Shown here in pieces: positions 1 to 61,291 of a stretch of 61,291 bases of DNA. The notes beneath the pieces were generated by a model, which worked only from the letters and a program-made list of their open reading frames with translations, searched no databases and was not told the origin of the DNA. Origin of the DNA: an uncultured Opitutaceae bacterium (GTDB lineage Bacteria > Verrucomicrobiota > Verrucomicrobiia > Opitutales > Opitutaceae). Where the stretch lies: positions 1 to 61,291 of the forward strand of contig CAIYUN010000023.1 in assembly GCA_903929355.1 (NCBI GenBank). The letters run 5' to 3'. Every line of letters begins with the position of its first letter. Positions within the stretch are counted from its first letter, which is position 1. The translations under genes were made by a program, and so were the position numbers.

Positions 1-866
1 CCGCCCGCGCCGCCCGCGCCGCCCGCGCCCCCGCCCCCGCCCCCACCACGTCGGCCGCCGGCGCCGCCACCGGCACGGCCACCAGCGAATGCGCCGCCGG
101 CGACGCTCCCCGTTGTGGCGAGTCCGTTGGCACCGCCTGTGTCCGTGGGACCGCCCGCATAGGTGTTGGCACCGGAGAGGGTGAAGGTGCCGCTGCCGGT
201 CTTGATTAAGGTGTTGGGGCCCTGCAATTCCGGCCCACCCGGCGGACGAGGATTGTCCGGCGGAAGAGTTCCGGAGCCGGCACCGCCAAAGGCAACTGAA
301 TCTTTCAGCGCCCGGGCCGGGACAGGCGCGGCCGGCAGCGGAAGGGGCTGGCCCAACTTTTCGGCAATGGTCACATCCCTCGCGGACCCGGCGGTCAACG
401 GCGGCTCAACTGGCCCATTGCCCCCTCCAACCACGGAGGAGCTGATGACCGCCACGGCCGGGGGCGCGGCCACCCGGTTCACCGCGACCACTTGGGTTGG
501 GGTCAGGCCCGGCTCCACCGGGTGGTGCAGCCAGATGAGAAGGGCGAAGCACGCGGCGGCGGCTGTCGCCACCCAGAGAAAAAACGGGCCGCGAATGATT
601 TTTGCGGGGTGCGACGGTGCCGGGGAAGCCGTTTCCGGCAGCGGGGCGGGAACCGTCAACGCCTCGACCACCGGAGCCGGTTCGGCGGCGAGCGAACGCC
701 GCAGTTGGGCGGAAAAGGCGCGGATTTTGTTCACCTCGGCGGCGAGCGCCGGGTCGGCGGACACGGCGGCGGCGACGGCGGCCCGCTCCCCGCCGGTGAG
801 CTCGCCGAGGGCAAAAGCAGTCAGACGCGGATCGTCGGCGGAAATCTTTTTAGGCTGGTCGTTCAT
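1..866 (-). CDS. Membrane partner of ECF sigma factor, 5' part only (cut by window edge)
   Basis: The reading frame opens at ATG 866 and is still open at base 1, so only about 288 N-terminal residues are visible. Residues 1-90 resemble the short cytoplasmic N-terminus of anti-sigma-like proteins (phrases such as LTAFALGEL and ERAAVAAAVSADPAL). A single TM segment lies near residues 92-112 (FFLWVATAAAACFALLIWL). A Pro/Ala-rich linker follows, then a short stretch like the autotransporter-associated beta-strand repeat near residues 218-236 (TGSGTFTLSGANTY), and then a Gly-rich run at the window edge. It starts 30 bp downstream of the sigma gene on the same strand. In Verrucomicrobiota and Planctomycetes this N-terminus often precedes a von Willebrand A domain; that domain would lie outside the window, so its presence is inference. 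Anti-sigma activity is inferred from position only. Confidence 0.6.
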   Translation of the reverse strand, partial: MNDQPKKISADDPRLTAFALGELTGGERAAVAAAVSADPALAAEVNKIRAFSAQLRRSLAAEPAPVVEALTVPAPLPETASPAPSHPAKIIRGPFFLWVATAAAACFALLIWLHHPVEPGLTPTQVVAVNRVAAPPAVAVISSSVVGGGNGPVEPPLTAGSARDVTIAEKLGQPLPLPAAPVPARALKDSVAFGGAGSGTLPPDNPRPPGGPELQGPNTLIKTGSGTFTLSGANTYAGGPTDTGGANGLATTGSVAGGAFAGGRAGGGAGGRRGGGGGGGAGGAGGAG

Positions 867-896
867 GGTGTGGTCTCCGGTGGGGCGGGCAAAGGA

Positions 897-1427
897 TCAG
901 GGTTGCAGGGCGGCAAAATCCGCGCGCAGGCGGCGGAGGGCGGTGTGGAGCAGGAATCCGACATTGGACACCGACAGGGCGGTGATGCGGCTAATCTCCT
1001 CGTAGCTGAAGTTATTTTGAAATTTGAGGCGGACGACCTCCTGCTGGTTGGGCGGGAGGCGGTCCACGAGGCGCAGAAGCGCGTCGTGGGTCTCGGTGCG
1101 CTCCAAGGTGGCACCGGGGCGGGGATCGGCGGCGATCGGAAGCGCGTCGGACGGAAGGGCATCGAGGCTTTTCATCCGGCCCTCCTGGCGCAGCACATCC
1201 ACGGCGCGGTGGCGGCAAACGGTGAAGAGCCATTCAACGAGATGGCCGTCCACCTTGTCAGCCGGCTGCGCCATGAGCCGGACAAACGTGTCCTGGACGA
1301 CGTCCTGCGCGCGGTCAGCATCGCCGACGAGGCGGGTCGCATAACGGAGGAGCGGCGCGTGATGGAGCGCAAAGGCCCCTGAGAGAGTTTCTCCGGTGGT
1401 GGTGGCATGGGAATCGGGTGGTTTCAT
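897..1427 (-). CDS. ECF-type RNA polymerase sigma factor
   Basis: A 176-residue protein with the sigma-70 family ECF layout. Region 2 is visible as RLVGDADRAQDVVQDTFVRL and the 2.4-like TVCRHRAVDVLRQEGR. Region 4 is visible as DRLPPNQQEVVRLKF followed by SYEEISRITALSVSNVGFLL, the helix-turn-helix that binds the -35 element. It has no extra C-terminal domain. ATG 1427 (MKPPDS) is preferred; an in-frame GTG at 1451 would add eight residues. It directly precedes the TM protein at 866, so the two form a sigma/membrane-partner pair, probably co-transcribed and regulating a surface or stress response. The target regulon is unknown. Confidence 0.9.
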   Translation of the reverse strand: MKPPDSHATTTGETLSGAFALHHAPLLRYATRLVGDADRAQDVVQDTFVRLMAQPADKVDGHLVEWLFTVCRHRAVDVLRQEGRMKSLDALPSDALPIAADPRPGATLERTETHDALLRLVDRLPPNQQEVVRLKFQNNFSYEEISRITALSVSNVGFLLHTALRRLRADFAALQP

Positions 1428-1743
1428 GGGGCGGGGCCGCTGATCTTGCACAGATAAGACGCGGCGGCGGGTGATTCCTTAGAAACTATTTTGCGCGGGG
1501 GGCAGATTGGCGCAGGCGGCGGCCCAGCCTTGGGCGAGGTCAACGGTACGGGGTCGCCGACTCCGGAGCGGGCCAAAGGCATCAGACCGGGGTCACCAAC
1601 CCCGGCTACAACCGGAACGCAAGCGGGTTTCGACAGCTGTTTCAAAAACTGCGGTGGAGCCGCCCGGTCGCGATGACCACTTTGGCCGTGACACGGTGGG
1701 GGACCAAGGCACTTGATCTTTGTCGTTCAAATCGATCAAACCC

Positions 1744-2199
1744 ATGTCAAGCAACGCCCGGACAACCCCGATCCCAGCCGCGCCCTCCCCACAGGATTTC
1801 GACGAGCTGGCAGACCTGGCCCTCGTGGCCATGCGGAAACTCGCGGTCGAGCTCAACATCAAGGGTGTCGCGTTGGTGGCCCATGCGCCGGGTGACACCG
1901 TCACCGGCTGGTCATCGAAGATGGCGGTGGTCGGCATCAGGATCCGGCCCGCCAGCGCCACCAAAAGCGCGGCCAACCTGCTCGCGATCGCCTACAGCAA
2001 GGCGGCGGAAATGGCGGACACGTTGCAACACAGCGGCAGTTCCGGCCGGGCACCGTTTTCAGGCGAACTGGGGTATGGCGGCGGGAGAATGGCCCGGGGC
2101 AAGACGGGGATCCTGCTGGCCGCGTTCAGCGGCGGACCCGCCGAGGATGACGCGAAGGTGTCGCAGGCGGGGCTGGACGTGTTCGCCGGGAAGCTGTGA
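1744..2199 (+). CDS. GlcG/HbpS-like (DUF336-type) protein
   Basis: A 151-residue protein without signal peptide or TM segment. The pattern fits the GlcG/HbpS family: an N-terminal helix (FDELADLALVAMRKLAVEL), a strand ending in VALVAHAPGD, a middle region IAYSKAAEMADTL, and a C-terminal strand and helix GILLAAFSGGPAEDDAKVSQAGLD that matches the family's (G)V(S)GG(xx)EQD(xx)(V)(xx)AGL block. Members bind heme or small ligands, or accompany glycolate oxidase, but no such gene is adjacent. ATG 1744 is chosen; a TTG at 1720 is in frame. It is a lone gene between a divergent sigma operon and glyA. Function beyond the family is not assignable. Confidence 0.6.
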   Translation: MSSNARTTPIPAAPSPQDFDELADLALVAMRKLAVELNIKGVALVAHAPGDTVTGWSSKMAVVGIRIRPASATKSAANLLAIAYSKAAEMADTLQHSGSSGRAPFSGELGYGGGRMARGKTGILLAAFSGGPAEDDAKVSQAGLDVFAGKL

Positions 2200-2226
2200 G
2201 TGCGGCTGGCCGAGTATTCGACCATC

Positions 2227-2240
2227 GCCTGCAAGCAGGC
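2227..2240. repeat. REP-like 14-bp palindrome
   Basis: GCCTGC-AA-GCAGGC is a perfect inverted repeat in the gap between the GlcG-like gene and the convergent glyA. The surrounding text (tcGCCTGCAAGCAGGCtcctacca) resembles REP-type palindromes seen in intergenic DNA of many high-GC bacteria. It may act as a transcript 3' end or be a mobile repeat. Confidence 0.45.
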
Positions 2241-2331
2241 TCCTACCACGGAGGGCGACCAAGGGTGCCGGTGTTTGATATTCCAATTTGGAACATCAAA
2301 AGCGAGAAGGTCGGATGGAGACCAGGCGGCG

Positions 2332-3597
2332 TCAGAGGACGTAGGGCAGCGGAAAACGGCCGGTGAGCGCGGCCACGCGGGTCTTGGTGGCGGCGAGGGC
2401 GTCGGCCTCAGCGGGGGTCCCGATGGCCTTGAGGACCGTGTCGATGCAGCCGGCGATCTCCTCCATGTCCTTTTCAACCATGCCGCGCGTAGTCACCGCG
2501 GGGGTGCCGAGGCGGATGCCGGAGGCCTGGAAGGGCGAGCGCGTCTCGAAGGGCACGGTGTTCTTGTTGCAGGTGATATGGGCGAGATCGAGGGTCTCCT
2601 GGGCCTTCTTGGCGGTGAGCTCGGGCAGGTTGGCGCGGAGGTCCACGAGAAAGAGGTGGTTGTCGGTGCCGCCGGAGACCACCCGGTAACCGCGCGACTG
2701 CATCGCGGCGCAGAGGGCGCGCGAGTTTTTGATGATCTGGGCCGAGTAGACCTTGAACTCCGGCTTGAGGCACTCGAGGAAGCAAACCGCCTTGGCGGCG
2801 ATCACGTGCATGAGCGGACCGCCCTGGGCACCGGGGAACACGGCGGAGTCCACCGCCTTGGCGTGCGCGGCGCGGCAGAGGATGAGGCCGCCGCGGGGCC
2901 CGCGCAGGGTCTTGTGCGTGGTGGTCGTCACAAAATCGGCGTGCGCGACGGGCGACGGGTGCAGCCCGGAGGCGACGAGGCCAGCGATGTGCGCGATGTC
3001 GGCGAAAAGAAACGCGCCAACCGAGCGCGCGATCTCACCCATGCGGGCAAAGTCGATGACGCGCGAGTAGGCGCTCGCCCCGACGGTGATCATCTTCGGC
3101 TGCTCGCGGAGGGCGGTGGCGGCCAGCTCATCGTAGTCGATCAGGCCGGTGTCCTCGCGGACGCCGTACTGGACAAAGCGGTACAGCTTGCCGGAAAAGT
3201 TGGCCGGGTTGCCGTGGGTGAGGTGGCCGCCATGGCTGAGGTTCATGCCGAGGATCTTGTCGCCGGGCTGAAGCACCGAAGTGTAGACGGCAAAGTTGGC
3301 CTGCGAGCCGGAGTGGGGCTGGACGTTGGCGTGTTCGGCGCCGAAGAGCCGTTTGGCCCGCTCGAGGGCGAGGGTCTCGACCTTGTCCACCTGCTCGCAG
3401 CCACCGTACCAGCGTTTGCCCGGGTAGCCCTCGGCGTATTTGTTGGTCAGCACGCTGCCCTGCGCCTGCATGACGGCGGGATAGGTGAAATTTTCCGAGG
3501 CGATCAGCTCGATGTGGCCCTGCTGGCGGGCAAATTCGGCGGTGATGGCGGACCAGATCTCGGGGTCCAGGGAGGAGAGCGGCGAGGCGTTGAGCAT
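2332..3597 (-). CDS. glyA: Serine hydroxymethyltransferase
   Basis: Catalyses interconversion of serine and glycine with tetrahydrofolate, feeding one-carbon metabolism; PLP enzyme in the cytoplasm. The 421-residue product has the family's usual length and clear signatures: [18 protein letters not shown] near the start, [34 protein letters not shown], and the PLP-lysine block [18 protein letters not shown] 3597 (MLNASPLSS) is chosen because the 33 upstream in-frame residues look like translated intergenic DNA. It stands alone, convergent with the gene at 1744. The upstream 446-bp gap holds a repeat element rather than another gene. Confidence 0.97.
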
Positions 3598-3719
3598 GGT
3601 GAGGAAAGTGCGGAAGGCGGAAGGCTGAGGGCGGAATGGCAAGACGGAAAGGGAGAGGCTCGCGCAACGGGGCCAAGGAGGCAAAGAAAAATCCACGGGG
3701 CGCGGGCCGGCGCGCCTGA

Positions 3720-3962
3720 TGATTCACGAAGGAAGGGATGGGGCGACCACAAGGACGGGGTCTTCGCCTATGACCTACCCAAACAAAAACCTGCAACCAC
3801 TTATTCACACTAATTTGCACTGATCCGATCCTCAGCATCAGTGTTCATAAGTGTCAATCAGTGGTTGATACCCGACCGTTGGAAAAGTTCTCATCCAAGT
3901 TTTCCAAGAGTTGTGGGTCATTCATAATCATTGGGTTGGAATCATCCATGAATCGGCACTGG
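3720..3962 (+). mobile_element. MITE-like repeat, copy A (~243 bp)
   Basis: Nearly all of this segment reappears in reverse complement at 38821-39064. The two copies share both ends (TGATTCACGAAGGAAGG at one end, AATCGGCAYTGG at the other) and the intervening sequence with scattered substitutions. It is AT-richer than its surroundings and non-coding. Copy A is flanked by a perfect 16-bp direct repeat, GGGCCGGCGCGCCTGA, at 3704-3719 and 3962-3977, which looks like a target-site duplication. Inside is an imperfect inverted pair (3797-3824 and 3837-3864) made of ~10-bp units of the type CACTNATNCA. No transposase is present, so any mobility would depend on a gene elsewhere. Confidence 0.75.
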
Positions 3963-4043
3963 GGCCGGCGCGCCTGACACAGGCGGGGTGACACCAACCC
4001 GCGCGGACCCAATCGCGGGGTGAGGGCACCCCGCCCACAGGGA

Positions 4044-4532
4044 TCAACCCGGCCGGGCGGTGAGCTTTTTCAGGAACTCGACCAGCGAGGGCAGGGCCTC
4101 GACCAGCTCGTCGCGGCAAGTCTCGTAGAGCGGGAGTGGACCGCCGTAGGGATCGGGGACCTCGCGGTCAGCGGGCACGGGCAGGAACTCGCGGAAGAGA
4201 TGGACGTGGGGCGGTGGCGGGTCGAACAGCAGGTGGATGAGCGCCCGGTGGCCCTCGGTCATGCAGAGCACGGCCACGGCGTCGCCCAGCAGCTCCCGCG
4301 TGAGAGGGACGCTGCGCTGGCCGGTGAGATCCAGGCCGACCTTCTTGAGCGCCAGGACGGAGTTGGCGGAAACGGGATCGCCAGCCCGGGCGGAGACCCC
4401 GGCCGAAACCACCCGGAGCGAACGCAGCGGCTCGGGCTGCGCGGCGAGCGCGTGCGAGAGGAGCGCGGCCGCCATCGGGCTGCGGCAGATGTTCGCGGTG
4501 CAAACGGTGACAATGGTTCCGGGCTTGGCCAT
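4044..4532 (-). CDS. Low-molecular-weight protein-tyrosine-phosphatase
   Basis: A 162-residue cytoplasmic phosphatase of the LMW-PTP / arsenate-reductase-like fold. The phosphate-binding loop CxxxxxR-S is seen near the N-terminus as VCTANICRSPMAAAL, and the general-acid DPYG motif is present in the C-terminal half (EVPDPYGGPLPLYE). Members dephosphorylate tyrosine on proteins, often in exopolysaccharide control, but no tyrosine kinase is adjacent. ATG 4532 (MAKPG) fixes the N-terminus; the frame stays open much further upstream, but that stretch is the antisense of kdpA. It is divergent from the kdp cassette, with a 387-bp gap between. Confidence 0.9.
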   Translation of the reverse strand: MAKPGTIVTVCTANICRSPMAAALLSHALAAQPEPLRSLRVVSAGVSARAGDPVSANSVLALKKVGLDLTGQRSVPLTRELLGDAVAVLCMTEGHRALIHLLFDPPPPHVHLFREFLPVPADREVPDPYGGPLPLYETCRDELVEALPSLVEFLKKLTARPG

Positions 4533-4607
4533 GCGGTTGCCCCCAAGCGGACACAAATTGACGGGAAATGCAACCCTCCACGCCACCGGTGGGCCAAGGG
4601 CGGAGGA

Positions 4608-4672
4608 CGCTAATCTTTTCTTAGCGGGATTCGCACCGCTCTTAATTAGGCAGCCAGAACGGAGGCGTGTAA
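4608..4672 (+). promoter_or_regulatory. Conserved upstream element of kdp cassette 1
   Basis: Begins with a dyad CGCTAA-N7-TTAGCG (4608-4626), followed by CTCTTAATTAGGC (4639-4651), a 15-bp spacer, then GTGTAA (4667-4672). The same order occurs upstream of the second kdp cassette, with the 13-mer and the 15-bp spacing identical while surrounding bases differ. It is much AT-richer than the window. The likely reading is an operator dyad plus promoter; a structured leader is an alternative. No KdpD/KdpE is in the window. Confidence 0.6.
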
Positions 4673-4714
4673 GGTTGGCGCCAGCATGAACGCACCAACC
4701 ATTCATTGAAGCTA

Positions 4715-4861
4715 GGTGACCGGTTTCAGCCCGGTCACCAGCGGCGGGGTTGCTTCCAACATGGGCACGAAAAGTTCGCCGGCAACACCGCACCCGACGC
4801 AGGGCTTCACGCCATTCTCCTCGTAGCCATGACGGCCTCCGCCGTCTGATGGCGTACGCCA
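4715..4861 (+). promoter_or_regulatory. Structured leader of kdpA1: three dyads
   Basis: Between the shared promoter-like element and kdpA1 lie three perfect dyads. The first is a 9-bp stem GGTGACCGG / CCGGTCACC with a 7-nt loop (4715-4739). The second is GACGGC-CTCC-GCCGTC (4831-4846). The third is the palindrome TGGCGTACGCCA (4850-4861). The first could act as an attenuator hairpin or be a REP-like repeat. No c-di-AMP riboswitch signature was recognised. A 7-codon reading frame (ATG 4686, stop 4709) precedes it and sits where cassette 2 has a 29-residue peptide. Confidence 0.35.
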
Positions 4862-4919
4862 CCAGGCTCCCGGCCGAAGGCGCAAGATCCGGAATAATCC
4901 ACCCTCCGCAGTTCCCACC

Positions 4920-6761
4920 ATGACCACCAACGAAATCATCCAAATTGTCCTCTTTTTTGGCATTGGCATAGCGCTGACACCCATACTCGGGCGCTTCATG
5001 TTCAAAGTCTACACGGGGGAGAAGACCTGGCTGCACCCCGTGCTTCAACCGGTCGAGAAGCTGGTCTATTGGGCGACCGGCATAGACCCAGCCGAGGAGA
5101 TGACGTGGCTGCGCTACCTCTGGGCCGTGGTGCTCATGACCACGGTCGGCTTTGCGTCCCTGATGGCGATCCTCATGACGCAAAAATGGCTGCCCTTCAA
5201 CCCGGCGGGTCAGGACAACCTCTCGTGGCATCTGGCGTTCAACACTGCCTGGAGCTTCACCTGCAACGCCGACTGGCAGTCCTACTCGGGGGAGGCGGTG
5301 ATGAGCTATTTTTCCCAGACGATCGGCCTGTCGGTGCACCAGTTTATCAGCGGTGCGGCCGGACTCGCAATCCTGGTGGCGGTGGGCCGGGCCTTGAAAC
5401 GCGCCTCGGTCAAAACCATCGGCAACTTCTGGGTGGACCTCACCCGCGGCACGATCTATATCGTGATTCCGCTGTCCATCCTCTGGGCGATCCCGCTGGC
5501 GTGGCAAGGGGTGCCGCAGGCCTGGCAGAATTACGCGACCGCGAAACTGGTCGAGCCCTACACCACGTCGGTGCCGAAGCTGGACGACAAGGGCAACGCC
5601 ATCACCAAGTCGGTGCCCAAGACCGACGACAAGGGCCAGGCGGTCAAGGACGACAAAGGACAGCCCGTCATGGTGGACCAACCCGTGATGGTGGACCAAA
5701 AAGTGGACGAGCAAATCATCCCGGTCGGCCCGGTGGCGTCGTTCGAGTCGTGCAAACAGCTCTTCACCAATGGCGGCGGCTGGTTTGGCGTGAACAGCGC
5801 CCACCCCCTGGAAAACCCGACGCCGCTCGCGAACTTTCTCGAGCTGCTCGCCATCATCATCGTGCCGATGGCGCAGGTATTCATGTTTGGCCTGCTGGTC
5901 GGCAATGTGAAGCACGCGTGGTGCATCTTTGCGGTGATGCTTGGTTTGTATGTGGCCTCGTTTGGCGTCGCCTGGTGGGCGGAGGTGCAGCCCAACCCGG
6001 TCACCGACAACATCGTGCCGCACATGGAGGGCAAGGAACAGCGGGAGGGCGTGATGAACAGCGTGCTGTGGGGCATCTCCGCCACCGCCATCGACAACGG
6101 TTCGGTGAACTCCATGCACGACAGTTGGATGCCGCTGGCCGGACTGATGCCGATGTGGAATATCCTGGTCGGCGAGATCGAGTTCGGCGGCATCGGCTGC
6201 GGCATGTATTGCATGCTCTTCCATATCCTCATCACCGTCTTCATTGCCGGACTGATGATTGGGCGAACACCGGAGTATCTGGGCAAAAAACTGGACGCGT
6301 GGTGCGCGACCTGGGCGGTCATCGGGGTCCTGCTGCCCAACGCCGCGTGCCTGATCCCGACCGCGATGTCGGTCGTGATGGACGCGGGCACCTCGAGCAT
6401 GGCCAACCAGGGCCCGCACGGCTTGAGCGAGGTGCTCTACGCCTTCGGCGAGGCGGCGAACAACAATGGCAGCGCCTTTGCCGGTCTCAACGCGAACACC
6501 CCCTGGTATGACGTGGCCCTCGGCGTGGCCATCATCATCGGCCGGTTCGCGCCCATCGCCGCGGCGCTCGCCATTGTCGGCCGGCTGGCGTCGAAAAAGA
6601 CGGTCGAACCCTCCGCCGGCACGCTGCCGACGCACGGGTGGACCTTTGGGCTCACGCTCACCGGCGTTATCATCATCGTCGCCGCGCTCACCTTTTTCCC
6701 CGCGCTGTGCCTCGGGCCGTTCATTGAGCACGGACTGATGCTGGCCGGCCGCACCTTTTAA
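4920..6761 (+). CDS. kdpA: Potassium-transporting ATPase, KdpA channel subunit (divergent copy 1)
   Basis: Inner-membrane K+-selective subunit of the KdpFABC pump; 613 residues against about 557 in E. coli. Four pore-loop regions are recognisable but altered: loop 1 reads [12 protein letters not shown] (residues ~113-124; usual TNTNWQSYSGE), loop 2 [20 protein letters not shown] (~281-300; usual [20 protein letters not shown]), and loop 3 [10 protein letters not shown] (~393-402; usual CGAVNAMHDS). Loop 4 [10 protein letters not shown] is canonical. The central glycines remain. A ~50-residue hydrophilic insert (~215-268) with SVPKxDDKG and VMVDQ repeats sits before loop 2 and is shared with copy 2. 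It is first in the operon, 20 bp before kdpB. The changed loops suggest altered affinity or selectivity; that is inference. Confidence 0.93.
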
Positions 6762-6781
6762 CCTCGGAGAATTTTTTCACC

Positions 6782-8860
6782 ATGAGCACAAGTTTCAAAA
6801 TCAACTATTCCTCGCTGATCCGCCAGGCGGTGATTGACTCGTTCAAAAAGCTGCACCCACGCGACGAGATCAAAAACCTCGTCATGTTCGTGGTGTGGCT
6901 CGGCTCGATTCTCACCACCCTCTGGCTCTTCAAGGACTGCTCGCGCTTCAACGTGCAGATCTGCCTGTGGCTGTGGTTCACCTGCCTCTTCGCCAACTTC
7001 GCCGAGGCGATGGCCGAGGGCCGGGGCAAGGCGCACGCGGACGAACTGCGCAAGATGCGCACCAAGACGGTCGCCAAGAAGCTGGTCAATGGCAAGGAGG
7101 TCTCCGTGCCGAGCAGCGAGCTCAAGATCGGCGACCGGGTGGTCTGCACGCCCGGCGACCTGGTGCCCGCCGATGGCGAGGTCGTGGAGGGCATCGCCAC
7201 CGTGGACGAATCGGCGATCACGGGCGAGTCCGCGCCGGTGGTGCGAGAGAGCGGGGGCGACCGCAGCGCCGTGACCGGCGGCACGCGGGTCACGAGCGAC
7301 CGCATCGTCGTCCGGGTGACGGCGGAGGAGGGGAACTCGTTCCTCGACCGGATGATCGCCATGATCGAGGGCGCGCGCCGGCAGCTCACGCCCAACGAGA
7401 TCGCCCTGAACATCGTCCTGGTCAGCCTGACGGCGCTGTTCATCGTCGTGGTGCTGGCGTTGCCGCCCATGGCTCTCTTCAACGAAAAGGCCGCCGGACA
7501 GACCGACGTCGTACTCACCTCACTACCGGTGCTGCTCGCACTGATTGTCTGCCTGATCCCCACGACCATCGGCGGGCTGCTCAGCGCCATCGGCATCGCC
7601 GGCATCGACCGGCTGATGCGCCGCAACGTCCTCGCCACCTCGGGCCGCGCGGTTGAGGCGGCGGGCGACGTCGACGTGCTTCTGCTCGACAAGACGGGCA
7701 CCATCACGCTCGGCAACCGCCAGGCGACGGAGTTCATCCCCGCCCCTGGTGTCGCGCTCGACGTGCTCGCGGACGCCGCCCAGCTCGCCTCGCTCGCGGA
7801 CGAAACGCCCGAGGGTCGCAGCATCGTCACGCTCGCCAAGGAGAAATTCAACCTGCGCGGCCGCGACGTGGCGGGACCGCTTGTCAAATTCGTCCCGTTC
7901 AGCGCGCAGACCCGCATGAGCGGCGTGGACCTGGCCGCGCACGACGGAAAGGCGGCCCGGCAGATCCGCAAGGGTGCGGACGCCAGCGTCCGGGCCTGGG
8001 TGGAGTCACACGGCGGCCTCTATGTGAACGAGGTCGTGGCCGCAGTGGAAAAGATTTCCCGGGCCGGCGGGACGCCGCTGGTCGTGGCGGAGAATGAAAA
8101 TGTCCTGGGCGTCATTCTCCTCAAGGACATCGTCAAGGGCGGCATCAAGGAGCGTTTCGCGCAGCTCCGCACGATGGGCATCCGCACCGTGATGATCACC
8201 GGGGACAACCCGCTGACCGCCGCCGCCATCGCGGCCGAGGCGGGGGTGGACGACTTCATCGCCCAGGCCAAGCCCGAGGACAAGCTGGCGCGCATCCGGC
8301 AGGAGCAGTCCGGCGGCAAGCTCATCGCCATGATCGGCGACGGCACCAACGACGCGCCCTCGCTCGCGCAGGCCGACGTCGGCGTGGCCATGAACTCCGG
8401 CACGCAGGCCGCCCGCGAGGCCGGCAACATGGTGGACCTGGACTCGAACCCGACGAAACTGATCGAGGTCGTGGAGATCGGCAAACAGCTGCTGATGACC
8501 CGCGGCGCGCTGACGACTTTCTCGATCGCGAACGACGTGTCCAAATATTTCGCGATCATCCCCGCGATGTTCGGCATTCTCTATGCCACCAAGCCGGGCG
8601 GGGTCGGCCCGCTCGACAAGATGAACATCATGTATCTGCACTCGCCGGAAAGCGCGATCCTGAGCGCGGTCATCTTCAATGCGCTGATCATTGTCGCCCT
8701 CATCCCGCTCGCGCTCAAGGGCGTGAAATACCAGCCGCTCGGCGCGGCGGTCATCCTGCGCAAGAACATGCTCATCTATGGCGTCGGCGGCATCATTGTG
8801 CCGTTCATTTTCATCAAGCTCATCGACGTGTTGTTGGTGGCGGTCCACCTCGCCCCGTAA
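6782..8860 (+). CDS. kdpB: Potassium-transporting P-type ATPase, KdpB (copy 1)
   Basis: Catalytic P-type ATPase subunit of KdpFABC; 692 residues, normal for the family. Visible motifs: the actuator TGES ([13 protein letters not shown]), including the serine that is phosphorylated to inhibit the E. coli pump; [22 protein letters not shown] in the membrane region (the family-typical PTT where other P-types have CPC); the phosphorylated aspartate in [15 protein letters not shown] near residue 302; and the hinge [19 protein letters not shown]. It lies 20 bp after kdpA and 23 bp before kdpC, consistent with one transcript. Confidence 0.97.
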
Positions 8861-8883
8861 GCCCAAACCAGAAAGGCACTCCC

Positions 8884-9489
8884 ATGTTCAAACTCATCCT
8901 CCAATCCATCCGCCAGACGCTGGTCTGGACCGTCATCACGGGCATGTTGTATCCACTCTTAATGACGCTGGGCCTCCAACTGTTGTTCCGGAACCAGGCC
9001 ACCGGCAGCCTCGTGGAGCGCGACGGCAAGGTCGTGGGCTCCGCGCTACTGGCGCAGCAGTTCCAAGGCGCGACCTATTTCTGGCCCCGGCCCTCCGCCA
9101 ATTCCTATGGGATCTCCGCCGCGATGTCCGGCAACAGCCTTGCCGCCAGCTCCGGGAGCAATCTTGGTCCGACTAGCACAACGCTTCAAACCAATGTGCG
9201 GGCGGCGGCCAAGGCGTTCCGCGACGCCAACAAGCTGGCCGCCGACGCGCCAGTGCCCGCAGACATGGTCTATGCCTCCGCCAGCGGCCTTGACCCCCAC
9301 ATCAGCCCCGAGGCCGCACAGTTGCAGGTCGCGCGGGTCGCCGACGCACGCAAGGCCGGCGTGGACGACATCAAGGCGCTGGTCGAAAAATCCATCGAGC
9401 CGCCGCAATGGGGCTTCCTGGGCCAGTCCCGGGTCAATGTCCTCATGCTCAACCTGGCCCTGGACGAAAAGTTTCCCGTGAAAAAGTGA
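8884..9489 (+). CDS. kdpC: Potassium-transporting ATPase, KdpC (copy 1)
   Basis: Single-span accessory subunit that stabilises KdpAB; 201 residues. An N-terminal TM helix (TVITGMLYPLLMTLGLQLL) is followed by the family motifs SALLAQQFQGATYFWPRPS, SGSNLGPTS, ADAPVPADMVYASASGLDPHISP, a helix with ARVADARKAGV, and the C-terminal GFLGQSRVNVLMLNLALDE. Start ATG 8884 has an AG-rich leader (accagaaaggcac). It is followed within 10 bp by a small membrane protein that copy 2 also has. Confidence 0.96.
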   Translation: MFKLILQSIRQTLVWTVITGMLYPLLMTLGLQLLFRNQATGSLVERDGKVVGSALLAQQFQGATYFWPRPSANSYGISAAMSGNSLAASSGSNLGPTSTTLQTNVRAAAKAFRDANKLAADAPVPADMVYASASGLDPHISPEAAQLQVARVADARKAGVDDIKALVEKSIEPPQWGFLGQSRVNVLMLNLALDEKFPVKK

Positions 9490-9499
9490 GGGACATGCC

Positions 9500-9661
9500 A
9501 TGAAACCCGACCTGAACACCAGCAGGGACCATCGGTTTTACCAGGTGGTGCTGATCGGGCTCATCCTGGCGACGATCGTGCTCTGGCTTTCCGACAAGAG
9601 CCACCAGCCCACCGGTGCATCCCGCATTACGTGGCCGGTTTGGTTGCAATCCGGCCAGTAG
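9500..9661 (+). CDS. Small one-TM protein following kdpC (copy 1), PTGxSRIxWPxW family
   Basis: 53 residues: a charged N-terminus (MKPDLNTSRDHRFYQ), one hydrophobic helix (VVLIGLILATIVLWL), then a short tail SDKSHQPTGASRITWPVWLQ. A homologous 55-residue protein follows kdpC of the second cassette and keeps the helix, a D(x)H(x)PTG(A/G)SRI segment and W-P-x-W near the end. The start lies 10 bp after kdpC. Conservation of the tail between two diverged cassettes argues for a real product. It could be an extra Kdp subunit or assembly factor; no named family was recognised. Confidence 0.7.
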   Translation: MKPDLNTSRDHRFYQVVLIGLILATIVLWLSDKSHQPTGASRITWPVWLQSGQ

Positions 9662-9686
9662 GTGGCACCGGGGCGGGCGATGTGTC

Positions 9687-9923
9687 ATGAACTGGCTGAC
9701 CTTATTTGGCCTGGTAGCGGTGACCGCCATGTTGGTGTGTTATGCGTTGGAGGCGCGCAGCCATTGGTTCATCCTCGGCTTTGCTTTCGCCTGCGGTCTG
9801 GGATCGGCCTATGGTTTCCTCCAAGGGGCGTGGCCTTTCGGGGTAGTCGAGGCGATCTGGGCGCTGGTGGCGGGGCGGCGGTGGTTCCTGGTGCGCCTTT
9901 GGACGCGCGGCTGCAGATTTTGA
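9687..9923 (+). CDS. Small conserved hydrophobic protein at the end of kdp cassette 1
   Basis: 78 residues, almost entirely hydrophobic with two or three short TM segments: MNWLTLFGLVAVTAMLVCYA, then HWFILGFAFACGLGSAYGFL and GAWPFGVVEAIWALVAGRRW. It is very close, in protein and DNA, to the protein at 15525 behind the second cassette. Related small proteins occur widely in bacteria as unnamed membrane proteins. ATG 9687 is 25 bp after the preceding small gene. Its linkage to both Kdp cassettes suggests a shared role or simple co-duplication. Confidence 0.75.
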   Translation: MNWLTLFGLVAVTAMLVCYALEARSHWFILGFAFACGLGSAYGFLQGAWPFGVVEAIWALVAGRRWFLVRLWTRGCRF

Positions 9924-9957
9924 ACTTGCGGACCCGGCAGGGTGGATCTCGGGGTTA

Positions 9958-10017
9958 GCGTTATCTTAACGCGTTTGCAGCCCCTCTTAATTAGGCGGGC
10001 GGGAAGCAGGGGTGTAA
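9958..10017 (+). promoter_or_regulatory. Conserved upstream element of kdp cassette 2
   Basis: Dyad GCGTTA-TCT-TAACGC (9958-9972), then CTCTTAATTAGGC (9984-9996), a 15-bp spacer, and GTGTAA (10012-10017). It matches the element at 4608-4672 in order and in exact spacing of the last two blocks, although the dyad arms differ. The first small reading frame of cassette 2 starts 10 bp after GTGTAA, so if this is a -10 region the transcript would have a very short leader. Confidence 0.6.
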
Positions 10018-10026
10018 CGTCGCGGG

Positions 10027-10116
10027 ATGATGAACGATCTACTCTTCATAGCCGCCTCGGTGGCCTTTTTTGTCCTCTGCGCGGGCTACGCTCACTTTTG
10101 CCAAAAAGTGCGGTAG
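10027..10116 (+). CDS. 29-residue membrane peptide upstream of kdpF
   Basis: Reads MMNDLLFIAASVAFFVLC then AGYAHFCQKVR: one TM helix with a short basic tail. A second ATG lies at 10030. Short peptides of this MNDLLFIA type occur just upstream of kdpF in other bacteria, usually unannotated or named hypothetical; that statement is from memory. It sits directly after the shared upstream element. In cassette 1 the equivalent spot begins ATGAACG but stops after seven codons. It may be a Kdp accessory peptide or a leader peptide. Confidence 0.55.
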   Translation: MMNDLLFIAASVAFFVLCAGYAHFCQKVR

Positions 10117-10307
10117 CTTTCACAAAAAGCGCGTAGCTCGGCGCGGGGCACCGGGGTAGGGTCATTGGTATCGAGGGCGATCCCGTCTTCGTCCCGGTCC
10201 CGGCAGTCCATTTCCTCCCCGTCATCAGCCAAGCCTGTCTCGGCGTATAGTGCGCCAATTCATTAAAGATATTCATCACGGTCCCAAGCCACCGCTCCAC
10301 CTTTCCC

Positions 10308-10391
10308 ATGGAAAACATCCTCATCGGTCTCATCGCCCTCGCCCTCCTCGTTTATCTCGTGGTCGCCGTCCTGCGCCCGGAGAAATTTTAA
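10308..10391 (+). CDS. kdpF: KdpF subunit of the potassium pump
   Basis: A 27-residue hydrophobic peptide, MENILIGLIALALLVYLVVA then VLRPEKF, matching the size and the basic RPEKF end of KdpF, which stabilises the KdpABC complex in the inner membrane. It ends 18 bp before kdpA of cassette 2. No equivalent was found before kdpA of cassette 1, where only dyads and a seven-codon frame are seen, so KdpF either serves both pumps or cassette 1 works without it. Confidence 0.88.
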   Translation: MENILIGLIALALLVYLVVAVLRPEKF

Positions 10392-10409
10392 GGCTCTGCC
10401 GTTCCCGCC

Positions 10410-12272
10410 ATGAACAATCCCAACGCCTGGTTCCAATTTGCGCTCTATGTCGGCGCGCTCCTCCTCGTCACCAAGCCGCTCGGGCTTTACCTGATGCAGG
10501 TGCTCGATCCCCGCGGCCGGACATGGCTCGACGCGGTGGTCCGCCCGGTGGAGAGGCTCACCTACCGCCTGTGCGGGATCAACCCGGAGCAAGAACAAGG
10601 GTGGATCGGCTATACGTTTGCCCTCCTCGCTTTCAGCCTCGTTGGACTGCTGTTCACCTATGTCATCCTACGCTATCAGGACCACCTGCCACTGAACCCG
10701 CAGGGATTGCCCGGCCTGACGCCCCATCTCGCTTTCAACACCGCCGCCAGCTTCACGACGAACACCAACTGGCAGAGCTACACGGGGGAGGCGACCATGT
10801 CGTATTTCTCCCAGATGGTGGCGCTCGCGATCCATAACTTCACCTCTGCCGCCACGGGGATCGCCATCGCCGCCGCCCTGGTGCGCGGCATCGCCCGCCA
10901 ATCGGCCCAGACGATTGGCAACTTCTGGACCGACACCGTGCGCGTGACCTATTACCTGCTGGTGCCGGTCTGCTTCGTGTTCGCGCTGTTCCTGGTGTCG
11001 CAAGGCATCATTCAGAATTTCAAGCCCTACACCGTCGCCAAGACCTACGAACCCTACACCATTTCGGTGCCCAAATTGGACGACAAGGGCAATGCGGTCA
11101 CCACCTCGGTGCCCAAAACCGATGAGAAAGGCCAGCCGGTCATGGACGCAGCGGGGAAGCCGGTCATGGTGGACCAGCCGGTCATGGTGGACCAGAAAGT
11201 GGACACCCAGACCATCGTCCAAGGGCCGGTGGCCTCGCAAATCGCCATCAAGATGCTGGGCACCAATGGTGGCGGCTATGTGAACGCCAACGCCGCCCAT
11301 CCGTTCGAAAATCCGACGCCGCTCTCCAATTTTTTCCAGATTCTTTCGATTTTCGCCATCCCGAGCGCGCTCACCTACTATCTGGGCCGGATGGTGAAAA
11401 ACCAGCGGCACGGCTGGGCGGTGTGGGGCGCGATGTTCGCCATGTTTGTCGCGGGCGTGCTTGTCGCCTGGGAGGCCGAGGCCTCGGGCAACCCCATCCA
11501 CCAAAAGCTCGGGGTCGCCGCGGCCGACGGCAACATGGAGGGCAAGGAGGTGCGCTTCGGCATCTTCAACTCGGCGCTTTTCGCCACCATCACGACCGAC
11601 GCCTCGTGCGGCGCCGTCAACGCGATGCACGACTCCTTCACCCCGCTCGGCGGCCTGGTGCCGCTGTTCAACATCGAGACCGGCGAGGTCATCTTTGGCG
11701 GGGTGGGCGCGGGCCTCTACGGCATGCTCATCTTTGTGGTGCTCGCGGTGTTCATCGCCGGACTGATGGTCGGACGCACGCCGGAATACCTGGGTAAAAA
11801 GATTCAGGCCTATGACGTGAAACTGGTCATCCTGGTGCTCATGGTCCTCGCTGCGACGATCCTGGGTTTCACGGCCCTGGCCAGCGTCTCGCCCTGGGGA
11901 CTGGCCGGGCTCAACAACAGCGGTCCGCATGGGTTCAGCGAGATGCTCTACGCCTTCAGCTCCGCCGTGGGGAACAACGGCAGCGCCTTCGCCGGGCTCA
12001 CCGCCAATGAGCCGCACTGGGACACAACGCTGGGCATCGCGATGCTGGTCGGCCGTTTCCTGATGATCGTCCCGATCATGGCGCTCGCGGGCAATCTCGC
12101 CGGGAAAAAGCTCATCCCCGCCAGCGCCGGCACCTTCAAGGTCGAGGGCTTCACCTTTATCGTGCTGCTCATCGGCACCGTGGTGCTCATCGGTGCGCTC
12201 ACGTTCCTGCCCGCCCTGGCGATGGGTCCGGTGGTCGAGCACTACCTCATGGGTGCTGGCACCCTGTTCTAA
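10410..12272 (+). CDS. kdpA: Potassium-transporting ATPase, KdpA channel subunit (canonical copy 2)
   Basis: 620-residue K+-selective subunit. All four pore loops are canonical: TTNTNWQSYTGE (~115-126), GTNGGGYVNANAAHPFENPT (~283), CGAVNAMHDSFTPLGG (~400) and NNGSAFAGL (~521). It carries the same type of extra hydrophilic segment as copy 1 (about residues 218-270) before pore loop 2, with SVPKLDDKG and SVPKTDEKG units and two VMVDQ units; E. coli KdpA lacks this. It follows kdpF by 18 bp. This copy is likely the high-affinity K+ pump, with copy 1 a diverged paralogue. Confidence 0.96.
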   Translation: MNNPNAWFQFALYVGALLLVTKPLGLYLMQVLDPRGRTWLDAVVRPVERLTYRLCGINPEQEQGWIGYTFALLAFSLVGLLFTYVILRYQDHLPLNPQGLPGLTPHLAFNTAASFTTNTNWQSYTGEATMSYFSQMVALAIHNFTSAATGIAIAAALVRGIARQSAQTIGNFWTDTVRVTYYLLVPVCFVFALFLVSQGIIQNFKPYTVAKTYEPYTISVPKLDDKGNAVTTSVPKTDEKGQPVMDAAGKPVMVDQPVMVDQKVDTQTIVQGPVASQIAIKMLGTNGGGYVNANAAHPFENPTPLSNFFQILSIFAIPSALTYYLGRMVKNQRHGWAVWGAMFAMFVAGVLVAWEAEASGNPIHQKLGVAAADGNMEGKEVRFGIFNSALFATITTDASCGAVNAMHDSFTPLGGLVPLFNIETGEVIFGGVGAGLYGMLIFVVLAVFIAGLMVGRTPEYLGKKIQAYDVKLVILVLMVLAATILGFTALASVSPWGLAGLNNSGPHGFSEMLYAFSSAVGNNGSAFAGLTANEPHWDTTLGIAMLVGRFLMIVPIMALAGNLAGKKLIPASAGTFKVEGFTFIVLLIGTVVLIGALTFLPALAMGPVVEHYLMGAGTLF

Positions 12273-12317
12273 GCATCCCGCCACCCGCCCTTCCCACCCA
12301 TTCTACTTTCCCACGCC

Positions 12318-14357
<2,040 letters not shown>

Positions 14358-14370
14358 ACCCAATCCTGCC

Positions 14371-14517
14371 ATGATCCACCACGATGAACATTCCCGCCTC
14401 CTGGCCTATGTGTTGGTGGCCCTGATCGCGTTGTTGACCGGCTACATCCTGGGCCAGAAGGACCGTCAGTCGGCCCCCAACATCCCAACAGACCATTGGC
14501 CGCATATTGTCCGTTAA
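14371..14517 (+). CDS. 48-residue one-TM protein between kdpB2 and kdpC2
   Basis: Starts MIHHDEHSR, then a TM helix LLAYVLVALIALLTGYILG, then a polar tail QKDRQSAPNIPTDHWPHIVR. It begins 13 bp after kdpB2 and ends 23 bp before kdpC2, so it is inside the operon with tight spacing. Cassette 1 has no room for it (23 bp between kdpB and kdpC). The tail carries a Pro/Trp pattern (TDHWPHI) loosely like the small proteins after kdpC. No family was recognised. Confidence 0.6.
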   Translation: MIHHDEHSRLLAYVLVALIALLTGYILGQKDRQSAPNIPTDHWPHIVR

Positions 14518-14540
14518 TCTTCTCCTCCCTCCCCTCCGCC

Positions 14541-15137
14541 ATGAAAACTTTCCTCACCGAAATCAAAACCTCCGTCCTGATCACCCTGGTGTTTGCGGTG
14601 CTGTTGTGCGGGGCGTATCCGCTCGCCGTCTGGGCGGGAGCCCAGCTCCTGTTCCCCGCCAAAGCCAACGGCAGCCTCGTCACCGAGGCCGACGGCACCG
14701 TCCGGGGCTCCGCGCTATTGGCGCAGAGCTTCACCACGGACAAATACTTCCAGCCGCGCGCATCCGCCGCCGGCACCGGCTACGATGCGTCCAGCTCCGG
14801 TGGGACCAACCTCGGTCCGACGAGCCAAAAGCTGAACGACAGCATCAAGGCCGCGGTGGCCGCCTACCGCACCGCCAACGGGCTCGCCGCCGACGCGCCC
14901 GTGCCGGCGGACGCGGTGACCTCCTCCGGCAGCGGGCTGGACCCGCAGATCAGCGTGGCGAATGCCGGGCTCCAAGCCGCGCGCGTCGCCAAAGCGCGCA
15001 ACGTGCCGGTCGAAAAAGTCCAGGAACTCGTCGCCGCGCACACTGCGGGCCGCGACCTGGGGATTTTCGGCGAAGCAGGGGTAAATGTGCTGATGCTCAA
15101 TGTCGCGCTGGACCAGCAATACCCCGTGAAAAAGTAG
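14541..15137 (+). CDS. kdpC: Potassium-transporting ATPase, KdpC (copy 2)
   Basis: 198-residue single-span subunit. TM helix VLITLVFAVLLCGAYPLAVW is followed by the family motifs GSALLAQSFTTDKYFQPRPS-like region (here ASAAGTGYDASSSGG), NLGPTSQKL, ADAPVPADAVTSSGSGLDPQ, and C-terminal GIFGEAGVNVLMLNVALDQ. ATG 14541 (MKTFLTEIKTS) is chosen over an upstream in-frame ATG at 14496 that overlaps the preceding small gene. The next gene begins 12 bp later. Confidence 0.95.
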   Translation: MKTFLTEIKTSVLITLVFAVLLCGAYPLAVWAGAQLLFPAKANGSLVTEADGTVRGSALLAQSFTTDKYFQPRASAAGTGYDASSSGGTNLGPTSQKLNDSIKAAVAAYRTANGLAADAPVPADAVTSSGSGLDPQISVANAGLQAARVAKARNVPVEKVQELVAAHTAGRDLGIFGEAGVNVLMLNVALDQQYPVKK

Positions 15138-15149
15138 CCGCCACCCGCC

Positions 15150-15317
15150 ATGAAAGAACGCCCCACATTGGTGTTCAGGCGCTCGCACCGGATCTATCTG
15201 GCGATCCTGCTCGCGCTCACGCTGGCGGCGGTGGTGCTGTGGATCGCGGACCCCGACCACCGCCCGACCGGCGGCTCCCGCATCCCCTGGCCGACCTGGT
15301 CGCAACCCAGCCATTGA
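15150..15317 (+). CDS. Small one-TM protein following kdpC (copy 2), PTGxSRIxWPxW family
   Basis: 55 residues: basic N-terminus MKERPTLVFRRSHRIY, TM helix LAILLALTLAAVVLWIAD, then the tail PDHRPTGGSRIPWPTWSQPSH. The tail is the conserved part shared with the 53-residue protein at 9500: H(x)PTG(A/G)SRI(x)WP(x)W(x)Q. It starts 12 bp after kdpC2. The topology (positive N-terminus) suggests the tail faces the periplasm. Probably a Kdp-associated subunit; the function is not known. Confidence 0.7.
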   Translation: MKERPTLVFRRSHRIYLAILLALTLAAVVLWIADPDHRPTGGSRIPWPTWSQPSH

Positions 15318-15341
15318 TCCTCTCGAATCAGCCCGTCGGAA

Positions 15342-15479
15342 TTAACCACGGATTACACGGATCTTCACGGATAAGGAATGAACTGGAATATGATCCAAAC
15401 AAATCAGCCACCCGCAAGGTGAAAGCTCAGGATCGCAAGGGATTGATTATCTGAGCCCATCCGTGAAATCCGTGGTTAC
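15342..15479. repeat. Intergenic element with inverted microrepeat arms
   Basis: Left arm 15342-15374 contains TTAACCACGGATTACACGG followed by a third ~10-bp unit; right arm 15459-15478 (ATCCGTGAAATCCGTGGTTA) is its inverted counterpart. Arms consist of two or three near-tandem units of the type CACGGATTA. The ~85 bp between the arms is non-coding. The same architecture recurs at several other gaps in this window. Confidence 0.65.
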
Positions 15480-15524
15480 AACTGAAGCTATTGGAATGAC
15501 TGCCACCAAGGAGGGAGGCAGAGC

Positions 15525-15758
15525 ATGAGTTGGTTGACGATATTTGGTTTGGTGGCGGTGACCGCCATGCTGGTATGCTATGCCTTGGAGGCACGCAGCC
15601 ATTGGTTCATCCTCAGCTTTGCCTTCGCCTGCCTCCTTGGTTCGGCGTATGGGTTCATGCAAGGCGCGTGGCCCTTCGGCTTGGTCGAGGCGATCTGGGC
15701 GCTGGTGGCAGCCCGGCGGTGGTGGCTGGTCAGGCCAAAAACGCGCGCGGCAGATTGA
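15525..15758 (+). CDS. Small conserved hydrophobic protein at the end of kdp cassette 2
   Basis: 77 residues (MSWLTIFGLVAVTAMLVCYA..., ending WWLVRPKTRAAD) with two or three TM segments. It is highly similar to the protein at 9687, including the WPFG(L/V)VEAIWALVA block. Between it and the preceding small gene lies a 138-bp repeat element, so it may have its own promoter or have been separated from the operon by insertion of that repeat. Unnamed family; the role is inferred only from double linkage to Kdp. Confidence 0.75.
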   Translation: MSWLTIFGLVAVTAMLVCYALEARSHWFILSFAFACLLGSAYGFMQGAWPFGLVEAIWALVAARRWWLVRPKTRAAD

Positions 15759-15782
15759 GGCGGGGCCAGTCAGCGACCGGCC

Positions 15783-17054
15783 CTACCCGAAGGTCAGGTA
15801 TTCCTTGCCGAAATATGGGGCGAGCGCCGCCGGGATTTTCACCCGGCCGTCCGCCTGCAGATTGTTCTCCAGCAGCGCGGCCAGCACGCGAGGCACGGCC
15901 AGCCCGCTCCCGTTCAGCGTATGGACCAGCTCGGGTTTGCCCGTATCCCTGGCGCGGTAGCGGATTTGGGCCCGCCGGGCCTGGAAGGCCTCGAAATTCG
16001 AGCAGCTCGACACCTCCAACCAGCGCTTCTGGCCCGCCGCCCACACCTCAAGGTCGTATTTCTTGGTCTGCGCAAAGCCAAGGTCGCCGCCACACATCAG
16101 CAGCACGCGGTAGGGCAGCTCCAGCTTGCGCAGGAGGCGCTCGGCGTCGTCCCGGAGCTTATCCAGCTCGTCGTAACTTGTCGCCGGGTGCACCCACTTG
16201 AGCAGTTCGACCTTGTCAAACTGGTGCAGACGGTTGAGCCCCCGCACGTCCTTGCCGTAACTGCCGGCCTCGCGACGGAAACAGGGGGTGTAGGCGCAGC
16301 GCCGGACCGGAAGCGATTCCTCGGGCAGGATCTCGTCGCGGTAGAAATTGGTCAGCGGCACCTCGGCGGTCGGCACGGCGTAGAGGTGGTCGGGTGTGGT
16401 CTCATACATCTGGCCCTCCTTGTCGGGGAGCTGGCCGGTGGCCGTGGCACTGGCGGCGTTGACGAAGATGGGCGGGGCGACCTCGGTATAGCCGGCCTGC
16501 ACATCCTCGTCCAAAAAGAACTGGAGCAAGGCGCGCACGATGCGGGCGCCGTCGCCGACGTAGAAGGGGAAGCCCGCGCCCGTGACCTTGGCCCCGCGGG
16601 CGAAGTCGAACAGCCGGTCAAAGCCGCCGATCTCCCAGTGGGGCACGGCCTGCGGCGAAAGCGCGGTGATGTCCCCGTGGGTGGCGAAAACGACGTTCTC
16701 CTCCGGGGTGCGACCGGCGGGCACGCTGGCATGGGGGAGATTCGGCAGGGTGAGCATGGCCTGCTTCCATTTTTCCTCGGTGTCCTTGAGCGCGGTGTCC
16801 TTCTCCTTGGCCGCCGCCGATACGGCCTTCATTTCGGCGACCTTGGCGACAAACTCCGGCGTGCCTTTGGGGAGCGCGGCCATCGCGGTGTTGGCGGCCT
16901 TCTGCTGCCCGCGGAGCGCCTCGACCTCCTGCAACTGCGCCCGCCAGGCCGCGTCGAGCGCGAGGACGGTGTCGAGGTCCACGTCGAGGTGTTTCCGGGC
17001 GATGGCGGCGCGGACAACCTCGGGCGATTCACGGAGGAGTTTGGGATCGAGCAT
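15783..17054 (-). CDS. serS: Serine--tRNA ligase
   Basis: Class II aminoacyl-tRNA synthetase charging tRNA-Ser; 423 residues, the usual length. The N-terminal MLDPKLLRESPEVVRAAIAR leads into the long antiparallel coiled-coil arm (residues ~35-105) that contacts tRNA. Class II motif 2 is visible as FRREAGSYGKDVRGLNRLHQFDKVE, and motif 3 near the end as LNGSGLAVPRVLAALLENN. ATG 17054 is chosen; the frame extends upstream but without serS-like sequence. It is convergent with the small protein at 15525 and downstream of a glycosyltransferase pair. Confidence 0.97.
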   Translation of the reverse strand: MLDPKLLRESPEVVRAAIARKHLDVDLDTVLALDAAWRAQLQEVEALRGQQKAANTAMAALPKGTPEFVAKVAEMKAVSAAAKEKDTALKDTEEKWKQAMLTLPNLPHASVPAGRTPEENVVFATHGDITALSPQAVPHWEIGGFDRLFDFARGAKVTGAGFPFYVGDGARIVRALLQFFLDEDVQAGYTEVAPPIFVNAASATATGQLPDKEGQMYETTPDHLYAVPTAEVPLTNFYRDEILPEESLPVRRCAYTPCFRREAGSYGKDVRGLNRLHQFDKVELLKWVHPATSYDELDKLRDDAERLLRKLELPYRVLLMCGGDLGFAQTKKYDLEVWAAGQKRWLEVSSCSNFEAFQARRAQIRYRARDTGKPELVHTLNGSGLAVPRVLAALLENNLQADGRVKIPAALAPYFGKEYLTFG

Positions 17055-17128
17055 GGCCGCCCAGCACAACGTAACCAGGCCCGCGAACAAACAAAATTTT
17101 TGGGCCGGCCAGACGGATCGCAAGGCCG

Positions 17129-18040
17129 TCAGCCCCCGCCGTCGGCCGACGTGCCCCAGCCGGGTGGCTGCCAGCCGGACAACCGGCGCAGGGCAAAGCT
17201 CAGCCGGTCCCACGAAGAGAAAAGCGAGCGGCCGTAGCGCGAAAGGGCGGGCTGCTGATACTCGCGGCCCAGCCAGTCCAGATAGCGGCTCCAGCCCCGG
17301 CGGATGAGCAGCCGCGAGGCCGCGACTGGCGCGCGCTCCTGCCGCACCACGACCACCGGCGTGGCCCCGGCATACACGCTCGCCCCGCTGCGGCGCAGCC
17401 CGCCGGTCAGCGAGAACATGTGGGCGTAGTAAATGTCCTCTGAGTTGAGAATCCGGCGGTGGAGTTCGCGATCAGAGCAGTCGCGCCGGATGATGTTGTA
17501 GGACAGGAGCGAATGGCCGATCATCGCAAACGGATCACCGGCCAGATGGCGCGCGATAAAGGCGCCGTAATCCGGAAACACCTCGGCCACCGGCGCCACC
17601 AGCGCCGCCTCGACCGCGCCCCGGGCGTAGGGCAGCACGACGAGTGGGCCGTCCGCCTGCGCCCGCACGCTGGGCAGCAGCACCAGCCCGTGCGATTTGG
17701 TCCGGAGCAGGTCGCGGACGCCGGCGAGCGAACCGGGCAGGATCGTCTCATCATCACCAATCAGCCAGAAATAATCCCCGTCCGAGAGGTCGATCAGGCG
17801 CGAAAAATTGCGGTCACCCCCGATGTTTTTCGCGTTGCGGTGGGACCGGAGCGGGAGCCGGCGGGCGAATTCGGCGATCACCGCCGGCGTGGTGTCGGTG
17901 GAGGCGTTGTCGGAGACATACACCACAATCTCGTCACCCCAGGGACTGACCTCGTGGTCGTGCGCCAGCGACTCCAGCAGGTCGGTCAGGTAGGCGGCAC
18001 GGTTGTAGGTCGGGACGCAGATGGAAAGAAGCTCGGACAT
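17129..18040 (-). CDS. Family 2 glycosyltransferase
   Basis: 303-residue GT-A fold enzyme that transfers a nucleotide-activated sugar. The N-terminal block LLSICVPTYNRAAYLTDLLES is typical of GT2, followed by VYVSDNASTDTTP and the metal-binding region DYFWLIGDDETILP. No TM segment is apparent, so it is likely a cytosolic or peripheral enzyme. It ends 74 bp before serS and starts 28 bp downstream of the fucosyltransferase-like gene on the same strand, forming a glycan-assembly pair with it. The acceptor is unknown. Confidence 0.88.
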   Translation of the reverse strand: MSELLSICVPTYNRAAYLTDLLESLAHDHEVSPWGDEIVVYVSDNASTDTTPAVIAEFARRLPLRSHRNAKNIGGDRNFSRLIDLSDGDYFWLIGDDETILPGSLAGVRDLLRTKSHGLVLLPSVRAQADGPLVVLPYARGAVEAALVAPVAEVFPDYGAFIARHLAGDPFAMIGHSLLSYNIIRRDCSDRELHRRILNSEDIYYAHMFSLTGGLRRSGASVYAGATPVVVVRQERAPVAASRLLIRRGWSRYLDWLGREYQQPALSRYGRSLFSSWDRLSFALRRLSGWQPPGWGTSADGGG

Positions 18041-18068
18041 GGGGTGGACGGGGGCGGATCGCCGGCGG

Positions 18069-19031
18069 TCAGCCGCCACCAAGCCGGCGGCGCAGGCGGT
18101 TGAGCTGGTATTTGAGGTCGAAGCGGGCGACGCGACGGTATTCCTTCTCGGTGCGCCGGCCCCAGCGGCCCACCCGCACCCGGCGACAGGCCTGACCGAC
18201 GGGCTGGGTGAAAATGCGGTCGAAGAAATCGAGCAGCTGTTCCTCGCGCAAGGCGGCGGGCTCGATGCCGCCGGGAAATATCGGCTCGGCCAGCATCGCC
18301 AGGTAGGCCGCGTCGTCGCCGTCCAGCTCCAGCACGCGCCGCACGACGGCGTCAAAATCGGGATAATCGTGACAATTCACGAAAGCGCGCGGGTTGAGCT
18401 CGGTCGCGATAAGCGGGTTGCCCCAGTAAATCGGGACCGTGCCGGCGGCCTTGGCCTCGATGATTTTCTCGGTCGTGTAGCCGGGCGTGCTCGTGTTCTC
18501 AAAGGCGACGTTGAACTTGCACTCCCGCAGGAAGGCCAGCTTGTCGCGCACCGGGCCGCCCACGTTGTTGAACTGCCGCCCGCCGGACTCGACGCGGCGT
18601 TGGGCGGAGAGCTGGGCAAAGATCTGCCCGCGGGCGGTGTCGGCGCGCGACACCCGGCGATTGGAGACGACATAGCTGCAAAACTTCCGCCGCGCGGCCC
18701 CCGTCTCCACCGCTGCGGGCGCGAGGGCGGCACGATACGAGTCCTCATACAGCCGGTAGAGCGGGAGCCTCAGGTAACGGTCGCCGAAATTGAGGTGGTC
18801 AAACGCCAGCGCGTAATCGCAGAGGTCAAAGTTGGGCCGGACATTTTCCCCGGTGTAGAAAATACGGACACCCTCGTGGTGGAGAAAGTCGTAGCCAAAA
18901 CGCCCAAAAATGAGGTGCTCGGCGTCGGGATGAATCTCCACCTCATGGCGCCGGCGGAGCAGACGGACAAAGAAATCATCGCTCGCGTCATGCGTGGCGT
19001 AGAAGTCGGCGAACTTGAGGCGGAGGCGCAT
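18069..19031 (-). CDS. Family 10 glycosyltransferase (fucosyltransferase-like)
   Basis: 320 residues. The two GT10 hallmarks are clear: IFYTGENVRPNFDLCDYAL and the donor-binding block FNVAFENTSTPGYTTEKIIE followed by AKAAGTVPIYWGNP. Enzymes of this family move fucose from GDP-fucose to N-acetylglucosamine or glucose in LPS/O-antigen or glycoproteins. ATG 19031 (MRLRLKF) fits the family N-terminus. Divergent from the GT25 gene at 19102 with a 70-bp gap, and followed by a GT2 gene. No GDP-fucose synthesis genes are in the window. Confidence 0.92.
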   Translation of the reverse strand: MRLRLKFADFYATHDASDDFFVRLLRRRHEVEIHPDAEHLIFGRFGYDFLHHEGVRIFYTGENVRPNFDLCDYALAFDHLNFGDRYLRLPLYRLYEDSYRAALAPAAVETGAARRKFCSYVVSNRRVSRADTARGQIFAQLSAQRRVESGGRQFNNVGGPVRDKLAFLRECKFNVAFENTSTPGYTTEKIIEAKAAGTVPIYWGNPLIATELNPRAFVNCHDYPDFDAVVRRVLELDGDDAAYLAMLAEPIFPGGIEPAALREEQLLDFFDRIFTQPVGQACRRVRVGRWGRRTEKEYRRVARFDLKYQLNRLRRRLGGG

Positions 19032-19101
19032 GACGTTCGCTGGAAATGCCGCCCCGCCCGCCCGGCGGCAAGGGGAAAGCGGGACGGGCTTCAGCCTTGC
19101 C

Positions 19102-19905
19102 ATGCCCGACCGGGCGGCAAGCATCCGTGGCACCATCTTGCCGGTCCCCATCATCCTGATCAATTTGGACCGTTCGCCCGAGCGGCTGGACGCCATGCGC
19201 CGGCAATTGGGCGGGCTGGGCCTTGCCTACGACCGGCTGCCGGCCACCGACGGCGCCCGGCTCGACCCCGGCACGCTGGCGCGTTATTACAGCGAGGCGC
19301 TAAACCTCAGGCAATATCACAAACGGCTGACATCCGGAGAGATCGGCTGCTACATCAGCCACCTTCGAGCGTGGGAGATGATCGTGGCACGAGGCTGGGA
19401 TTACGCCCTCGTGTTGGAGGATGATCTGGTGCTTCGGCCCGAATTCCCCGATGCGCTGGCCGCATTGGCTGCGTTGCCCGCCGGCTGGGAGATGGTGAAG
19501 TTGGTCGGCGGCCGGGCCAAAGCCGTCGCGCACCGGATTCCCATGGGAAAATTTTCGCTGGTGGATTATTACAAGGCCCCGGTCTACACCAGCGCGCAGG
19601 CGGTGAGCCGGACGGCGGCGGAAAAACTGCTCCGCACGCGCCTCCCGTTCGGCCGACCCGCCGACGTGGACCTGCAGCTGCCGTGGGAAACCGGGGTCCG
19701 CGTCCAGGGGTTGGAACCCCATCCCGTGATCGCCCGGGCGGACCTGCCCAGCACCATCAACCACGTCGCGAGCCGCAAGTCCGTGCCGACCCGCCGGCTG
19801 GCCTTCCTCCGCCAGCGTGCGGCATTAAACCTGAAGCTGCTGGGCGAAAACCTGCGCGCGCACGGCCCGGCGGTGACCCTGCGCTGCCTGGTGTTGAAGA
19901 AATAG
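19102..19905 (+). CDS. Family 25 glycosyltransferase (LPS-type)
   Basis: 267 residues with the GT25 pattern: IILINLDRSPERLDAMRRQL at the N-terminus, LTSGEIGCYISHLRAWEMI, then the acidic DYALVLEDDLVL (the metal/nucleotide-sugar site, ~residues 115-126). Members add galactose or similar sugars to lipooligosaccharide. ATG 19102 is chosen; the frame is open a little further upstream into the divergent promoter gap. The two divergent glycan genes and the ABC ATPase downstream (55 bp) suggest a surface polysaccharide locus. Confidence 0.85.
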   Translation: MPDRAASIRGTILPVPIILINLDRSPERLDAMRRQLGGLGLAYDRLPATDGARLDPGTLARYYSEALNLRQYHKRLTSGEIGCYISHLRAWEMIVARGWDYALVLEDDLVLRPEFPDALAALAALPAGWEMVKLVGGRAKAVAHRIPMGKFSLVDYYKAPVYTSAQAVSRTAAEKLLRTRLPFGRPADVDLQLPWETGVRVQGLEPHPVIARADLPSTINHVASRKSVPTRRLAFLRQRAALNLKLLGENLRAHGPAVTLRCLVLKK

Positions 19906-19960
19906 ACCGGGCGGAAAGCGGCCATTGCCAACCACGCCGTTTGTCCTTCACTCGGCCCGC

Positions 19961-20932
19961 ATGATCGAAGTCCGCCAGCTCACCCGCGTGTTCCGCACCT
20001 ACAAAAAGAGGCCCGGTTTCTGGGGGGGCGTGCGCGGGCTGATCCGGCGCGAGTTTGAGGAGACGCGCGCGGCCGACGACATCTCCTTCGACATCGCCGA
20101 GGGCGAGCTGGTCGGCTTTCTCGGACCGAACGGGGCGGGCAAGACCACCACCCTCAAGATGCTCTCCGGCCTGATCTACCCGACCAGCGGCACCGCCCGG
20201 GTCGCCGGATTCGACCCGACCCGGCGCGAGAACGCCTACCGCCGGATCTTCGCACTCGTGCTCGGCCAGAAAAACCAACTCTGGTGGGACCTGCCCGCGC
20301 AGGAGTCATTTCTGCTGCTGCGCCACATCTACGGTCTGCCGGCCGACCAATACAAGCAGACGCTCGATGAGCTCGTGGCGTTGCTCGGCATCGGTGCCAA
20401 GCTGAACGTGATGGTGCGCGAGCTCTCGCTGGGCGAGCGCATGAAGATGGAACTCATCGCCGCACTGCTGCACCGCCCGCGGGTGCTGTTCCTCGACGAA
20501 CCCACCATCGGCCTCGACGTGATCTCACAACGGGCGGTGCGGGCGTTCCTCCGTGACTACAACCGCCGGTATCGCACGACCATCCTGCTGACGAGCCACT
20601 ATATGGCCGACATCAAGGAGCTGTGCGAACGCGTCATCGTCATCAACAAGGGCAAAAAAATCTACGATGGCGCGCTTGACCGGCTCGAGAACGGTTCGGG
20701 CAGCCGGGGCAAGATCGTCCGCTTCGTGCCTGGGGGCGCGTGGCCCGAGGGCTGGACCTCGTCCTTCGGTGCAACAACCCGGGACGACGAGGGCAAGTTC
20801 ACCGTGCGCGTGCCCGGCGCGAACATCGTGGCCGTCTCGCAGGAGATCCTGACCACGGGTCCGGTGGCCGACATCACCATCGAGGACGTGCCGCTGGAGG
20901 ACGTGATCGCCGAGCTGTTCGCGGCGAAGTGA
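19961..20932 (+). CDS. ABC transporter ATP-binding protein (ABC-2/DrrA-like), orphan
   Basis: 323 residues. The nucleotide-binding domain is complete: Walker A GPNGAGKTTT, Q-loop at LVLGQKNQLWWDLPAQESF, signature LSLGERMKMEL, Walker B VLFLDEPTIGLD, and H-loop TILLTSHYM. A C-terminal ~90-residue extension follows, as in NatA/DrrA-type exporters. The family pairs with ABC-2 permeases, but none is adjacent: the next gene is convergent cysI. Its neighbours are glycosyltransferases, so polysaccharide or lipid export is possible; equally the partner could be elsewhere. Confidence 0.9.
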   Translation: MIEVRQLTRVFRTYKKRPGFWGGVRGLIRREFEETRAADDISFDIAEGELVGFLGPNGAGKTTTLKMLSGLIYPTSGTARVAGFDPTRRENAYRRIFALVLGQKNQLWWDLPAQESFLLLRHIYGLPADQYKQTLDELVALLGIGAKLNVMVRELSLGERMKMELIAALLHRPRVLFLDEPTIGLDVISQRAVRAFLRDYNRRYRTTILLTSHYMADIKELCERVIVINKGKKIYDGALDRLENGSGSRGKIVRFVPGGAWPEGWTSSFGATTRDDEGKFTVRVPGANIVAVSQEILTTGPVADITIEDVPLEDVIAELFAAK

Positions 20933-20933
20933 G

Positions 20934-20962
20934 GGAGGGGCGGGGCAAGTCCGCGCCCCTCC
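20934..20962. terminator. GC-rich hairpin between convergent genes
   Basis: GGAGGGGCG (20934-20942) pairs with CGCCCCTCC (20954-20962) around an 11-nt loop, starting just after the stop of the ABC ATPase and before the 3' end of cysI. There is no strong U-tract, so it may act as a bidirectional stabilising or weak terminator hairpin. Confidence 0.5.
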
Positions 20963-20994
20963 ATGGTTGCACGCGTGATCCGAGCGTCTTGGGG

Positions 20995-22749
20995 TCAAGC
21001 CGCTCCACCAACCAGCGCAGTCGAAATCACCGGCTCAAGCGCCTTGGTCCCCACCGAGTGCAAAGTCGCGTCCCTGGGCAGGATGACGCGGTCGCACCAG
21101 TCGCCGAAGCCTTCGCCGGCCGTGCGCTCGAGCGCGTAGCGTTGAATGATGGGCGCGAGCAGGGTGACCGCGTCGTCGGGGGTGATGCTCGGCACGAACA
21201 GACGGTTGAGGCGCGTGCCGTTGTAGCTCGCGCCCAGGTAAAGCGCGTATTTGTTGGGCGCCTTGGCGACGAAACCGATCTCGGCCAGATACGGGCGGGC
21301 GCAGCCGTTCGGGCAGCCGGTCACACGCAGGCTGATGGCGTCGGCCCGCAGGCCGGCCCCGTCGAGCACGGTCTCAAACTTTTCCAGGAGCGACGGCAGC
21401 ATCCGCTCGCTCTCGCCCAGCGCGAGACCGCAAGTGGGCAGCGCGACGCAGGAGAGTGCGTTGAGGCGCAGGCCACCGCGGGCGTTTTCTTGGGCCAGGC
21501 CGTGTTTTTCCAGAATCGCCTCGATCACCGGTTTTTGCGTGGCGGTGACCCCTGAGATCGTGAGGTTCTGCGAGGGCGTGAGGCGGAAGTCGCCGGTGTG
21601 GAGGGCGGCGATCTCGCGCAGCGCCGTCTTCATCGGCCAGCCAGGCACGTCCTTGATCCGGCCGCTCAGGATGTGCAAACCATAGAACCAGGTGCCGTCG
21701 GCACACGGCTGCCAGCCGTGCGGGTCCTGGATGGTGGTGAACTCAAACCGGCGCGCCCCGGCCAGCCGGACGCCGGAGCGGCGCTCGACCTCGCCCCGGA
21801 ACCAAGTGAGACCGCGGTCGGCGATGGTGTATTTGAGCCGGGCGTGCTTGCGGTCGGTCCGGTCGCCAAAATCGCGCTGGGTCGTGAGCACGGCCTCACC
21901 GATGGCGTTGACCTGGTCCGGCGAGATGAATCCGAGCACATCCGCGAGGCGCGGATAGGTCTTGTCGTTGCCATGGCTCATGCCCTGGCCACCGCCGACG
22001 GTGACATTGTAGCCGGCGAGACGGCCGTCTTCCCCGACGATGGCGATGAAGCCGAGGTCCTGTGAAAAGATGTCCACATCGTTGGACGGCGGCAGGGCGA
22101 AACCGGTCTTGAACTTCCGCGGCAGGTAGGTCGCGCCATACATCGGCTCGTGGTCCGGCTCGCCGCCGGCGACGAGCTCGTCGTCGAGCCAGATCTCGTG
22201 GTAGGCGCGGGTCTTGGGCAGCGCGTATTCACTCCAGGCGCGGGCGTGCTCATAGACCTGCTGGAGCAGCGGGTTGTGCTCGGGGTTGGGCGCGGCCATG
22301 ACGTTGCGGTTCACGTCGCCGCAGGCCGCGATGGAGTCCAACAACACCGAGTGCATGCCCCGGATGAGCGGCTTGAGGTTGGCCTTGAGCACCCCATGGA
22401 ACTGAAAGGTCTGCCGGGTGGTGAGCCGCAGCGAGGGCGCGGCGACCTGGTCGGCCAGGCGGTCGAGTAGAAGCCATTGCGCCGGGGTGCAGCGACCGCC
22501 GGGCAGGCGGACCCGGAGCATGAATGAAAACGCCTTCTCCTTGCCGGCCTTCTTGAGCGCGTTGCGCACATCACGGTCATCCTGCAGGTAGAGGCCGTGG
22601 AACTTGGTCAGTTGCGAGCTTTCCTCGGAAATGGCCCCCGTGGAGGGGTCCGCGACTTCGCGGGCAATGGAGCCGCGCAGGAAATGCGAAGCGGATTTGA
22701 TGCCTTCGTTGGCGACGGGCGGCTTGGCGGCCTCGGACGTGGTGCTCAT
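20995..22749 (-). CDS. cysI: Sulfite reductase hemoprotein subunit
   Basis: 584-residue siroheme/4Fe-4S enzyme, length and motifs like CysI of assimilatory sulfite reduction (sulfite to sulfide). Visible: FHGLYLQDDRD and LRVRLPGGRCTPAQWLLLDR at the N-terminus, TTRQTFQFHGV, NVMAAPNPEHNP, and the cluster cysteines CVALPTCGLALGESER and TGCPNGCARPYLAEIGF (C-x5-C and C-x3-C, around residues 431-485). ATG 22749 (MSTTSEAAK) is chosen. No cysJ flavoprotein or other cys gene is adjacent, so the electron donor is unknown from this window. A ferredoxin-type nitrite/sulfite reductase is less likely given the CysI-like N-terminus. Confidence 0.92.
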   Translation of the reverse strand: MSTTSEAAKPPVANEGIKSASHFLRGSIAREVADPSTGAISEESSQLTKFHGLYLQDDRDVRNALKKAGKEKAFSFMLRVRLPGGRCTPAQWLLLDRLADQVAAPSLRLTTRQTFQFHGVLKANLKPLIRGMHSVLLDSIAACGDVNRNVMAAPNPEHNPLLQQVYEHARAWSEYALPKTRAYHEIWLDDELVAGGEPDHEPMYGATYLPRKFKTGFALPPSNDVDIFSQDLGFIAIVGEDGRLAGYNVTVGGGQGMSHGNDKTYPRLADVLGFISPDQVNAIGEAVLTTQRDFGDRTDRKHARLKYTIADRGLTWFRGEVERRSGVRLAGARRFEFTTIQDPHGWQPCADGTWFYGLHILSGRIKDVPGWPMKTALREIAALHTGDFRLTPSQNLTISGVTATQKPVIEAILEKHGLAQENARGGLRLNALSCVALPTCGLALGESERMLPSLLEKFETVLDGAGLRADAISLRVTGCPNGCARPYLAEIGFVAKAPNKYALYLGASYNGTRLNRLFVPSITPDDAVTLLAPIIQRYALERTAGEGFGDWCDRVILPRDATLHSVGTKALEPVISTALVGGAA

Positions 22750-22960
22750 GGACAAGGGGATGAGCCTGCCGCATCCCGGTCTGGGTTTCAAGGCGCAAGT
22801 CCAGGTCATTAGCCGCACGGCTTGGTAAAAATAAAATGGTTATGCCGCAACCCGCCACGGTCCGGCGGCGTCAAGGGGGGTTCTGCCTGAAATTTGGGCT
22901 TTGCTTGCCCTGCCGCCTGAGCCAGGCTCTCCCTTTCACCCCTCCCCCGCCCCTTCCCTC

Positions 22961-25660
22961 ATGTCTCAATCCATGTCCGCCCCTGCCGTCGCCGCTCCCG
23001 CCGCGCGCCGTTTCCTACCCGCTCTGCTGCTGCTCTTCATCGGCAGCGGTTGCGCCGCCCTGATCTATGAGATTGTCTGGCTGCAACAACTGCAACTGGT
23101 CATCGGCTCGTCCGGGATCTCGCTGGGAGTGCTGCTGGGCACTTTCATGGGCGGGATGTGCCTGGGCAGTCTGGTGCTGCCCAGGCTGATATCCCGCAGT
23201 CACCACCCGCTCCGCGTCTATGCGCTGCTGGAGCTGGGGGTCGGCGCCTGCGGCATCCTCGTCCTCAACGGATTGCCGCTGCTGGAGAAATTTTACACCC
23301 ACTTTGGCGGCGAAGGCATGGGCCACATCCTGGTGCGCGGGCTGGTGGCCGGCATCTGCCTGCTACCGCCCACCATCCTGATGGGCGCGACCCTGCCGGC
23401 CATGGCGCGATGGATCGAGACGACCCCGGCCGGGGTGTCGTGGCTGGGATTCTTTTACGGCGGCAACACCGCCGGCGCGGTCATCGGCTGCCTGCTTGCG
23501 GGCTTTTACCTGCTGCCCAATTTCGACATGCCGTTCGCCACCTATGTGGCGGTGGCGATCAACGTCGTGGTGGCGCTCGCCGCCTTCGCGGTGGCCGCCT
23601 GCGCGCCCCGCGCGACGGAGACGGAGGAAAAAAGCGCCCGCGCCGCCACCGACCTTCCCCCGGCCGGGGCCGACACCAAAATGGTCTATGTCGCCATCGC
23701 GCTGTCGGGCCTGACAGCGCTGGGGGCCGAGGTGGTCTGGACCCGGCTGCTTTCGCTGATGTTTGGCGCGACGGTGTACACGTTCTCGATCATCCTGGCG
23801 GTGTTTTTGCTGGGCCTGGGGATCGGCAGCGCGGTGGGCGCGATGATCGCCCGCGAGGCCCGGTCGCCGCGGCTCGCGCTCGGCCTCTGCCAGATGCTCT
23901 TGGGCGCCGCCATCGCCTGGACCGCCTACATGGCCTCGCACTCGCTGCCGTTCTGGCCCGTCAACCCGTCGATCTTCACCCCACCGCGGCCTTGGATCAA
24001 TTTCCAGATGGACCTGGCCCGGTGCATGTGGGCGATTCTGCCCGCGACCATACTTTGGGGCGCGAGTTTCCCGCTGGCGCTCGCCGCCGTGGCCTCGCGC
24101 CGCTCGGACCCGGGCCGGCTCGTGGGCGGGGTCTATGCCGCCAATACGGTCGGGGCCATCGTCGGCGCCCTGGCCTTCAGCCTGCTGCTGCTGCCCGCGC
24201 TGGGCAGCCAGAACTCGCAGCGCCTGCTGATCGCGGTGGCCTGTGCCGCGTCGATTGTCACGCTCCTGCCGATGCTCTGGCCCACGCCGGACGAGTCGCG
24301 CGCCGGCGTCCAGCCGCGGCTGGGCCTGGCCACCACCCTGGCCGTCTCGGTCGCGCTGGCCTCCTGGCTCGCGGCCGGGGTGTCGCCGCCCTACTGGGGC
24401 ATGGTCGGCTATGGCCGGTTCTCGGCGACCTGGGCCCCCCAGCTGGTGGAGGGCAAGGACGCCGCCGGTGGCATCACCGACGAACGCAACGTCCCTTACG
24501 GCGACAACACCAACAATGTCTACTGCAACTATGTCGGCGAGGGGATGAATGTCTCCGTCGCCGTCTCCATGACCACGGCCGGGATCCGCAGCTTCCATGG
24601 CGCGGGGAAGGTCCAGGCCTCCAACGATCCGCAGGACATGCGCCTCCAGCGCGTGCTGGGCCACATCTCCGTGCTCGCGCACAAGGATCCCGACAGTGTC
24701 AAAAAGGTGCTGGTCGTCGCCTGCGGCGCGGGCGTCACCGCCGGCTCGTTCATCCCCTACAAGAACATCGAGGAGATCACGATCGTGGACATCGAGCCGC
24801 TGGTCCCGACCCATGTGACGCCACGCTTCGCCAAGGAGAACTATGGCGTGGTGGGGAGCTTTGACAGCCAGGGCCATCTGCTGCCCGGCGACCCGCGGGT
24901 GAAGGTTGTCTATGACGACGGCCGCCACTTCCTGCGCACGACCAAGGAGAAGTACGACATCATCACCTCCGACCCGATCGACCCGTGGGTCAAGGGCTGT
25001 GCCTCGCTCAACACGGTGGAGTATTACCAGATGGCCAAGGATCACCTCAATCCCGGCGGGGTCGTGTCGCTCTGGATCCCCCTCTACGAAAGCAATATCC
25101 CCACCGCGAAGAGCGTGCTCGGCACCTTCTTCCAGGTGTTTCCGCAGGGCATCATCTGGAGCAACGACATCAAGGGCGAGGGCTACGACGCGGTTCTGTT
25201 CGGCCGCGCCGAGCCGACCAAGATCAACATCGACGAGATGCAGGCGCGGATCGACCGCCCTGATTACGCCCTCGTCAAGCAGTCGCTGGCCGATGTCGGG
25301 ATCAACTCCGCCGTGGACCTGCTCCTCACCTACGCGGGCAGCGCCCCGCGCCTGCAAAACTGGATGAAGGATGCCCAGATCAACACCGACCGCAATCTGC
25401 GCCTCCAGTATCTCGCCGGGCTGTGGCTCAATTCCTACGTCGGCCGCGAGATCCTCTCGGACATGCTCAAGGACTACCAGTTTCCCACCGACATATTCAG
25501 CGGCTCGCCCGAGCGCATGGCGGAGATGAAGAAAGCCCTGGAGGACGAGGGTCGCGCCCGGTTTTCAACCACCTCCGCCAGCGCGACCCCGAACGCCGCC
25601 GTCGTGCAGGAAATCCTGAACGCGCTCGCCGCCAAAAAAGCGGACACCCCGGCCAAGTGA
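22961..25660 (+). CDS. Fused multi-TM protein with spermidine-synthase-like domain
   Basis: 899 residues. The N-terminal ~500 residues form a dozen or more TM segments (first LLLLFIGSGCAALIYEIVWLQ), a pattern common to the 'fused MFS/spermidine synthase' family. The C-terminal ~370 residues carry a Rossmann methyltransferase-like aminopropyltransferase fold: VLVVACGAGVTAGSFIPY, ITIVDIEPLV, DPRVKVVYDDGRHFL and YDIITSDPIDPWVKG. The SDP(I)DPW block replaces the usual catalytic D-x-x-D/Y context, so true spermidine synthesis is doubtful. ATG 22961 is chosen. Single gene between divergent cysI and a convergent Nudix gene. Substrate unknown. Confidence 0.85.
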   Translation: MSQSMSAPAVAAPAARRFLPALLLLFIGSGCAALIYEIVWLQQLQLVIGSSGISLGVLLGTFMGGMCLGSLVLPRLISRSHHPLRVYALLELGVGACGILVLNGLPLLEKFYTHFGGEGMGHILVRGLVAGICLLPPTILMGATLPAMARWIETTPAGVSWLGFFYGGNTAGAVIGCLLAGFYLLPNFDMPFATYVAVAINVVVALAAFAVAACAPRATETEEKSARAATDLPPAGADTKMVYVAIALSGLTALGAEVVWTRLLSLMFGATVYTFSIILAVFLLGLGIGSAVGAMIAREARSPRLALGLCQMLLGAAIAWTAYMASHSLPFWPVNPSIFTPPRPWINFQMDLARCMWAILPATILWGASFPLALAAVASRRSDPGRLVGGVYAANTVGAIVGALAFSLLLLPALGSQNSQRLLIAVACAASIVTLLPMLWPTPDESRAGVQPRLGLATTLAVSVALASWLAAGVSPPYWGMVGYGRFSATWAPQLVEGKDAAGGITDERNVPYGDNTNNVYCNYVGEGMNVSVAVSMTTAGIRSFHGAGKVQASNDPQDMRLQRVLGHISVLAHKDPDSVKKVLVVACGAGVTAGSFIPYKNIEEITIVDIEPLVPTHVTPRFAKENYGVVGSFDSQGHLLPGDPRVKVVYDDGRHFLRTTKEKYDIITSDPIDPWVKGCASLNTVEYYQMAKDHLNPGGVVSLWIPLYESNIPTAKSVLGTFFQVFPQGIIWSNDIKGEGYDAVLFGRAEPTKINIDEMQARIDRPDYALVKQSLADVGINSAVDLLLTYAGSAPRLQNWMKDAQINTDRNLRLQYLAGLWLNSYVGREILSDMLKDYQFPTDIFSGSPERMAEMKKALEDEGRARFSTTSASATPNAAVVQEILNALAAKKADTPAK

Positions 25661-25701
25661 GCCGGCACCCAAGGGCCCGGACCGGTTTGTAGCCAGTTAC
25701 G

Positions 25702-26259
25702 TTACAAAATGCCGGGCCGCCGGGCCAGGGCCTGCGGCCACAAAAACGTGAACGTCCGGGAGAAATCGCCCGGCCTCTCCGCGAGCGCACGCGTCACCTC
25801 CGCGACCGTGAACCACTCCCCGCGCTCGACCTCGACCGGATGGAGCGTGAACGGGCCGTCGCTCCACGCCTCATAGACCCAGGCGAATTCCCAGCCCGTC
25901 TGGCGGCAGGGCGTCAGCTTGAGCAGCCGGGCCAGCCGCGTCGCCGGCGTCACGGCCAGCCCGATTTCCTCGCCGAGCTCGCGCGCGGCGGCCACGTCGT
26001 AGTCCTCCCCGGCGTCGAGGTGGCCGGAGCACGACGAGTTCCACAGACCGGGCGAGGTGTCCTTGAGCTTGGAGCGCTGTTGCAGGTACACCCGCCCGTC
26101 CGTCCCAAACACCAGGACATGCACCGCGCGGTGCCACAGGCGGCGCGCATGCACCTCCGCGCGGGTCGCCCGGGCGACCGGCTCGTCGTGCTCGTTGACC
26201 ACGTCGAAAACTTCGTCGTCGCGTTGGGCCGCCTGGGGGTTCTGACCGGGGTGGTTCAT
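25702..26259 (-). CDS. Nudix hydrolase, isopentenyl-diphosphate-isomerase-like
   Basis: 185 residues with a full Nudix box, GHLDAGEDYDVAAARELGEE followed by IGL (residues ~79-101), giving the G-x5-E-x7-REUxEExGU pattern that binds Mg2+. The framework DEVFDVVNEHDEPVARATR, WHRAVHVLVF and LYLQQRS-like RVYLQQRSKLKDTSPGLWN-type residues match the IDI/YfcD branch of the superfamily. It likely hydrolyses a nucleoside-diphosphate derivative; true isomerase activity is possible but unproven. It is convergent with the upstream large gene and divergent from the gene at 26323. Confidence 0.88.
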   Translation of the reverse strand: MNHPGQNPQAAQRDDEVFDVVNEHDEPVARATRAEVHARRLWHRAVHVLVFGTDGRVYLQQRSKLKDTSPGLWNSSCSGHLDAGEDYDVAAARELGEEIGLAVTPATRLARLLKLTPCRQTGWEFAWVYEAWSDGPFTLHPVEVERGEWFTVAEVTRALAERPGDFSRTFTFLWPQALARRPGIL

Positions 26260-26322
26260 GCTTTTGTTGTCGCCACCACTGACACCGCGCCGTTTCGTCG
26301 GTGCAATTTATTTCACCGTCCC

Positions 26323-26796
26323 ATGCCGAAAATTGACATCAACAAGGTCGCCGAGATTCTGAAGAAGAATCAGGTCGCCCCCGCCCTGCTCCGCCAGATC
26401 GTCGAGGAGATGAACCTCGCCGCCCAGCCCGAAAACGGTGAGGAGCCCCCGCCCGCGGTGAAGAAGCAGTTCTGCTTCCTTGTCTCGGACCCCGACGGGA
26501 AACTGCCCGCGCACGACTTTGCCGGCTGGGTGCTCCAAATCCCCGAAAACGAGAGCGCGGCCACGACCCGGGAACGCATCCTCCGGGCCGCCTATGATTT
26601 CAACACGACAAAAAAAGGCCGCCTGCTGCCGGTGAAGACCATGGGTGAGGCCATAGAAAACGTCCCGGCGAAGCATTTCAAGGAGGCCCAGGTGTGGGTG
26701 AAGACCAAGACGCCGGTGCTCCTCCTCAAGACCGACAACCAGCTCCCCACCGACGACGCCAAGGGCAAGGATGCCCGACGGCACCGGCTGGAGTGA
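26323..26796 (+). CDS. Conserved-looking cytoplasmic protein of unknown function
   Basis: 157 residues, no signal or TM. An N-terminal helix MPKIDINKVAEILKKNQVA leads into a helix rich in charged residues, an acidic-proline linker (NGEEPPPAVKK), then an alpha/beta-looking domain beginning FCFLVSDPDGKLPAHDFAGW and ending KTPVLLLKTDNQLPTDDAK. The composition is typical of a soluble, folded protein with good codon use. Divergent from the Nudix gene (63-bp gap) and convergent with the DUF192 gene. No family recognised. Confidence 0.75.
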   Translation: MPKIDINKVAEILKKNQVAPALLRQIVEEMNLAAQPENGEEPPPAVKKQFCFLVSDPDGKLPAHDFAGWVLQIPENESAATTRERILRAAYDFNTTKKGRLLPVKTMGEAIENVPAKHFKEAQVWVKTKTPVLLLKTDNQLPTDDAKGKDARRHRLE

Positions 26797-26847
26797 GGAG
26801 CCCGATCCTCCCTCCAGCTGGAGCAGCGAATCTCCCGGCACGCCCGC

Positions 26848-27429
26848 TCACTTCAACCCATACTTCCCCGGCTCGAATCCGCGGGCCCTGAGGGCCGCCG
26901 CCAACGCCGCGAGGTCGAGCTGGGCGCCCGGTTTCAGGTTGTGCAACTTGAACCAGCCCAGGTTCATCTCGAGGCAGTACTGGATCTGGTCGCTGTGGGA
27001 CGGGATGTTGGTCTCGTCGAAGGGATACATCGCGTAGGTTTCCCGCAAGGTGCCGTCGGCCATGAAATAGCCGATGTCCAGCGCCGTCGGGGTGTTCTTC
27101 ATCCAGAAGGTCATCGCCTGCGCCTTCTCATAGACGAAAATCATCCCCTCATCCGGCTGGAGATCGCGGCGCTGCATCAGCCCGTGCTCCATCTCCGGCC
27201 CGGTCACGGCCAGCTGCATCCGCACCGTCTCCGTGCCCACCTTGATGGGAAACCAGTCCGCGATCGTCTTCGCCGCGGACTGCGCCGGGGCGGACGCGGC
27301 GGCGGTGGTGGCCGCCTGCGGGCCGCAGCCGTTGAGCAAAAGCGCGCCCGCCAGCGCCAAGAGGGTGGCGAAGCCGGTGGTCCGATGCCGCCGGGAGCTG
27401 GGGGATAAAAGCGGATTTGCGTTTTTCAT
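26848..27429 (-). CDS. DUF192 lipoprotein
   Basis: 193 residues. A signal peptide ends in a lipobox (LALAGALLLNGC), so the protein should be lipid-anchored. An Ala-rich linker is followed by the DUF192 domain: VRMQLAVTGPEMEHGLMQRR, DEGMIFVYEKAQAMTFWMKN and TALDIGYFMADGTLRE. The family is widespread, periplasmic or secreted, and of unknown biochemical role. ATG 27429 is chosen over upstream frames. It is divergent from the M24 peptidase with a 43-bp gap. Confidence 0.88.
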   Translation of the reverse strand: MKNANPLLSPSSRRHRTTGFATLLALAGALLLNGCGPQAATTAAASAPAQSAAKTIADWFPIKVGTETVRMQLAVTGPEMEHGLMQRRDLQPDEGMIFVYEKAQAMTFWMKNTPTALDIGYFMADGTLRETYAMYPFDETNIPSHSDQIQYCLEMNLGWFKLHNLKPGAQLDLAALAAALRARGFEPGKYGLK

Positions 27430-27472
27430 CGCGGGCAGGGCTAATCGGCCGCCCGCAAAACACAACCTCATC

Positions 27473-28618
27473 GTGACCCGCACCACTCTCCCCCCTCTGC
27501 TCTACGCCGACACCTCCCGCAGCGCCGACATGCTTTATTTTGGCCGCTTCCCCGTGCCCGACCCGTTTATCGCCTTTGCGGTGGGGGGAAAGAAGATCGC
27601 GGTGGTCAGCGCCCTCGAGTTTGGCCGGGCCAAAAAGGCCCCGGCGTTTGATCGCGTGCTTCCGCTGGAACCGTGGCTGAAGGAGGCCCGGGCGCAGTTC
27701 CCCGGGGCCAAACCCCAGGCCGGCACCGCCGAGGTCATCACCCTCCTCGCCCGCGCCCACAAATTGCGCGGCTTCCATGTGCCGGCCGATTTTCCGGCCG
27801 GCCTGCTCGACCGGCTGCGCGCCCTCGGCCTGAAAATCACCGTGGCCAGCGGCGCGTTCTTTCCCGAGCGGGAGATCAAGACGCCGGTCGAGGCCGCCGC
27901 CATCCGGGAGGGCAACCGGGGCAGCGCGCTCGGGTTCGCCGCCGCGGAGCGGGTGCTGCGCGCCAGCAAGATCCTGGGTCGCCGCCTGCTGTATCGCGGC
28001 CAGCCGCTCACGTCCGAGCGGCTCAAGACCGCGATCGAGATCGCCTGCCTCGAGGGTGGGGCCGTTTCCCGCGACACCATCGCCGCCGGGGGCGACCAGG
28101 CCTGCGACCCGCACGAGGGCGGCCACGGGCCGCTCCATCCCCATGAGCTCATCATCGTGGACATCTTTCCCCGCGTGACCGCCACCGGCTACCACGGCGA
28201 CATGACCCGCACGTTCCTCAAGGGACGCGCCAGCGACGCCCAGCACGCCCTCGTCGCCGCCGTGCGCGACGCCCAGCTCGCCGCCCTCGGCCGGATCCGC
28301 ACCGGCGCCAACGGTCGCGAGGTCCATGCCGCCTGCGTGGAGGTTTTCAACCAGCGCGGTTACGTCACCAAAACCACCCCGCGCGGTTCGGTCGGATTCT
28401 TCCACGGCACCGGCCATGGTCTCGGCCTGGAGGTGCACGAGCCGCCGCGCATGAGCCCCACCGTGGACTATCTGCTCAAGAAAGACTCGGTCGTCACTGT
28501 CGAGCCCGGCCTCTACTATCCCGGCCTCGGCGGCTGCCGCTTCGAGGATGTGGTCCAGGTCACCGACCGCAAGCCGCGGATGCTGTCGAGCTACCCTTAC
28601 AACTGGGAGTTGCGCTGA
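27473..28618 (+). CDS. M24 family aminopeptidase (Xaa-Pro-type)
   Basis: 381 residues starting at GTG 27473 (no ATG lies between the divergent gene and the conserved core). The C-terminal pita-bread domain retains the five metal ligands: aspartates in ELIIVDIFPR and GYHGDMTRTF, the histidine in HGTGHGLGLEVHEPP, and glutamates in VVTVEPGLYYPG and GGCRFEDVVQ. The N-terminal creatinase-like domain (LYFGRFPVPDPFIAFAVGGK) is shortened. It likely removes N-terminal residues before proline in cytoplasmic peptides. Monocistronic. Confidence 0.9.
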   Translation: MTRTTLPPLLYADTSRSADMLYFGRFPVPDPFIAFAVGGKKIAVVSALEFGRAKKAPAFDRVLPLEPWLKEARAQFPGAKPQAGTAEVITLLARAHKLRGFHVPADFPAGLLDRLRALGLKITVASGAFFPEREIKTPVEAAAIREGNRGSALGFAAAERVLRASKILGRRLLYRGQPLTSERLKTAIEIACLEGGAVSRDTIAAGGDQACDPHEGGHGPLHPHELIIVDIFPRVTATGYHGDMTRTFLKGRASDAQHALVAAVRDAQLAALGRIRTGANGREVHAACVEVFNQRGYVTKTTPRGSVGFFHGTGHGLGLEVHEPPRMSPTVDYLLKKDSVVTVEPGLYYPGLGGCRFEDVVQVTDRKPRMLSSYPYNWELR

Positions 28619-28743
28619 AGTCTTGGACCGCGGATGGAGGTGAGTGAACACGAATAGTGTTCAACCGCCGGCATCTTCGCCAAACCCGATCTGAATTAGC
28701 GCAGATTAGCGTGGATTGGCGATTTAACTCCCACCTGTTTCCC

Positions 28744-29583
28744 ATGCCCGAGCTAGCCGAGGCCGAATTCTACCGCAAGCGCTGGCACCAGGCCGCGGTC
28801 GGCCAACGGGTCACCGGGGCGCTCGTTCACGACCGCGCCAAGGTTTTTCGGGGCACTGATGCCGCCGCGCTGCGCGACGCGCTCGCGGGCGCACGCATGA
28901 TCAACTCGGAGGCCGCGGCCAAGCAGATGCTGTTTCGCTTCAGCGGCGGCCTGTGGCTCGGGATTCATCTTGGGATGAGCGGCGAGCTGCGCGTGGGGCC
29001 ATCAGACCATGTTCCCCACCGGCACGACCACCTCGTTCTGCAAACGCGCCGGGGCGCGCTCATCTTCACCGACCCGCGTATGTTCGGCCGGGTGCAGTTC
29101 CACCAGGGCGCGGAACCACCGACTTGGTGGACGCGGATCGCGCCATCGATGCTCTCACCCGCGTTCACGCCCGACGCGGTGGCCGCGTTTCTGCAGCGAC
29201 GGGCCCGCGCTCCCATCAAGGCGGTGATGCTCATGCAGGAGCGGTTCCCCGGCATCGGCAACTGGATGGCCGACGAGATTCTCTGGCGCGCGACGATCCA
29301 TCCGCGCCGCCCCGCCGGCACGCTGCGCCCAGCCGAGGTGCGCGCGCTCTGGCGCGAGTGCCGACGGGTCTGCCGGCTCGCGCTTGCGACCATCGCCGGG
29401 CGTGGCAACGATCTGCCGCCCGACCTCAACGTTGGCATCCCGAACACCTGGCTGTTCAACCATCGCTGGGAGGCCGGCGGTCGGTGTCCGAAAACCGGAA
29501 AGCCGCTGGCCCGCGCCGAAATCGGCGGCCGCACCACCTGCTGGTCCCCCGCCCGGCAGAAATACAACCAAGCCAAATCCTGA
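28744..29583 (+). CDS. Fpg/Nei-family DNA glycosylase lacking zinc-finger cysteines
   Basis: 279 residues. It starts MPELAEAEFYRKRW, so after Met removal proline and glutamate are the catalytic pair, as in Fpg. IHLGMSGELRVG, FTDPRMFGRVQF and the helix-two-turn-helix GIGNWMADEILWRATIHP are conserved. The C-terminal zinc finger, normally C-x2-C ... C-x2-C, reads CPKTGKP ... GGRTTCWSPARQ: only the first and third cysteines remain. It may be a zinc-less finger variant. Expected role: excision of oxidised purines and base-excision repair. Monocistronic, with repeat DNA on both sides. Confidence 0.85.
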   Translation: MPELAEAEFYRKRWHQAAVGQRVTGALVHDRAKVFRGTDAAALRDALAGARMINSEAAAKQMLFRFSGGLWLGIHLGMSGELRVGPSDHVPHRHDHLVLQTRRGALIFTDPRMFGRVQFHQGAEPPTWWTRIAPSMLSPAFTPDAVAAFLQRRARAPIKAVMLMQERFPGIGNWMADEILWRATIHPRRPAGTLRPAEVRALWRECRRVCRLALATIAGRGNDLPPDLNVGIPNTWLFNHRWEAGGRCPKTGKPLARAEIGGRTTCWSPARQKYNQAKS

Positions 29584-29585
29584 AT

Positions 29586-29876
29586 TTTTACCGCGGATTA
29601 CACGAATCCACGCGAATACGTTCAGAAGCGATGAATCGGGGTTTTAACACGGAGGACACGAAGCGCATGGAGGGAACAATCCGGGGGCATGGAGGGGGAG
29701 GGGAAAGGACGGAGGAGTTTCAACCTCGGATTGCACGAATGTCAGGAATTAAGGCACAGGGATCACAGTGCAATCCCTCCGTGCCCTCGGATTGGTTTCT
29801 CGGTCATCTCCGTGTCGCCTTCCGGCCCCGATTGGCTTCCGTTTATCCGTGTCCATCCGTGTAATCCGTGGTTAAC
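29586..29876. repeat. Compound intergenic repeat with nested inverted arms
   Basis: The gap after the glycosylase holds no gene. The outer left arm (29588-29619) contains CCGCGGATTACACGAATCC; the outer right arm (29841-29876) contains its inverse, ATCCGTGTAATCCGTGGTTA. Nested inside is a second pair of a different unit type: left near 29646-29673 (ACACGGAGGACACGAAG) and right near 29778-29819 (inverse, with CTCCGTG and CTCCGTGTC). Same family of architecture as 15342-15479. Confidence 0.6.
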
Positions 29877-29899
29877 TCCGATTCCGAACCTCCGCACCC

Positions 29900-30652
29900 A
29901 TGACCGCCCCCGCCAAACTCCGGCTCGACGAGCTGCTGGTCACCCGGGGCCTCGTCGCGTCGCGCGCGCAGGCCAAGGCGCTGATCATGAGCGGCCGCGT
30001 GCTCCACGGCACCGCCCGGCTTGACAAGCCCGGCAAGGAGTTTCCCGCCGACCTCGTACTCACCGTCGAGCAGCCGCCGCGCTTTGTCAGCCGGGGCGGG
30101 GAAAAACTGCGGGGCTGGCTGGACCGCTTCGGCACAGACCTGCGCGGTGCGCATGTGCTCGACGTGGGCGCCTCGACCGGCGGATTCACCGACTGCGCAC
30201 TCCAGGCCGGCGCAGCGGATGTCGTGTGCGTGGATGTCGGCCGCGCCCAGTTGCACCCCAAGCTGCGCGGAGATCCACGCGTGACCAACCTGGAGAAGAT
30301 TAACGCCCGCCACCTCCGCCCCGCCGACCTGCCGCGCCCCGAGTTCGACCTCGTGGTGATGGATCTCTCATTCATCTCGCTGCGCACCGTGCTGCCGGCC
30401 GTCTGGCCCTGTCTACGGAGGGGCGGCACGCTGATCGCGCTGGTGAAGCCCCAGTTTGAGGCCGGCAAAGCCGAGGCGGACAAGGGACGCGGGGTGATCC
30501 GGGATCCCGCCGTGCAACAGGCGGTGCTGGTCGAAGTTACCGCCTTCGCCCTCGCCGAACTGCCCGGCGCCGAGTTGGTCGGCACCATGGACTCCCCCAT
30601 CACCGGCGGCGACGGCAACCGGGAGTTTCTGCTCGGCCTGCGTAAAGCTTGA
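29900..30652 (+). CDS. tlyA: TlyA-family 2'-O rRNA methyltransferase
   Basis: 250 residues with an N-terminal S4 RNA-binding domain ([20 protein letters not shown], residues ~7-65) and a C-terminal FtsJ-like Rossmann domain. Visible: [16 protein letters not shown], the SAM site [38 protein letters not shown] and [12 protein letters not shown]. TlyA methylates ribose in 16S/23S rRNA; the older name hemolysin A is misleading. Normal length and strong start (ATG 29900). Single gene flanked by repeat-rich gaps. Confidence 0.95.
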
Positions 30653-30682
30653 ACCCGAAAAGGGCCGGAAGAATCCTCAGCA

Positions 30683-30855
30683 GGTTGACACAGAGCGCAC
30701 AGAGGGGGGACACTGAGGTCACAGAGCAAACCACTAGAGCATTCGAGCTCGACGCACAACCATTTGAGCCGGTGGGTTGATTGCAGAATCTGCGTTGGTT
30801 CCAATGCATTTCTCTGTGAACTCGGCTCTTATCTCTGTGACCTCTGTGTCCAACT
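30683..30855. repeat. Intergenic repeat with ACAGAG-type inverted arms
   Basis: Left arm 30684-30727 carries GACACAGAGCGCACAGAG and a third unit; right arm 30810-30854 carries the inverse (TCTCTGTGACCTCTGTGTC). The unit differs from CACGGAT elements but the architecture (two or three ~10-12 bp units facing each other across ~80 bp) is the same. Non-coding gap between two convergent genes. Confidence 0.6.
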
Positions 30856-30897
30856 GCCGAAATTGGAATGATTCATTCATCATCCTTTCTGCACTCC

Positions 30898-31944
30898 TCA
30901 CCCTACCCCGAACCGGCACGCGTGCGCGCTGAAGCCCGCGCCGAAGCTCACCAGCCACCAGTCCCCGGCGGCGTCGGGCCGGGCGTCGCGGAGCGCCTCT
31001 TCCAGCGCGAACATTACCGACGGGCTGCTCATGTTGCCGCAGTCGCGCAGCACCTGACGGCTCGCCGTGAGCGGAAACCCTGGCAATGCCTGCTCCAGCG
31101 CGTCGAGCACATCGCGTCCGCCGGGATGCGCGATGATCCGCGTGAGCGGCCGCGCGCGGCCGCGCGCCTGCTCCGCCGCCCAGAGCCGGGACACCGCACT
31201 GGCGGCGAGCGCCGGCACCGCGGGATCGAGCAGGTTGCGCAGCTTGCCGTCGCGCTGCTCGAATCGCAGCCGGTCGCGGTCCGCCGGGAGGTGCAGGGTG
31301 TCGAAGCCATGACAACGCCAGCCGCCCGGCCCCGGGGTGTTCCGCCAGATGGTTGCCGCCGCCCCGTCGCTGAACAGGCACGCGCTGATGATCACCCCGG
31401 GATCGTCGTCGAGGTAAAAGGCCGCTGAGCAAATCTCCACCGCGACGCACGCAACCACCGCGTCGGGTTTCGCCGCCAGCACCGCCTGCGCCGCGCGCAG
31501 GGTCGGAATCGCCGCCCCACAGCCCAGACCCACGAGGTCCTGCAAAAAAACATCCGTCCGCAACCCGAGCTGCTCCGCCACATAGCTGCTCACCCCGGGA
31601 CACAGGTAGCCGGTGCAGGTGCAGACCAGGAGCGCATCCACGTCGCCCACCGCAACGCCCGCCTGGGCCAGCGCCTTGGTGAGCGCCCGCCCCGCCAGAC
31701 CCGGCGCCTCGGCGCGAAAGGCGGCGTTGAGCTGGTCCGACGTGAGATCAAACACCCCCTCGATCTGCGGCACCGCAAAATGCCGCGTGGCGATGCCGCT
31801 GTCCCCCTTCAGGATGGTGCGCAGGATGAGCTGGGTGCGCCGGCTCAGGCGCGCCAGCGCGGGCGAGCCCTGCATGATCTCCCAGCACCGTGCCTGCGTG
31901 AATGTGGCCGGCGGCACGGCGGTGGCGAGAGCGTGGAGATACAT
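30898..31944 (-). CDS. Type III polyketide synthase (chalcone-synthase-like)
   Basis: 348 residues with the Cys-His-Asn triad in family context: LQDLVGLGCGAAIPTLRAA (Cys ~136), RIIAHPGGRDVLDALE (His ~274) and LRDCGNMSSPSVMFALEEAL (Asn ~304). Such homodimeric enzymes extend acyl-CoA with malonyl-CoA; bacterial members often make alkylresorcinols or alkylpyrones. It is the last gene of a three-gene operon (methyltransferase, FAD oxidoreductase, PKS) with 7 bp between it and the oxidoreductase. The set parallels srsABC-type phenolic lipid quinone pathways. Acyl starter unknown. Confidence 0.93.
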   Translation of the reverse strand: MYLHALATAVPPATFTQARCWEIMQGSPALARLSRRTQLILRTILKGDSGIATRHFAVPQIEGVFDLTSDQLNAAFRAEAPGLAGRALTKALAQAGVAVGDVDALLVCTCTGYLCPGVSSYVAEQLGLRTDVFLQDLVGLGCGAAIPTLRAAQAVLAAKPDAVVACVAVEICSAAFYLDDDPGVIISACLFSDGAAATIWRNTPGPGGWRCHGFDTLHLPADRDRLRFEQRDGKLRNLLDPAVPALAASAVSRLWAAEQARGRARPLTRIIAHPGGRDVLDALEQALPGFPLTASRQVLRDCGNMSSPSVMFALEEALRDARPDAAGDWWLVSFGAGFSAHACRFGVG

Positions 31945-31951
31945 GGTTGGT

Positions 31952-32986
31952 TCAGTGCAGCAGGTGGTACAGCGGGCGCAAGGGCAACAACCCGGACCGG
32001 GCCGCCAGCGCCAGCCACCGTTGGCGCGGCGGCGAATGCAGAAACGGGTGCACCGTCGCAGCCGTCACCAGACGCCGACGGAAACGCCGCCGCAGCCGCC
32101 CGCCCGTGAGCCGCACCGTCTCGGCCCACCCCGCCTCGCCCTGCGCCCAGGCGAGCAACGGGTCCAGCGCCACCTCCGCGCTTTGAAACGCCATCGCCAT
32201 GCCGTTGCCGGTGAATGGCGGGATCATCGCAAAGGTGTCGCCAAGGTTCATCCGACCTGTCTCGGCTGCACGGCGGTCGAAGCCCACGCCCGCCACCGCC
32301 GAGCACGAGGCGGGGCAGATTTCCACCTCCCCCAGTCGCGCGGCGAGCGCATCGAGCCCCGTCGCGTGCAGATAGGCGACCAGCACGGTTTCGCGGCCGG
32401 CGGTCACCTCGGCCCGCAGCCGGAACAGCCCGCACACGTTCACGCGCCCGTCCTCCACCGGACACAGCCCCACATAGGCGTCATCGCCCAGGTGAAACTC
32501 CAGCTCGCTGGTGAGCCGCAGGCCGCGCGCGTGCAGTTTCAGGCCCAGCCAGCTCGCCCCCTTGTCCGTGGCGCGGCGGCGGCCGGTGGCAAACACCCGC
32601 CCCTCCGGGGCCTCCTCGGGATTCACCCGCGTGCCGGTGAGCAAATGCCCGCCCGCGTCGGTGAACGCCCGGGCCAGACGCGCGTCCAGTGTGTGGCGGC
32701 TCAGGGCCAGCGCTGGCGCGGGCAGCCGCTGCCGGTGTAATTCCCGGCCGCGCACCAGCCAGATCACCTCGCGCAGCCGGCCCGCGTCCTTCAGCAATGG
32801 CGCCAGGCCGAGCCGCGCGATGGTCGTGGCGCCGAGCCCGGTGACAAACTCCCCGCACACGCGGTGCCGCGGATAGTCCCCGGCCTCAAGCACCGTCACC
32901 CCCACGCCCGCGCGCCGCAGGGCCAGCCCCAGTGACAGGCCCGCCAGGCCACCGCCGATGATCTCAATGGGACGGGCAGTCCTCAT
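31952..32986 (-). CDS. FAD-dependent oxidoreductase (geranylgeranyl-reductase / hydroxylase-like)
   Basis: 344 residues. Dinucleotide fold at the N-terminus, IEIIGGGLAGLSLGLALRRA then VTVLEAGDYPRHRVCGEFV, the latter typical of the geranylgeranyl-reductase/PHBH-like flavoproteins. The second FAD motif is GDTFAMIPPFTGNGMAMAFQ. ATG 32986 overlaps the methyltransferase stop by 4 bp (ATGA), indicating translational coupling. In the operon context it likely hydroxylates or reduces a lipid product of the type III PKS. Confidence 0.88.
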   Translation of the reverse strand: MRTARPIEIIGGGLAGLSLGLALRRAGVGVTVLEAGDYPRHRVCGEFVTGLGATTIARLGLAPLLKDAGRLREVIWLVRGRELHRQRLPAPALALSRHTLDARLARAFTDAGGHLLTGTRVNPEEAPEGRVFATGRRRATDKGASWLGLKLHARGLRLTSELEFHLGDDAYVGLCPVEDGRVNVCGLFRLRAEVTAGRETVLVAYLHATGLDALAARLGEVEICPASCSAVAGVGFDRRAAETGRMNLGDTFAMIPPFTGNGMAMAFQSAEVALDPLLAWAQGEAGWAETVRLTGGRLRRRFRRRLVTAATVHPFLHSPPRQRWLALAARSGLLPLRPLYHLLH

Positions 32987-33627
32987 GCGCGACGTTCCGC
33001 CACCATTTGGTAGGAGCCGAGGCAGTTGGTGCCCACCCGCCAGCGCCAAACTGCGGGATCCAGTCCGAGCAGCTCCGGCAGTTCTTCGCCCAAAAAACCC
33101 GCCTCGATGCTCACCCGTCCGTCGTGCCGGCTCACGTCGTTGGCCCGGACCACCGCGCACAGGGCGGCAAACAACCGTTGTGAAACCGGCCAGCGTGCCA
33201 GCTCACACGCCACAATCACCCGCGCCTGCGCCGCCATCCGCGTACCCAGCAGACGCAGCCCGGCCGCGTCGAAGTGGTGAAAAATCAGGTTGCCGATCAC
33301 CACTTCATAGTCGCCCCAGCCCGTGAAGGCAAAAACATCCGCCCGGTGCCAGCGCGCCGCCACCGGCCACGCCGCCGGGCGGGGTCCCAGGTCCAGACCA
33401 TCGGTCACCACGCCCGCGCGGGTCAGCGCCGCACCCAGTTCCCCCGAGCCCGCGCCAATCTCGAGCACCCGCTCGCCGGGACGCAGGCGCGGCGGCAGCG
33501 TGTGCCGGAACCAGCGCGCACTGCCGAGCACCGCGTTGAAAATCCGCAGGTCGCGCCGGGATCCCTTGGCACGCGGATCATTCGGCGGCAGCGAGTCGAG
33601 CAGTTCGGGCGTGAGCTTGCGGATCAT
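32983..33627 (-). CDS. Class I SAM-dependent methyltransferase
   Basis: 214 residues. The SAM-binding motif I is VLEIGAGSGELGAALTRAG (residues ~62-80), with motif IV-like YEVVIGNLIFHHFD. ATG 33627 (MIRKLTPEL) is chosen; upstream in-frame codons run into repeat DNA. It is the first gene of the methyltransferase-oxidoreductase-PKS operon and overlaps the next gene by 4 bp. The probable substrate is the phenolic or quinone product of the PKS; this is inferred from context only. Confidence 0.88.
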   Translation of the reverse strand: MIRKLTPELLDSLPPNDPRAKGSRRDLRIFNAVLGSARWFRHTLPPRLRPGERVLEIGAGSGELGAALTRAGVVTDGLDLGPRPAAWPVAARWHRADVFAFTGWGDYEVVIGNLIFHHFDAAGLRLLGTRMAAQARVIVACELARWPVSQRLFAALCAVVRANDVSRHDGRVSIEAGFLGEELPELLGLDPAVWRWRVGTNCLGSYQMVAERRA

Positions 33628-33644
33628 GGTGACGGGATTTGGAA

Positions 33645-33912
33645 TTAAGCGCAAAGGCGCAAAGATGCAAAGGCGCAGAAGTCAAAAGGGAGAAGGCGGA
33701 ATTTTTTACCACTAATGGATCCGCCTCCGCAGACTACGGCGCGACAGGCAGCTAATTCACACTAATCGAAAGGACCCGGATGGAGTCGCGGATGGGCCCA
33801 GAAAATCAAACGATGGTGAAAACTCAGCCATTCACCAAGGGCGTGGGCAGATTTGGTCTCGGCGCCATTCCGTATCCGTCAATATCCGCGTGCATCTGCG
33901 TCATCCGCGAGA
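33645..33912. repeat. Intergenic repeat with GCGCAAAG / ATCCGCG arms
   Basis: The gap upstream of the PKS operon has no gene. Near 33645-33680 tandem units of the type AGGCGCAAAGATGCAA are seen; at 33871-33912 there are ATCCGTCAATATCCGCGTG-type units in the opposite sense; a third microrepeat (TCACACTAAT) lies at ~33755. The arms are of different unit classes, so this may be two partial elements side by side. Confidence 0.4.
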
Positions 33913-33924
33913 AAATCCGACTTC

Positions 33925-34470
33925 CTACTCAAAATACCAGCGGCCGTTGACCTTTACCAGGCTCAGTGAGCCGCGGGGGTTGCCGGGGGGAAACGTGTAG
34001 GTCGCGCGGTTGCCGGAAGGATCCATGGTCGGCGTCGAGGATTGGATGTACTGCATCTCCAGCAGGCCCTGCGGACTCGCCGCCTCATTCTGCATCATAT
34101 AGATCATGTTGGTCTTCACCTGCTCCGACATGCCCGCCTGCGCCGACGGCTGGATATAGTTCTGGAACATCGTCGCGGCATCGCCCGCCTGAGCCAGGCG
34201 GATCAGGTCTGAAATGGCGGTGCCCAGTTCCGCCTGAGGATCTACTGGTGCGGACGGAATCACCACGGTCACCACCGGCGGGGCAGGCGGCGCGTCCGCC
34301 GGTGCACCCGGTGGCGGCACGTCGGTCGTGACCACCGGTGCGGGTAAATGGCTCACGATCACCGCCGGCGCGACGGAGGGTGTGGCGGGAGTCGCCGGCC
34401 ACCGCCACCAGACGATCAAGGCGGCGAGACAGGCAACAATGATAAGGTCGGGAAGGCGTTTGAAGCTCAT
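33925..34470 (-). CDS. Membrane-anchored protein with Pro-rich linker, unknown function
   Basis: 181 residues. A short cytoplasmic start (MSFKRLPD) and one TM helix (LIIVACLAALIVWW) are followed by a ~60-residue Pro/Ala/Val linker and a C-terminal globular part: ELGTAISDLIRLAQAGDAAT, MQNEAASPQGLLEMQYIQ and a final strand SLSLVKVNGRWYFE. The ending resembles DUF4878/NTF2-like lipoproteins in which a small domain ends with a VxGxWY strand. Start ATG 34470. It lies between the PKS operon and the sigma factor gene, separated from both by repeats. Confidence 0.7.
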   Translation of the reverse strand: MSFKRLPDLIIVACLAALIVWWRWPATPATPSVAPAVIVSHLPAPVVTTDVPPPGAPADAPPAPPVVTVVIPSAPVDPQAELGTAISDLIRLAQAGDAATMFQNYIQPSAQAGMSEQVKTNMIYMMQNEAASPQGLLEMQYIQSSTPTMDPSGNRATYTFPPGNPRGSLSLVKVNGRWYFE

Positions 34471-34506
34471 GGGGGAATGAAACTGAGGCAGAGTTCGGAA
34501 GCTGAG

Positions 34507-34643
34507 TTTTACCACGGATTTCACGGATGGACACGGATAAAGAGGATTCCGAAAAGACCGCCCAAAATCCATGGAGTTCCCTCTGGAGGTTAAAGCGGGT
34601 TCCGCTGGTTGAACACCCGTCTAAACTCGAATCATCCGTGGTC
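34507..34643. repeat. Intergenic CACGGAT-type repeat (degenerate right arm)
   Basis: Left arm 34507-34543 has three units (TTTTACCACGGATTTCACGG then ATGGACACGGATAA). The right side holds only a short inverse match, ATCATCCGTGGT, near 34631-34642. It sits between the hypothetical membrane gene and the 3' end of the sigma gene. Likely a decayed member of the same family as 15342-15479. Confidence 0.5.
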
Positions 34644-34661
34644 AGGATCGATTTCCGCGAC

Positions 34662-35390
34662 TCATCCGGTCAAGGCCAGCCGGAGCGAGCGCAGCTCGTC
34701 GTCCACGTCCTCGGGCCGGGCCACGGTCGACGCGATCTCCTCGCGCAGGAATTGCCGGTAGCGTTTGCGCAGCCGGTGCACCGCGACGCGCACCGCCGGC
34801 TCGGTCAGCCCGAGTTTCCCGGCCAGCTCCGCGTAGGGCAGCTCGCTGCGGCTGCCGGTGAGGCTGAAGCTCAACCCCGCGAACAAATCGCCCTGTCCGG
34901 CCGTCGTATAGTCGTCGCGCAAACGAGTGGCCACCGTGTCGAGCAGCGTCAGCGCCCAGGTGCGGTCAAACGCAGCGTCCGGCGTCGCAGCGGTGTCGGC
35001 TGCCTCGCGCTGGCAGCCCGGCTCCGCCTCGTTCGAATTGATCGGGACGACCAACCCCGCGCCGCGTTTGGCCGCGCCCGCCCGGTCGTGCTCATCGGCC
35101 AGATAATGCTGCAGCGCGGCGAGCAAGAACGAGCGGAACCGCCCGCGCTCCCGCCGCACCTGCGTGAGTGAATCGAGCCGCAGCAGGCGCGCAAAAAAAC
35201 CCTGCGTGAGATCCTCCGCATCCTCCGGGCTGTGCCCCCGCCGGCGGACAAACGCATACAGCGGCGACCAGTAGGTCCGGCAGAGCACGGCGAGCGCCTC
35301 ACGGGCCTCGGGGTGCGCCGGGTCGGCGGCGGCGAGGACCTGCGTCCATCGCGTACTGGCAAACCGGCCGCCGCCGGAAGGGGTGGTCAT
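34662..35390 (-). CDS. ECF sigma factor of the Ser/Thr-kinase-linked type (PF07638-like)
   Basis: 242 residues, longer than classical ECF factors. Region 2 is seen as LYAFVRRRGHSPEDAEDLTQ then FFARLLRLDSL and GRFRSFLLAALQHYLADEHD; region 4 as LPYAELAGKLGLTEPAVRVA then VHRLRKRYRQFL. The long inter-region linker is typical of the planctomycete/verrucomicrobial ECF group found beside protein kinases. Its ATG overlaps the kinase stop by 4 bp (ATGA at 35387-35390), so the two are translationally coupled. The kinase may phosphorylate or gate this factor; that is inference. Confidence 0.9.
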   Translation of the reverse strand: MTTPSGGGRFASTRWTQVLAAADPAHPEAREALAVLCRTYWSPLYAFVRRRGHSPEDAEDLTQGFFARLLRLDSLTQVRRERGRFRSFLLAALQHYLADEHDRAGAAKRGAGLVVPINSNEAEPGCQREAADTAATPDAAFDRTWALTLLDTVATRLRDDYTTAGQGDLFAGLSFSLTGSRSELPYAELAGKLGLTEPAVRVAVHRLRKRYRQFLREEIASTVARPEDVDDELRSLRLALTG

Positions 35391-38300
35391 GGTTGGGGGG
35401 CCAAGGCGTTAAACTCCGCCTGACGCGCCGCCACCCCGGCCTTGGCGGCATCGAGGGTGGCTGAGGGAACCAGGCCCGCCTCGAATTGGACAGTGGCAAA
35501 TTTCAGCTGGTGTTCCGCTGCGGACAGCTTGACGCGGGCGACGCCCAACGGATCGCCCGCGAGTTCAGACTTGATCATCTCCACTGCGTCCTGAGCCTGC
35601 TGCAATTCCCCGCGATCCGCCAGTCCGACGGCAAAACGCGCCTCGCTCTGTTTCAGGGCGGCTTCCGCCTCGGCCAGCTTGTTTTCCAAATCCCCTGACC
35701 GTGCCTGGACGGCGGGTGGAGAAGAGGGCTCCAGTTCAATCGTGAGCACCGCCCACCGGCTGCGACCGTTCTCCAACCCTTGCTCCTCCAATGGTTGGAA
35801 CTCGCCGAGTTCAATCGAGCCGCTCCGCATCCTTTGCCGGGTGGCCGAGGCGGAACCGGCAGCGCCGGGCAGCAGACCGTCCAGAGTGAAGTGAACCCAA
35901 TGGGTTCCGTTTTCATAGGTAGGCTTGATAAAAAGCATGTGCGTTTTCGCGCCCAATATCGCCAGCCCCGCCCCACCGGCGTTGATCGCGGCGTCATCGG
36001 GGAGGAGAATCCCCCCCTCTCCGCCGCTGGCGACAATGACCGTAGGCGATGCGATCACCCGCACATCGCCCCGGTCAAACATCGCCGCCGGCCGAACCAA
36101 CGCGCCATCATCGAAACCGCGGGGCACCTCGAGTACGCGCAATGTGACCCGAAGCAACGGGCCAGGGACGGCGGGCGGCACAAACGCGGCCGGTTCGAAG
36201 CGAAGAGGCAGGCCGGTGCCCACTTCGTGCCAGTTGGCCGAAGGAATTCGGCCATGGCCGACCAGCTTGTAGCGGATCGCCAAACCGCGCGGGCTTTCGG
36301 ACGGACCCACAACTTGCAGCACGCCCAGCGCACCTCCACGGGTGACGAAGATAAACAGCCCGGAAGCCTCGGCCGGAGTCTGGTAAAAAATATCCGGCTC
36401 GGCCAAAGGGGCGGTCCGTCCTGACCAAAGGCGCGTCATACCGGCCACCACCTGCGCCGGAGTGACATTGTCGAGCGTGTACTCGCCATCGCCGAACTTG
36501 TAGCCAAACCCCTCGATCAAACGCAGGTTGCCGGGGCGATTGGCCTGCACGACCGCATCCGCGCCCGCCTTGCGCAACCATTGCCTGCCATCAATGCCTA
36601 GATCGGGAACACCGTCAGCCAGTTTCTGGGCCAGCTCGTCGGGCGGCGTGAGCAGCCGATCATCGCCGAAGTGCAGCACGCCAGCCTCACCCCTTCCGGG
36701 TGTCGGCAGAACGATCTCATGCGTCGGGCCAAAGCGGTCGGCAGTGAGCGAAGAACCGAAGAGGGCGGCAACCACCACGCCCAAAACCAACAAGACCGCA
36801 GCCCCGATCAACCGGCGGGATTGGGGCGTGGCGGCAACCGGCCTCACGCCCTCAACCACCCCGCCAACCGTGCGCCAGACTTGGCGGACAATGAGCCAGT
36901 CAAGCGAAGCGGAGGTGAGAATGACCAGCAGTGCCAAAACCCCCCAGGATGAATTGTCCGATTCCCTCGTCCAAAGAACCGGCTTATACCCCATCACCCC
37001 AAGTCTAAGCACCAACATCCAGAGCCCGGCCACCACACCGTCCACAGCGAGCAAGGGAAACATGAGCCCAGCAAACACCGCCAGCCAGAGCCCGTAGATT
37101 CTCCCCGCCGAACGGCGAATTTGGGTGACGGCGATCCAACCAGCGATGGTCGCGCCAAAGGGGGCGGTGAAGGCCGGCAGGATAAACGCGAAGAACACAA
37201 AGCCCATGAGCAACGAGGCAAAGGGACCGTGGTTCTCGAATTCGTGGGTTTTGGACTCGTGCCAGAGAAAAGCTGGGACGACCGCAAAAAACAGGGTCAG
37301 CCAGGCTGCGCCGATGAGGGCGGTGCGGGAAAGGCGCGGTGTGGGAGCAGAGGGCGCTGGCGGCACGCCCGATCCGGGCCGCGAGGTTAAGAACACACAG
37401 AAGCCAGCGAGTATCGAGCAGACCGTTGCCGCGATCAGGAAAAGCATTTTCAACGCTGTCTCATAACTCAACACTGCCTGGTGCTCGGCGATGGTGAACA
37501 TTTCGCTGATCAGCCAGCAGGCCGCTGCGAAGCAGAAAAAGGACGGGGCCTTCCGGGAGGACTTGGCGAACGCGGCGACGCTCCATGGCGCTCGGAGGGG
37601 AGGAAGATTGACGAAGGGAGCCGGCGGAGTGCCAACTCCAGCGGGCGCGGCGGTAATCGTCTCCACCTGCGTCTTCATCATGCTCGCCTGCTGGTAGCGG
37701 CGTGAAGGCTCTTTTTCCAAAGCGCGCAGCACCACCTCATCAAGGCGCACGTCGAGCACGACCTTGCGGGACGGCGGGGCGATTTTCTCCGCCGGCAGCT
37801 CGCCGGTGAGCATCTGGTAGAACACCACGCCCAGGGCGTAGATGTCGGCCCGGTGATCCACCTCGGCAGGACTGGAAGTCTGCTCCGGCGCCATGTAGCT
37901 GGGCGTGCCCATGACTTTGCCGGCTTCGGTGAGGCCTTGTGGCACGGGCGTCCCGCCCGCGGATTTGCCGTTTGTTTCATTCACGGGCGGGACGCCCGTG
38001 CCACTTTCGCCCACCAGCTTGGCCAGGCCGAAGTCAGCGATCTTCACCCGGCCGCGGCGGTCGAGCAGGATGTTCTCCGGCTTGATATCGCGGTGGACGA
38101 TCCCGCGGTCGTGCGCGTATTGCAGCGCGTCGCACAGCTCGGGCACGATCGCCAGCGCCTCGCGCGAGGCCACCCGGCCGCCGGCCAGCAACTGCCGCAG
38201 GTTCACCCCGTCCACAAACTCCATCAGGATGAAAAACAGCCCGTCGTCCGTGCGGCCAAACTCATAGAGGGTGACAATGCCGGGATGGTTGAGCTGCGCC

Positions 38301-38653
38301 AGCGCCCGGGCCTCGCGGGTGAAGCGGTCGGCAAACGCCGGATCGTCGCCCAGCGCGGGCGGGAGGATTTTCAACGCCACCAGCCGGTCGAGCGCCTTTT
38401 GCCGCGCCTTGTACACCACACCCATCCCTCCCCGCCCGAGGAGTTCCAGCAATTCGAGCTGCGGAAAATGTTTGGCCAGCTCATCCAGCGGCGGCGGCGT
38501 GAACGCCGGCGCCCTGGCCTCGGCCTGGCTGGGCGCACCCGCGGCCAGCAGGCACACCGGGCACAGCCCGAGCGCGGCCCCGGCGGGCACCGGCTGCCCG
38601 CAATGGGGACAGGTGTTCGGGGCGGGGGGAGTGGAAGTCGGCGGAGAGTTCAT
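35387..38653 (-). CDS. Membrane-bound Ser/Thr protein kinase with C-terminal sensory/coiled-coil region
   Basis: 1088 residues. The N-terminal zinc ribbon-like CPHCGQPVPAG ... CPVCL (~15-40) is followed by a kinase domain at ~68-325: LLGRGGMGVVYKARQ, VALKILPP, the catalytic loop IVHRDIKPENILLD (~182-195), the DFG motif KIADFGLAKL (~205), and MGTPSYMAPEQ (~254). Between DFG and APE sits an unusual ~22-residue insert encoded by a palindromic repeat (37939-38004). Several TM segments span ~365-635. The C-terminus has a globular region and a final helical part with LKQSEARFAVGLADRGELQQ, a pattern seen in coiled-coil sensors. First gene of the kinase-sigma operon. Confidence 0.9.
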   Translation of the reverse strand: MNSPPTSTPPAPNTCPHCGQPVPAGAALGLCPVCLLAAGAPSQAEARAPAFTPPPLDELAKHFPQLELLELLGRGGMGVVYKARQKALDRLVALKILPPALGDDPAFADRFTREARALAQLNHPGIVTLYEFGRTDDGLFFILMEFVDGVNLRQLLAGGRVASREALAIVPELCDALQYAHDRGIVHRDIKPENILLDRRGRVKIADFGLAKLVGESGTGVPPVNETNGKSAGGTPVPQGLTEAGKVMGTPSYMAPEQTSSPAEVDHRADIYALGVVFYQMLTGELPAEKIAPPSRKVVLDVRLDEVVLRALEKEPSRRYQQASMMKTQVETITAAPAGVGTPPAPFVNLPPLRAPWSVAAFAKSSRKAPSFFCFAAACWLISEMFTIAEHQAVLSYETALKMLFLIAATVCSILAGFCVFLTSRPGSGVPPAPSAPTPRLSRTALIGAAWLTLFFAVVPAFLWHESKTHEFENHGPFASLLMGFVFFAFILPAFTAPFGATIAGWIAVTQIRRSAGRIYGLWLAVFAGLMFPLLAVDGVVAGLWMLVLRLGVMGYKPVLWTRESDNSSWGVLALLVILTSASLDWLIVRQVWRTVGGVVEGVRPVAATPQSRRLIGAAVLLVLGVVVAALFGSSLTADRFGPTHEIVLPTPGRGEAGVLHFGDDRLLTPPDELAQKLADGVPDLGIDGRQWLRKAGADAVVQANRPGNLRLIEGFGYKFGDGEYTLDNVTPAQVVAGMTRLWSGRTAPLAEPDIFYQTPAEASGLFIFVTRGGALGVLQVVGPSESPRGLAIRYKLVGHGRIPSANWHEVGTGLPLRFEPAAFVPPAVPGPLLRVTLRVLEVPRGFDDGALVRPAAMFDRGDVRVIASPTVIVASGGEGGILLPDDAAINAGGAGLAILGAKTHMLFIKPTYENGTHWVHFTLDGLLPGAAGSASATRQRMRSGSIELGEFQPLEEQGLENGRSRWAVLTIELEPSSPPAVQARSGDLENKLAEAEAALKQSEARFAVGLADRGELQQAQDAVEMIKSELAGDPLGVARVKLSAAEHQLKFATVQFEAGLVPSATLDAAKAGVAARQAEFNALAPQP
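37939..38004. repeat. Palindromic repeat inserted in frame in the kinase gene
   Basis: Perfect 21-bp inverted arms (37939-37959 and 37984-38004; core TGGCACGGGCGTCCCGCCCG) around a 24-bp loop. Translated on the minus strand it gives GTGVPPV ... GGTPVP. From memory this peptide and its other-frame forms (such as HGRDARAT) recur in proteins of Verrucomicrobiota and Planctomycetes, indicating a dispersed repeat able to enter genes without breaking the frame. Confidence 0.7.
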
Positions 38654-38820
38654 GGTTGGAAATGCCACCCACCCTCAGGCAACGAGGAGGCGTCATCCCC
38701 TACAGAGGAAACCACCCGCAAATGTTACGGCCTCTTTCTCGCCAAGGAAACCAAGAACCACGAACCCAGCACCAAGAACTACGGTCTCCGTCTCCTGAAT
38801 CCTGACACCTGGGCTCCTGA

Positions 38821-39064
38821 CCAATGCCGATTCGTGGATGACCCCAACCCAATGATTATGAATAACCCAACAACTCTTGGAACACTTGGATGAGAACTTT
38901 TCCAACGGTCGGATTTCAACCACTGATGGACACTGATGAACCTTGATTCTGAGGATTGGGTCAGTGTAAATAAGTGTGCATAAGTGGTTACAGATTTTTG
39001 TTTGGGCAGGCCAGAGGCGAAGGCCGCGTCCTTGTGGTCGCCCCATCCCTTCCTTCGTGAATCA
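38821..39064 (-). mobile_element. MITE-like repeat, copy B (~244 bp, inverted relative to copy A)
   Basis: Reverse complement matches 3720-3962 over the full length with scattered differences; both ends are conserved. The flanks carry a 9-bp direct repeat GGCTCCTGA (38812-38820 and 39070-39078), different from the 16-bp repeat around copy A. The internal inverted microrepeat arms are retained (38920-38942 and 38961-38987). It occupies most of the 564-bp gap between the divergent kinase and esterase genes; the rest (38654-38810) presumably holds the kinase promoter. Confidence 0.75.
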
Positions 39065-39217
39065 GCAGTGGCTCCTGACTCCCTCCCTCCTTCCGGCCTT
39101 GCCCCCTTCATAATTCATCCTTCATAATCCATCTGTCCTTCTCCCCATTCGCGTCTATTGGCGTCCATGGCAGGCTGTCGCTTCGCTTGGTACGCGGTTC
39201 AGAATCTCCCCTCCCCC

Positions 39218-40108
39218 ATGAAACTCCCCACCCTCCTCGCCTCCGTTGTCCTCGCCGCCCTGCCGGCCTTCGCCGCCGAACCCGCCCTCACCCTGAATGT
39301 CTGGCCCGGCACCCCGCCCGGCGACAAGGCCGATCTCAAGGCCGACGAGCAGATGAAGCCCGGCAACCTCCTTACGGGCACCGTGGCCACCCCCACCCTC
39401 ACAGTGTATCGGCCCGCCAAGGACAAGGACACCGGCGCAGCGGTCCTGATCTGTCCGGGCGGCGGTTTTTACCAGCTTTCCATGGCGGACGAGGGCGCGG
39501 GCGTCGCCACGTGGCTCAACTCCATCGGTGTCACGGGCATCCTCCTGAAATACCGCATCCCCAACCGCGAGGGCATGCCGCGCTACATGGCGGGCCTGCA
39601 GGACGCCCAGCGCTCGATGAGCATCATCCGGTCCAAGGCGGCGGAATGGGGGATTGATCCGAAGCGCGTCGGCATCATCGGCTTCTCGGCGGGCGGGCAG
39701 CTTGTGGCCGATGTGGAAACCAACTACGACAAGCGGATGTATGATCCCGTGGATGACATGGACAAGGCCCCCACCCGGCCCGACTTCGCCTTCGACATCT
39801 ATCCGGGCGGGATCGCGGCCCGCGCCAGCGCCGTCCCGGCGCTGAGCGAGGACGTGAAAGTGACGAAGGACTTTCCGCCCACTTTTCTGTCCATCTCGGG
39901 CGACGACAAGGGCGGCCCGGAGAACGCGATCTATTTCTACCTCGCCTTGAAAAAGGCCGGGGTTCCGGCGGAGCTCCATGTCTGGAGCGAAGGCGGCCAC
40001 GGCTACGGCATCCGGCCCAGCTCCGGCCCGCACGCCGACTGGCCCGAGCGCGCCGCCGCCTGGATGGCCTTCCGCGGCCTGCTCAAGCCGACGGCCGCGA
40101 CCAAATAG
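39218..40108 (+). CDS. Secreted alpha/beta-hydrolase esterase
   Basis: 296 residues. The signal peptide MKLPTLLASVVLAALPAFAA is cleaved before EPALTLNVW. Oxyanion-hole region: VLICPGGGFYQLSMADEG. Nucleophile elbow: GIIGFSAGGQLVADVE (GxSxG, Ser ~ residue 170). The acid/base partners include the histidine in WSEGGHGYGIRP. The pattern fits BD-FAE/acetyl-xylan-esterase-like enzymes that de-esterify plant polysaccharides in the periplasm or outside. ATG 39218 is chosen by the signal peptide. Single gene; promoter probably within or beside repeat copy B. Confidence 0.88.
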   Translation: MKLPTLLASVVLAALPAFAAEPALTLNVWPGTPPGDKADLKADEQMKPGNLLTGTVATPTLTVYRPAKDKDTGAAVLICPGGGFYQLSMADEGAGVATWLNSIGVTGILLKYRIPNREGMPRYMAGLQDAQRSMSIIRSKAAEWGIDPKRVGIIGFSAGGQLVADVETNYDKRMYDPVDDMDKAPTRPDFAFDIYPGGIAARASAVPALSEDVKVTKDFPPTFLSISGDDKGGPENAIYFYLALKKAGVPAELHVWSEGGHGYGIRPSSGPHADWPERAAAWMAFRGLLKPTAATK

Positions 40109-40155
40109 GATCAAACCCGGCGGAGGGAACGACGACGAACGCGGATGCCGGAAGT

Positions 40156-40366
40156 GGGACACAGAGCGCAGCCCACAGAGGGCACAGAGCGATCCCTCCG
40201 GGACCTCGGACGTTCGGGTCCACACAGGCGAAAAACTATTTTAACCACGGATGGACACGGATGAACACGGATGCCGGACAGTGAACACAGAGCGCAGCCC
40301 ACCGAGGACACAGAGTCATTCCTCTGTGACCTCGGATTGGTCTCTCTGTGATCTCTGTGTCCAACT
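40156..40366. repeat. Cluster of inverted ACAGAG- and CACGGAT-type microrepeat arms
   Basis: Three arms occur in sequence: GGGACACAGAGCGCAGCC... (40156-40190), TTAACCACGGATGGACACGG... (40241-40272) and GAACACAGAGCGCAGCCC... (40282-40316), followed by the inverse arm CTCTGTGACCTCGGATTGG...CTCTGTGTCC (40319-40366). The first and third arms share an identical ACAGAGCGCAGCCCA core. The cluster fills the gap in front of the WD40 gene and reaches into its possible start region. Confidence 0.6.
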
Positions 40367-40394
40367 CCGTCTCCGCTTTCGACCCGGCCTTCGT

Positions 40395-42776
40395 GTGGCA
40401 ACCTTGTTGGGGTTGGTCCTTCTAATCCTCGCCCGCCTCCCCTGCGCCGCTGCCGGCGTCTCCGGGCCCCTGACTCCACCCGCCGACCATATCGCGGAGG
40501 CGGAATTTTTGATGATGGCTGGCGACCACGCCCAGGCGTTGCTCCAAATCGCCGCGGCGATGCAGGCGGCGCCCACTGACCCCATGCTTGCGGTGACCGC
40601 AGGCAACCTTGTCCGCGAGCTGCCACCCTTGCGGTGGTGCCTGCGGCACGAGGCCGCCGTGACGACCGTGGTCTTCAGCCCCGACGGCCACACCCTCCTG
40701 AGCGCAGGCGCGGACCACTCCGCCCGGCTCTGGGACGTGGCAACCGGCCGGCTCCTCGCGACCCTGGCGCACGCGGACGCGGTGTGGACCGCGGCGTACA
40801 GCCCCGACGGGCGCGCCATCGTGACCGCCAGCGAGGAGGGCACGGCACGGGTGTGGGAAACCGCGACCGGCCTACCCCGCACGCCGCCGCTCCGCCACGC
40901 GGCAGCGGTCGTGCAGGCGGCCTTTAGTGCCGACGGTAAGCGCGTCATCACGGCCTGCAGCGATCACACCGCCCGGATCTGGGACGCCGCCACCGGAGCG
41001 CCACTCGGCCCGCCTCTCGTGCATGGTGGAGCGGTGACTCGCGTGCAATTCAGCCCCGACGGGCGCACCGCGCTCACGGTTGGCGGCGATAGCGCCGCCC
41101 GGCTCTGGGACCTCGCCACGGGCACCCCCACCGTGCCGCCGCTCAAGCACACCGCCGCCGTGCTCGACACCGCTTTCAGCGCCGATGGCAGCGCCATCGT
41201 GACGGCCAGCGAGGATCACACCGCGCGCGTCTGGGACGCCCGGACCGGCAAACCACGCACGCCCCCGCTGGAGCACGGCAGCGTCGTGCGGTTTGCCACC
41301 TTCAGCCCCGACGGACGGTTTGTGCTCACGGCCGGCGATGACGAGACCGCGCGGCTGTGGGATGCCACCACCGGAGCGCCGCTCACCGAGCCGCTCAAGC
41401 ACGACGACACTGTGCTCGCGGCAGCGTTCAGCCCCGATGGAAAAACGGTGGCGACCGCCGGCGCTGACAGCGTCGTCCGCGTCTGGAACGCCACCACCGG
41501 TCAACCCGTCAGTCCACCACTGCACCATGGCGGTGCGGTCAATGCGGTGGTTTTCAGCCCTGACAGCCGCCTCCTCGCCACCGCCGGTGCTGACGGGGCG
41601 GTGCGGGTCTGGGACCTGCACACCCCGCGCGCCGACGCGCTCACCTTTGCCCATGACAACTCGGTCGAGGACGCGGTGTTCAGCCCCGATGGCCGCGCCA
41701 TCGCGACCGCGAGCTGGGACAAGACCGCGCGGGTGTGGGACGCCACCACCGGCCGGCCGCTCACGCCCCCGCTGCCTTACAGCGACCAGGTGCAGACGGC
41801 GGCGTTCAGCCCCGACGGGCGGACGGTGGTCGCGACCTGCTACAGCACATTCGCACGGCTGTGGGACACGACCACCGGCGAGGCCCGGTCGGTGCGATTT
41901 GACCAGGATCGCGTGCGGTGCGCGGCGTTCAGCCCCGACGGGAGAATCCTCGCCACCTCGGGCAATGACCAGACCGCGCGCCTCTGGGACGTGGCCACCG
42001 GCCGGGAGCTCACGCCGCCGCTGCGGCACGACGGCTCCGTGGTGGAGGTCGCCTTCAGCCCGGACGGGCGGACCGTGCTCACCGCCAGCTCCGACAACAC
42101 CGCGCGCGTGTGGAACGCCATGACGGGCCAGCCCGTCACCCCGCCGCTTCAACACGGGTTTTGGGTGAGCCACGCGCAGTTCAGCCCCGACGGCCGCCGG
42201 GTGGTGACCGCGAGCGGCGACCACACGGCGAGGGTGTGGGACGCGGCCACTGGAGTGCCGCTCACGCGTCCGCTCGAGCATGACGACCAGGTGAACTTTG
42301 CCACCTTCAGCCCCGACGGTCGCAAGATCGCGACGGTGAGCCTCGACCTGACCGCGCGCCTCTGGGACGCGGCGACGGGAGAGCTGATCGCGGCCCCGCT
42401 CAAACACGACGATGCCGTGGTCCACGCGGCTTTCAGCCCCGACGGACGGATCGTGGCGACCTGCGGCGAGGACAACCTGGCGAGGTTCTGGGACGCGGCG
42501 ACCGGCCGCCTGCTCGCGGCGCCCCTGCGTCACACGATCTCGGTGCGCCACGTCGCGTTTTCTCCCGACGGCCGCAAACTGCTGACCGCAAGCTGGGACA
42601 AGACCGCCCGCCTCTGGGACCTCGCGCCGACTTCATGGACGGTGGCCGATGTGACCGAGTTTGCCGAGCTGCAATGCGCCGCCCGCCTCGACGAACACGG
42701 CGACCCCGAGCCGCTCATGGCCCCCGAGGTCGCCCTCCTCTTAGCCGATTTTCAGCAGCGACATCCTGCGCAATGA
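40395..42776 (+). CDS. Exported WD40-repeat protein (16 repeats)
   Basis: About 793 residues if translation starts at GTG 40395, which gives a signal-like hydrophobic start (VATLLGLVLLILARLPCAAA); an ATG at 40251 lies inside repeat DNA and is less likely, so the start is uncertain. A short helical region (HIAEAEFLMMAGDHAQALLQ) precedes 16 consecutive ~42-residue WD repeats, each of the form L(K/R)H(xx)(A/V)V ... FSPDGR ... A(T)A(S)(x)D(x)TARLWDAATG. Sixteen blades imply two beta-propellers. It likely serves as a periplasmic or surface interaction scaffold. No partner gene is obvious; the next gene is a secreted esterase. Confidence 0.88.
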   Translation: MATLLGLVLLILARLPCAAAGVSGPLTPPADHIAEAEFLMMAGDHAQALLQIAAAMQAAPTDPMLAVTAGNLVRELPPLRWCLRHEAAVTTVVFSPDGHTLLSAGADHSARLWDVATGRLLATLAHADAVWTAAYSPDGRAIVTASEEGTARVWETATGLPRTPPLRHAAAVVQAAFSADGKRVITACSDHTARIWDAATGAPLGPPLVHGGAVTRVQFSPDGRTALTVGGDSAARLWDLATGTPTVPPLKHTAAVLDTAFSADGSAIVTASEDHTARVWDARTGKPRTPPLEHGSVVRFATFSPDGRFVLTAGDDETARLWDATTGAPLTEPLKHDDTVLAAAFSPDGKTVATAGADSVVRVWNATTGQPVSPPLHHGGAVNAVVFSPDSRLLATAGADGAVRVWDLHTPRADALTFAHDNSVEDAVFSPDGRAIATASWDKTARVWDATTGRPLTPPLPYSDQVQTAAFSPDGRTVVATCYSTFARLWDTTTGEARSVRFDQDRVRCAAFSPDGRILATSGNDQTARLWDVATGRELTPPLRHDGSVVEVAFSPDGRTVLTASSDNTARVWNAMTGQPVTPPLQHGFWVSHAQFSPDGRRVVTASGDHTARVWDAATGVPLTRPLEHDDQVNFATFSPDGRKIATVSLDLTARLWDAATGELIAAPLKHDDAVVHAAFSPDGRIVATCGEDNLARFWDAATGRLLAAPLRHTISVRHVAFSPDGRKLLTASWDKTARLWDLAPTSWTVADVTEFAELQCAARLDEHGDPEPLMAPEVALLLADFQQRHPAQ

Positions 42777-42959
42777 GCAAACATGCCCCCCCTTGGGTGA
42801 TGATGGCTTGGAGGTTTAGCGAAGATGAGCGGTTAAGAAATCTGCGCCACTTGTTTCATTTGCGGCCATGCTCCCGGGCGCTCTCCCTTTTCCCCTGGTT
42901 CCTTCCGTTCTTGCGGCCAGCCGGCGTTTGGCGGCATTGTTGCGCTTTCCTACCCCTCC

Positions 42960-44123
42960 ATGAAAAAGCTCCTCCTGCCCCTCATGCTCTCGCTCCTATT
43001 GCCCGCCGTTCACGGCCAGCAGCCGGCGACTCCGCCCGTGGTGTCGCCCGAGGTCCATCCCGACCGCACCGTCACCTTCCGTCTGCTCGCGCCCAAGGCC
43101 ACCGAGGTCACCCTCACGACCGACTGGCTCCCCACGAACTCCACCCAAAAAATGGAGAAATCGCCGGACGGGTTGTGGAGCGTCACGGTCGGTCCGCTCG
43201 CCCCCACGGGCTACATCTACTCCTTCAACCTGGACGGCGTGGCCATGGCCGACCCGGTCAACCCTCTGATCAAGCTCCGCGCGCGCGGCTCCGGCAGCAT
43301 CGTGGAGGTGCCCGGGCCAACCCCGGCCCTCTGGGATCTCCAGGCTGTGCCCCATGGCCTGGTCGAGATCAACTGGCAGCAGTCCGCCGTGCTCAAAGGC
43401 GAGCCGCGCCAGGTTTTCGTCTACACCCCGCCCGGCTATGCGGAGTCGCCCGGGCGCCGTTATCCGGTGCTCTATCTGTTGCACGGCAACAATGACACTG
43501 CGGCCGGCTGGACCACCGCCGGCCACGCCAACCTCATCCTCGACAACCTTCTCGCCCAAAACCGGGCGGTGCCGATGATCGTCGTGATGCCTTTCGGCCA
43601 TGCCCTGCCCTACGGCACCCGGGCAGCAGGCGGCCGCACCAACACCGAGACCTTCGAGGATTATCTGGTCCACGACGTAATACCGCTGGTCGAGGCCCGC
43701 TATCGGGTCGCGGCCGGCCGGGACCAGTGCGCCATCGCCGGTCTCTCCATGGGCGGGGACCAAGCGTCCCATATCTTTTTCCACAACCTCGACCGCTTCA
43801 GTGCGCTCGGAGCATTCAGCCCGGCCGGACTGCCCAACCTCACGGCCGACTATCCCGCCCTGCTCAACGATCCGGCCGGGACCAATTCACGGATCGCGGT
43901 GCTCTGGCTGGCCTGCGGCCGGCAGGACCAAAATGTGACGTTCTTCCCCAATACCGAACGCTTCGCCGCACTCCTCGCCGCGCACCAGATCAACTATGCC
44001 TGGAATCCCACCGACGGGTTTCACAACTTCTCCACCTGGCGCCAAAACCTCGCCGACTTCGCGCCCCTGCTGTTTCGCACCGCGCCAGCGCCGGGGGTCG
44101 TCCGGACGCCAAAGGGGAAATGA
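42960..44123 (+). CDS. Secreted esterase with N-terminal E-set domain (Fes/CE1-like)
   Basis: 387 residues. A signal peptide MKKLLLPLMLSLLLPAVHG is followed by an early-set (CBM48-like) domain (TVTFRLLAPKATEVTLTTDW ... GYIYSFNLDG, ~35-105) and an esterase domain: YPVLYLLHGNNDTAAGW (oxyanion region), the nucleophile elbow IAGLSMGGDQASHIF, and the catalytic histidine in PTDGFHNFSTWRQNL. This architecture is that of enterochelin-esterase-like and feruloyl/acetyl-xylan esterases acting on polysaccharide decorations. It follows the WD40 gene by 183 bp and may have its own promoter. Confidence 0.9.
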   Translation: MKKLLLPLMLSLLLPAVHGQQPATPPVVSPEVHPDRTVTFRLLAPKATEVTLTTDWLPTNSTQKMEKSPDGLWSVTVGPLAPTGYIYSFNLDGVAMADPVNPLIKLRARGSGSIVEVPGPTPALWDLQAVPHGLVEINWQQSAVLKGEPRQVFVYTPPGYAESPGRRYPVLYLLHGNNDTAAGWTTAGHANLILDNLLAQNRAVPMIVVMPFGHALPYGTRAAGGRTNTETFEDYLVHDVIPLVEARYRVAAGRDQCAIAGLSMGGDQASHIFFHNLDRFSALGAFSPAGLPNLTADYPALLNDPAGTNSRIAVLWLACGRQDQNVTFFPNTERFAALLAAHQINYAWNPTDGFHNFSTWRQNLADFAPLLFRTAPAPGVVRTPKGK

Positions 44124-44388
44124 ACCCAAATTCCGCGGAAGGATTTTACGCGGATTGTCGGACGGTCGCTCCGCTCGATACAGGATAACACTGATTGGTT
44201 TGCATCAGGCCATGACAGGGGTGGCCGGGCTGGGCTCGCTTTCCTTGCGGCCGTCGGAGCCTGAGCCAAACTGTGGTTGGCGGGAAAGTGCAAAAGCGAA
44301 GCCAGTCGGGTTGGCACGCCGGTGGCAAATGGTAGGTCAAGACTCCATCGCGGTGGCCGTGCGGGCAGTGTAGGTTGGGTCCATCAAC

Positions 44389-44973
44389 ATGAAATCCATC
44401 AAACCAACCAACTGCATCGTCGTTTTTTCCACCGCAGTCGCCCTGACGGTCGGACTTGCCCTGCTCGTGCCCGGTCTGGTGCAGGGTGCAGCCAGTGCGG
44501 GATCCAGCGCAGCCGTGCATTTGGCTGATCTCCTGCCTCCGCCGCAGCCGGGCACGCCAGGCGGGGCGCTACCACCACCGCAGCCGGGCACGCCAGGCGG
44601 GGCGATGCCTATGCCGGAACCCGGTACTCCGGGTGGCGCGCTGGTGCCGCCGCAACCGGGAACTCCTGGTGGTGCATTATTGCCTCCGCAGCCGGGCACC
44701 CCGGGCGGTGCGTTGGTGCCGCCGCAACCGGGAACCCCGGGTGGTGCGCTACCAACTCCGCAGCCGGGCACTCCCGGCGGTGCGCTGGTGCCGCAGCCAC
44801 CGGTTGCTCCTGGAGGCTCGATGCCTCCAGCACCGATCCAGCCCGCCCCGATGCAGCCAGCACCGCCCGCGACGTCAGGTGGCCAACTGCCGCCACCCGA
44901 GCCGTTGCCGCCAGGCACTCCGCCGCATCCGCAACCGGGAATCCAAGCGTCCGCCGACGGAATCGCCACCTGA
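44389..44973 (+). CDS. Exported Pro/Gly 12-residue-repeat protein
   Basis: 194 residues. A signal or TM segment (CIVVFSTAVALTVGLALLVP, then GLVQGAASAG) is followed by seven exact-length 12-residue repeats of consensus (V/L/P)PPQPGTPGGAL, residues ~50-133, then an irregular Pro/Gly tail. No catalytic domain, no cysteine after the leader. Likely an extended, flexible surface or cell-wall spanning segment. The antisense strand also has an open frame but without a leader. No known family; assignment as a real gene rests on the leader peptide and the maintained frame through the repeats. Confidence 0.55.
   Translation: MKSIKPTNCIVVFSTAVALTVGLALLVPGLVQGAASAGSSAAVHLADLLPPPQPGTPGGALPPPQPGTPGGAMPMPEPGTPGGALVPPQPGTPGGALLPPQPGTPGGALVPPQPGTPGGALPTPQPGTPGGALVPQPPVAPGGSMPPAPIQPAPMQPAPPATSGGQLPPPEPLPPGTPPHPQPGIQASADGIAT
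44536..44787 (+). repeat. Tandem 36-bp repeats (7 units) inside the Pro/Gly protein
   Basis: Seven consecutive 36-bp units encode PPPQPGTPGGAL-type 12-mers. Synonymous differences are common between units while the amino-acid pattern is kept, which points to selection on the protein and not recent expansion. Confidence 0.8.
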
Positions 44974-45148
44974 ACGGTGGGGCTTGAGGGACGGCCGCGC
45001 CCGACGATTGGCGCAGTCGCGCCGGTAGTCCATGGACGCCATGGTGTGGCGTCCCCTGCGGCAAGGGCGCCTCAGTTCCAGTCCGAAACGTCCGCCGCCG
45101 GCGGCCCGATGCCGCGACGAGGCGCGCCCTACCTCAGGCTGGCTTCTC

Positions 45149-47704
45149 TCACGGCAGCAGCGAGACCACCATGGAGAACTCGGTCCGGCTGTTGGCATTC
45201 TCGACGCGATACAGGACGCGATTGACGCCTTGCTTGAAGTGGACTTTGCGGAGACCCTCGTTAAGCGACCAAGCCTTGAGGTTCTTGCCGCTCACCCACA
45301 CCAGCTGGTCCTCAACCCACACTTTGGCGGAGTCGTCGCTGCCGATGGCCACCCACAGGTCACAGGCCTTTGCAAACCAAAGCTCGGTGTAGCCGTAGTA
45401 GATGATGTATTCGAGATTGCGCCGGAAGTTGGCGTCGGAGCTCTGGGCCGGATTCTGCACTGCGGAGTTGTAGCCGTCCAACTGGGGTGTGATGTTCGGT
45501 TTGCTCGATTGCTGAAACTCCCAGTGGATCGGAACCCGGTTCTTGCCGGGATAGGTTGCGTTCAGATCAATGACCGTTTCCGGCGGAAATTTCCGGTCGA
45601 TGTTCGCGCGGTTGGTGTTGTCGAAGGGGCCGAGAATATACCAACTGTCCACGAAGAACCAATTCGCCGAAGGGCCCTGCGCCGCCACCCGCCGCCCTGG
45701 AGAGGGAGTAACGCGGTCGGAGACATCCTCGGGCGCACCGGCCGCACCTTTGGCCCCGGGAATGCCGCCCTTCCCGAAGCCACCCACCCCACCACGCACG
45801 CCGGGTGAACCGGACGCGCCTGACCCGGTATCGGGGCCAAAGGGACCGGCCATTCCCGTTTTTCCCAGATTGGGCCCGCCCGCGCCGGGGGCACCCCCGG
45901 GCTGGCCGCCGCCAGACCCGCCTCCTCCGGGCCCGGACCCGCCTCCACCTTCGCCTCCCGGATTGCCATCGCCCGCCTGGCCCGCGCCGCCAGCCATGGC
46001 CCCGGTGAGATCCTTCGCCCATTGGCCCTCGTCCTCCGCGGCCAGATCCTGCATTTTCTCCCATTGCTCGAACTTGCGGTTGTATTCGTCGGTCGAGACC
46101 GTGGCCCCCGCGCTGTCGTCGAGCGCCTCCGCCTGGGACAGCAGGGAGCTGGCCAGCCGCACCATCGCGTCCATTTCTGACCGGGCCGTTTGGATCGCCT
46201 CGCGGGCGGCCGGCAACTCCTCGCCCGAGGCGACCGTGGCCTGCAGCGCGCCGGCCAGATCGGGGCGCAGGGCTTTCGCCACGTCGGTCAGTTCGATCGC
46301 CCGTGAAATGGGCAGGTGCCGGATCATCGCCAGGTCGGTGGCGCGGAGCCGACGGTAGGATTGGGTCAGGGCACTCTCGGTTTTCACCGCGGTCTCGTAA
46401 ACCTGCGCGAGGTTCATGGTCCCGGGAGCCGACGGCGGCGGCACCGGTTCGGCGGGCGCGGCGAGGTCCAGGGCGGCGAGCGCGGTGGTGGCGCCATGGG
46501 CGGCCGACCCGGCACCCGACAGCGCGGCGACCGTCGCCGCGGCACGCTGCTGCGCTTGCACCGCCTCGAGCTGCAACTGGTGGGCCGTGGCTTGCAGCGC
46601 GATCAGCCGCTGATCCTGAGGGGTCGGGGTGACCGGCTGCGGTTCCGGCGCAGCCAGGCTCTCCGCCAGCCTGGCCTCCAACTCTGGCATCTGCTTGATC
46701 GCATCGGCCACCGCCTTGGGGTGGTCAGACAAACGCTTCTGGTCGGCGGCCAGCTCCCTCGCCGCGGCGGTGGCGGCCTTCTGCGCCTTGTCAACCGCTA
46801 GTCGCGTCTGCTCGGTGGGGCTGGCAGCGGCCTTGGCGGCCGCCTCCCGGGCGTCGGCGGTGGCCCGGGCCACGACAGCAGCGTCGATGGCGATCTGCGT
46901 ATTCAAGGCCGCGAGATTGGCATCAGCCTGGAGCACGGCGTTCTTCGCGCGCCTGATTTCGTAGGTGAAGTGATCAATCTGGTTTTCCCGGGCGGTGCGT
47001 TTACGGGAGTCCCAGGCAGGATTGCGCGCTGCCGCCACATCGGTCAGCGCCTGGATCGCCTGGTCTTGCGCCGCGCCGGCCTCGGCTTGGGCACGGGCCG
47101 CCGCGGCGAAGCGCGTGTCCCCCAGGGAAAGCACCCCCAGAGTCTGATCCTGCAAATCCCGAAGCTCCGCCTGCTTGGTGGCCGCAAGTTTATGCGCATC
47201 GGCCAGTTCGTCAAAAAAGGTGTTGGCCCGCGTCTGCACAAATTGGGTGGCGCTGTCGCCCGCCTGATCGAGCGCCGCCAGCGCCGCCGCCCCGGCCTGC
47301 GCCATGGCGGCCTGCCCCGCCGCCGCCTTGGCCGGCGCGTCCTTCCCCGTCTCGCGGGCGAACGCCGTGTACGCAGTGCGCTTGCGGTCCTCCAGCGCGG
47401 CCATTTTAGCGCGTATGTCCGCCAGCGTGCGGAGGCTGTCCTCCAGCGAGCCCGCCTGCTCCACCCGGATCTGCTCCACGACCTCGCGCGCGCGCGCGGC
47501 GCTCACCGGGGTGGCTTCCGGCTTGGCCGCGGGGTCAAACACGCGGACTGGGGCGAGCCACAGCAACCATGCGAGCAACCCGGCATGGAAGAGGATCGAC
47601 GCCACCCACCAGCGCGGTGCAGCTGCGCCGGGGGACAGCCCGCGGGAGGAGACGGGGGCGCGGCGGTCAGCGGCCGGGGCTGGATTTGGTGTGGAGTCCG
47701 ACAT
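45149..47704 (-). CDS. Giant coiled-coil/Gly-rich periplasmic protein linked to ExbB/ExbD
   Basis: 851 residues. N-terminal TM anchor (WWVASILFHAGLLAWLLWL, ~32-50), then ~350 residues of Ala/Gln-rich coiled coil, a further helical domain (~410-560), a collagen-like Gly-rich linker (~568-665), and a C-terminal domain of ~170 residues starting SANWFFVDSWYILGPFDNTN and including LWVAIGSDDSAKVWVEDQLV, a PA14-like beta-rich pattern. It is last in an exbB-exbD operon and overlaps exbD by 38 bp. It occupies the place TonB would have but has no recognisable TonB C-terminal domain. Possibly it transmits proton-motive energy across the periplasm; that is inference. Confidence 0.8.
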   Translation of the reverse strand: MSDSTPNPAPAADRRAPVSSRGLSPGAAAPRWWVASILFHAGLLAWLLWLAPVRVFDPAAKPEATPVSAARAREVVEQIRVEQAGSLEDSLRTLADIRAKMAALEDRKRTAYTAFARETGKDAPAKAAAGQAAMAQAGAAALAALDQAGDSATQFVQTRANTFFDELADAHKLAATKQAELRDLQDQTLGVLSLGDTRFAAAARAQAEAGAAQDQAIQALTDVAAARNPAWDSRKRTARENQIDHFTYEIRRAKNAVLQADANLAALNTQIAIDAAVVARATADAREAAAKAAASPTEQTRLAVDKAQKAATAAARELAADQKRLSDHPKAVADAIKQMPELEARLAESLAAPEPQPVTPTPQDQRLIALQATAHQLQLEAVQAQQRAAATVAALSGAGSAAHGATTALAALDLAAPAEPVPPPSAPGTMNLAQVYETAVKTESALTQSYRRLRATDLAMIRHLPISRAIELTDVAKALRPDLAGALQATVASGEELPAAREAIQTARSEMDAMVRLASSLLSQAEALDDSAGATVSTDEYNRKFEQWEKMQDLAAEDEGQWAKDLTGAMAGGAGQAGDGNPGGEGGGGSGPGGGGSGGGQPGGAPGAGGPNLGKTGMAGPFGPDTGSGASGSPGVRGGVGGFGKGGIPGAKGAAGAPEDVSDRVTPSPGRRVAAQGPSANWFFVDSWYILGPFDNTNRANIDRKFPPETVIDLNATYPGKNRVPIHWEFQQSSKPNITPQLDGYNSAVQNPAQSSDANFRRNLEYIIYYGYTELWFAKACDLWVAIGSDDSAKVWVEDQLVWVSGKNLKAWSLNEGLRKVHFKQGVNRVLYRVENANSRTEFSMVVSLLP

Positions 47705-48095
47705 TCTTCAGGCCCTCAAACTGGCAGAGATCAATGATCCGGATGATGTCCTCGAACCGGGTGGCGCGATCCCCGTCGATGCGCACGCGCCGGTTCGGGT
47801 CGGCCTTGGCCACCTCACGGATGCGCTGGTGCAGCCGCTCGGTGTCCACCGGCTCGATGAAATCTCCCGTGGACAGATACGGCACGCCGTCCTTGTCCAC
47901 CCCGATGATGAAAAGGTCGGGTGGTTGCTCCACCTGCAGCGCGGCCGACGCGGCGGGGAGATCCACCGGAAGCTCCTTCTCGTGGCTCTTCATGGTTGTC
48001 GCCACCAGAAAGAAAATAATGATGACCAGCATGCAGTCGATCATCGGGATCAACATGATCTCGAACGGCTCGTCCTCGGTTTTTCTTATACGCAT
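47667..48095 (-). CDS. exbD: ExbD/TolR biopolymer transport protein
   Basis: 142 residues: a short cytoplasmic start (MRIRKTEDEPFEI), one TM helix with the proton-coupling aspartate (MLIPMIDCMLVIIIFFLVAT), then a periplasmic domain ending in IIDLCQFEGLKNVGLHTK. ExbD/TolR works with ExbB/TolQ to couple the proton-motive force to an outer-membrane partner. It follows exbB by 12 bp and overlaps the giant protein gene. Whether it is a Ton- or Tol-type system cannot be decided from the sequence alone. Confidence 0.93.
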   Translation of the reverse strand: MRIRKTEDEPFEIMLIPMIDCMLVIIIFFLVATTMKSHEKELPVDLPAASAALQVEQPPDLFIIGVDKDGVPYLSTGDFIEPVDTERLHQRIREVAKADPNRRVRIDGDRATRFEDIIRIIDLCQFEGLKNVGLHTKSSPGR

Positions 48096-48107
48096 GGCGC
48101 GGGTGGG

Positions 48108-48884
48108 TCAGCGGTGGTCGCGGTGCATGAGCCAGGCGGTCAACAGGCCGGTCACCTCGCCCTCGAGCATGACGCCGTAACCGTTGGTCCGGTATTTGAA
48201 GAAATGATAAAAGGCGAGAAAAGGGATGGCGATGGCCAGGCCGAGCCCCGTCGTGACCAGCGCCTCGGAAATGCCCGCCGCCAGTTGCGAAGGGTCCCCC
48301 AGGGCGCCCGCCAGCGCGACCGTCTCAAAGGTCGTGATCATGCCGAAGATCATCCCCAGCAACCCCAGCAAGGGTGAAAGCGTCGCGATGATGCCGAGCG
48401 GATAGGCGCGCTGGTGGTGGATCGCCAGCTCGCGGGAGACCAGATCGCCGGCCACCTCGGAAACCTCGGTCATCGGCGCCGTCCGGTTCTGGGCGATGAA
48501 GGCAATCACCCGCGCGAGCGTGCTCGGCTCGGTTTCGCCCAGTTGCTCCAATTCCACAAACCGGCCCTCCTGCCACAGTTTGCGGGCGCGGTCGGCCAGT
48601 CCGGCTGGCACGAGGTGCTTGCGCCGCAAGCCGGACAGACGCTCAAAAATGAATATCGCGCCAAACGCGGACATGCCCAGCTGCACCAGACCCACGGCCC
48701 CGGACTGCCGGAGCTTGTCGCCCCAGGACATCGTGCGCAGGCTGGTCGTCCCGGCTGCGGCCTTAACTTCGGCGGCCAGGCACGGGGCCGATGTGGCCAG
48801 CCATGCCCCGAGGAACAAAATGACCATGCAGCCGGCGGACGAAACCGGTCGTGGCCGGTTGGTTTTCTTGATCGGGGATGACAT
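48108..48884 (-). CDS. exbB: ExbB/TolQ/MotA-family proton channel protein
   Basis: 258 residues. A signal-like N-terminal segment (CMVILFLGAWLATSAPCLAA) is followed by the MotA/TolQ/ExbB domain: helix GAVGLVQLGMSAFGAIFIFE, the long cytoplasmic segment, and the paired helices IATLSPLLGLLGMIFGMITT and ISEALVTTGLGLAIAIPFLA. The extra N-terminal signal peptide is common in this phylum's ExbB proteins. ATG 48884 is chosen; the frame continues far upstream only as antisense of the MFS gene. First gene of the exbB-exbD-giant protein operon. Confidence 0.92.
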   Translation of the reverse strand: MSSPIKKTNRPRPVSSAGCMVILFLGAWLATSAPCLAAEVKAAAGTTSLRTMSWGDKLRQSGAVGLVQLGMSAFGAIFIFERLSGLRRKHLVPAGLADRARKLWQEGRFVELEQLGETEPSTLARVIAFIAQNRTAPMTEVSEVAGDLVSRELAIHHQRAYPLGIIATLSPLLGLLGMIFGMITTFETVALAGALGDPSQLAAGISEALVTTGLGLAIAIPFLAFYHFFKYRTNGYGVMLEGEVTGLLTAWLMHRDHR

Positions 48885-49097
48885 GGGAATGGAGAGGAAT
48901 CGCTCACCTGCGGCACCGGAGGAATGCCGCCAGTTGGTCAGGGGCGAGGGTGAGGATCGGGCGGCGGAGGGGAACAGCCTGGTTCCACGCACCAGGAGGA
49001 GCAAGACTCGATGCTTGGGCAGGGCCAAACGCCCGCAAGGCGGCAGGGTGATAGGCCTTGATCGGCGGCGGGGGTTGTCTGTCAATCCCGCACCCCT

Positions 49098-50405
49098 GTG
49101 CCGACCACGAACGCCCCACCCCTCCCAGTCCCGGCCGGCCCGCCCACGCGTGTCCGCCACGGGGTGGTGGCGCTGACCGTGTCGCTGGGCATGGTCACCT
49201 ATCTCGATCGCGCATGCATCGGTGCGCTGGCCCCGGACATCAGCCGGGATCTCGCGCTGAGCAAGGAGCAGATGAGCGTGGTCTTCAGCGCCTTCGCCCT
49301 GGCCTACGCGCTGTTTGAGCTGCCCACCGCCTGGTGGGCCGACCGGCGGGGGGCGCGCCGCGCGCTCACCCGCATCGTGCTCTGGTGGTCGGCCTTCACC
49401 ATGGCGACGGGGGCCGCGCTCAATTTCACCTCGCTGGTCGTGACGCGGTTCCTTTTCGGCGTCGGCGAGGCGGGCGCGTGGCCGTGCATGGCCCTGACGT
49501 TTGCCCAATGGGTGCCGCGGGCGGCGCGGGGGCGGGTGCAGGGCCTTTTCTTCGGCGGGGCGCATCTGGCCGGCGGGCTCACCCCGATGCTCGCCCTCGC
49601 CCTGGGCGGCGTTTTCGGCTGGCGGACGGTGTTTGTCTGTTTCGGGCTGACCGGACTGGTCTGGACCACCGCCTGGTTGCGGTGGTTCCGGGATGATCCC
49701 TCGCAGCACCCCGGGGTGAACCCCGCCGAACTCGCCCTCATCGCCGCCGGGCGCGGCGTGGCGGGGGATTCCCCCGCGGACCGGTTCACCTGGCGGCGGC
49801 TGCTGGGCCACCGCAACATGCTGCCGCTCTGCCTCGGCTACATCCCGAACAGTTGCGCGTTTTATTTCTGCATCACCTGGCTGCCGACCTATCTGGCGGA
49901 AAAGCACCACTTCAAGGCGCTCTCGCTCGGCTTCTTCGCCGGGCTGCCGCTGCTGGTGGGCATCGCGGGCGACCTGCTCGGCGGCGCAGCGACGGATGCC
50001 GCAGCCCACCGCTTCGGCCTGCGCTGGGGACGGGCGGGGATCGCCGGGCTGGGCAACCTGCTCGCCGGGCTGGCGATGATCGGGGCGGCCTTTGCCCATG
50101 ATCCCTATCTCGCGATCGGTCTCATCTCGCTGGCGGTGGGGGCGACGATGTTCACCCTCGGCGCGACCTGGGCCACCTGCATTGACCTCGGGGGGCCCCA
50201 CGTCGCTGTCGTCAGCGCCACGATGAACACCGCCGGCCAGATCGGCAGCGTGGGCGGCCCGCTGCTGGTGACATGGCTGCTGAAACTGACCGGTGACTGG
50301 AACACCCCCGTGCTCGCGATCGGCTGCCTTTTTCTCATCGGCGCGGCCTGCTGGGGCCGGATCGATCCCCGTGACCGGGTCTTTGGGTGTAGGTTTGCGG
50401 TTTAG
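49098..50405 (+). CDS. MFS transporter (ACS-type anion/sugar-acid family)
   Basis: 435 residues, 12 TM segments. The first cytoplasmic loop motif is ELPTAWWADRRGARRALTRI (the MFS G-x-x-x-D-R-x-G-R-R signature), and the first helix SLGMVTYLDRACIGALAPDI is typical of anion:cation symporters such as hexuronate, glucarate or phthalate carriers. Translation probably starts at GTG 49098. Divergent from exbB with a 213-bp shared promoter gap. Substrate unknown; a sugar acid from polysaccharide breakdown would fit the nearby esterases. Confidence 0.88.
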   Translation: MPTTNAPPLPVPAGPPTRVRHGVVALTVSLGMVTYLDRACIGALAPDISRDLALSKEQMSVVFSAFALAYALFELPTAWWADRRGARRALTRIVLWWSAFTMATGAALNFTSLVVTRFLFGVGEAGAWPCMALTFAQWVPRAARGRVQGLFFGGAHLAGGLTPMLALALGGVFGWRTVFVCFGLTGLVWTTAWLRWFRDDPSQHPGVNPAELALIAAGRGVAGDSPADRFTWRRLLGHRNMLPLCLGYIPNSCAFYFCITWLPTYLAEKHHFKALSLGFFAGLPLLVGIAGDLLGGAATDAAAHRFGLRWGRAGIAGLGNLLAGLAMIGAAFAHDPYLAIGLISLAVGATMFTLGATWATCIDLGGPHVAVVSATMNTAGQIGSVGGPLLVTWLLKLTGDWNTPVLAIGCLFLIGAACWGRIDPRDRVFGCRFAV

Positions 50406-50494
50406 AACGAGCAGGATCCGCCTTCGCTGAAGCTTCCACCGTCGATCAAGCCATGGCCGACGGGATGGCGGACCGGCAACGAGAACGAAGGCAA

Positions 50495-52981
50495 TCAGGT
50501 CCTGGAGGGGATCCGCCACACTTCGCGCATGCCCCAGCCGACAAGCGCGAGAGTAATCAGCGAGCTGACGGGCATCAGAATCGCCGCCAATAGGGGGTGC
50601 ATCAGGCCGGCCACCGCCAGACTCACCGCCTCCACGTTGTAGGCGATCATGAACGCCAGCAGCCACGCCTGGGTGCGGCGCCGGGCGTCGTTGACCTCGA
50701 AGAGCGCGCGGACGCCGTCGATGCTGCGGCCAAGGTAGTAAAAGTCTGACTTCTCCGCGAGCAGGCCACGATGGATCACCGGCGTGCCGCGGCACAGCGC
50801 GCGGTCAAAGGCCAGGCTGTCGTTAGCCCCGTCGCCCAGCATGAGGGTGTCGTCCGCCCCGGCCTGGTCGAACCAGCCGGCCTTGGCCTGCGGCGAGAGG
50901 CCGCCCATCGCCGCGGCCTCCGCCACCCCGAGCTCGCGCGCCAGGGTGACAACCTTGTCCGGCCGGTCCCCGCTCAGGATGAAGGCCGGCAACCCCCGGT
51001 CCGCCAGCGCGGCGAGCTCGGCCCTGGCGCCGGGCCGCGCCGTGTCGGTGAAGTGAAACCGCGCGAGCACATGGCCGTGCCGGACCAACACCGTCGCATG
51101 GTCGGCCGGCCCGGAGTCGCGCCAGCCGGCCCGGCCGAGCGACCACGCGCCCAGCTCCACCCCGAGCCCGACGGTCTCGCTGACTTCGCCCTCCGCCGGC
51201 CGGACCGGCCCGGCGGCGAGCAGACTCTCATGGAGACAACGGCTGACGGGATGCGGATTGTCCCGCACCAAGGCGGCCAGCGCCGACCGGTCGGCCGGGG
51301 CCAGCGCGACGAGCGCGGCGGGGTTGGCCAGCAGGGGGATCTCGAGCGTGAGGGTGCCAGTCTTGTCGAAGACGAGCCGGCGCACCTGGTTGAGGCGCGG
51401 CCAGAGGTCCACGGTGCGGACAAACACCCCGCGCCGCCGCAGCGCCACCGTGGCCATCTCATCGGCCAGGGGAAACGCGAGTCCGAGCGCACAGGGACAG
51501 GAGACGACGAGGACCGCAGTGACGACCGCCCCCGCCCTCAGCCCGTCGCCGGTGGCAAGCCACCAGCCCGCTCCGGCAACGGCGGCGGCGCCGAGCACCG
51601 CGAACAGGTAGCCCTGGATGATGCGTTCCAAGAGTCCGCAGCGGGCGCGGGGGCGCTCCGCCGGCCGGAGCAGCGCCGCGAGCAGCGACTCCTCCCACCC
51701 CTCGACCGCCGTGAGAATGATCTCACCGCGCCCGAGGTTTTCCGCGCCCGAGGGCACGCGCTCGCCGGCCCGAAACAAACGCGGCTCGGCTTCACCGTTG
51801 ATCCAGGCGAGACTCACCACCACCTCCGTGGTCGCCAGCCGGGCCGCGACCGGCACGGTCTGGCCCCGCCCCACGGCAAAACGCATCCCGGCGCGCAACT
51901 GGTCGGGCGGCAGGAAGCGACCGGGACCGTCGGCGGCCAGGATCCGCACCGCCGGCGGCGCGGGCTGGCGACGGAGCAGACGGCGCTGGTTGCGCTCGAC
52001 TGCGGCGAGCTGCGCCCACCGGCCGGTGAGCATGAGCACGATGAAGGTGCTCGCAAAATCAAAATAGACGAACTCAGGCCGCCCCGCCATCCAGCCGTAG
52101 AACGAACCCGCATAGGCCCCGATGATGCCCAGCGCGATCGGGAGGTCGAGGTGGAGCACGCGAGCCCGCAGGGCGCGCACCGCCCGGCTGATGAAGTAGC
52201 CGCCGCCCGCGAGCAGGCTGAGAGTGGCAAAGCCCATCGAAAGCAGGCCAAACAGCGGCGCATATGCAAAGGTGCTCCGCATCCCGAAGTAGACCGGAAG
52301 CGTGAAGAGCATCACATTCATCGCAAAGGCGGTGCAGAGCCCGATGCGGCGAATGAGCGCGCGGCTCTCCGACTCGTCCGCGTCGGACGCGCCGGCGGGG
52401 CCGACGAGGTAGTTGAAGGTCTGGAGCACGCGGGCAAAGGCGACCGCGTCGAACGCGCCCCGGATCCACCGCAGCCGCAGCTGGCCGGTCTGCGCGTTGA
52501 CCGCGATGTCACCCGCGCCGGGCTGTTGCTGGAAGAGCCGCTCAATCAGCCACACGCAACCGGCGCAGGAGAGGCCCTGCACATCGAGCGCCAGTGCGGG
52601 GGTGCGCCGACGGGCGGGGTCGGCGGCCTCGGCCTCCTGTTGCGCGGCCTCCAGCCAGGCCAGGTCGCGGGGCTGGAAAAGGGACGGGTCAGCGGGCGCG
52701 GTGACGGGGTCCTTGATGTGGTAATAAGCGTCGAGACCGTGTTCGTGGATCAGCCGGAAAACATAGGCGCAGCCAGGGCAGCAGAAATCGCCGGCGGACG
52801 ACGGGGCGCCGCAGTGGCGGCAGACGGAGGGACGGGTGGCGGGTGACTTTCGCGTCCCAGCCGCGCGGGGTTCCGCCCTGGCGGAGGCCTCCGCCGTCGC
52901 TGAAGCCAGGGCGGACGAGACGACGGACGGGGGCGGCACCTCGCCTGCTTCCAAATCCGGAGGGGTCAGGGTGGCGCTCAT
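50495..52981 (-). CDS. ccoI: Copper-translocating P-type ATPase CcoI
   Basis: 828 residues. The N-terminus carries a CRHCGAP ... CCPGCAYVF metal-binding segment and an HMA-like LSCAGCVWLIE. The membrane CPC is in VVSCPCALGLAFPLADEM, the phosphorylation site in LVFDKTGTLTLEIPLLA, and the hinge in MLGDGANDSLAFDRA. These fit FixI/CcoI, which supplies copper for cbb3 oxidase assembly. Last gene of the cco operon, its ATG overlapping the SafE-like gene stop by 4 bp. Confidence 0.93.
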   Translation of the reverse strand: MSATLTPPDLEAGEVPPPSVVSSALASATAEASARAEPRAAGTRKSPATRPSVCRHCGAPSSAGDFCCPGCAYVFRLIHEHGLDAYYHIKDPVTAPADPSLFQPRDLAWLEAAQQEAEAADPARRRTPALALDVQGLSCAGCVWLIERLFQQQPGAGDIAVNAQTGQLRLRWIRGAFDAVAFARVLQTFNYLVGPAGASDADESESRALIRRIGLCTAFAMNVMLFTLPVYFGMRSTFAYAPLFGLLSMGFATLSLLAGGGYFISRAVRALRARVLHLDLPIALGIIGAYAGSFYGWMAGRPEFVYFDFASTFIVLMLTGRWAQLAAVERNQRRLLRRQPAPPAVRILAADGPGRFLPPDQLRAGMRFAVGRGQTVPVAARLATTEVVVSLAWINGEAEPRLFRAGERVPSGAENLGRGEIILTAVEGWEESLLAALLRPAERPRARCGLLERIIQGYLFAVLGAAAVAGAGWWLATGDGLRAGAVVTAVLVVSCPCALGLAFPLADEMATVALRRRGVFVRTVDLWPRLNQVRRLVFDKTGTLTLEIPLLANPAALVALAPADRSALAALVRDNPHPVSRCLHESLLAAGPVRPAEGEVSETVGLGVELGAWSLGRAGWRDSGPADHATVLVRHGHVLARFHFTDTARPGARAELAALADRGLPAFILSGDRPDKVVTLARELGVAEAAAMGGLSPQAKAGWFDQAGADDTLMLGDGANDSLAFDRALCRGTPVIHRGLLAEKSDFYYLGRSIDGVRALFEVNDARRRTQAWLLAFMIAYNVEAVSLAVAGLMHPLLAAILMPVSSLITLALVGWGMREVWRIPSRT

Positions 52982-53679
52982 GGCCAGGTGCAGACGAGGC
53001 CGGCGGCGTCCGGGCCGGGCAGGCCGAAGGTGGCACGCATCCGCCAGGTGATGACGAGGGCGGCCGCCAGGGCCAGGCCGGTTTGGAGGCGCGCCAGGCC
53101 CACCGGCGACAGCCGCGCCCGCAGCCGACCGAAGCCCGCCTGCACCACCCACAACAGCGGTACAGTGCCGAGCCCGAACGCCAGCATGAACTCGACTCCG
53201 CGCAGCGCCGAGCCGGTCAGGGCCGCCAGGGCGACCAGAAAATACAACGGCCCGCACGGGAGCAGCGGTGTGGCCGCGCCCATCGTCGCCGCCACCTGCA
53301 GACGGGGCCGGCCGCGGATCCAGCCCATGAGCCGCATTTGCAGACGCGCGAGGAACGCGGGCCGCGGCCACTGCCCGCCCGGCCGCACTGCGACCAGGAG
53401 GAAATAGGCCACCAACACCCAAGGCAAAAGACGGAAGGCGCCTCCTCCCAACAGCCCCAGCGGCACCGCACCCATGGCCCCGGCCACCGCCCCGAGGGTC
53501 ATGTAACCGGCCAGCCGCGCGGTGTGATAGACCGTGGCGACGGTTTGCGGGTCGGTGCGATCGCCCTTGGCCGGCGCCAGCAGGCAGGCCAGCGGCCCGC
53601 ACATGCCGGCGCAATGCAGGCTGGTGACCAGGCCGGCGACGAACGCCGCGGCGGGGGTGTTGATGGAAGCGAGTTCCAT
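52978..53679 (-). CDS. SafE/TauE-like membrane protein of the cbb3 cluster
   Basis: 233 residues, six or so TM segments. The N-terminal FVAGLVTSLHCAGMCGPLAC, with its Cys-rich hairpin, is characteristic of the 'sulfite exporter TauE/SafE family' proteins found in cco operons (the CcoH/SenC-neighbourhood group), thought to help copper delivery to the oxidase. A mid-sequence TPLLPCGPLYFLVALAAL repeats the motif, as in DsbD/CcdA-like folds. It overlaps ccoI by 4 bp and lies 4 bp after a 51-residue gene. Confidence 0.85.
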   Translation of the reverse strand: MELASINTPAAAFVAGLVTSLHCAGMCGPLACLLAPAKGDRTDPQTVATVYHTARLAGYMTLGAVAGAMGAVPLGLLGGGAFRLLPWVLVAYFLLVAVRPGGQWPRPAFLARLQMRLMGWIRGRPRLQVAATMGAATPLLPCGPLYFLVALAALTGSALRGVEFMLAFGLGTVPLLWVVQAGFGRLRARLSPVGLARLQTGLALAAALVITWRMRATFGLPGPDAAGLVCTWP

Positions 53680-53683
53680 GACG

Positions 53684-53839
53684 TCAACGCCCGGTCGTGA
53701 GCGGCACTTCCGCCACCGGGTGATGTGCGGCGATGATGAACCAGGCGGTCCAGGCCGCGACGTGCAGGGCGAAGAGCGCCAGGGCCCAGCACAGGAGACC
53801 GGGCCGCCACCGGCGGGAAGACTGGGACGCGGCGCTCAT
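53684..53839 (-). CDS. 51-residue one-TM protein between ccoG and the SafE-like gene
   Basis: MSAASQSSRRWRPGLLCWAL, a single TM helix (ALFALHVAAWTAWFIIAAHH) and a short tail PVAEVPLTTGR. The ATG overlaps the ccoG stop by 4 bp and the stop is 4 bp before the next start, so it must be translated as part of the operon if the frame is used. It occupies the position that CcoH holds in proteobacterial ccoGH operons but is far shorter than CcoH. Likely an assembly peptide. Confidence 0.65.
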   Translation of the reverse strand: MSAASQSSRRWRPGLLCWALALFALHVAAWTAWFIIAAHHPVAEVPLTTGR

Positions 53840-55260
53840 CGGGGCGAGGCGGCTGAGTCCTCGCGCAGGAGCTGCGCCTCCGGTCCGAGAAACTCGACCT
53901 GGCGGGCAAGATGGAAGGTGCCGGCGGCGTCATCCACCCGCACCTCGAACAGGAACGGACCGGTGTAGCCAGCGCGTGGTTGTTGGAGGATCAGCGGCAG
54001 GACGACCTCGCCCAGCGGCGCGACCTCGACGGCGTCGGCGAAGCCCGACTGGCGCAGGCCGGCCGGCGCGGCGTTGACGTGGAGCACGAGACGGACCGGG
54101 GAATTGAGCTTGTTGACCAGCCGGACGAAGAACTGGTTGCGCACCGTGGTGTCGTCCACGATGTAGGGCGCTCCGATCATGTGAGTGACGAGAAAGGCGG
54201 CCGGCTTCACCGTGGAGACCGCCCAGGCCGCGACCGAGGCGCCGACCAGGAGGAGGCCAAAATAGACCACGGTGCGCGGTCGCACCCAGCGGGTGCGCCG
54301 CCCCGCCAGCGCGTTTTGCGAGGCGTGGCGGATGAGTCCCGTCGGCCGGTGGAGCTTGGTCATCACTTCGTCACACGCATCCACACAGGCGGCGCAGCCA
54401 ATGCACTCCATCTGGAGACCCTGCCGGATATCTATCCCCGTGGGGCAGACCGCGACGCAACGGACGCAATCCACGCAGTCCCCGAAGCCGGCCCCCGGAT
54501 GGGCGTGGCCGCGTGGCTCGCCCCGCTTCGCATCGTAGCCGATGACGAGTGAGTGGTCGTCGATCAGCGCCGACTGGATGCGTCCGTACGGGCAGATCAC
54601 GATGCAGAGCTGCTCGCGGAACCAGGCAAAGTTGAACCAAAGCACCCCGGTGGCGGCCACGACAAAGACCCCGGCCACCGGGTGATCCGCCGGCGCCTGC
54701 AGCACCGCCCCAACGCCCGGCCAGGAGACAAAATAGGCGAGGATCAGGCAGGGGAGGAAGGCGGCGACCAGCAGAAACAAGGCATGCTTCAGCACCCGAC
54801 GCGCGACCTTGCCCGGCGCGCGCGGTGCGGCGGCGAGCGCCCGGCGGGCGACCGCGTCGCCGTCGATCAGCCGCTCAATCCTCCGGAAAACCTGGTCGAG
54901 CAGCACGGTCTGCGGACACGTCCAGCCGCACCAGACCCGGCCCAGCAGCGAGGTGACAAAAAACAGCGAGAAACCGAGCCCGGTGATGACAAAAAACAGC
55001 AGCCACAAATCCTGGTCGGCGAGGGTGAGTCCGAAGAAGTGGAAGCGCCGGCCGGCCACGTCGAGCATGACGGCGGGATAGCCGTTGAGCCGGAGCAACG
55101 GCAACGCGACCACCACCGCCAGCAACATCCAGCCCACGACCAGGCGCGCCAGGGTGAAGCGGCCCCGCGCGTCGGCCGGAAAGAGGAACCGGCGTGAGCC
55201 GTCGGCCCGGATGGTGGTGACCGACTCACGGGAGGGCAGCTCGAGCAAAGGTGCGGGCAT
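53836..55260 (-). CDS. ccoG: cbb3 oxidase accessory ferredoxin-like protein CcoG
   Basis: 474 residues. Four or five N-terminal TM segments, with RVWCGWTCPQTVLLDQVFRR between them, then a double 4Fe-4S ferredoxin domain: DCVDCVRCVAVCPTGIDIRQ and MECIGCAACVDACDEVMTKL. A C-terminal TM segment and an immunoglobulin-like periplasmic domain (KLNSPVRLVLHVNAAPAGLR) complete the FixG layout. CcoG reduces copper for oxidase assembly. ATG 55260 (MPAPLLELP) is preferred; a TTG codon at 55284 is in frame. Confidence 0.94.
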   Translation of the reverse strand: MPAPLLELPSRESVTTIRADGSRRFLFPADARGRFTLARLVVGWMLLAVVVALPLLRLNGYPAVMLDVAGRRFHFFGLTLADQDLWLLFFVITGLGFSLFFVTSLLGRVWCGWTCPQTVLLDQVFRRIERLIDGDAVARRALAAAPRAPGKVARRVLKHALFLLVAAFLPCLILAYFVSWPGVGAVLQAPADHPVAGVFVVAATGVLWFNFAWFREQLCIVICPYGRIQSALIDDHSLVIGYDAKRGEPRGHAHPGAGFGDCVDCVRCVAVCPTGIDIRQGLQMECIGCAACVDACDEVMTKLHRPTGLIRHASQNALAGRRTRWVRPRTVVYFGLLLVGASVAAWAVSTVKPAAFLVTHMIGAPYIVDDTTVRNQFFVRLVNKLNSPVRLVLHVNAAPAGLRQSGFADAVEVAPLGEVVLPLILQQPRAGYTGPFLFEVRVDDAAGTFHLARQVEFLGPEAQLLREDSAASPR

Positions 55261-55284
55261 GGAAAATGGGTCGCGGCGGTGCAA

Positions 55285-55899
55285 TCACGGGGTCGGCGGC
55301 GGCGCCCCCGGCACGGCCACCGCCGGGCCCGTGGACGGGGCGACCCCGCTGGGCTCGCCCTCCTGGTGGTAGCTGAGGACATACGCGACGACCTCGCTGA
55401 TGCGGCGGGCCCCCAGCACGGGACCCCAGGTCGGCATGCCTTTGATCAGGACCCCCTGGGTGACGGTGCCGTAGATCTCGGTGGGGCGGCCGCCGTGGAT
55501 CCAGACCTGCCGGGTGAGATTCGGGCCGATCGCGAGGGGGTTCTCCTCCTTGCCCTTGAGGCTCGACAGGTGGCAGGCGACGCAGGTGGCGTTGAACGTG
55601 ACGCGGCCGGCGGCGACCATTACCGGGTTGCGGCTCATCTGCCACAAGGTGGCGTCGTCCAGCGTGGTCACGGTGGAAAACTTGGCGGCCTCGATCCGGG
55701 CGAGCTCCGCCCGCAGCCGGCCGGCGTCGGACGGGCCGGCGAAATGCTGGTGCAGGAGCCAGTAGCCGATCGCGAAGGCGATCGCACCGTAGAAGGTGAG
55801 CAGCCACCAGTTGGGCAGCCGCTGGTCGTATTCCTGGATGCCGTCGAAGCGATGGGGGCGCAGCGAGTCGGCGGCTTTGAGGGGATCATCGGGTGTCAT
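55285..55899 (-). CDS. ccoP: cbb3 oxidase subunit CcoP, single-heme short form
   Basis: 204 residues. N-terminal FDGIQEYDQRLPNWWLLTFY then AIAFAIGYWL is the conserved CcoP anchor region. Only one c-heme motif is present (FNATCVACHLSSLKG), followed by one axial Met context (GMPTWGPVLGARRISEVVAY). Classical CcoP has about 290-310 residues and two c-type hemes, so one cytochrome domain is missing. It overlaps ccoQ by 14 bp and precedes ccoG by 24 bp. Expected role: electron transfer to CcoN via CcoO. Confidence 0.88.
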   Translation of the reverse strand: MTPDDPLKAADSLRPHRFDGIQEYDQRLPNWWLLTFYGAIAFAIGYWLLHQHFAGPSDAGRLRAELARIEAAKFSTVTTLDDATLWQMSRNPVMVAAGRVTFNATCVACHLSSLKGKEENPLAIGPNLTRQVWIHGGRPTEIYGTVTQGVLIKGMPTWGPVLGARRISEVVAYVLSYHQEGEPSGVAPSTGPAVAVPGAPPPTP

Positions 55900-56071
55900 G
55901 GCGGCGGGAAACCGGTTCGTCGTCGAGGGGCATCCGGGCAAGGCGGTCGCACTGGGGCGGCGGCATGCGCAGGGTGCGGTAGAGGAAGGTCGCACAGATG
56001 GAAAAGGCGGTCACGAAGGCGATCATCGTCACCAGCGCGGCCCAGTCGGCGAGGAGGAGGCGTTGAAACAT
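55886..56071 (-). CDS. ccoQ: CcoQ/FixQ-like subunit
   Basis: 61 residues: one TM helix (LVTMIAFVTAFSICATFLY) with the downstream charged tail RTLRMPPPQCDRLARMPLDDE. Size, topology and position between ccoNO and ccoP fit CcoQ, which stabilises the cbb3 complex. It begins 17 bp after ccoNO and overlaps ccoP by 14 bp. Sequence similarity of CcoQ proteins is low, so identification rests largely on context. Confidence 0.75.
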   Translation of the reverse strand: MFQRLLLADWAALVTMIAFVTAFSICATFLYRTLRMPPPQCDRLARMPLDDEPVSRRHDTR

Positions 56072-56088
56072 GGGGGGAAGGCGGAGGG

Positions 56089-58410
56089 TTAGTCGTCGTG
56101 GTCGGGATTGGCGCCGGGTTTGGGCGCGAGCTTCTCGGATTTGCCGAGCGTCTGAAGGTAGGCGATGAGCGCGACGACTTCCCGGTCGGGGGCGGTGAGG
56201 GCGCCCTCGGTGCGGAGCCCCTTGACGATGGTCTGCGCCTGGGCTTCGACCCCGGCCTGGATCTCCGCCGGCGTCCAGTCGGGATAGGGCACGCCGAGCA
56301 GGCGCTGGACGGAAATTTTGGCGGGCAGCGCAGCCACATCGGTGCGCTGCGTGAAAAGCCAGGGATAATTGGGCATGATGGAGCCCACCGAGAGCGAGCG
56401 CGGGTTTTCAAAATGGCGGAAGTGCCAAATGTCCGGATATTTGCCGCCTTCGCGGGCGAGGTCGGGCCCATTGCGCTTTGACCCCCACTGGAAGGGATGG
56501 TCGTAAATGGATTCACCCAAACGGGAATAGTCGCCGTAGCGGAGGACATCGGGCACCAGCGTGCGGATCATCTGCGAGTGACAGAGATAGCAACCCTCCC
56601 GGATGTAGAGGTCGCGGCCGGCCAGCTCGAGCGGCGTGTAGGGGATCTGGCGCCGGTCCTCGACGTTCTGCGCGGTGTTGATGACGATGGTGGGCAGGAT
56701 CTGGATCAGGCCCCCGGCGACCACGGCGAGAAACGTGAGGGCGGTAAACGGCAGCGCGCTCACGAGCAGCCGGTCATACCACACCCCCCACTGCCGCCGA
56801 CCGGACTCAAAATTGGCCCAGGCCAGCAGGACACACAAGCCGGTGCCAAACAGGCCCGCGAGCTTGAGGAAGTCGTTGCCGAACATCCAGGCGCAGGCGA
56901 ACAGCGTGCCCAGGACCGAGAAGATCACCGGCGGGCTGAAGACCGTGCCGGCCAGACCGAGACGCTCCGGCGCCGGCTCCGTACTCTCAAAGACCTCGAC
57001 CGTGCCGTTGACCGCCTGGGCACCCCTCACGGTCCGGTGGATGTTATACACCAGCATCAGCCAGCCCGCCAGATACAGCCCGCCGCCGATGACCCGCATG
57101 AGCATCATCGGTTTGATGGTGTTCAGGGTGTCGAGGAAGTTGGGGTAGGCCAGGACGGTGCCATTGTCCGTGGTGGCGTTGAGCATCAGGCCCTGCGTGA
57201 TCCCGCTCGTCCACATCGCCGCGACGTAGAGCAGGATGCCGACGAGCCCGAGCCAGAAGTGGAGGTTGGCCAGCGCGACCGAATACAGCGGCCGGTTCCA
57301 CAGGCGCGGGGTCAGCCAGTAAAACATGCCGGCCGCCATGAAACCGTTCCACCCGAGCGTGCCGACATGGACATGGCCGATGATCCAGTCGGTGTAGTGC
57401 GCGAGGGCGTTGACCGACTTGATCGAGAGCAGCGGCCCCTCGAAGGTCGCCATCCCGTAGAACGTGACCCCGGCGGCGAAGAACTTCAGGACCGGGTCGG
57501 TGCGGAGCTGGTCCCACGCGCCGCGCAGGGTGAGCAGCCCGTTGAGCATGCCGCCCCAGGACGGGGCCCAGAGCATGAGGGAGAAGGTCATCCCGAGCGT
57601 CTGGAGCCAGCCCGGGAGGGCGGTGTTCAACAGATGGTGCGGCCCGGCCCAGATATACACAAAGACCAGCGACCAGAAGTGGACGACCGACAGCCGGTAG
57701 GAATACACCGGCCGTCCGGACGCCTTGGGCAGGAAGTAATACATGATGCCCAGGACCGGGGTGGTGAGAAAAAACGCCACGGCGTTGTGTCCGTACCACC
57801 ACTCCAACAACGCGTCCTGCGCGCCGCCGAAAATGGGGTAGCTATGCGTAAAGCTCGTCGGGATAGAGAGATGGTTGACGATGTAAAGCATCGCCACGGT
57901 GATGATCGTGGCGATGTAGAACCAGATCGCGACATAGAGGGTGGGCTCATGGCGCCGCTGGAGCGTCCAGAAAAAATTCACCGCAAACACCACCCAGATG
58001 AAGGCCACGGCGATGTTGATGGGCCAGATGAGTTCGGCGTACTCCTTGCCGCGGGTAAAACCGAGCGGGAGCGTGATCGCGGCCGCCACGATGATGAGCT
58101 GCCAGCCCCAGAAGTGGACCTTCGACAGCAAGTCGCTCGCGAGCCGCGCCTTCACCAGCCGCTGGGTCGAGTAATAAACGCCGGCAAACACCATGTTGCC
58201 GACAAAGGCAAAGACGACGGCGTTGGTGTGCAACGGGCGCAGCCGCCCGAAGGTCAGCCACGGCAGATTGAAATTCAGCTGCCAGAAGCTGAGCTCGGCC
58301 GCAATCAGCAGCCCGGCCAGCATGCCCACGACGCCCCACAGGATGGAGGCGAGCATGAACTGCCGCACGATCTGGTCGTTGTATTCAATGGTGATTTTTC
58401 GGTCGGACAT
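56089..58410 (-). CDS. ccoNO: Fused cbb3 cytochrome c oxidase subunits CcoN-CcoO
   Basis: 773 residues. The first ~480 form CcoN, the 12-TM catalytic subunit with heme and CuB ligands: FGRLRPLHTNAVVFAFVGN, EWWYGHNAVAFFLTTPVLGI, YIWAGPHHLLNTALPGWLQ and YTDWIIGHVHVGTLGWNG. After a short linker and TM segment the CcoO part follows, with a single c-heme motif IREGCYLCHSQMIRTLVPDV and WGSKRNGPDLAREGGKYPD. CcoN-CcoO fusions are known in Bacteroidota and Verrucomicrobiota. The product reduces O2 at low tension and pumps protons. Central gene of the operon. Confidence 0.96.
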   Translation of the reverse strand: MSDRKITIEYNDQIVRQFMLASILWGVVGMLAGLLIAAELSFWQLNFNLPWLTFGRLRPLHTNAVVFAFVGNMVFAGVYYSTQRLVKARLASDLLSKVHFWGWQLIIVAAAITLPLGFTRGKEYAELIWPINIAVAFIWVVFAVNFFWTLQRRHEPTLYVAIWFYIATIITVAMLYIVNHLSIPTSFTHSYPIFGGAQDALLEWWYGHNAVAFFLTTPVLGIMYYFLPKASGRPVYSYRLSVVHFWSLVFVYIWAGPHHLLNTALPGWLQTLGMTFSLMLWAPSWGGMLNGLLTLRGAWDQLRTDPVLKFFAAGVTFYGMATFEGPLLSIKSVNALAHYTDWIIGHVHVGTLGWNGFMAAGMFYWLTPRLWNRPLYSVALANLHFWLGLVGILLYVAAMWTSGITQGLMLNATTDNGTVLAYPNFLDTLNTIKPMMLMRVIGGGLYLAGWLMLVYNIHRTVRGAQAVNGTVEVFESTEPAPERLGLAGTVFSPPVIFSVLGTLFACAWMFGNDFLKLAGLFGTGLCVLLAWANFESGRRQWGVWYDRLLVSALPFTALTFLAVVAGGLIQILPTIVINTAQNVEDRRQIPYTPLELAGRDLYIREGCYLCHSQMIRTLVPDVLRYGDYSRLGESIYDHPFQWGSKRNGPDLAREGGKYPDIWHFRHFENPRSLSVGSIMPNYPWLFTQRTDVAALPAKISVQRLLGVPYPDWTPAEIQAGVEAQAQTIVKGLRTEGALTAPDREVVALIAYLQTLGKSEKLAPKPGANPDHDD

Positions 58411-58675
58411 GGGTGGAGGGAGAGGCGGCGCGGGGTTTCAGGCAACCGGCGCAGGGCGGTCGCGAGCCGTCGGCGCAACCACAGCCATCACCGGCCGGGT
58501 GATGGCCGGCGGCGGCCGGGGCGGGCACCACCCGCGGGATTTCCCGCGCCAGGGGGAGCAGCGAGTCGCTCTCCGCGCCGCTGAACCGGCGGCGCGAGTG
58601 CTCGCGCAGGAAGAACACCACGAAGGTGAAGACCAGGCACAGGCTGATCGTGAGGGTGAGCGGGACGACGGTCAT
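58385..58675 (-). CDS. CcoS-like assembly protein with Cys-rich tail
   Basis: 96 residues. An N-terminal TM helix (VPLTLTISLCLVFTFVVFFL) followed by basic residues REHSRRRF resembles CcoS/FixS, needed to insert heme and copper into cbb3 oxidase. The tail is unusual: HHPAGDGCGCADGSRPPCAGC, i.e. C-x-C-x7-C-x2-C with preceding histidines. It starts within the DUF2934 gene by 4 bp and overlaps ccoNO by 26 bp. Identification as CcoS is by topology and position, not by strong motif. Confidence 0.65.
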   Translation of the reverse strand: MTVVPLTLTISLCLVFTFVVFFLREHSRRRFSGAESDSLLPLAREIPRVVPAPAAAGHHPAGDGCGCADGSRPPCAGCLKPRAASPSTHVRPKNHH

Positions 58676-58950
58676 GGGGTGGGCGGTGGCGGATGGGCGG
58701 CGGCGGACCCCGGCCGCGTCGGACCATGGGGAAAATGCACCGGCAGGGCGTCCGGCCCCGCGCCGTCGGGGCCGACCTGGCGGTGGCGCAGCCGCTCCCG
58801 GGCCTCGCGCCAAAAGTCGAGGTCGCCGCCAAGTGGGCGCCCGTGCTCCAGCCAGAGGAAATAGGCGGCATGCTGAATTTCCTCCTGGGTGGGCTCGGGC
58901 CGGTGGCCGGCAGGTGCCGGGCCGGACGGGCGTTCAAGGTGTGTGCTCAT
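58672..58950 (-). CDS. DUF2934 protein, first gene of the cco operon
   Basis: 92 residues, soluble. The DUF2934 core is visible: EEIQHAAYFLWLEHGRPLGG then DLDFWREARERLRHRQ. These small domains are common in Verrucomicrobiota and proteobacteria with unknown role. The Pro/His tail is not conserved-looking. Its stop overlaps the CcoS-like start by 4 bp (ATGA), tying its expression to the oxidase operon. Divergent from the usp gene with a 263-bp promoter gap. Confidence 0.8.
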   Translation of the reverse strand: MSTHLERPSGPAPAGHRPEPTQEEIQHAAYFLWLEHGRPLGGDLDFWREARERLRHRQVGPDGAGPDALPVHFPHGPTRPGSAAAHPPPPTP

Positions 58951-59213
58951 GCGGACAGTGTAGCGCAGGCGCGCCCCGGCCACTCCGCACTTCTTGGCGG
59001 AGTCATGGCGTTTCTTGCCATGCGCAGAATCCGCGGACGCAAAATAGGCGCAGGATTCGCCAAATCCCGCGCAGCCGGTCACGGCCAAGGCGGGTAGGAT
59101 GGCGCGCATGGATCCCGCGCTCGTGCCATCCCGGCCTGGTCGCCGGCCGCATCTCGCAAGCTTTGCCGTGCCGCGGACGCCGCCGATCCTCAGGCTCCCT
59201 CCGCACTTCACCC
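58951..59213. promoter_or_regulatory. Divergent promoter gap, cco operon and usp
   Basis: A 263-bp gap between two divergent genes with no open frame of interest. It holds one clear dyad, CATGGC-GTTTCTT-GCCATG (59004-59022). No FNR/Anr consensus (TTGAT-N4-ATCAA) was found on inspection. Either promoter could use the dyad as an operator. Confidence 0.35.
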
Positions 59214-59672
59214 ATGAAAACCATCCTGGCTCCCGTTGATTTCTCCCCGGTGACGGCGCACGTCGCCGACACCGCCGTCGCGCTGGCCGCCGCCCTGCGT
59301 GGCCGCGTGGTGCTGCTCCATATCGTCCCGCCGCCCGTGATCACCAGTGAATATGGCGTGATGCTGGAGGACATAGGCGCCCTGACCAAGGCCGCCGAAA
59401 CCGCCGCCGCCCGCCAGCTGGCCCGACTGCGGAAGAAACTGGCGGCGCCGGACCAGCCGGTAGAAACGGTGCAATTGTCCGGCGTGCCCGTCCCCCACAT
59501 TCTCGATCAGGCGGCCAAACTCAAGGCGGCCTACGTCGTCATCGGCTCGCACGGCCACAACGCGTTCTATGACCTGCTCGTGGGCAGCACCACCCACAGT
59601 GTGCTGCTGAAGGCGCCTTGTCCGGTGGTGGTCATCCACGGGGCCCGGAAGCGGCCCGCGCGAAAGCGGTAG
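59214..59672 (+). CDS. Universal stress protein
   Basis: 152 residues of the UspA fold: MKTILAPVDFSPVTAHVADT at the start and the ATP-binding loop VVIGSHGHNAFYDLLVGSTT followed by HSVLLKAPCPVVVIHG (G-2x-G-9x-G-S). Such proteins bind ATP and are induced under energy or oxygen limitation. Adjacent and divergent to the cbb3 oxidase operon, consistent with co-regulation by low oxygen. A CATGGC-N7-GCCATG dyad (59004-59022) lies in the shared gap. Confidence 0.93.
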   Translation: MKTILAPVDFSPVTAHVADTAVALAAALRGRVVLLHIVPPPVITSEYGVMLEDIGALTKAAETAAARQLARLRKKLAAPDQPVETVQLSGVPVPHILDQAAKLKAAYVVIGSHGHNAFYDLLVGSTTHSVLLKAPCPVVVIHGARKRPARKR

Positions 59673-59753
59673 CCAGGCCGCCGGTCAAAACCCGTCTTGC
59701 GCCGGACGGCAGTCCGTCCTAGGCATGGGCGCGGCCAAAACGGCGGCCGCCCC

Positions 59754-60734
59754 ATGTCCGACATCTCCCACAAGCTCCATGACCTGCTCGTGCGCGAGGC
59801 GCACCTGCGGCTGAGCCGTGAGCAGCTCCTCCCCGTGCTGGCGGAAAAGGAGGCGGAATTGGAGACGCTGGCCGCCACCAAACCCCGGTTGCTGGCTTTC
59901 ACCGCGAAGGAAAAGCGCGCGGCCTGGCAGGCGCAGTTTGAGGAGGCCGAGGAAGCCGTGCAGCTGCTCCGCACCGGGGTGCAGCAGTTGGAGAACGTCG
60001 GGCTGCATCTGGGCAAGATGCTCCGGGACGAGGTTGAGGATCTGCTCCGGGCCTCGTGTCTGGAATACTCCCAGGGCCTCGCCGCCGCGCAGCAGAAGGA
60101 GGACTGGGCGCGTTGTCTCGAACGGTTCGGGTCGCGGCTGCATGAGTTCATCCAGGCGGTCGGCAACGCCCGCAACATGGCTTGCACCGGCTACACCCGC
60201 GCCACCAACATGTATTCCCAACAGGCCGTGGAGGGCTTCGTGCTCGCCATCACGGCGGGAGAGAAGGTCGAGGCCGAAGTGCGTTTCGCCAACCGGCTCG
60301 CCGAGCTTCAGTGCCAGATGTTCAAGGACTGCGGCTTCGGCGAGCTCCCCGCCCTGCCCCGGCTGCGCGAGGTCAACTATGCCGTGTGGGTCACCTCCAT
60401 CAGCGGCACCAGCCTCGCCGAGGCGCAGGTCCAGTTCGACGCGCTGATCGCCGACACCAAGGAGCTGCATGAGACCGGCCTGACCGGGCTCCTGGCCCAG
60501 GCGCAACTGGCCGAGGAGGCCCAGGACTCGGCCGTGAACAATTTTCTCGAGGCCGCCTGGAACCAGCTGCGGGGCGACATCGCAGCGGACGTCAATCCCG
60601 AGGACACCGAGGCCAGCGTGGCCGACACCGAGCGGATGATCGTCGAGGCGGCCCGGGCCAGTGTGCTCGGCCGCCTGCCCACGCCCGCCGACGAATACCA
60701 CCCGGCCGCGCCCGCCGTGCCGGATGCGCCCTAA
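59754..60734 (+). CDS. Helical/coiled-coil protein of unknown function
   Basis: 326 residues, no signal or TM. Predominantly charged helices with heptad-like character: HLRLSREQLLPVLAEKEAEL, KEKRAAWQAQFEEAEEAVQL, QQAVEGFVLAITAGEKVEAE and the C-terminal LAEEAQDSAVNNFLEAAWNQ. No catalytic motif was recognised. ATG 59754 (MSDISHKL) is chosen. It follows usp by 81 bp and its end overlaps the convergent next gene by 4 bp. Possibly a cytoplasmic structural protein. Confidence 0.75.
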   Translation: MSDISHKLHDLLVREAHLRLSREQLLPVLAEKEAELETLAATKPRLLAFTAKEKRAAWQAQFEEAEEAVQLLRTGVQQLENVGLHLGKMLRDEVEDLLRASCLEYSQGLAAAQQKEDWARCLERFGSRLHEFIQAVGNARNMACTGYTRATNMYSQQAVEGFVLAITAGEKVEAEVRFANRLAELQCQMFKDCGFGELPALPRLREVNYAVWVTSISGTSLAEAQVQFDALIADTKELHETGLTGLLAQAQLAEEAQDSAVNNFLEAAWNQLRGDIAADVNPEDTEASVADTERMIVEAARASVLGRLPTPADEYHPAAPAVPDAP

Positions 60735-61291
60735 AACCGGCGTTCGTACACGCGACCCGCCGGATCCAGGAACAACACGCGGCCGGCCTCCACCGACTGC
60801 ACCGTGAGCTGGTCGGTCACCTGTTCGCCGACCCGATAGAGTTTGCCGCCAATCATCACGGCGGGCTTCGCGCCCTGCCGGCTGGCGGTGATGGGCAGCC
60901 GGGCCACCGCCTCGCTCTGGTCGGTCGGATCGGTGGCCACGGCCGGGGTCGGCGAGCCTGCGGCGGAGGGGAGACCTCCCGCCACGGGTTTGACGGCGGG
61001 GGCCACGGATGTGATCCCCGGGGCCGCCGGCACCGGGGCGACCGCCACCGGCGGCGGCGAGGGGGCTGAAGGCGTGGGCGTGGCGACGGGATGGGCCGCG
61101 ACGGGCCCCGGCAGGGGCGGCGGGGTGTCCGCCGGCCGCAACTGCAGCCAGCCCAGCCCGGCGAGCACCGGCACCCCCACGCCGGTGGCGACCAGCAGCC
61201 AGGCGGGAAATTTTTTCTTGGGCGCGGCGACCACCGGCACCGGCGGGGCGGCGGCCGCCGCGGCGGCGGCCACCGCCGCCTGCAGGGCCGG
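60731..61291 (-). CDS. One-TM protein with GspB/PulB-like C-terminus (5' end cut by window)
   Basis: The frame is open to the right edge, so the N-terminus may lie outside; a GTG at 61273 would give 180 residues. An Ala/Pro stretch, a basic patch (APKKKFP) and a TM helix (AWLLVATGVGVPVLAGLGWL) lead to a ~90-residue Pro-rich linker and a C-terminal domain: KPAVMIGGKLYRVGEQVTDQ then LTVQSVEAGRVLFLDPAGRV. That ending resembles type II secretion GspB/PulB, in which a periplasmic domain follows a Pro-rich linker. No other secretion genes are in the window, so the role is tentative. Confidence 0.55.
   Translation of the reverse strand, partial: PALQAAVAAAAAAAAPPVPVVAAPKKKFPAWLLVATGVGVPVLAGLGWLQLRPADTPPPLPGPVAAHPVATPTPSAPSPPPVAVAPVPAAPGITSVAPAVKPVAGGLPSAAGSPTPAVATDPTDQSEAVARLPITASRQGAKPAVMIGGKLYRVGEQVTDQLTVQSVEAGRVLFLDPAGRVYERRF

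Follow-up and report, generated by a model that had tools for sequence, protein, structure and literature searches.

A family of small single-span membrane proteins encoded with kdp operons in Opitutaceae

Two kdp operons with small membrane-protein genes

KdpFABC is the textbook emergency potassium pump, with solved structures, and the Opitutaceae are soil and water bacteria. The DNA analysed here, a stretch of 61,291 nucleotides from an uncultured member of this family (hereafter the window), carries two complete kdp operons in line and belongs to a source genome of 3.8 Mb in 91 contigs. The small proteins termed S1 and S2, encoded behind the two kdpC genes, and their relatives elsewhere are referred to as S or the S family. 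The features of the region are as follows:

4920..6761, plus strand: kdpA of operon 1 (PF03814, E 1.7e-208)
6782..8860, plus strand: kdpB of operon 1 (PF00122 and PF00702 over cut-off)
8884..9489, plus strand: kdpC of operon 1, kdpC1 (PF02669, E 1.3e-67)
9500..9661, plus strand: S1, 53 aa, single-span, PTGASRITWPVW tail, behind kdpC1 (family profile, E 1.0e-22)
9687-9923: Y1, a 78-aa membrane ORF behind S1
10027-10116: hydrophobic ORF of 29 aa (MMNDLLFIAASVAFFVLCAGYAHFCQKVR), upstream of kdpF of operon 2
10308..10391, plus strand: kdpF of operon 2, 27 aa (PF09604, E 2.7e-9; TIGR02115 over cut-off)
10410..12272, plus strand: kdpA of operon 2 (PF03814, E 6.5e-230)
12318..14357, plus strand: kdpB of operon 2, kdpB2 (PF00122 and PF00702)
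14371..14517, plus strand: F2, 48 aa, single-span, in the gap between kdpB2 and kdpC2, lacking the SRxWP core (family profile, E 8.6e-4; L033 and L034 members matched by tblastn)
14541..15137, plus strand: kdpC of operon 2, kdpC2 (PF02669, E 3e-68)
15150..15317, plus strand: S2, 55 aa, single-span, PTGGSRIPWPTW tail, behind kdpC2 (family profile, E 2.3e-21)
15525-15758: Y2, a membrane ORF behind S2

The sequence-only reading that preceded this work had described S1 and S2 as proteins of 53 and 55 aa, and both are indeed present as intact ORFs, each with an ATG start, no internal stop and a short distance (10 nt for S1, 12 nt for S2) between the kdpC stop and the S start codon. That reading recognised only these two proteins and missed F2, a third relative in the window. 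No KdpF-like ORF was found upstream of kdpA in operon 1. In the host genome, two kdpD genes were located, both on contigs other than the window's, and neither S1 nor S2 adjoins kdpD. A tblastn search with kdpB2 matched 463 plasmid records, and many of the 60 listed are annotated kdpB.

Between operons 1 and 2, identity amounts to 49% for KdpA, 71% for KdpB, 53% for KdpC, 51% for S and 83% for Y, and as judged from these values the operons are old, divergent relatives. A recent tandem duplication as the sole cause of the common tail is ruled out by the low identities of KdpA, KdpC and S, together with the occurrence of homologues elsewhere. The closeness of the Y pair behind both kdpC genes suggests that an S-Y segment was copied from one operon to the other. 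Y1 and Y2 (77-78 aa) have no Pfam or NCBIfam family over cut-off, and relatives were seen near kdp genes at loci L038 and L039 by tblastn and at L101 by eye. Likewise, the ORF at 10027-10116 has no match in Pfam or NCBIfam; similar ORFs precede kdpF at L033, L034, L036, L038, L040 and L123, and with a loose pattern ORFs of this type were found ahead of kdpA in 23 of 61 cases from other named organisms.

Anatomy, coding status and identity of the S proteins

A screen of the window for ORFs with a hydrophobic segment (six frames, longest start, 35-100 aa) returned 13, among which only S1 and S2 end in [ST]R[IV]xWP. In a global alignment the two proteins are identical at 27 of 53 aligned residues. 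Their tail stretch, H-x-PTG(A/G)SRI-x-WP-x-W-x-Q, had been called near-identical; it is conserved, with 11 of 16 residues identical, so that the wording was a little strong, and the description of the remainder as variable was overstated, given that 16 of the 37 other aligned residues are identical as well. The combination of a helix and an SR[IV]xWP tail recurs in 19 further intact sequences, for a set of 21, all but one of which measure 48-67 aa (the exception has 87). Across this set the PTGxSRIxWPxW motif proposed earlier contracts to a shorter shared core, SR(I/V)xWP, and PTG is not general. The distance from the helix end to SR is 7-10 residues in 18 of the 21 sequences, within a range of 5-15. 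Two styles can be distinguished: the first, that of S1 and S2, reads VLWFxDPxHxPxGxSRIxWPP, and the second (G020, G127, G126) combines YVLVALAALFTGYVLGLLGG with a further tail of the NPRSLYP type. The helix of F2 resembles the second style, and the SRxWP core is absent from it.

In support of the single transmembrane helix expected for each protein, AlphaFold2 applied to S2 with the family alignment (A2, see below) predicts one helix, at residues 9-33, and an extended tail, with a mean pLDDT of 79.5 and averages of 93-98 in residues 11-30 and 66-78 in the remaining ten-residue blocks. The N-terminus probably lies inside and the tail outside the membrane. This orientation is favoured by charge, the N-terminal flank being the more positive in 12 of the 21 sequences, the less positive in 4 and equal in 5, mainly through members of the S1/S2 style; for GYVLGLL-type members the charge-based topology is weak. 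A basic start, a hydrophobic core and a short tail would also befit a secreted precursor, in which the helix is a signal peptide and the tail is released as a peptide, but visual inspection of the residues that close the helix (WLSDKSH, WIADPDH) showed no apparent AXA-type cleavage site, and this reading appears very improbable.

Alignment of the S1/S2-style members, which were partly selected by their tails, shows 11 invariant columns, most of them behind the helix (D32, H35, G39, S41, R42, W45 and P46, in the numbering of the first sequence). The distribution of these columns bears on the possibility that S controls the stability or turnover of the pump through its helix, with the tail only orienting it or forming a protease handle. 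MgtR, MgtS and MgtU are stability or turnover factors of Mg2+ transporters, and S shares with such factors its small size and single helix; in addition, residues 10-23 of S1 match the MgtU model (NF040924) at E 0.0018. However, this match scores 17.8 bits, far under the cut-off of 33, S2 has none, and the invariant residues mostly follow the helix, which together make a role of this kind quite improbable.

Whether the S frames encode proteins can be judged from their codons. In the 21 sequences, serine of the core is encoded by TCC or TCG, arginine by CGC or CGG and proline by any of the four CCN codons, and seven codons occur at the I/V position; as the sequences were picked by motif, it is the synonymous changes, not the constancy of the motif, that constitute the evidence. 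The ten closest pairs give dN/dS ratios of 0.21-0.42 (for instance, dN/dS values of 0.26/1.07 for G020a and G126, 0.28/0.88 for G178 and G161, 0.34/1.13 for G172 and G161, and 0.36/0.85 for S2 and G003), and the 25 closest pairs give pN/pS ratios of 0.37-0.89. From the synonymous changes and the dN/dS ratios it follows that, at the level of sequence comparison, selection acts on the protein. A DNA-level motif was rejected, since the S, R, I/V and P residues are kept despite variation at their third codon positions. The source genome is rich in GC and in spurious antisense ORFs, and S could in principle represent chance open frames; given that 20 genomes have matches, that codons change synonymously beneath an unchanged motif and that dN/dS is below 1, this explanation is scarcely credible, and the homologues in other genomes exclude chance. 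Frame-disrupted versions, whose frequency would have counted against the family, are not common: a stop was noted at a single one of the 25 places described below (G230), where it simply terminates the ORF, and one possibly decayed copy was found in G200 (L121), as a 25-aa helix-like ORF that ends early.

No Pfam or NCBIfam model matches S1, S2 or F2 over its cut-off, in agreement with the earlier proposal of a new small-protein family. Membership in a named family was considered and rejected, with sub-threshold matches only (including SecE at 0.076, OapA_N at 0.037 and the MgtU match at 0.0018). At E <= 1, the KdpF models PF09604 and TIGR02115 match none of S1, S2 and F2, and the KdpC model PF02669 matches neither S1 nor S2. 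Among PDB sequences, four matches covering only the helix were obtained (E 0.33-0.52); plasmid records searched with the G178 member and phage records searched with S2 gave no match at E <= 1. In the open-access literature, as covered by the titles and abstract beginnings of the papers listed, no paper on an S ORF was found. The family of single-span proteins to which S1 and S2 belong is real and unnamed. The kind, a small single-span transporter partner, is known, and the family with this tail and this place is new to the sources searched.

Distribution and gene neighbourhoods

A search with S2 alone, in which the kdp context was not used, recovered S1 in its own genome (E 1.4e-14) and, among 57 genomes including its own, passed E 1e-3 in G003 (2.2e-12), G028 (4.0e-7) and G008 (1.8e-4). 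The G008 match lies in a kdpB/kdpC gap, that of G003 near a contig edge with a single ORF separating it from the kdpD downstream, and that of G028 4.3 kb behind kdpC. A profile search, as had been proposed earlier, was run with alignment A2, for which 19 sequences were taken from the tail-bearing set of 21 (G126 and G021b were excluded for their longer N-termini). Of 252 Opitutaceae genomes, 20 gave matches at E <= 1e-4, at 25 places in all. At 18 of the 25, S lies beside kdpC, a count that is not fully independent, as the profile was partly built from kdp-adjacent ORFs; the search with S2 alone is. The gene follows kdpC at 13 places (twice in G000, the genome of the window, and in G020, once each in G019, G021, G027, G127, G178, G180, G190, G206 and G208, where kdpC is truncated at the contig end) and occupies the kdpB/kdpC gap at five (G008, G161, G172 and G230 with a tail, G025 without the SRxWP core). 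In G021, ARIDLH replaces the core. The remaining seven comprise G199, with a copy some 270 nt upstream of kdpA, as well as G003, G028, a second copy in G178, and copies placed directly behind a protein kinase gene in G126, G127 and G021. Besides the position after kdpC that had been assigned to the family, S thus also occupies the gap and, once, a site before kdpA, and 7 of the 25 copies do not adjoin kdpC. Moreover, kdpC is present in 19 of the 20 S-bearing genomes as compared with 59 of the 252 overall. S is tied to kdp, as the sequence-only reading had supposed.

Independently of the profile, a positional control counted ORFs of 40-95 aa with a hydrophobic segment that lie in the kdpB/kdpC gap or start at most 60 nt after kdpC. 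Such an ORF stands at 32 of 67 Opitutaceae kdpC genes, compared with 3 of 75 in other named organisms (3 of 78 loci having been excluded for too little sequence behind kdpC) and 0 of 25 at other loci of the phylum. Tail-bearing ORFs number 14 of 67 in Opitutaceae against 0 of 100 elsewhere, or 15 of 67 with L111, which has the tail and scored under the hydrophobicity limit. At the other 35 of the 67 Opitutaceae kdpC genes (34 counting L111) no such ORF occurs, so that it is not essential. In operons resembling operon 1 (kdpC at least 60% identical to kdpC1), S stands directly behind kdpC in one of eight, that of the window.

Beyond the family, an order sample of 273 genomes was searched at E <= 1e-3, and the 7 genomes with matches all belong to Opitutaceae. 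The phylum sample held 318 genomes, 56 of them with kdpC, and none of the 45 kdpC-bearing genomes outside Opitutaceae had a profile match near kdpC or below E 1e-4. Weak matches outside Opitutaceae reach E 9.0e-5 at best, and those in kdpC-bearing genomes lie on another contig or at least 150 kb from kdpC. These searches scored about 21-27 of the initial candidates per genome, a depth at which weak relatives can be missed. In all samples searched, the confident matches, as scored by the profile, are confined to Opitutaceae. More distant ORFs in the same place have helices that end in DPSC or WQC; the DPSC-ending ones, weakly reached by the profile (L125, E 1.4e-3), are likely kin to S. G276 shows eight weak matches of equal score and frame length that are scattered and may represent copies of a mobile element with no relation to kdp. 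Beside a full kdpC, extra stretches that match only the last third of KdpC (model 125-182) were noticed elsewhere in the phylum (G465:C26, G498:C1, G548:C7).

Five of the 25 copies (the second in G178, and those in G028, G126, G127 and G021) lie kilobases from kdpABC or have none in reach, the G126 one being 2.7 kb behind kdpC in the same direction. Next to the second G178 copy is a TorF-like porin gene, and the one in G028 is flanked by ammonium transporter and amino acid permease genes. Both neighbourhoods would suit a small membrane protein with a general part in osmotic or cation stress, co-transcribed with kdp but active elsewhere, an idea that seems improbable in view of the 18 copies adjoining kdpC and of the presence of S at more than one position within the operon. 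Behind the second G178 copy (L151), 2648-2902 and 2975-3811, both on the minus strand, hold this porin gene (which passes the cut-off of PF09694 and narrowly fails that of TIGR02001) and a further small ORF with a single span and the sequence PHPRSLN.

A further neighbour is the kdpD gene, located with the G208 KdpD as query (PF02702, E 4.6e-91). The usual gene order is kdpABC-S-kdpD or kdpAB-S-C-kdpD, and in all 11 after-kdpC operons outside the window (those listed above other than the two of G000) kdpD lies at most about 0.7 kb behind S, in some cases with an ORF of about 120 aa between them. This arrangement raises the possibility that S is a Kdp regulatory peptide that would bind KdpD, or another kinase, in the membrane and report pump assembly or K+ status. 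The G003 copy, one ORF upstream of kdpD, and the copies adjoining protein kinase genes, accompanied in G126 and G021 by an OmpR-type regulator, point the same way. So does the two-hybrid interaction reported between mycobacterial KdpF and KdpD (PMC3618439). In the four tailed gap operons, by contrast, kdpD lies behind kdpC, which thus separates it from S; neither window copy adjoins kdpD, and the tail is predicted by charge to lie outside the membrane. The gap-placed and window copies speak against a KdpD link as the whole story. Since kdpD is usually next to S, this reading gains weight at the expense of a pump subunit, and it is the main rival, even if an unlikely one.

The ORF of about 120 aa between S and kdpD, seen at L128 (reverse complement 4789-5160), L035 (4000-4404), L038, L044 and L303, is hydrophobic towards its C-terminus and shares the conserved sequence F(I/V)(R/H)ELAAEGFI, and two such proteins scanned against Pfam gave no family over cut-off. 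At L104, L152 and L299, a protein kinase gene (PF00069) is directly followed by an S-type gene; L104 also has OmpR-type regulator and universal stress protein genes upstream, and L299 an OmpR-type regulator downstream.

A candidate accessory subunit of the potassium pump

S is a conserved gene under selection that stays with kdp operons of widely differing KdpC and does so in more than one operon position. This association with kdp, together with the variety of positions within the operon, leads us to favour, tentatively, the reading that S1 and S2 belong to an unnamed Opitutaceae family of accessory subunits of KdpFABC, which we regard as quite possible and still somewhat short of probable. 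S would insert with its basic N-terminus inside, its single helix would pack against the Kdp complex, and the SR(I/V)xWP tail, which would project from the membrane by a short length that varies little, would serve as the docking peptide expected earlier and bind the extracytoplasmic face, most likely on KdpC or on the KdpA/KdpC interface near the K+ entrance. S bound in this way might aid assembly or tune affinity or turnover, by analogy with FXYD on the Na,K-ATPase. Tests of association between S presence and the alignment columns of KdpC (484 residue tests, 67 sequences), KdpA (1232 tests, 50 sequences) and KdpB (1121 tests, 51 sequences) gave no value below 1 after Bonferroni correction, at low power, and the absence of a residue in KdpA, KdpB or KdpC that tracks S is a mild negative for a pump partner.

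The pump already has a small component in KdpF, which, like S, is a single-span peptide of kdp operons and perhaps part of the pump. Unlike S, KdpF of operon 2 has 27 aa, lies upstream of kdpA and is tailless; the operon encodes it alongside S2 and F2, and S does not match PF09604. Compared with a KdpF of about 30 aa directly before kdpA, S proteins are mostly of 48-67 aa, and one of the 25 places is before kdpA. In cyanobacteria, small ORFs between kdpB and kdpC are called KdpG. One of them, annotated kdpF in Synechococcus PCC 7002, lies between kdpB and kdpC by locus number, according to PMC6950573. KdpG resembles S as a small gene of the kdpB/kdpC gap, and no paper on KdpG of a kdp operon was found in the open-access literature; the KDPG of one paper retrieved is a sugar acid. 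MgtS, MgtR, MgtU and AcrZ are likewise small single-span proteins, each tied to one transporter; S differs in having no family match over cut-off, and these four are not known to have an invariant outside tail.

FXYD proteins, the gamma subunits of the Na,K-ATPase, are eukaryotic and carry a (P)FxYD motif N-terminal of the helix. By analogy they resemble S as single-span partners of a P-type ATPase with a short, invariant, membrane-near motif outside, by a beta-type subunit. They differ in that SR[IV]xWP is C-terminal of the helix and in the lack of any sequence relation; by eye, no (P)FxYD motif was found in any of the 21 S sequences. KdpC is described as a periplasmically oriented single-span protein that perhaps acts like the Na,K-ATPase beta subunit, and its role is named as an open point, in PMC6255902. 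An outside tail beside KdpC, itself compared with the beta subunit in that source (PMC6255902), suggests by analogy a gamma- or FXYD-like role for S. In its strongest form, S would be an independently evolved bacterial counterpart of FXYD and a fifth Kdp subunit, whose tail, docked outside on the beta-like KdpC, would determine K+ affinity or turnover, and the divergent paralogues S1, S2 and F2 would give pump variants of different settings in one cell; a proposal this specific we hold to be rather unlikely.

S adds to the small membrane proteins a family that is missing from the curated libraries searched. Should the accessory-subunit reading of S prove true, kdp operons would carry small parts beyond KdpF, and this additional subunit, natural and restricted to one lineage, would through its conserved outside motif offer a ready tool to probe that face of the pump.
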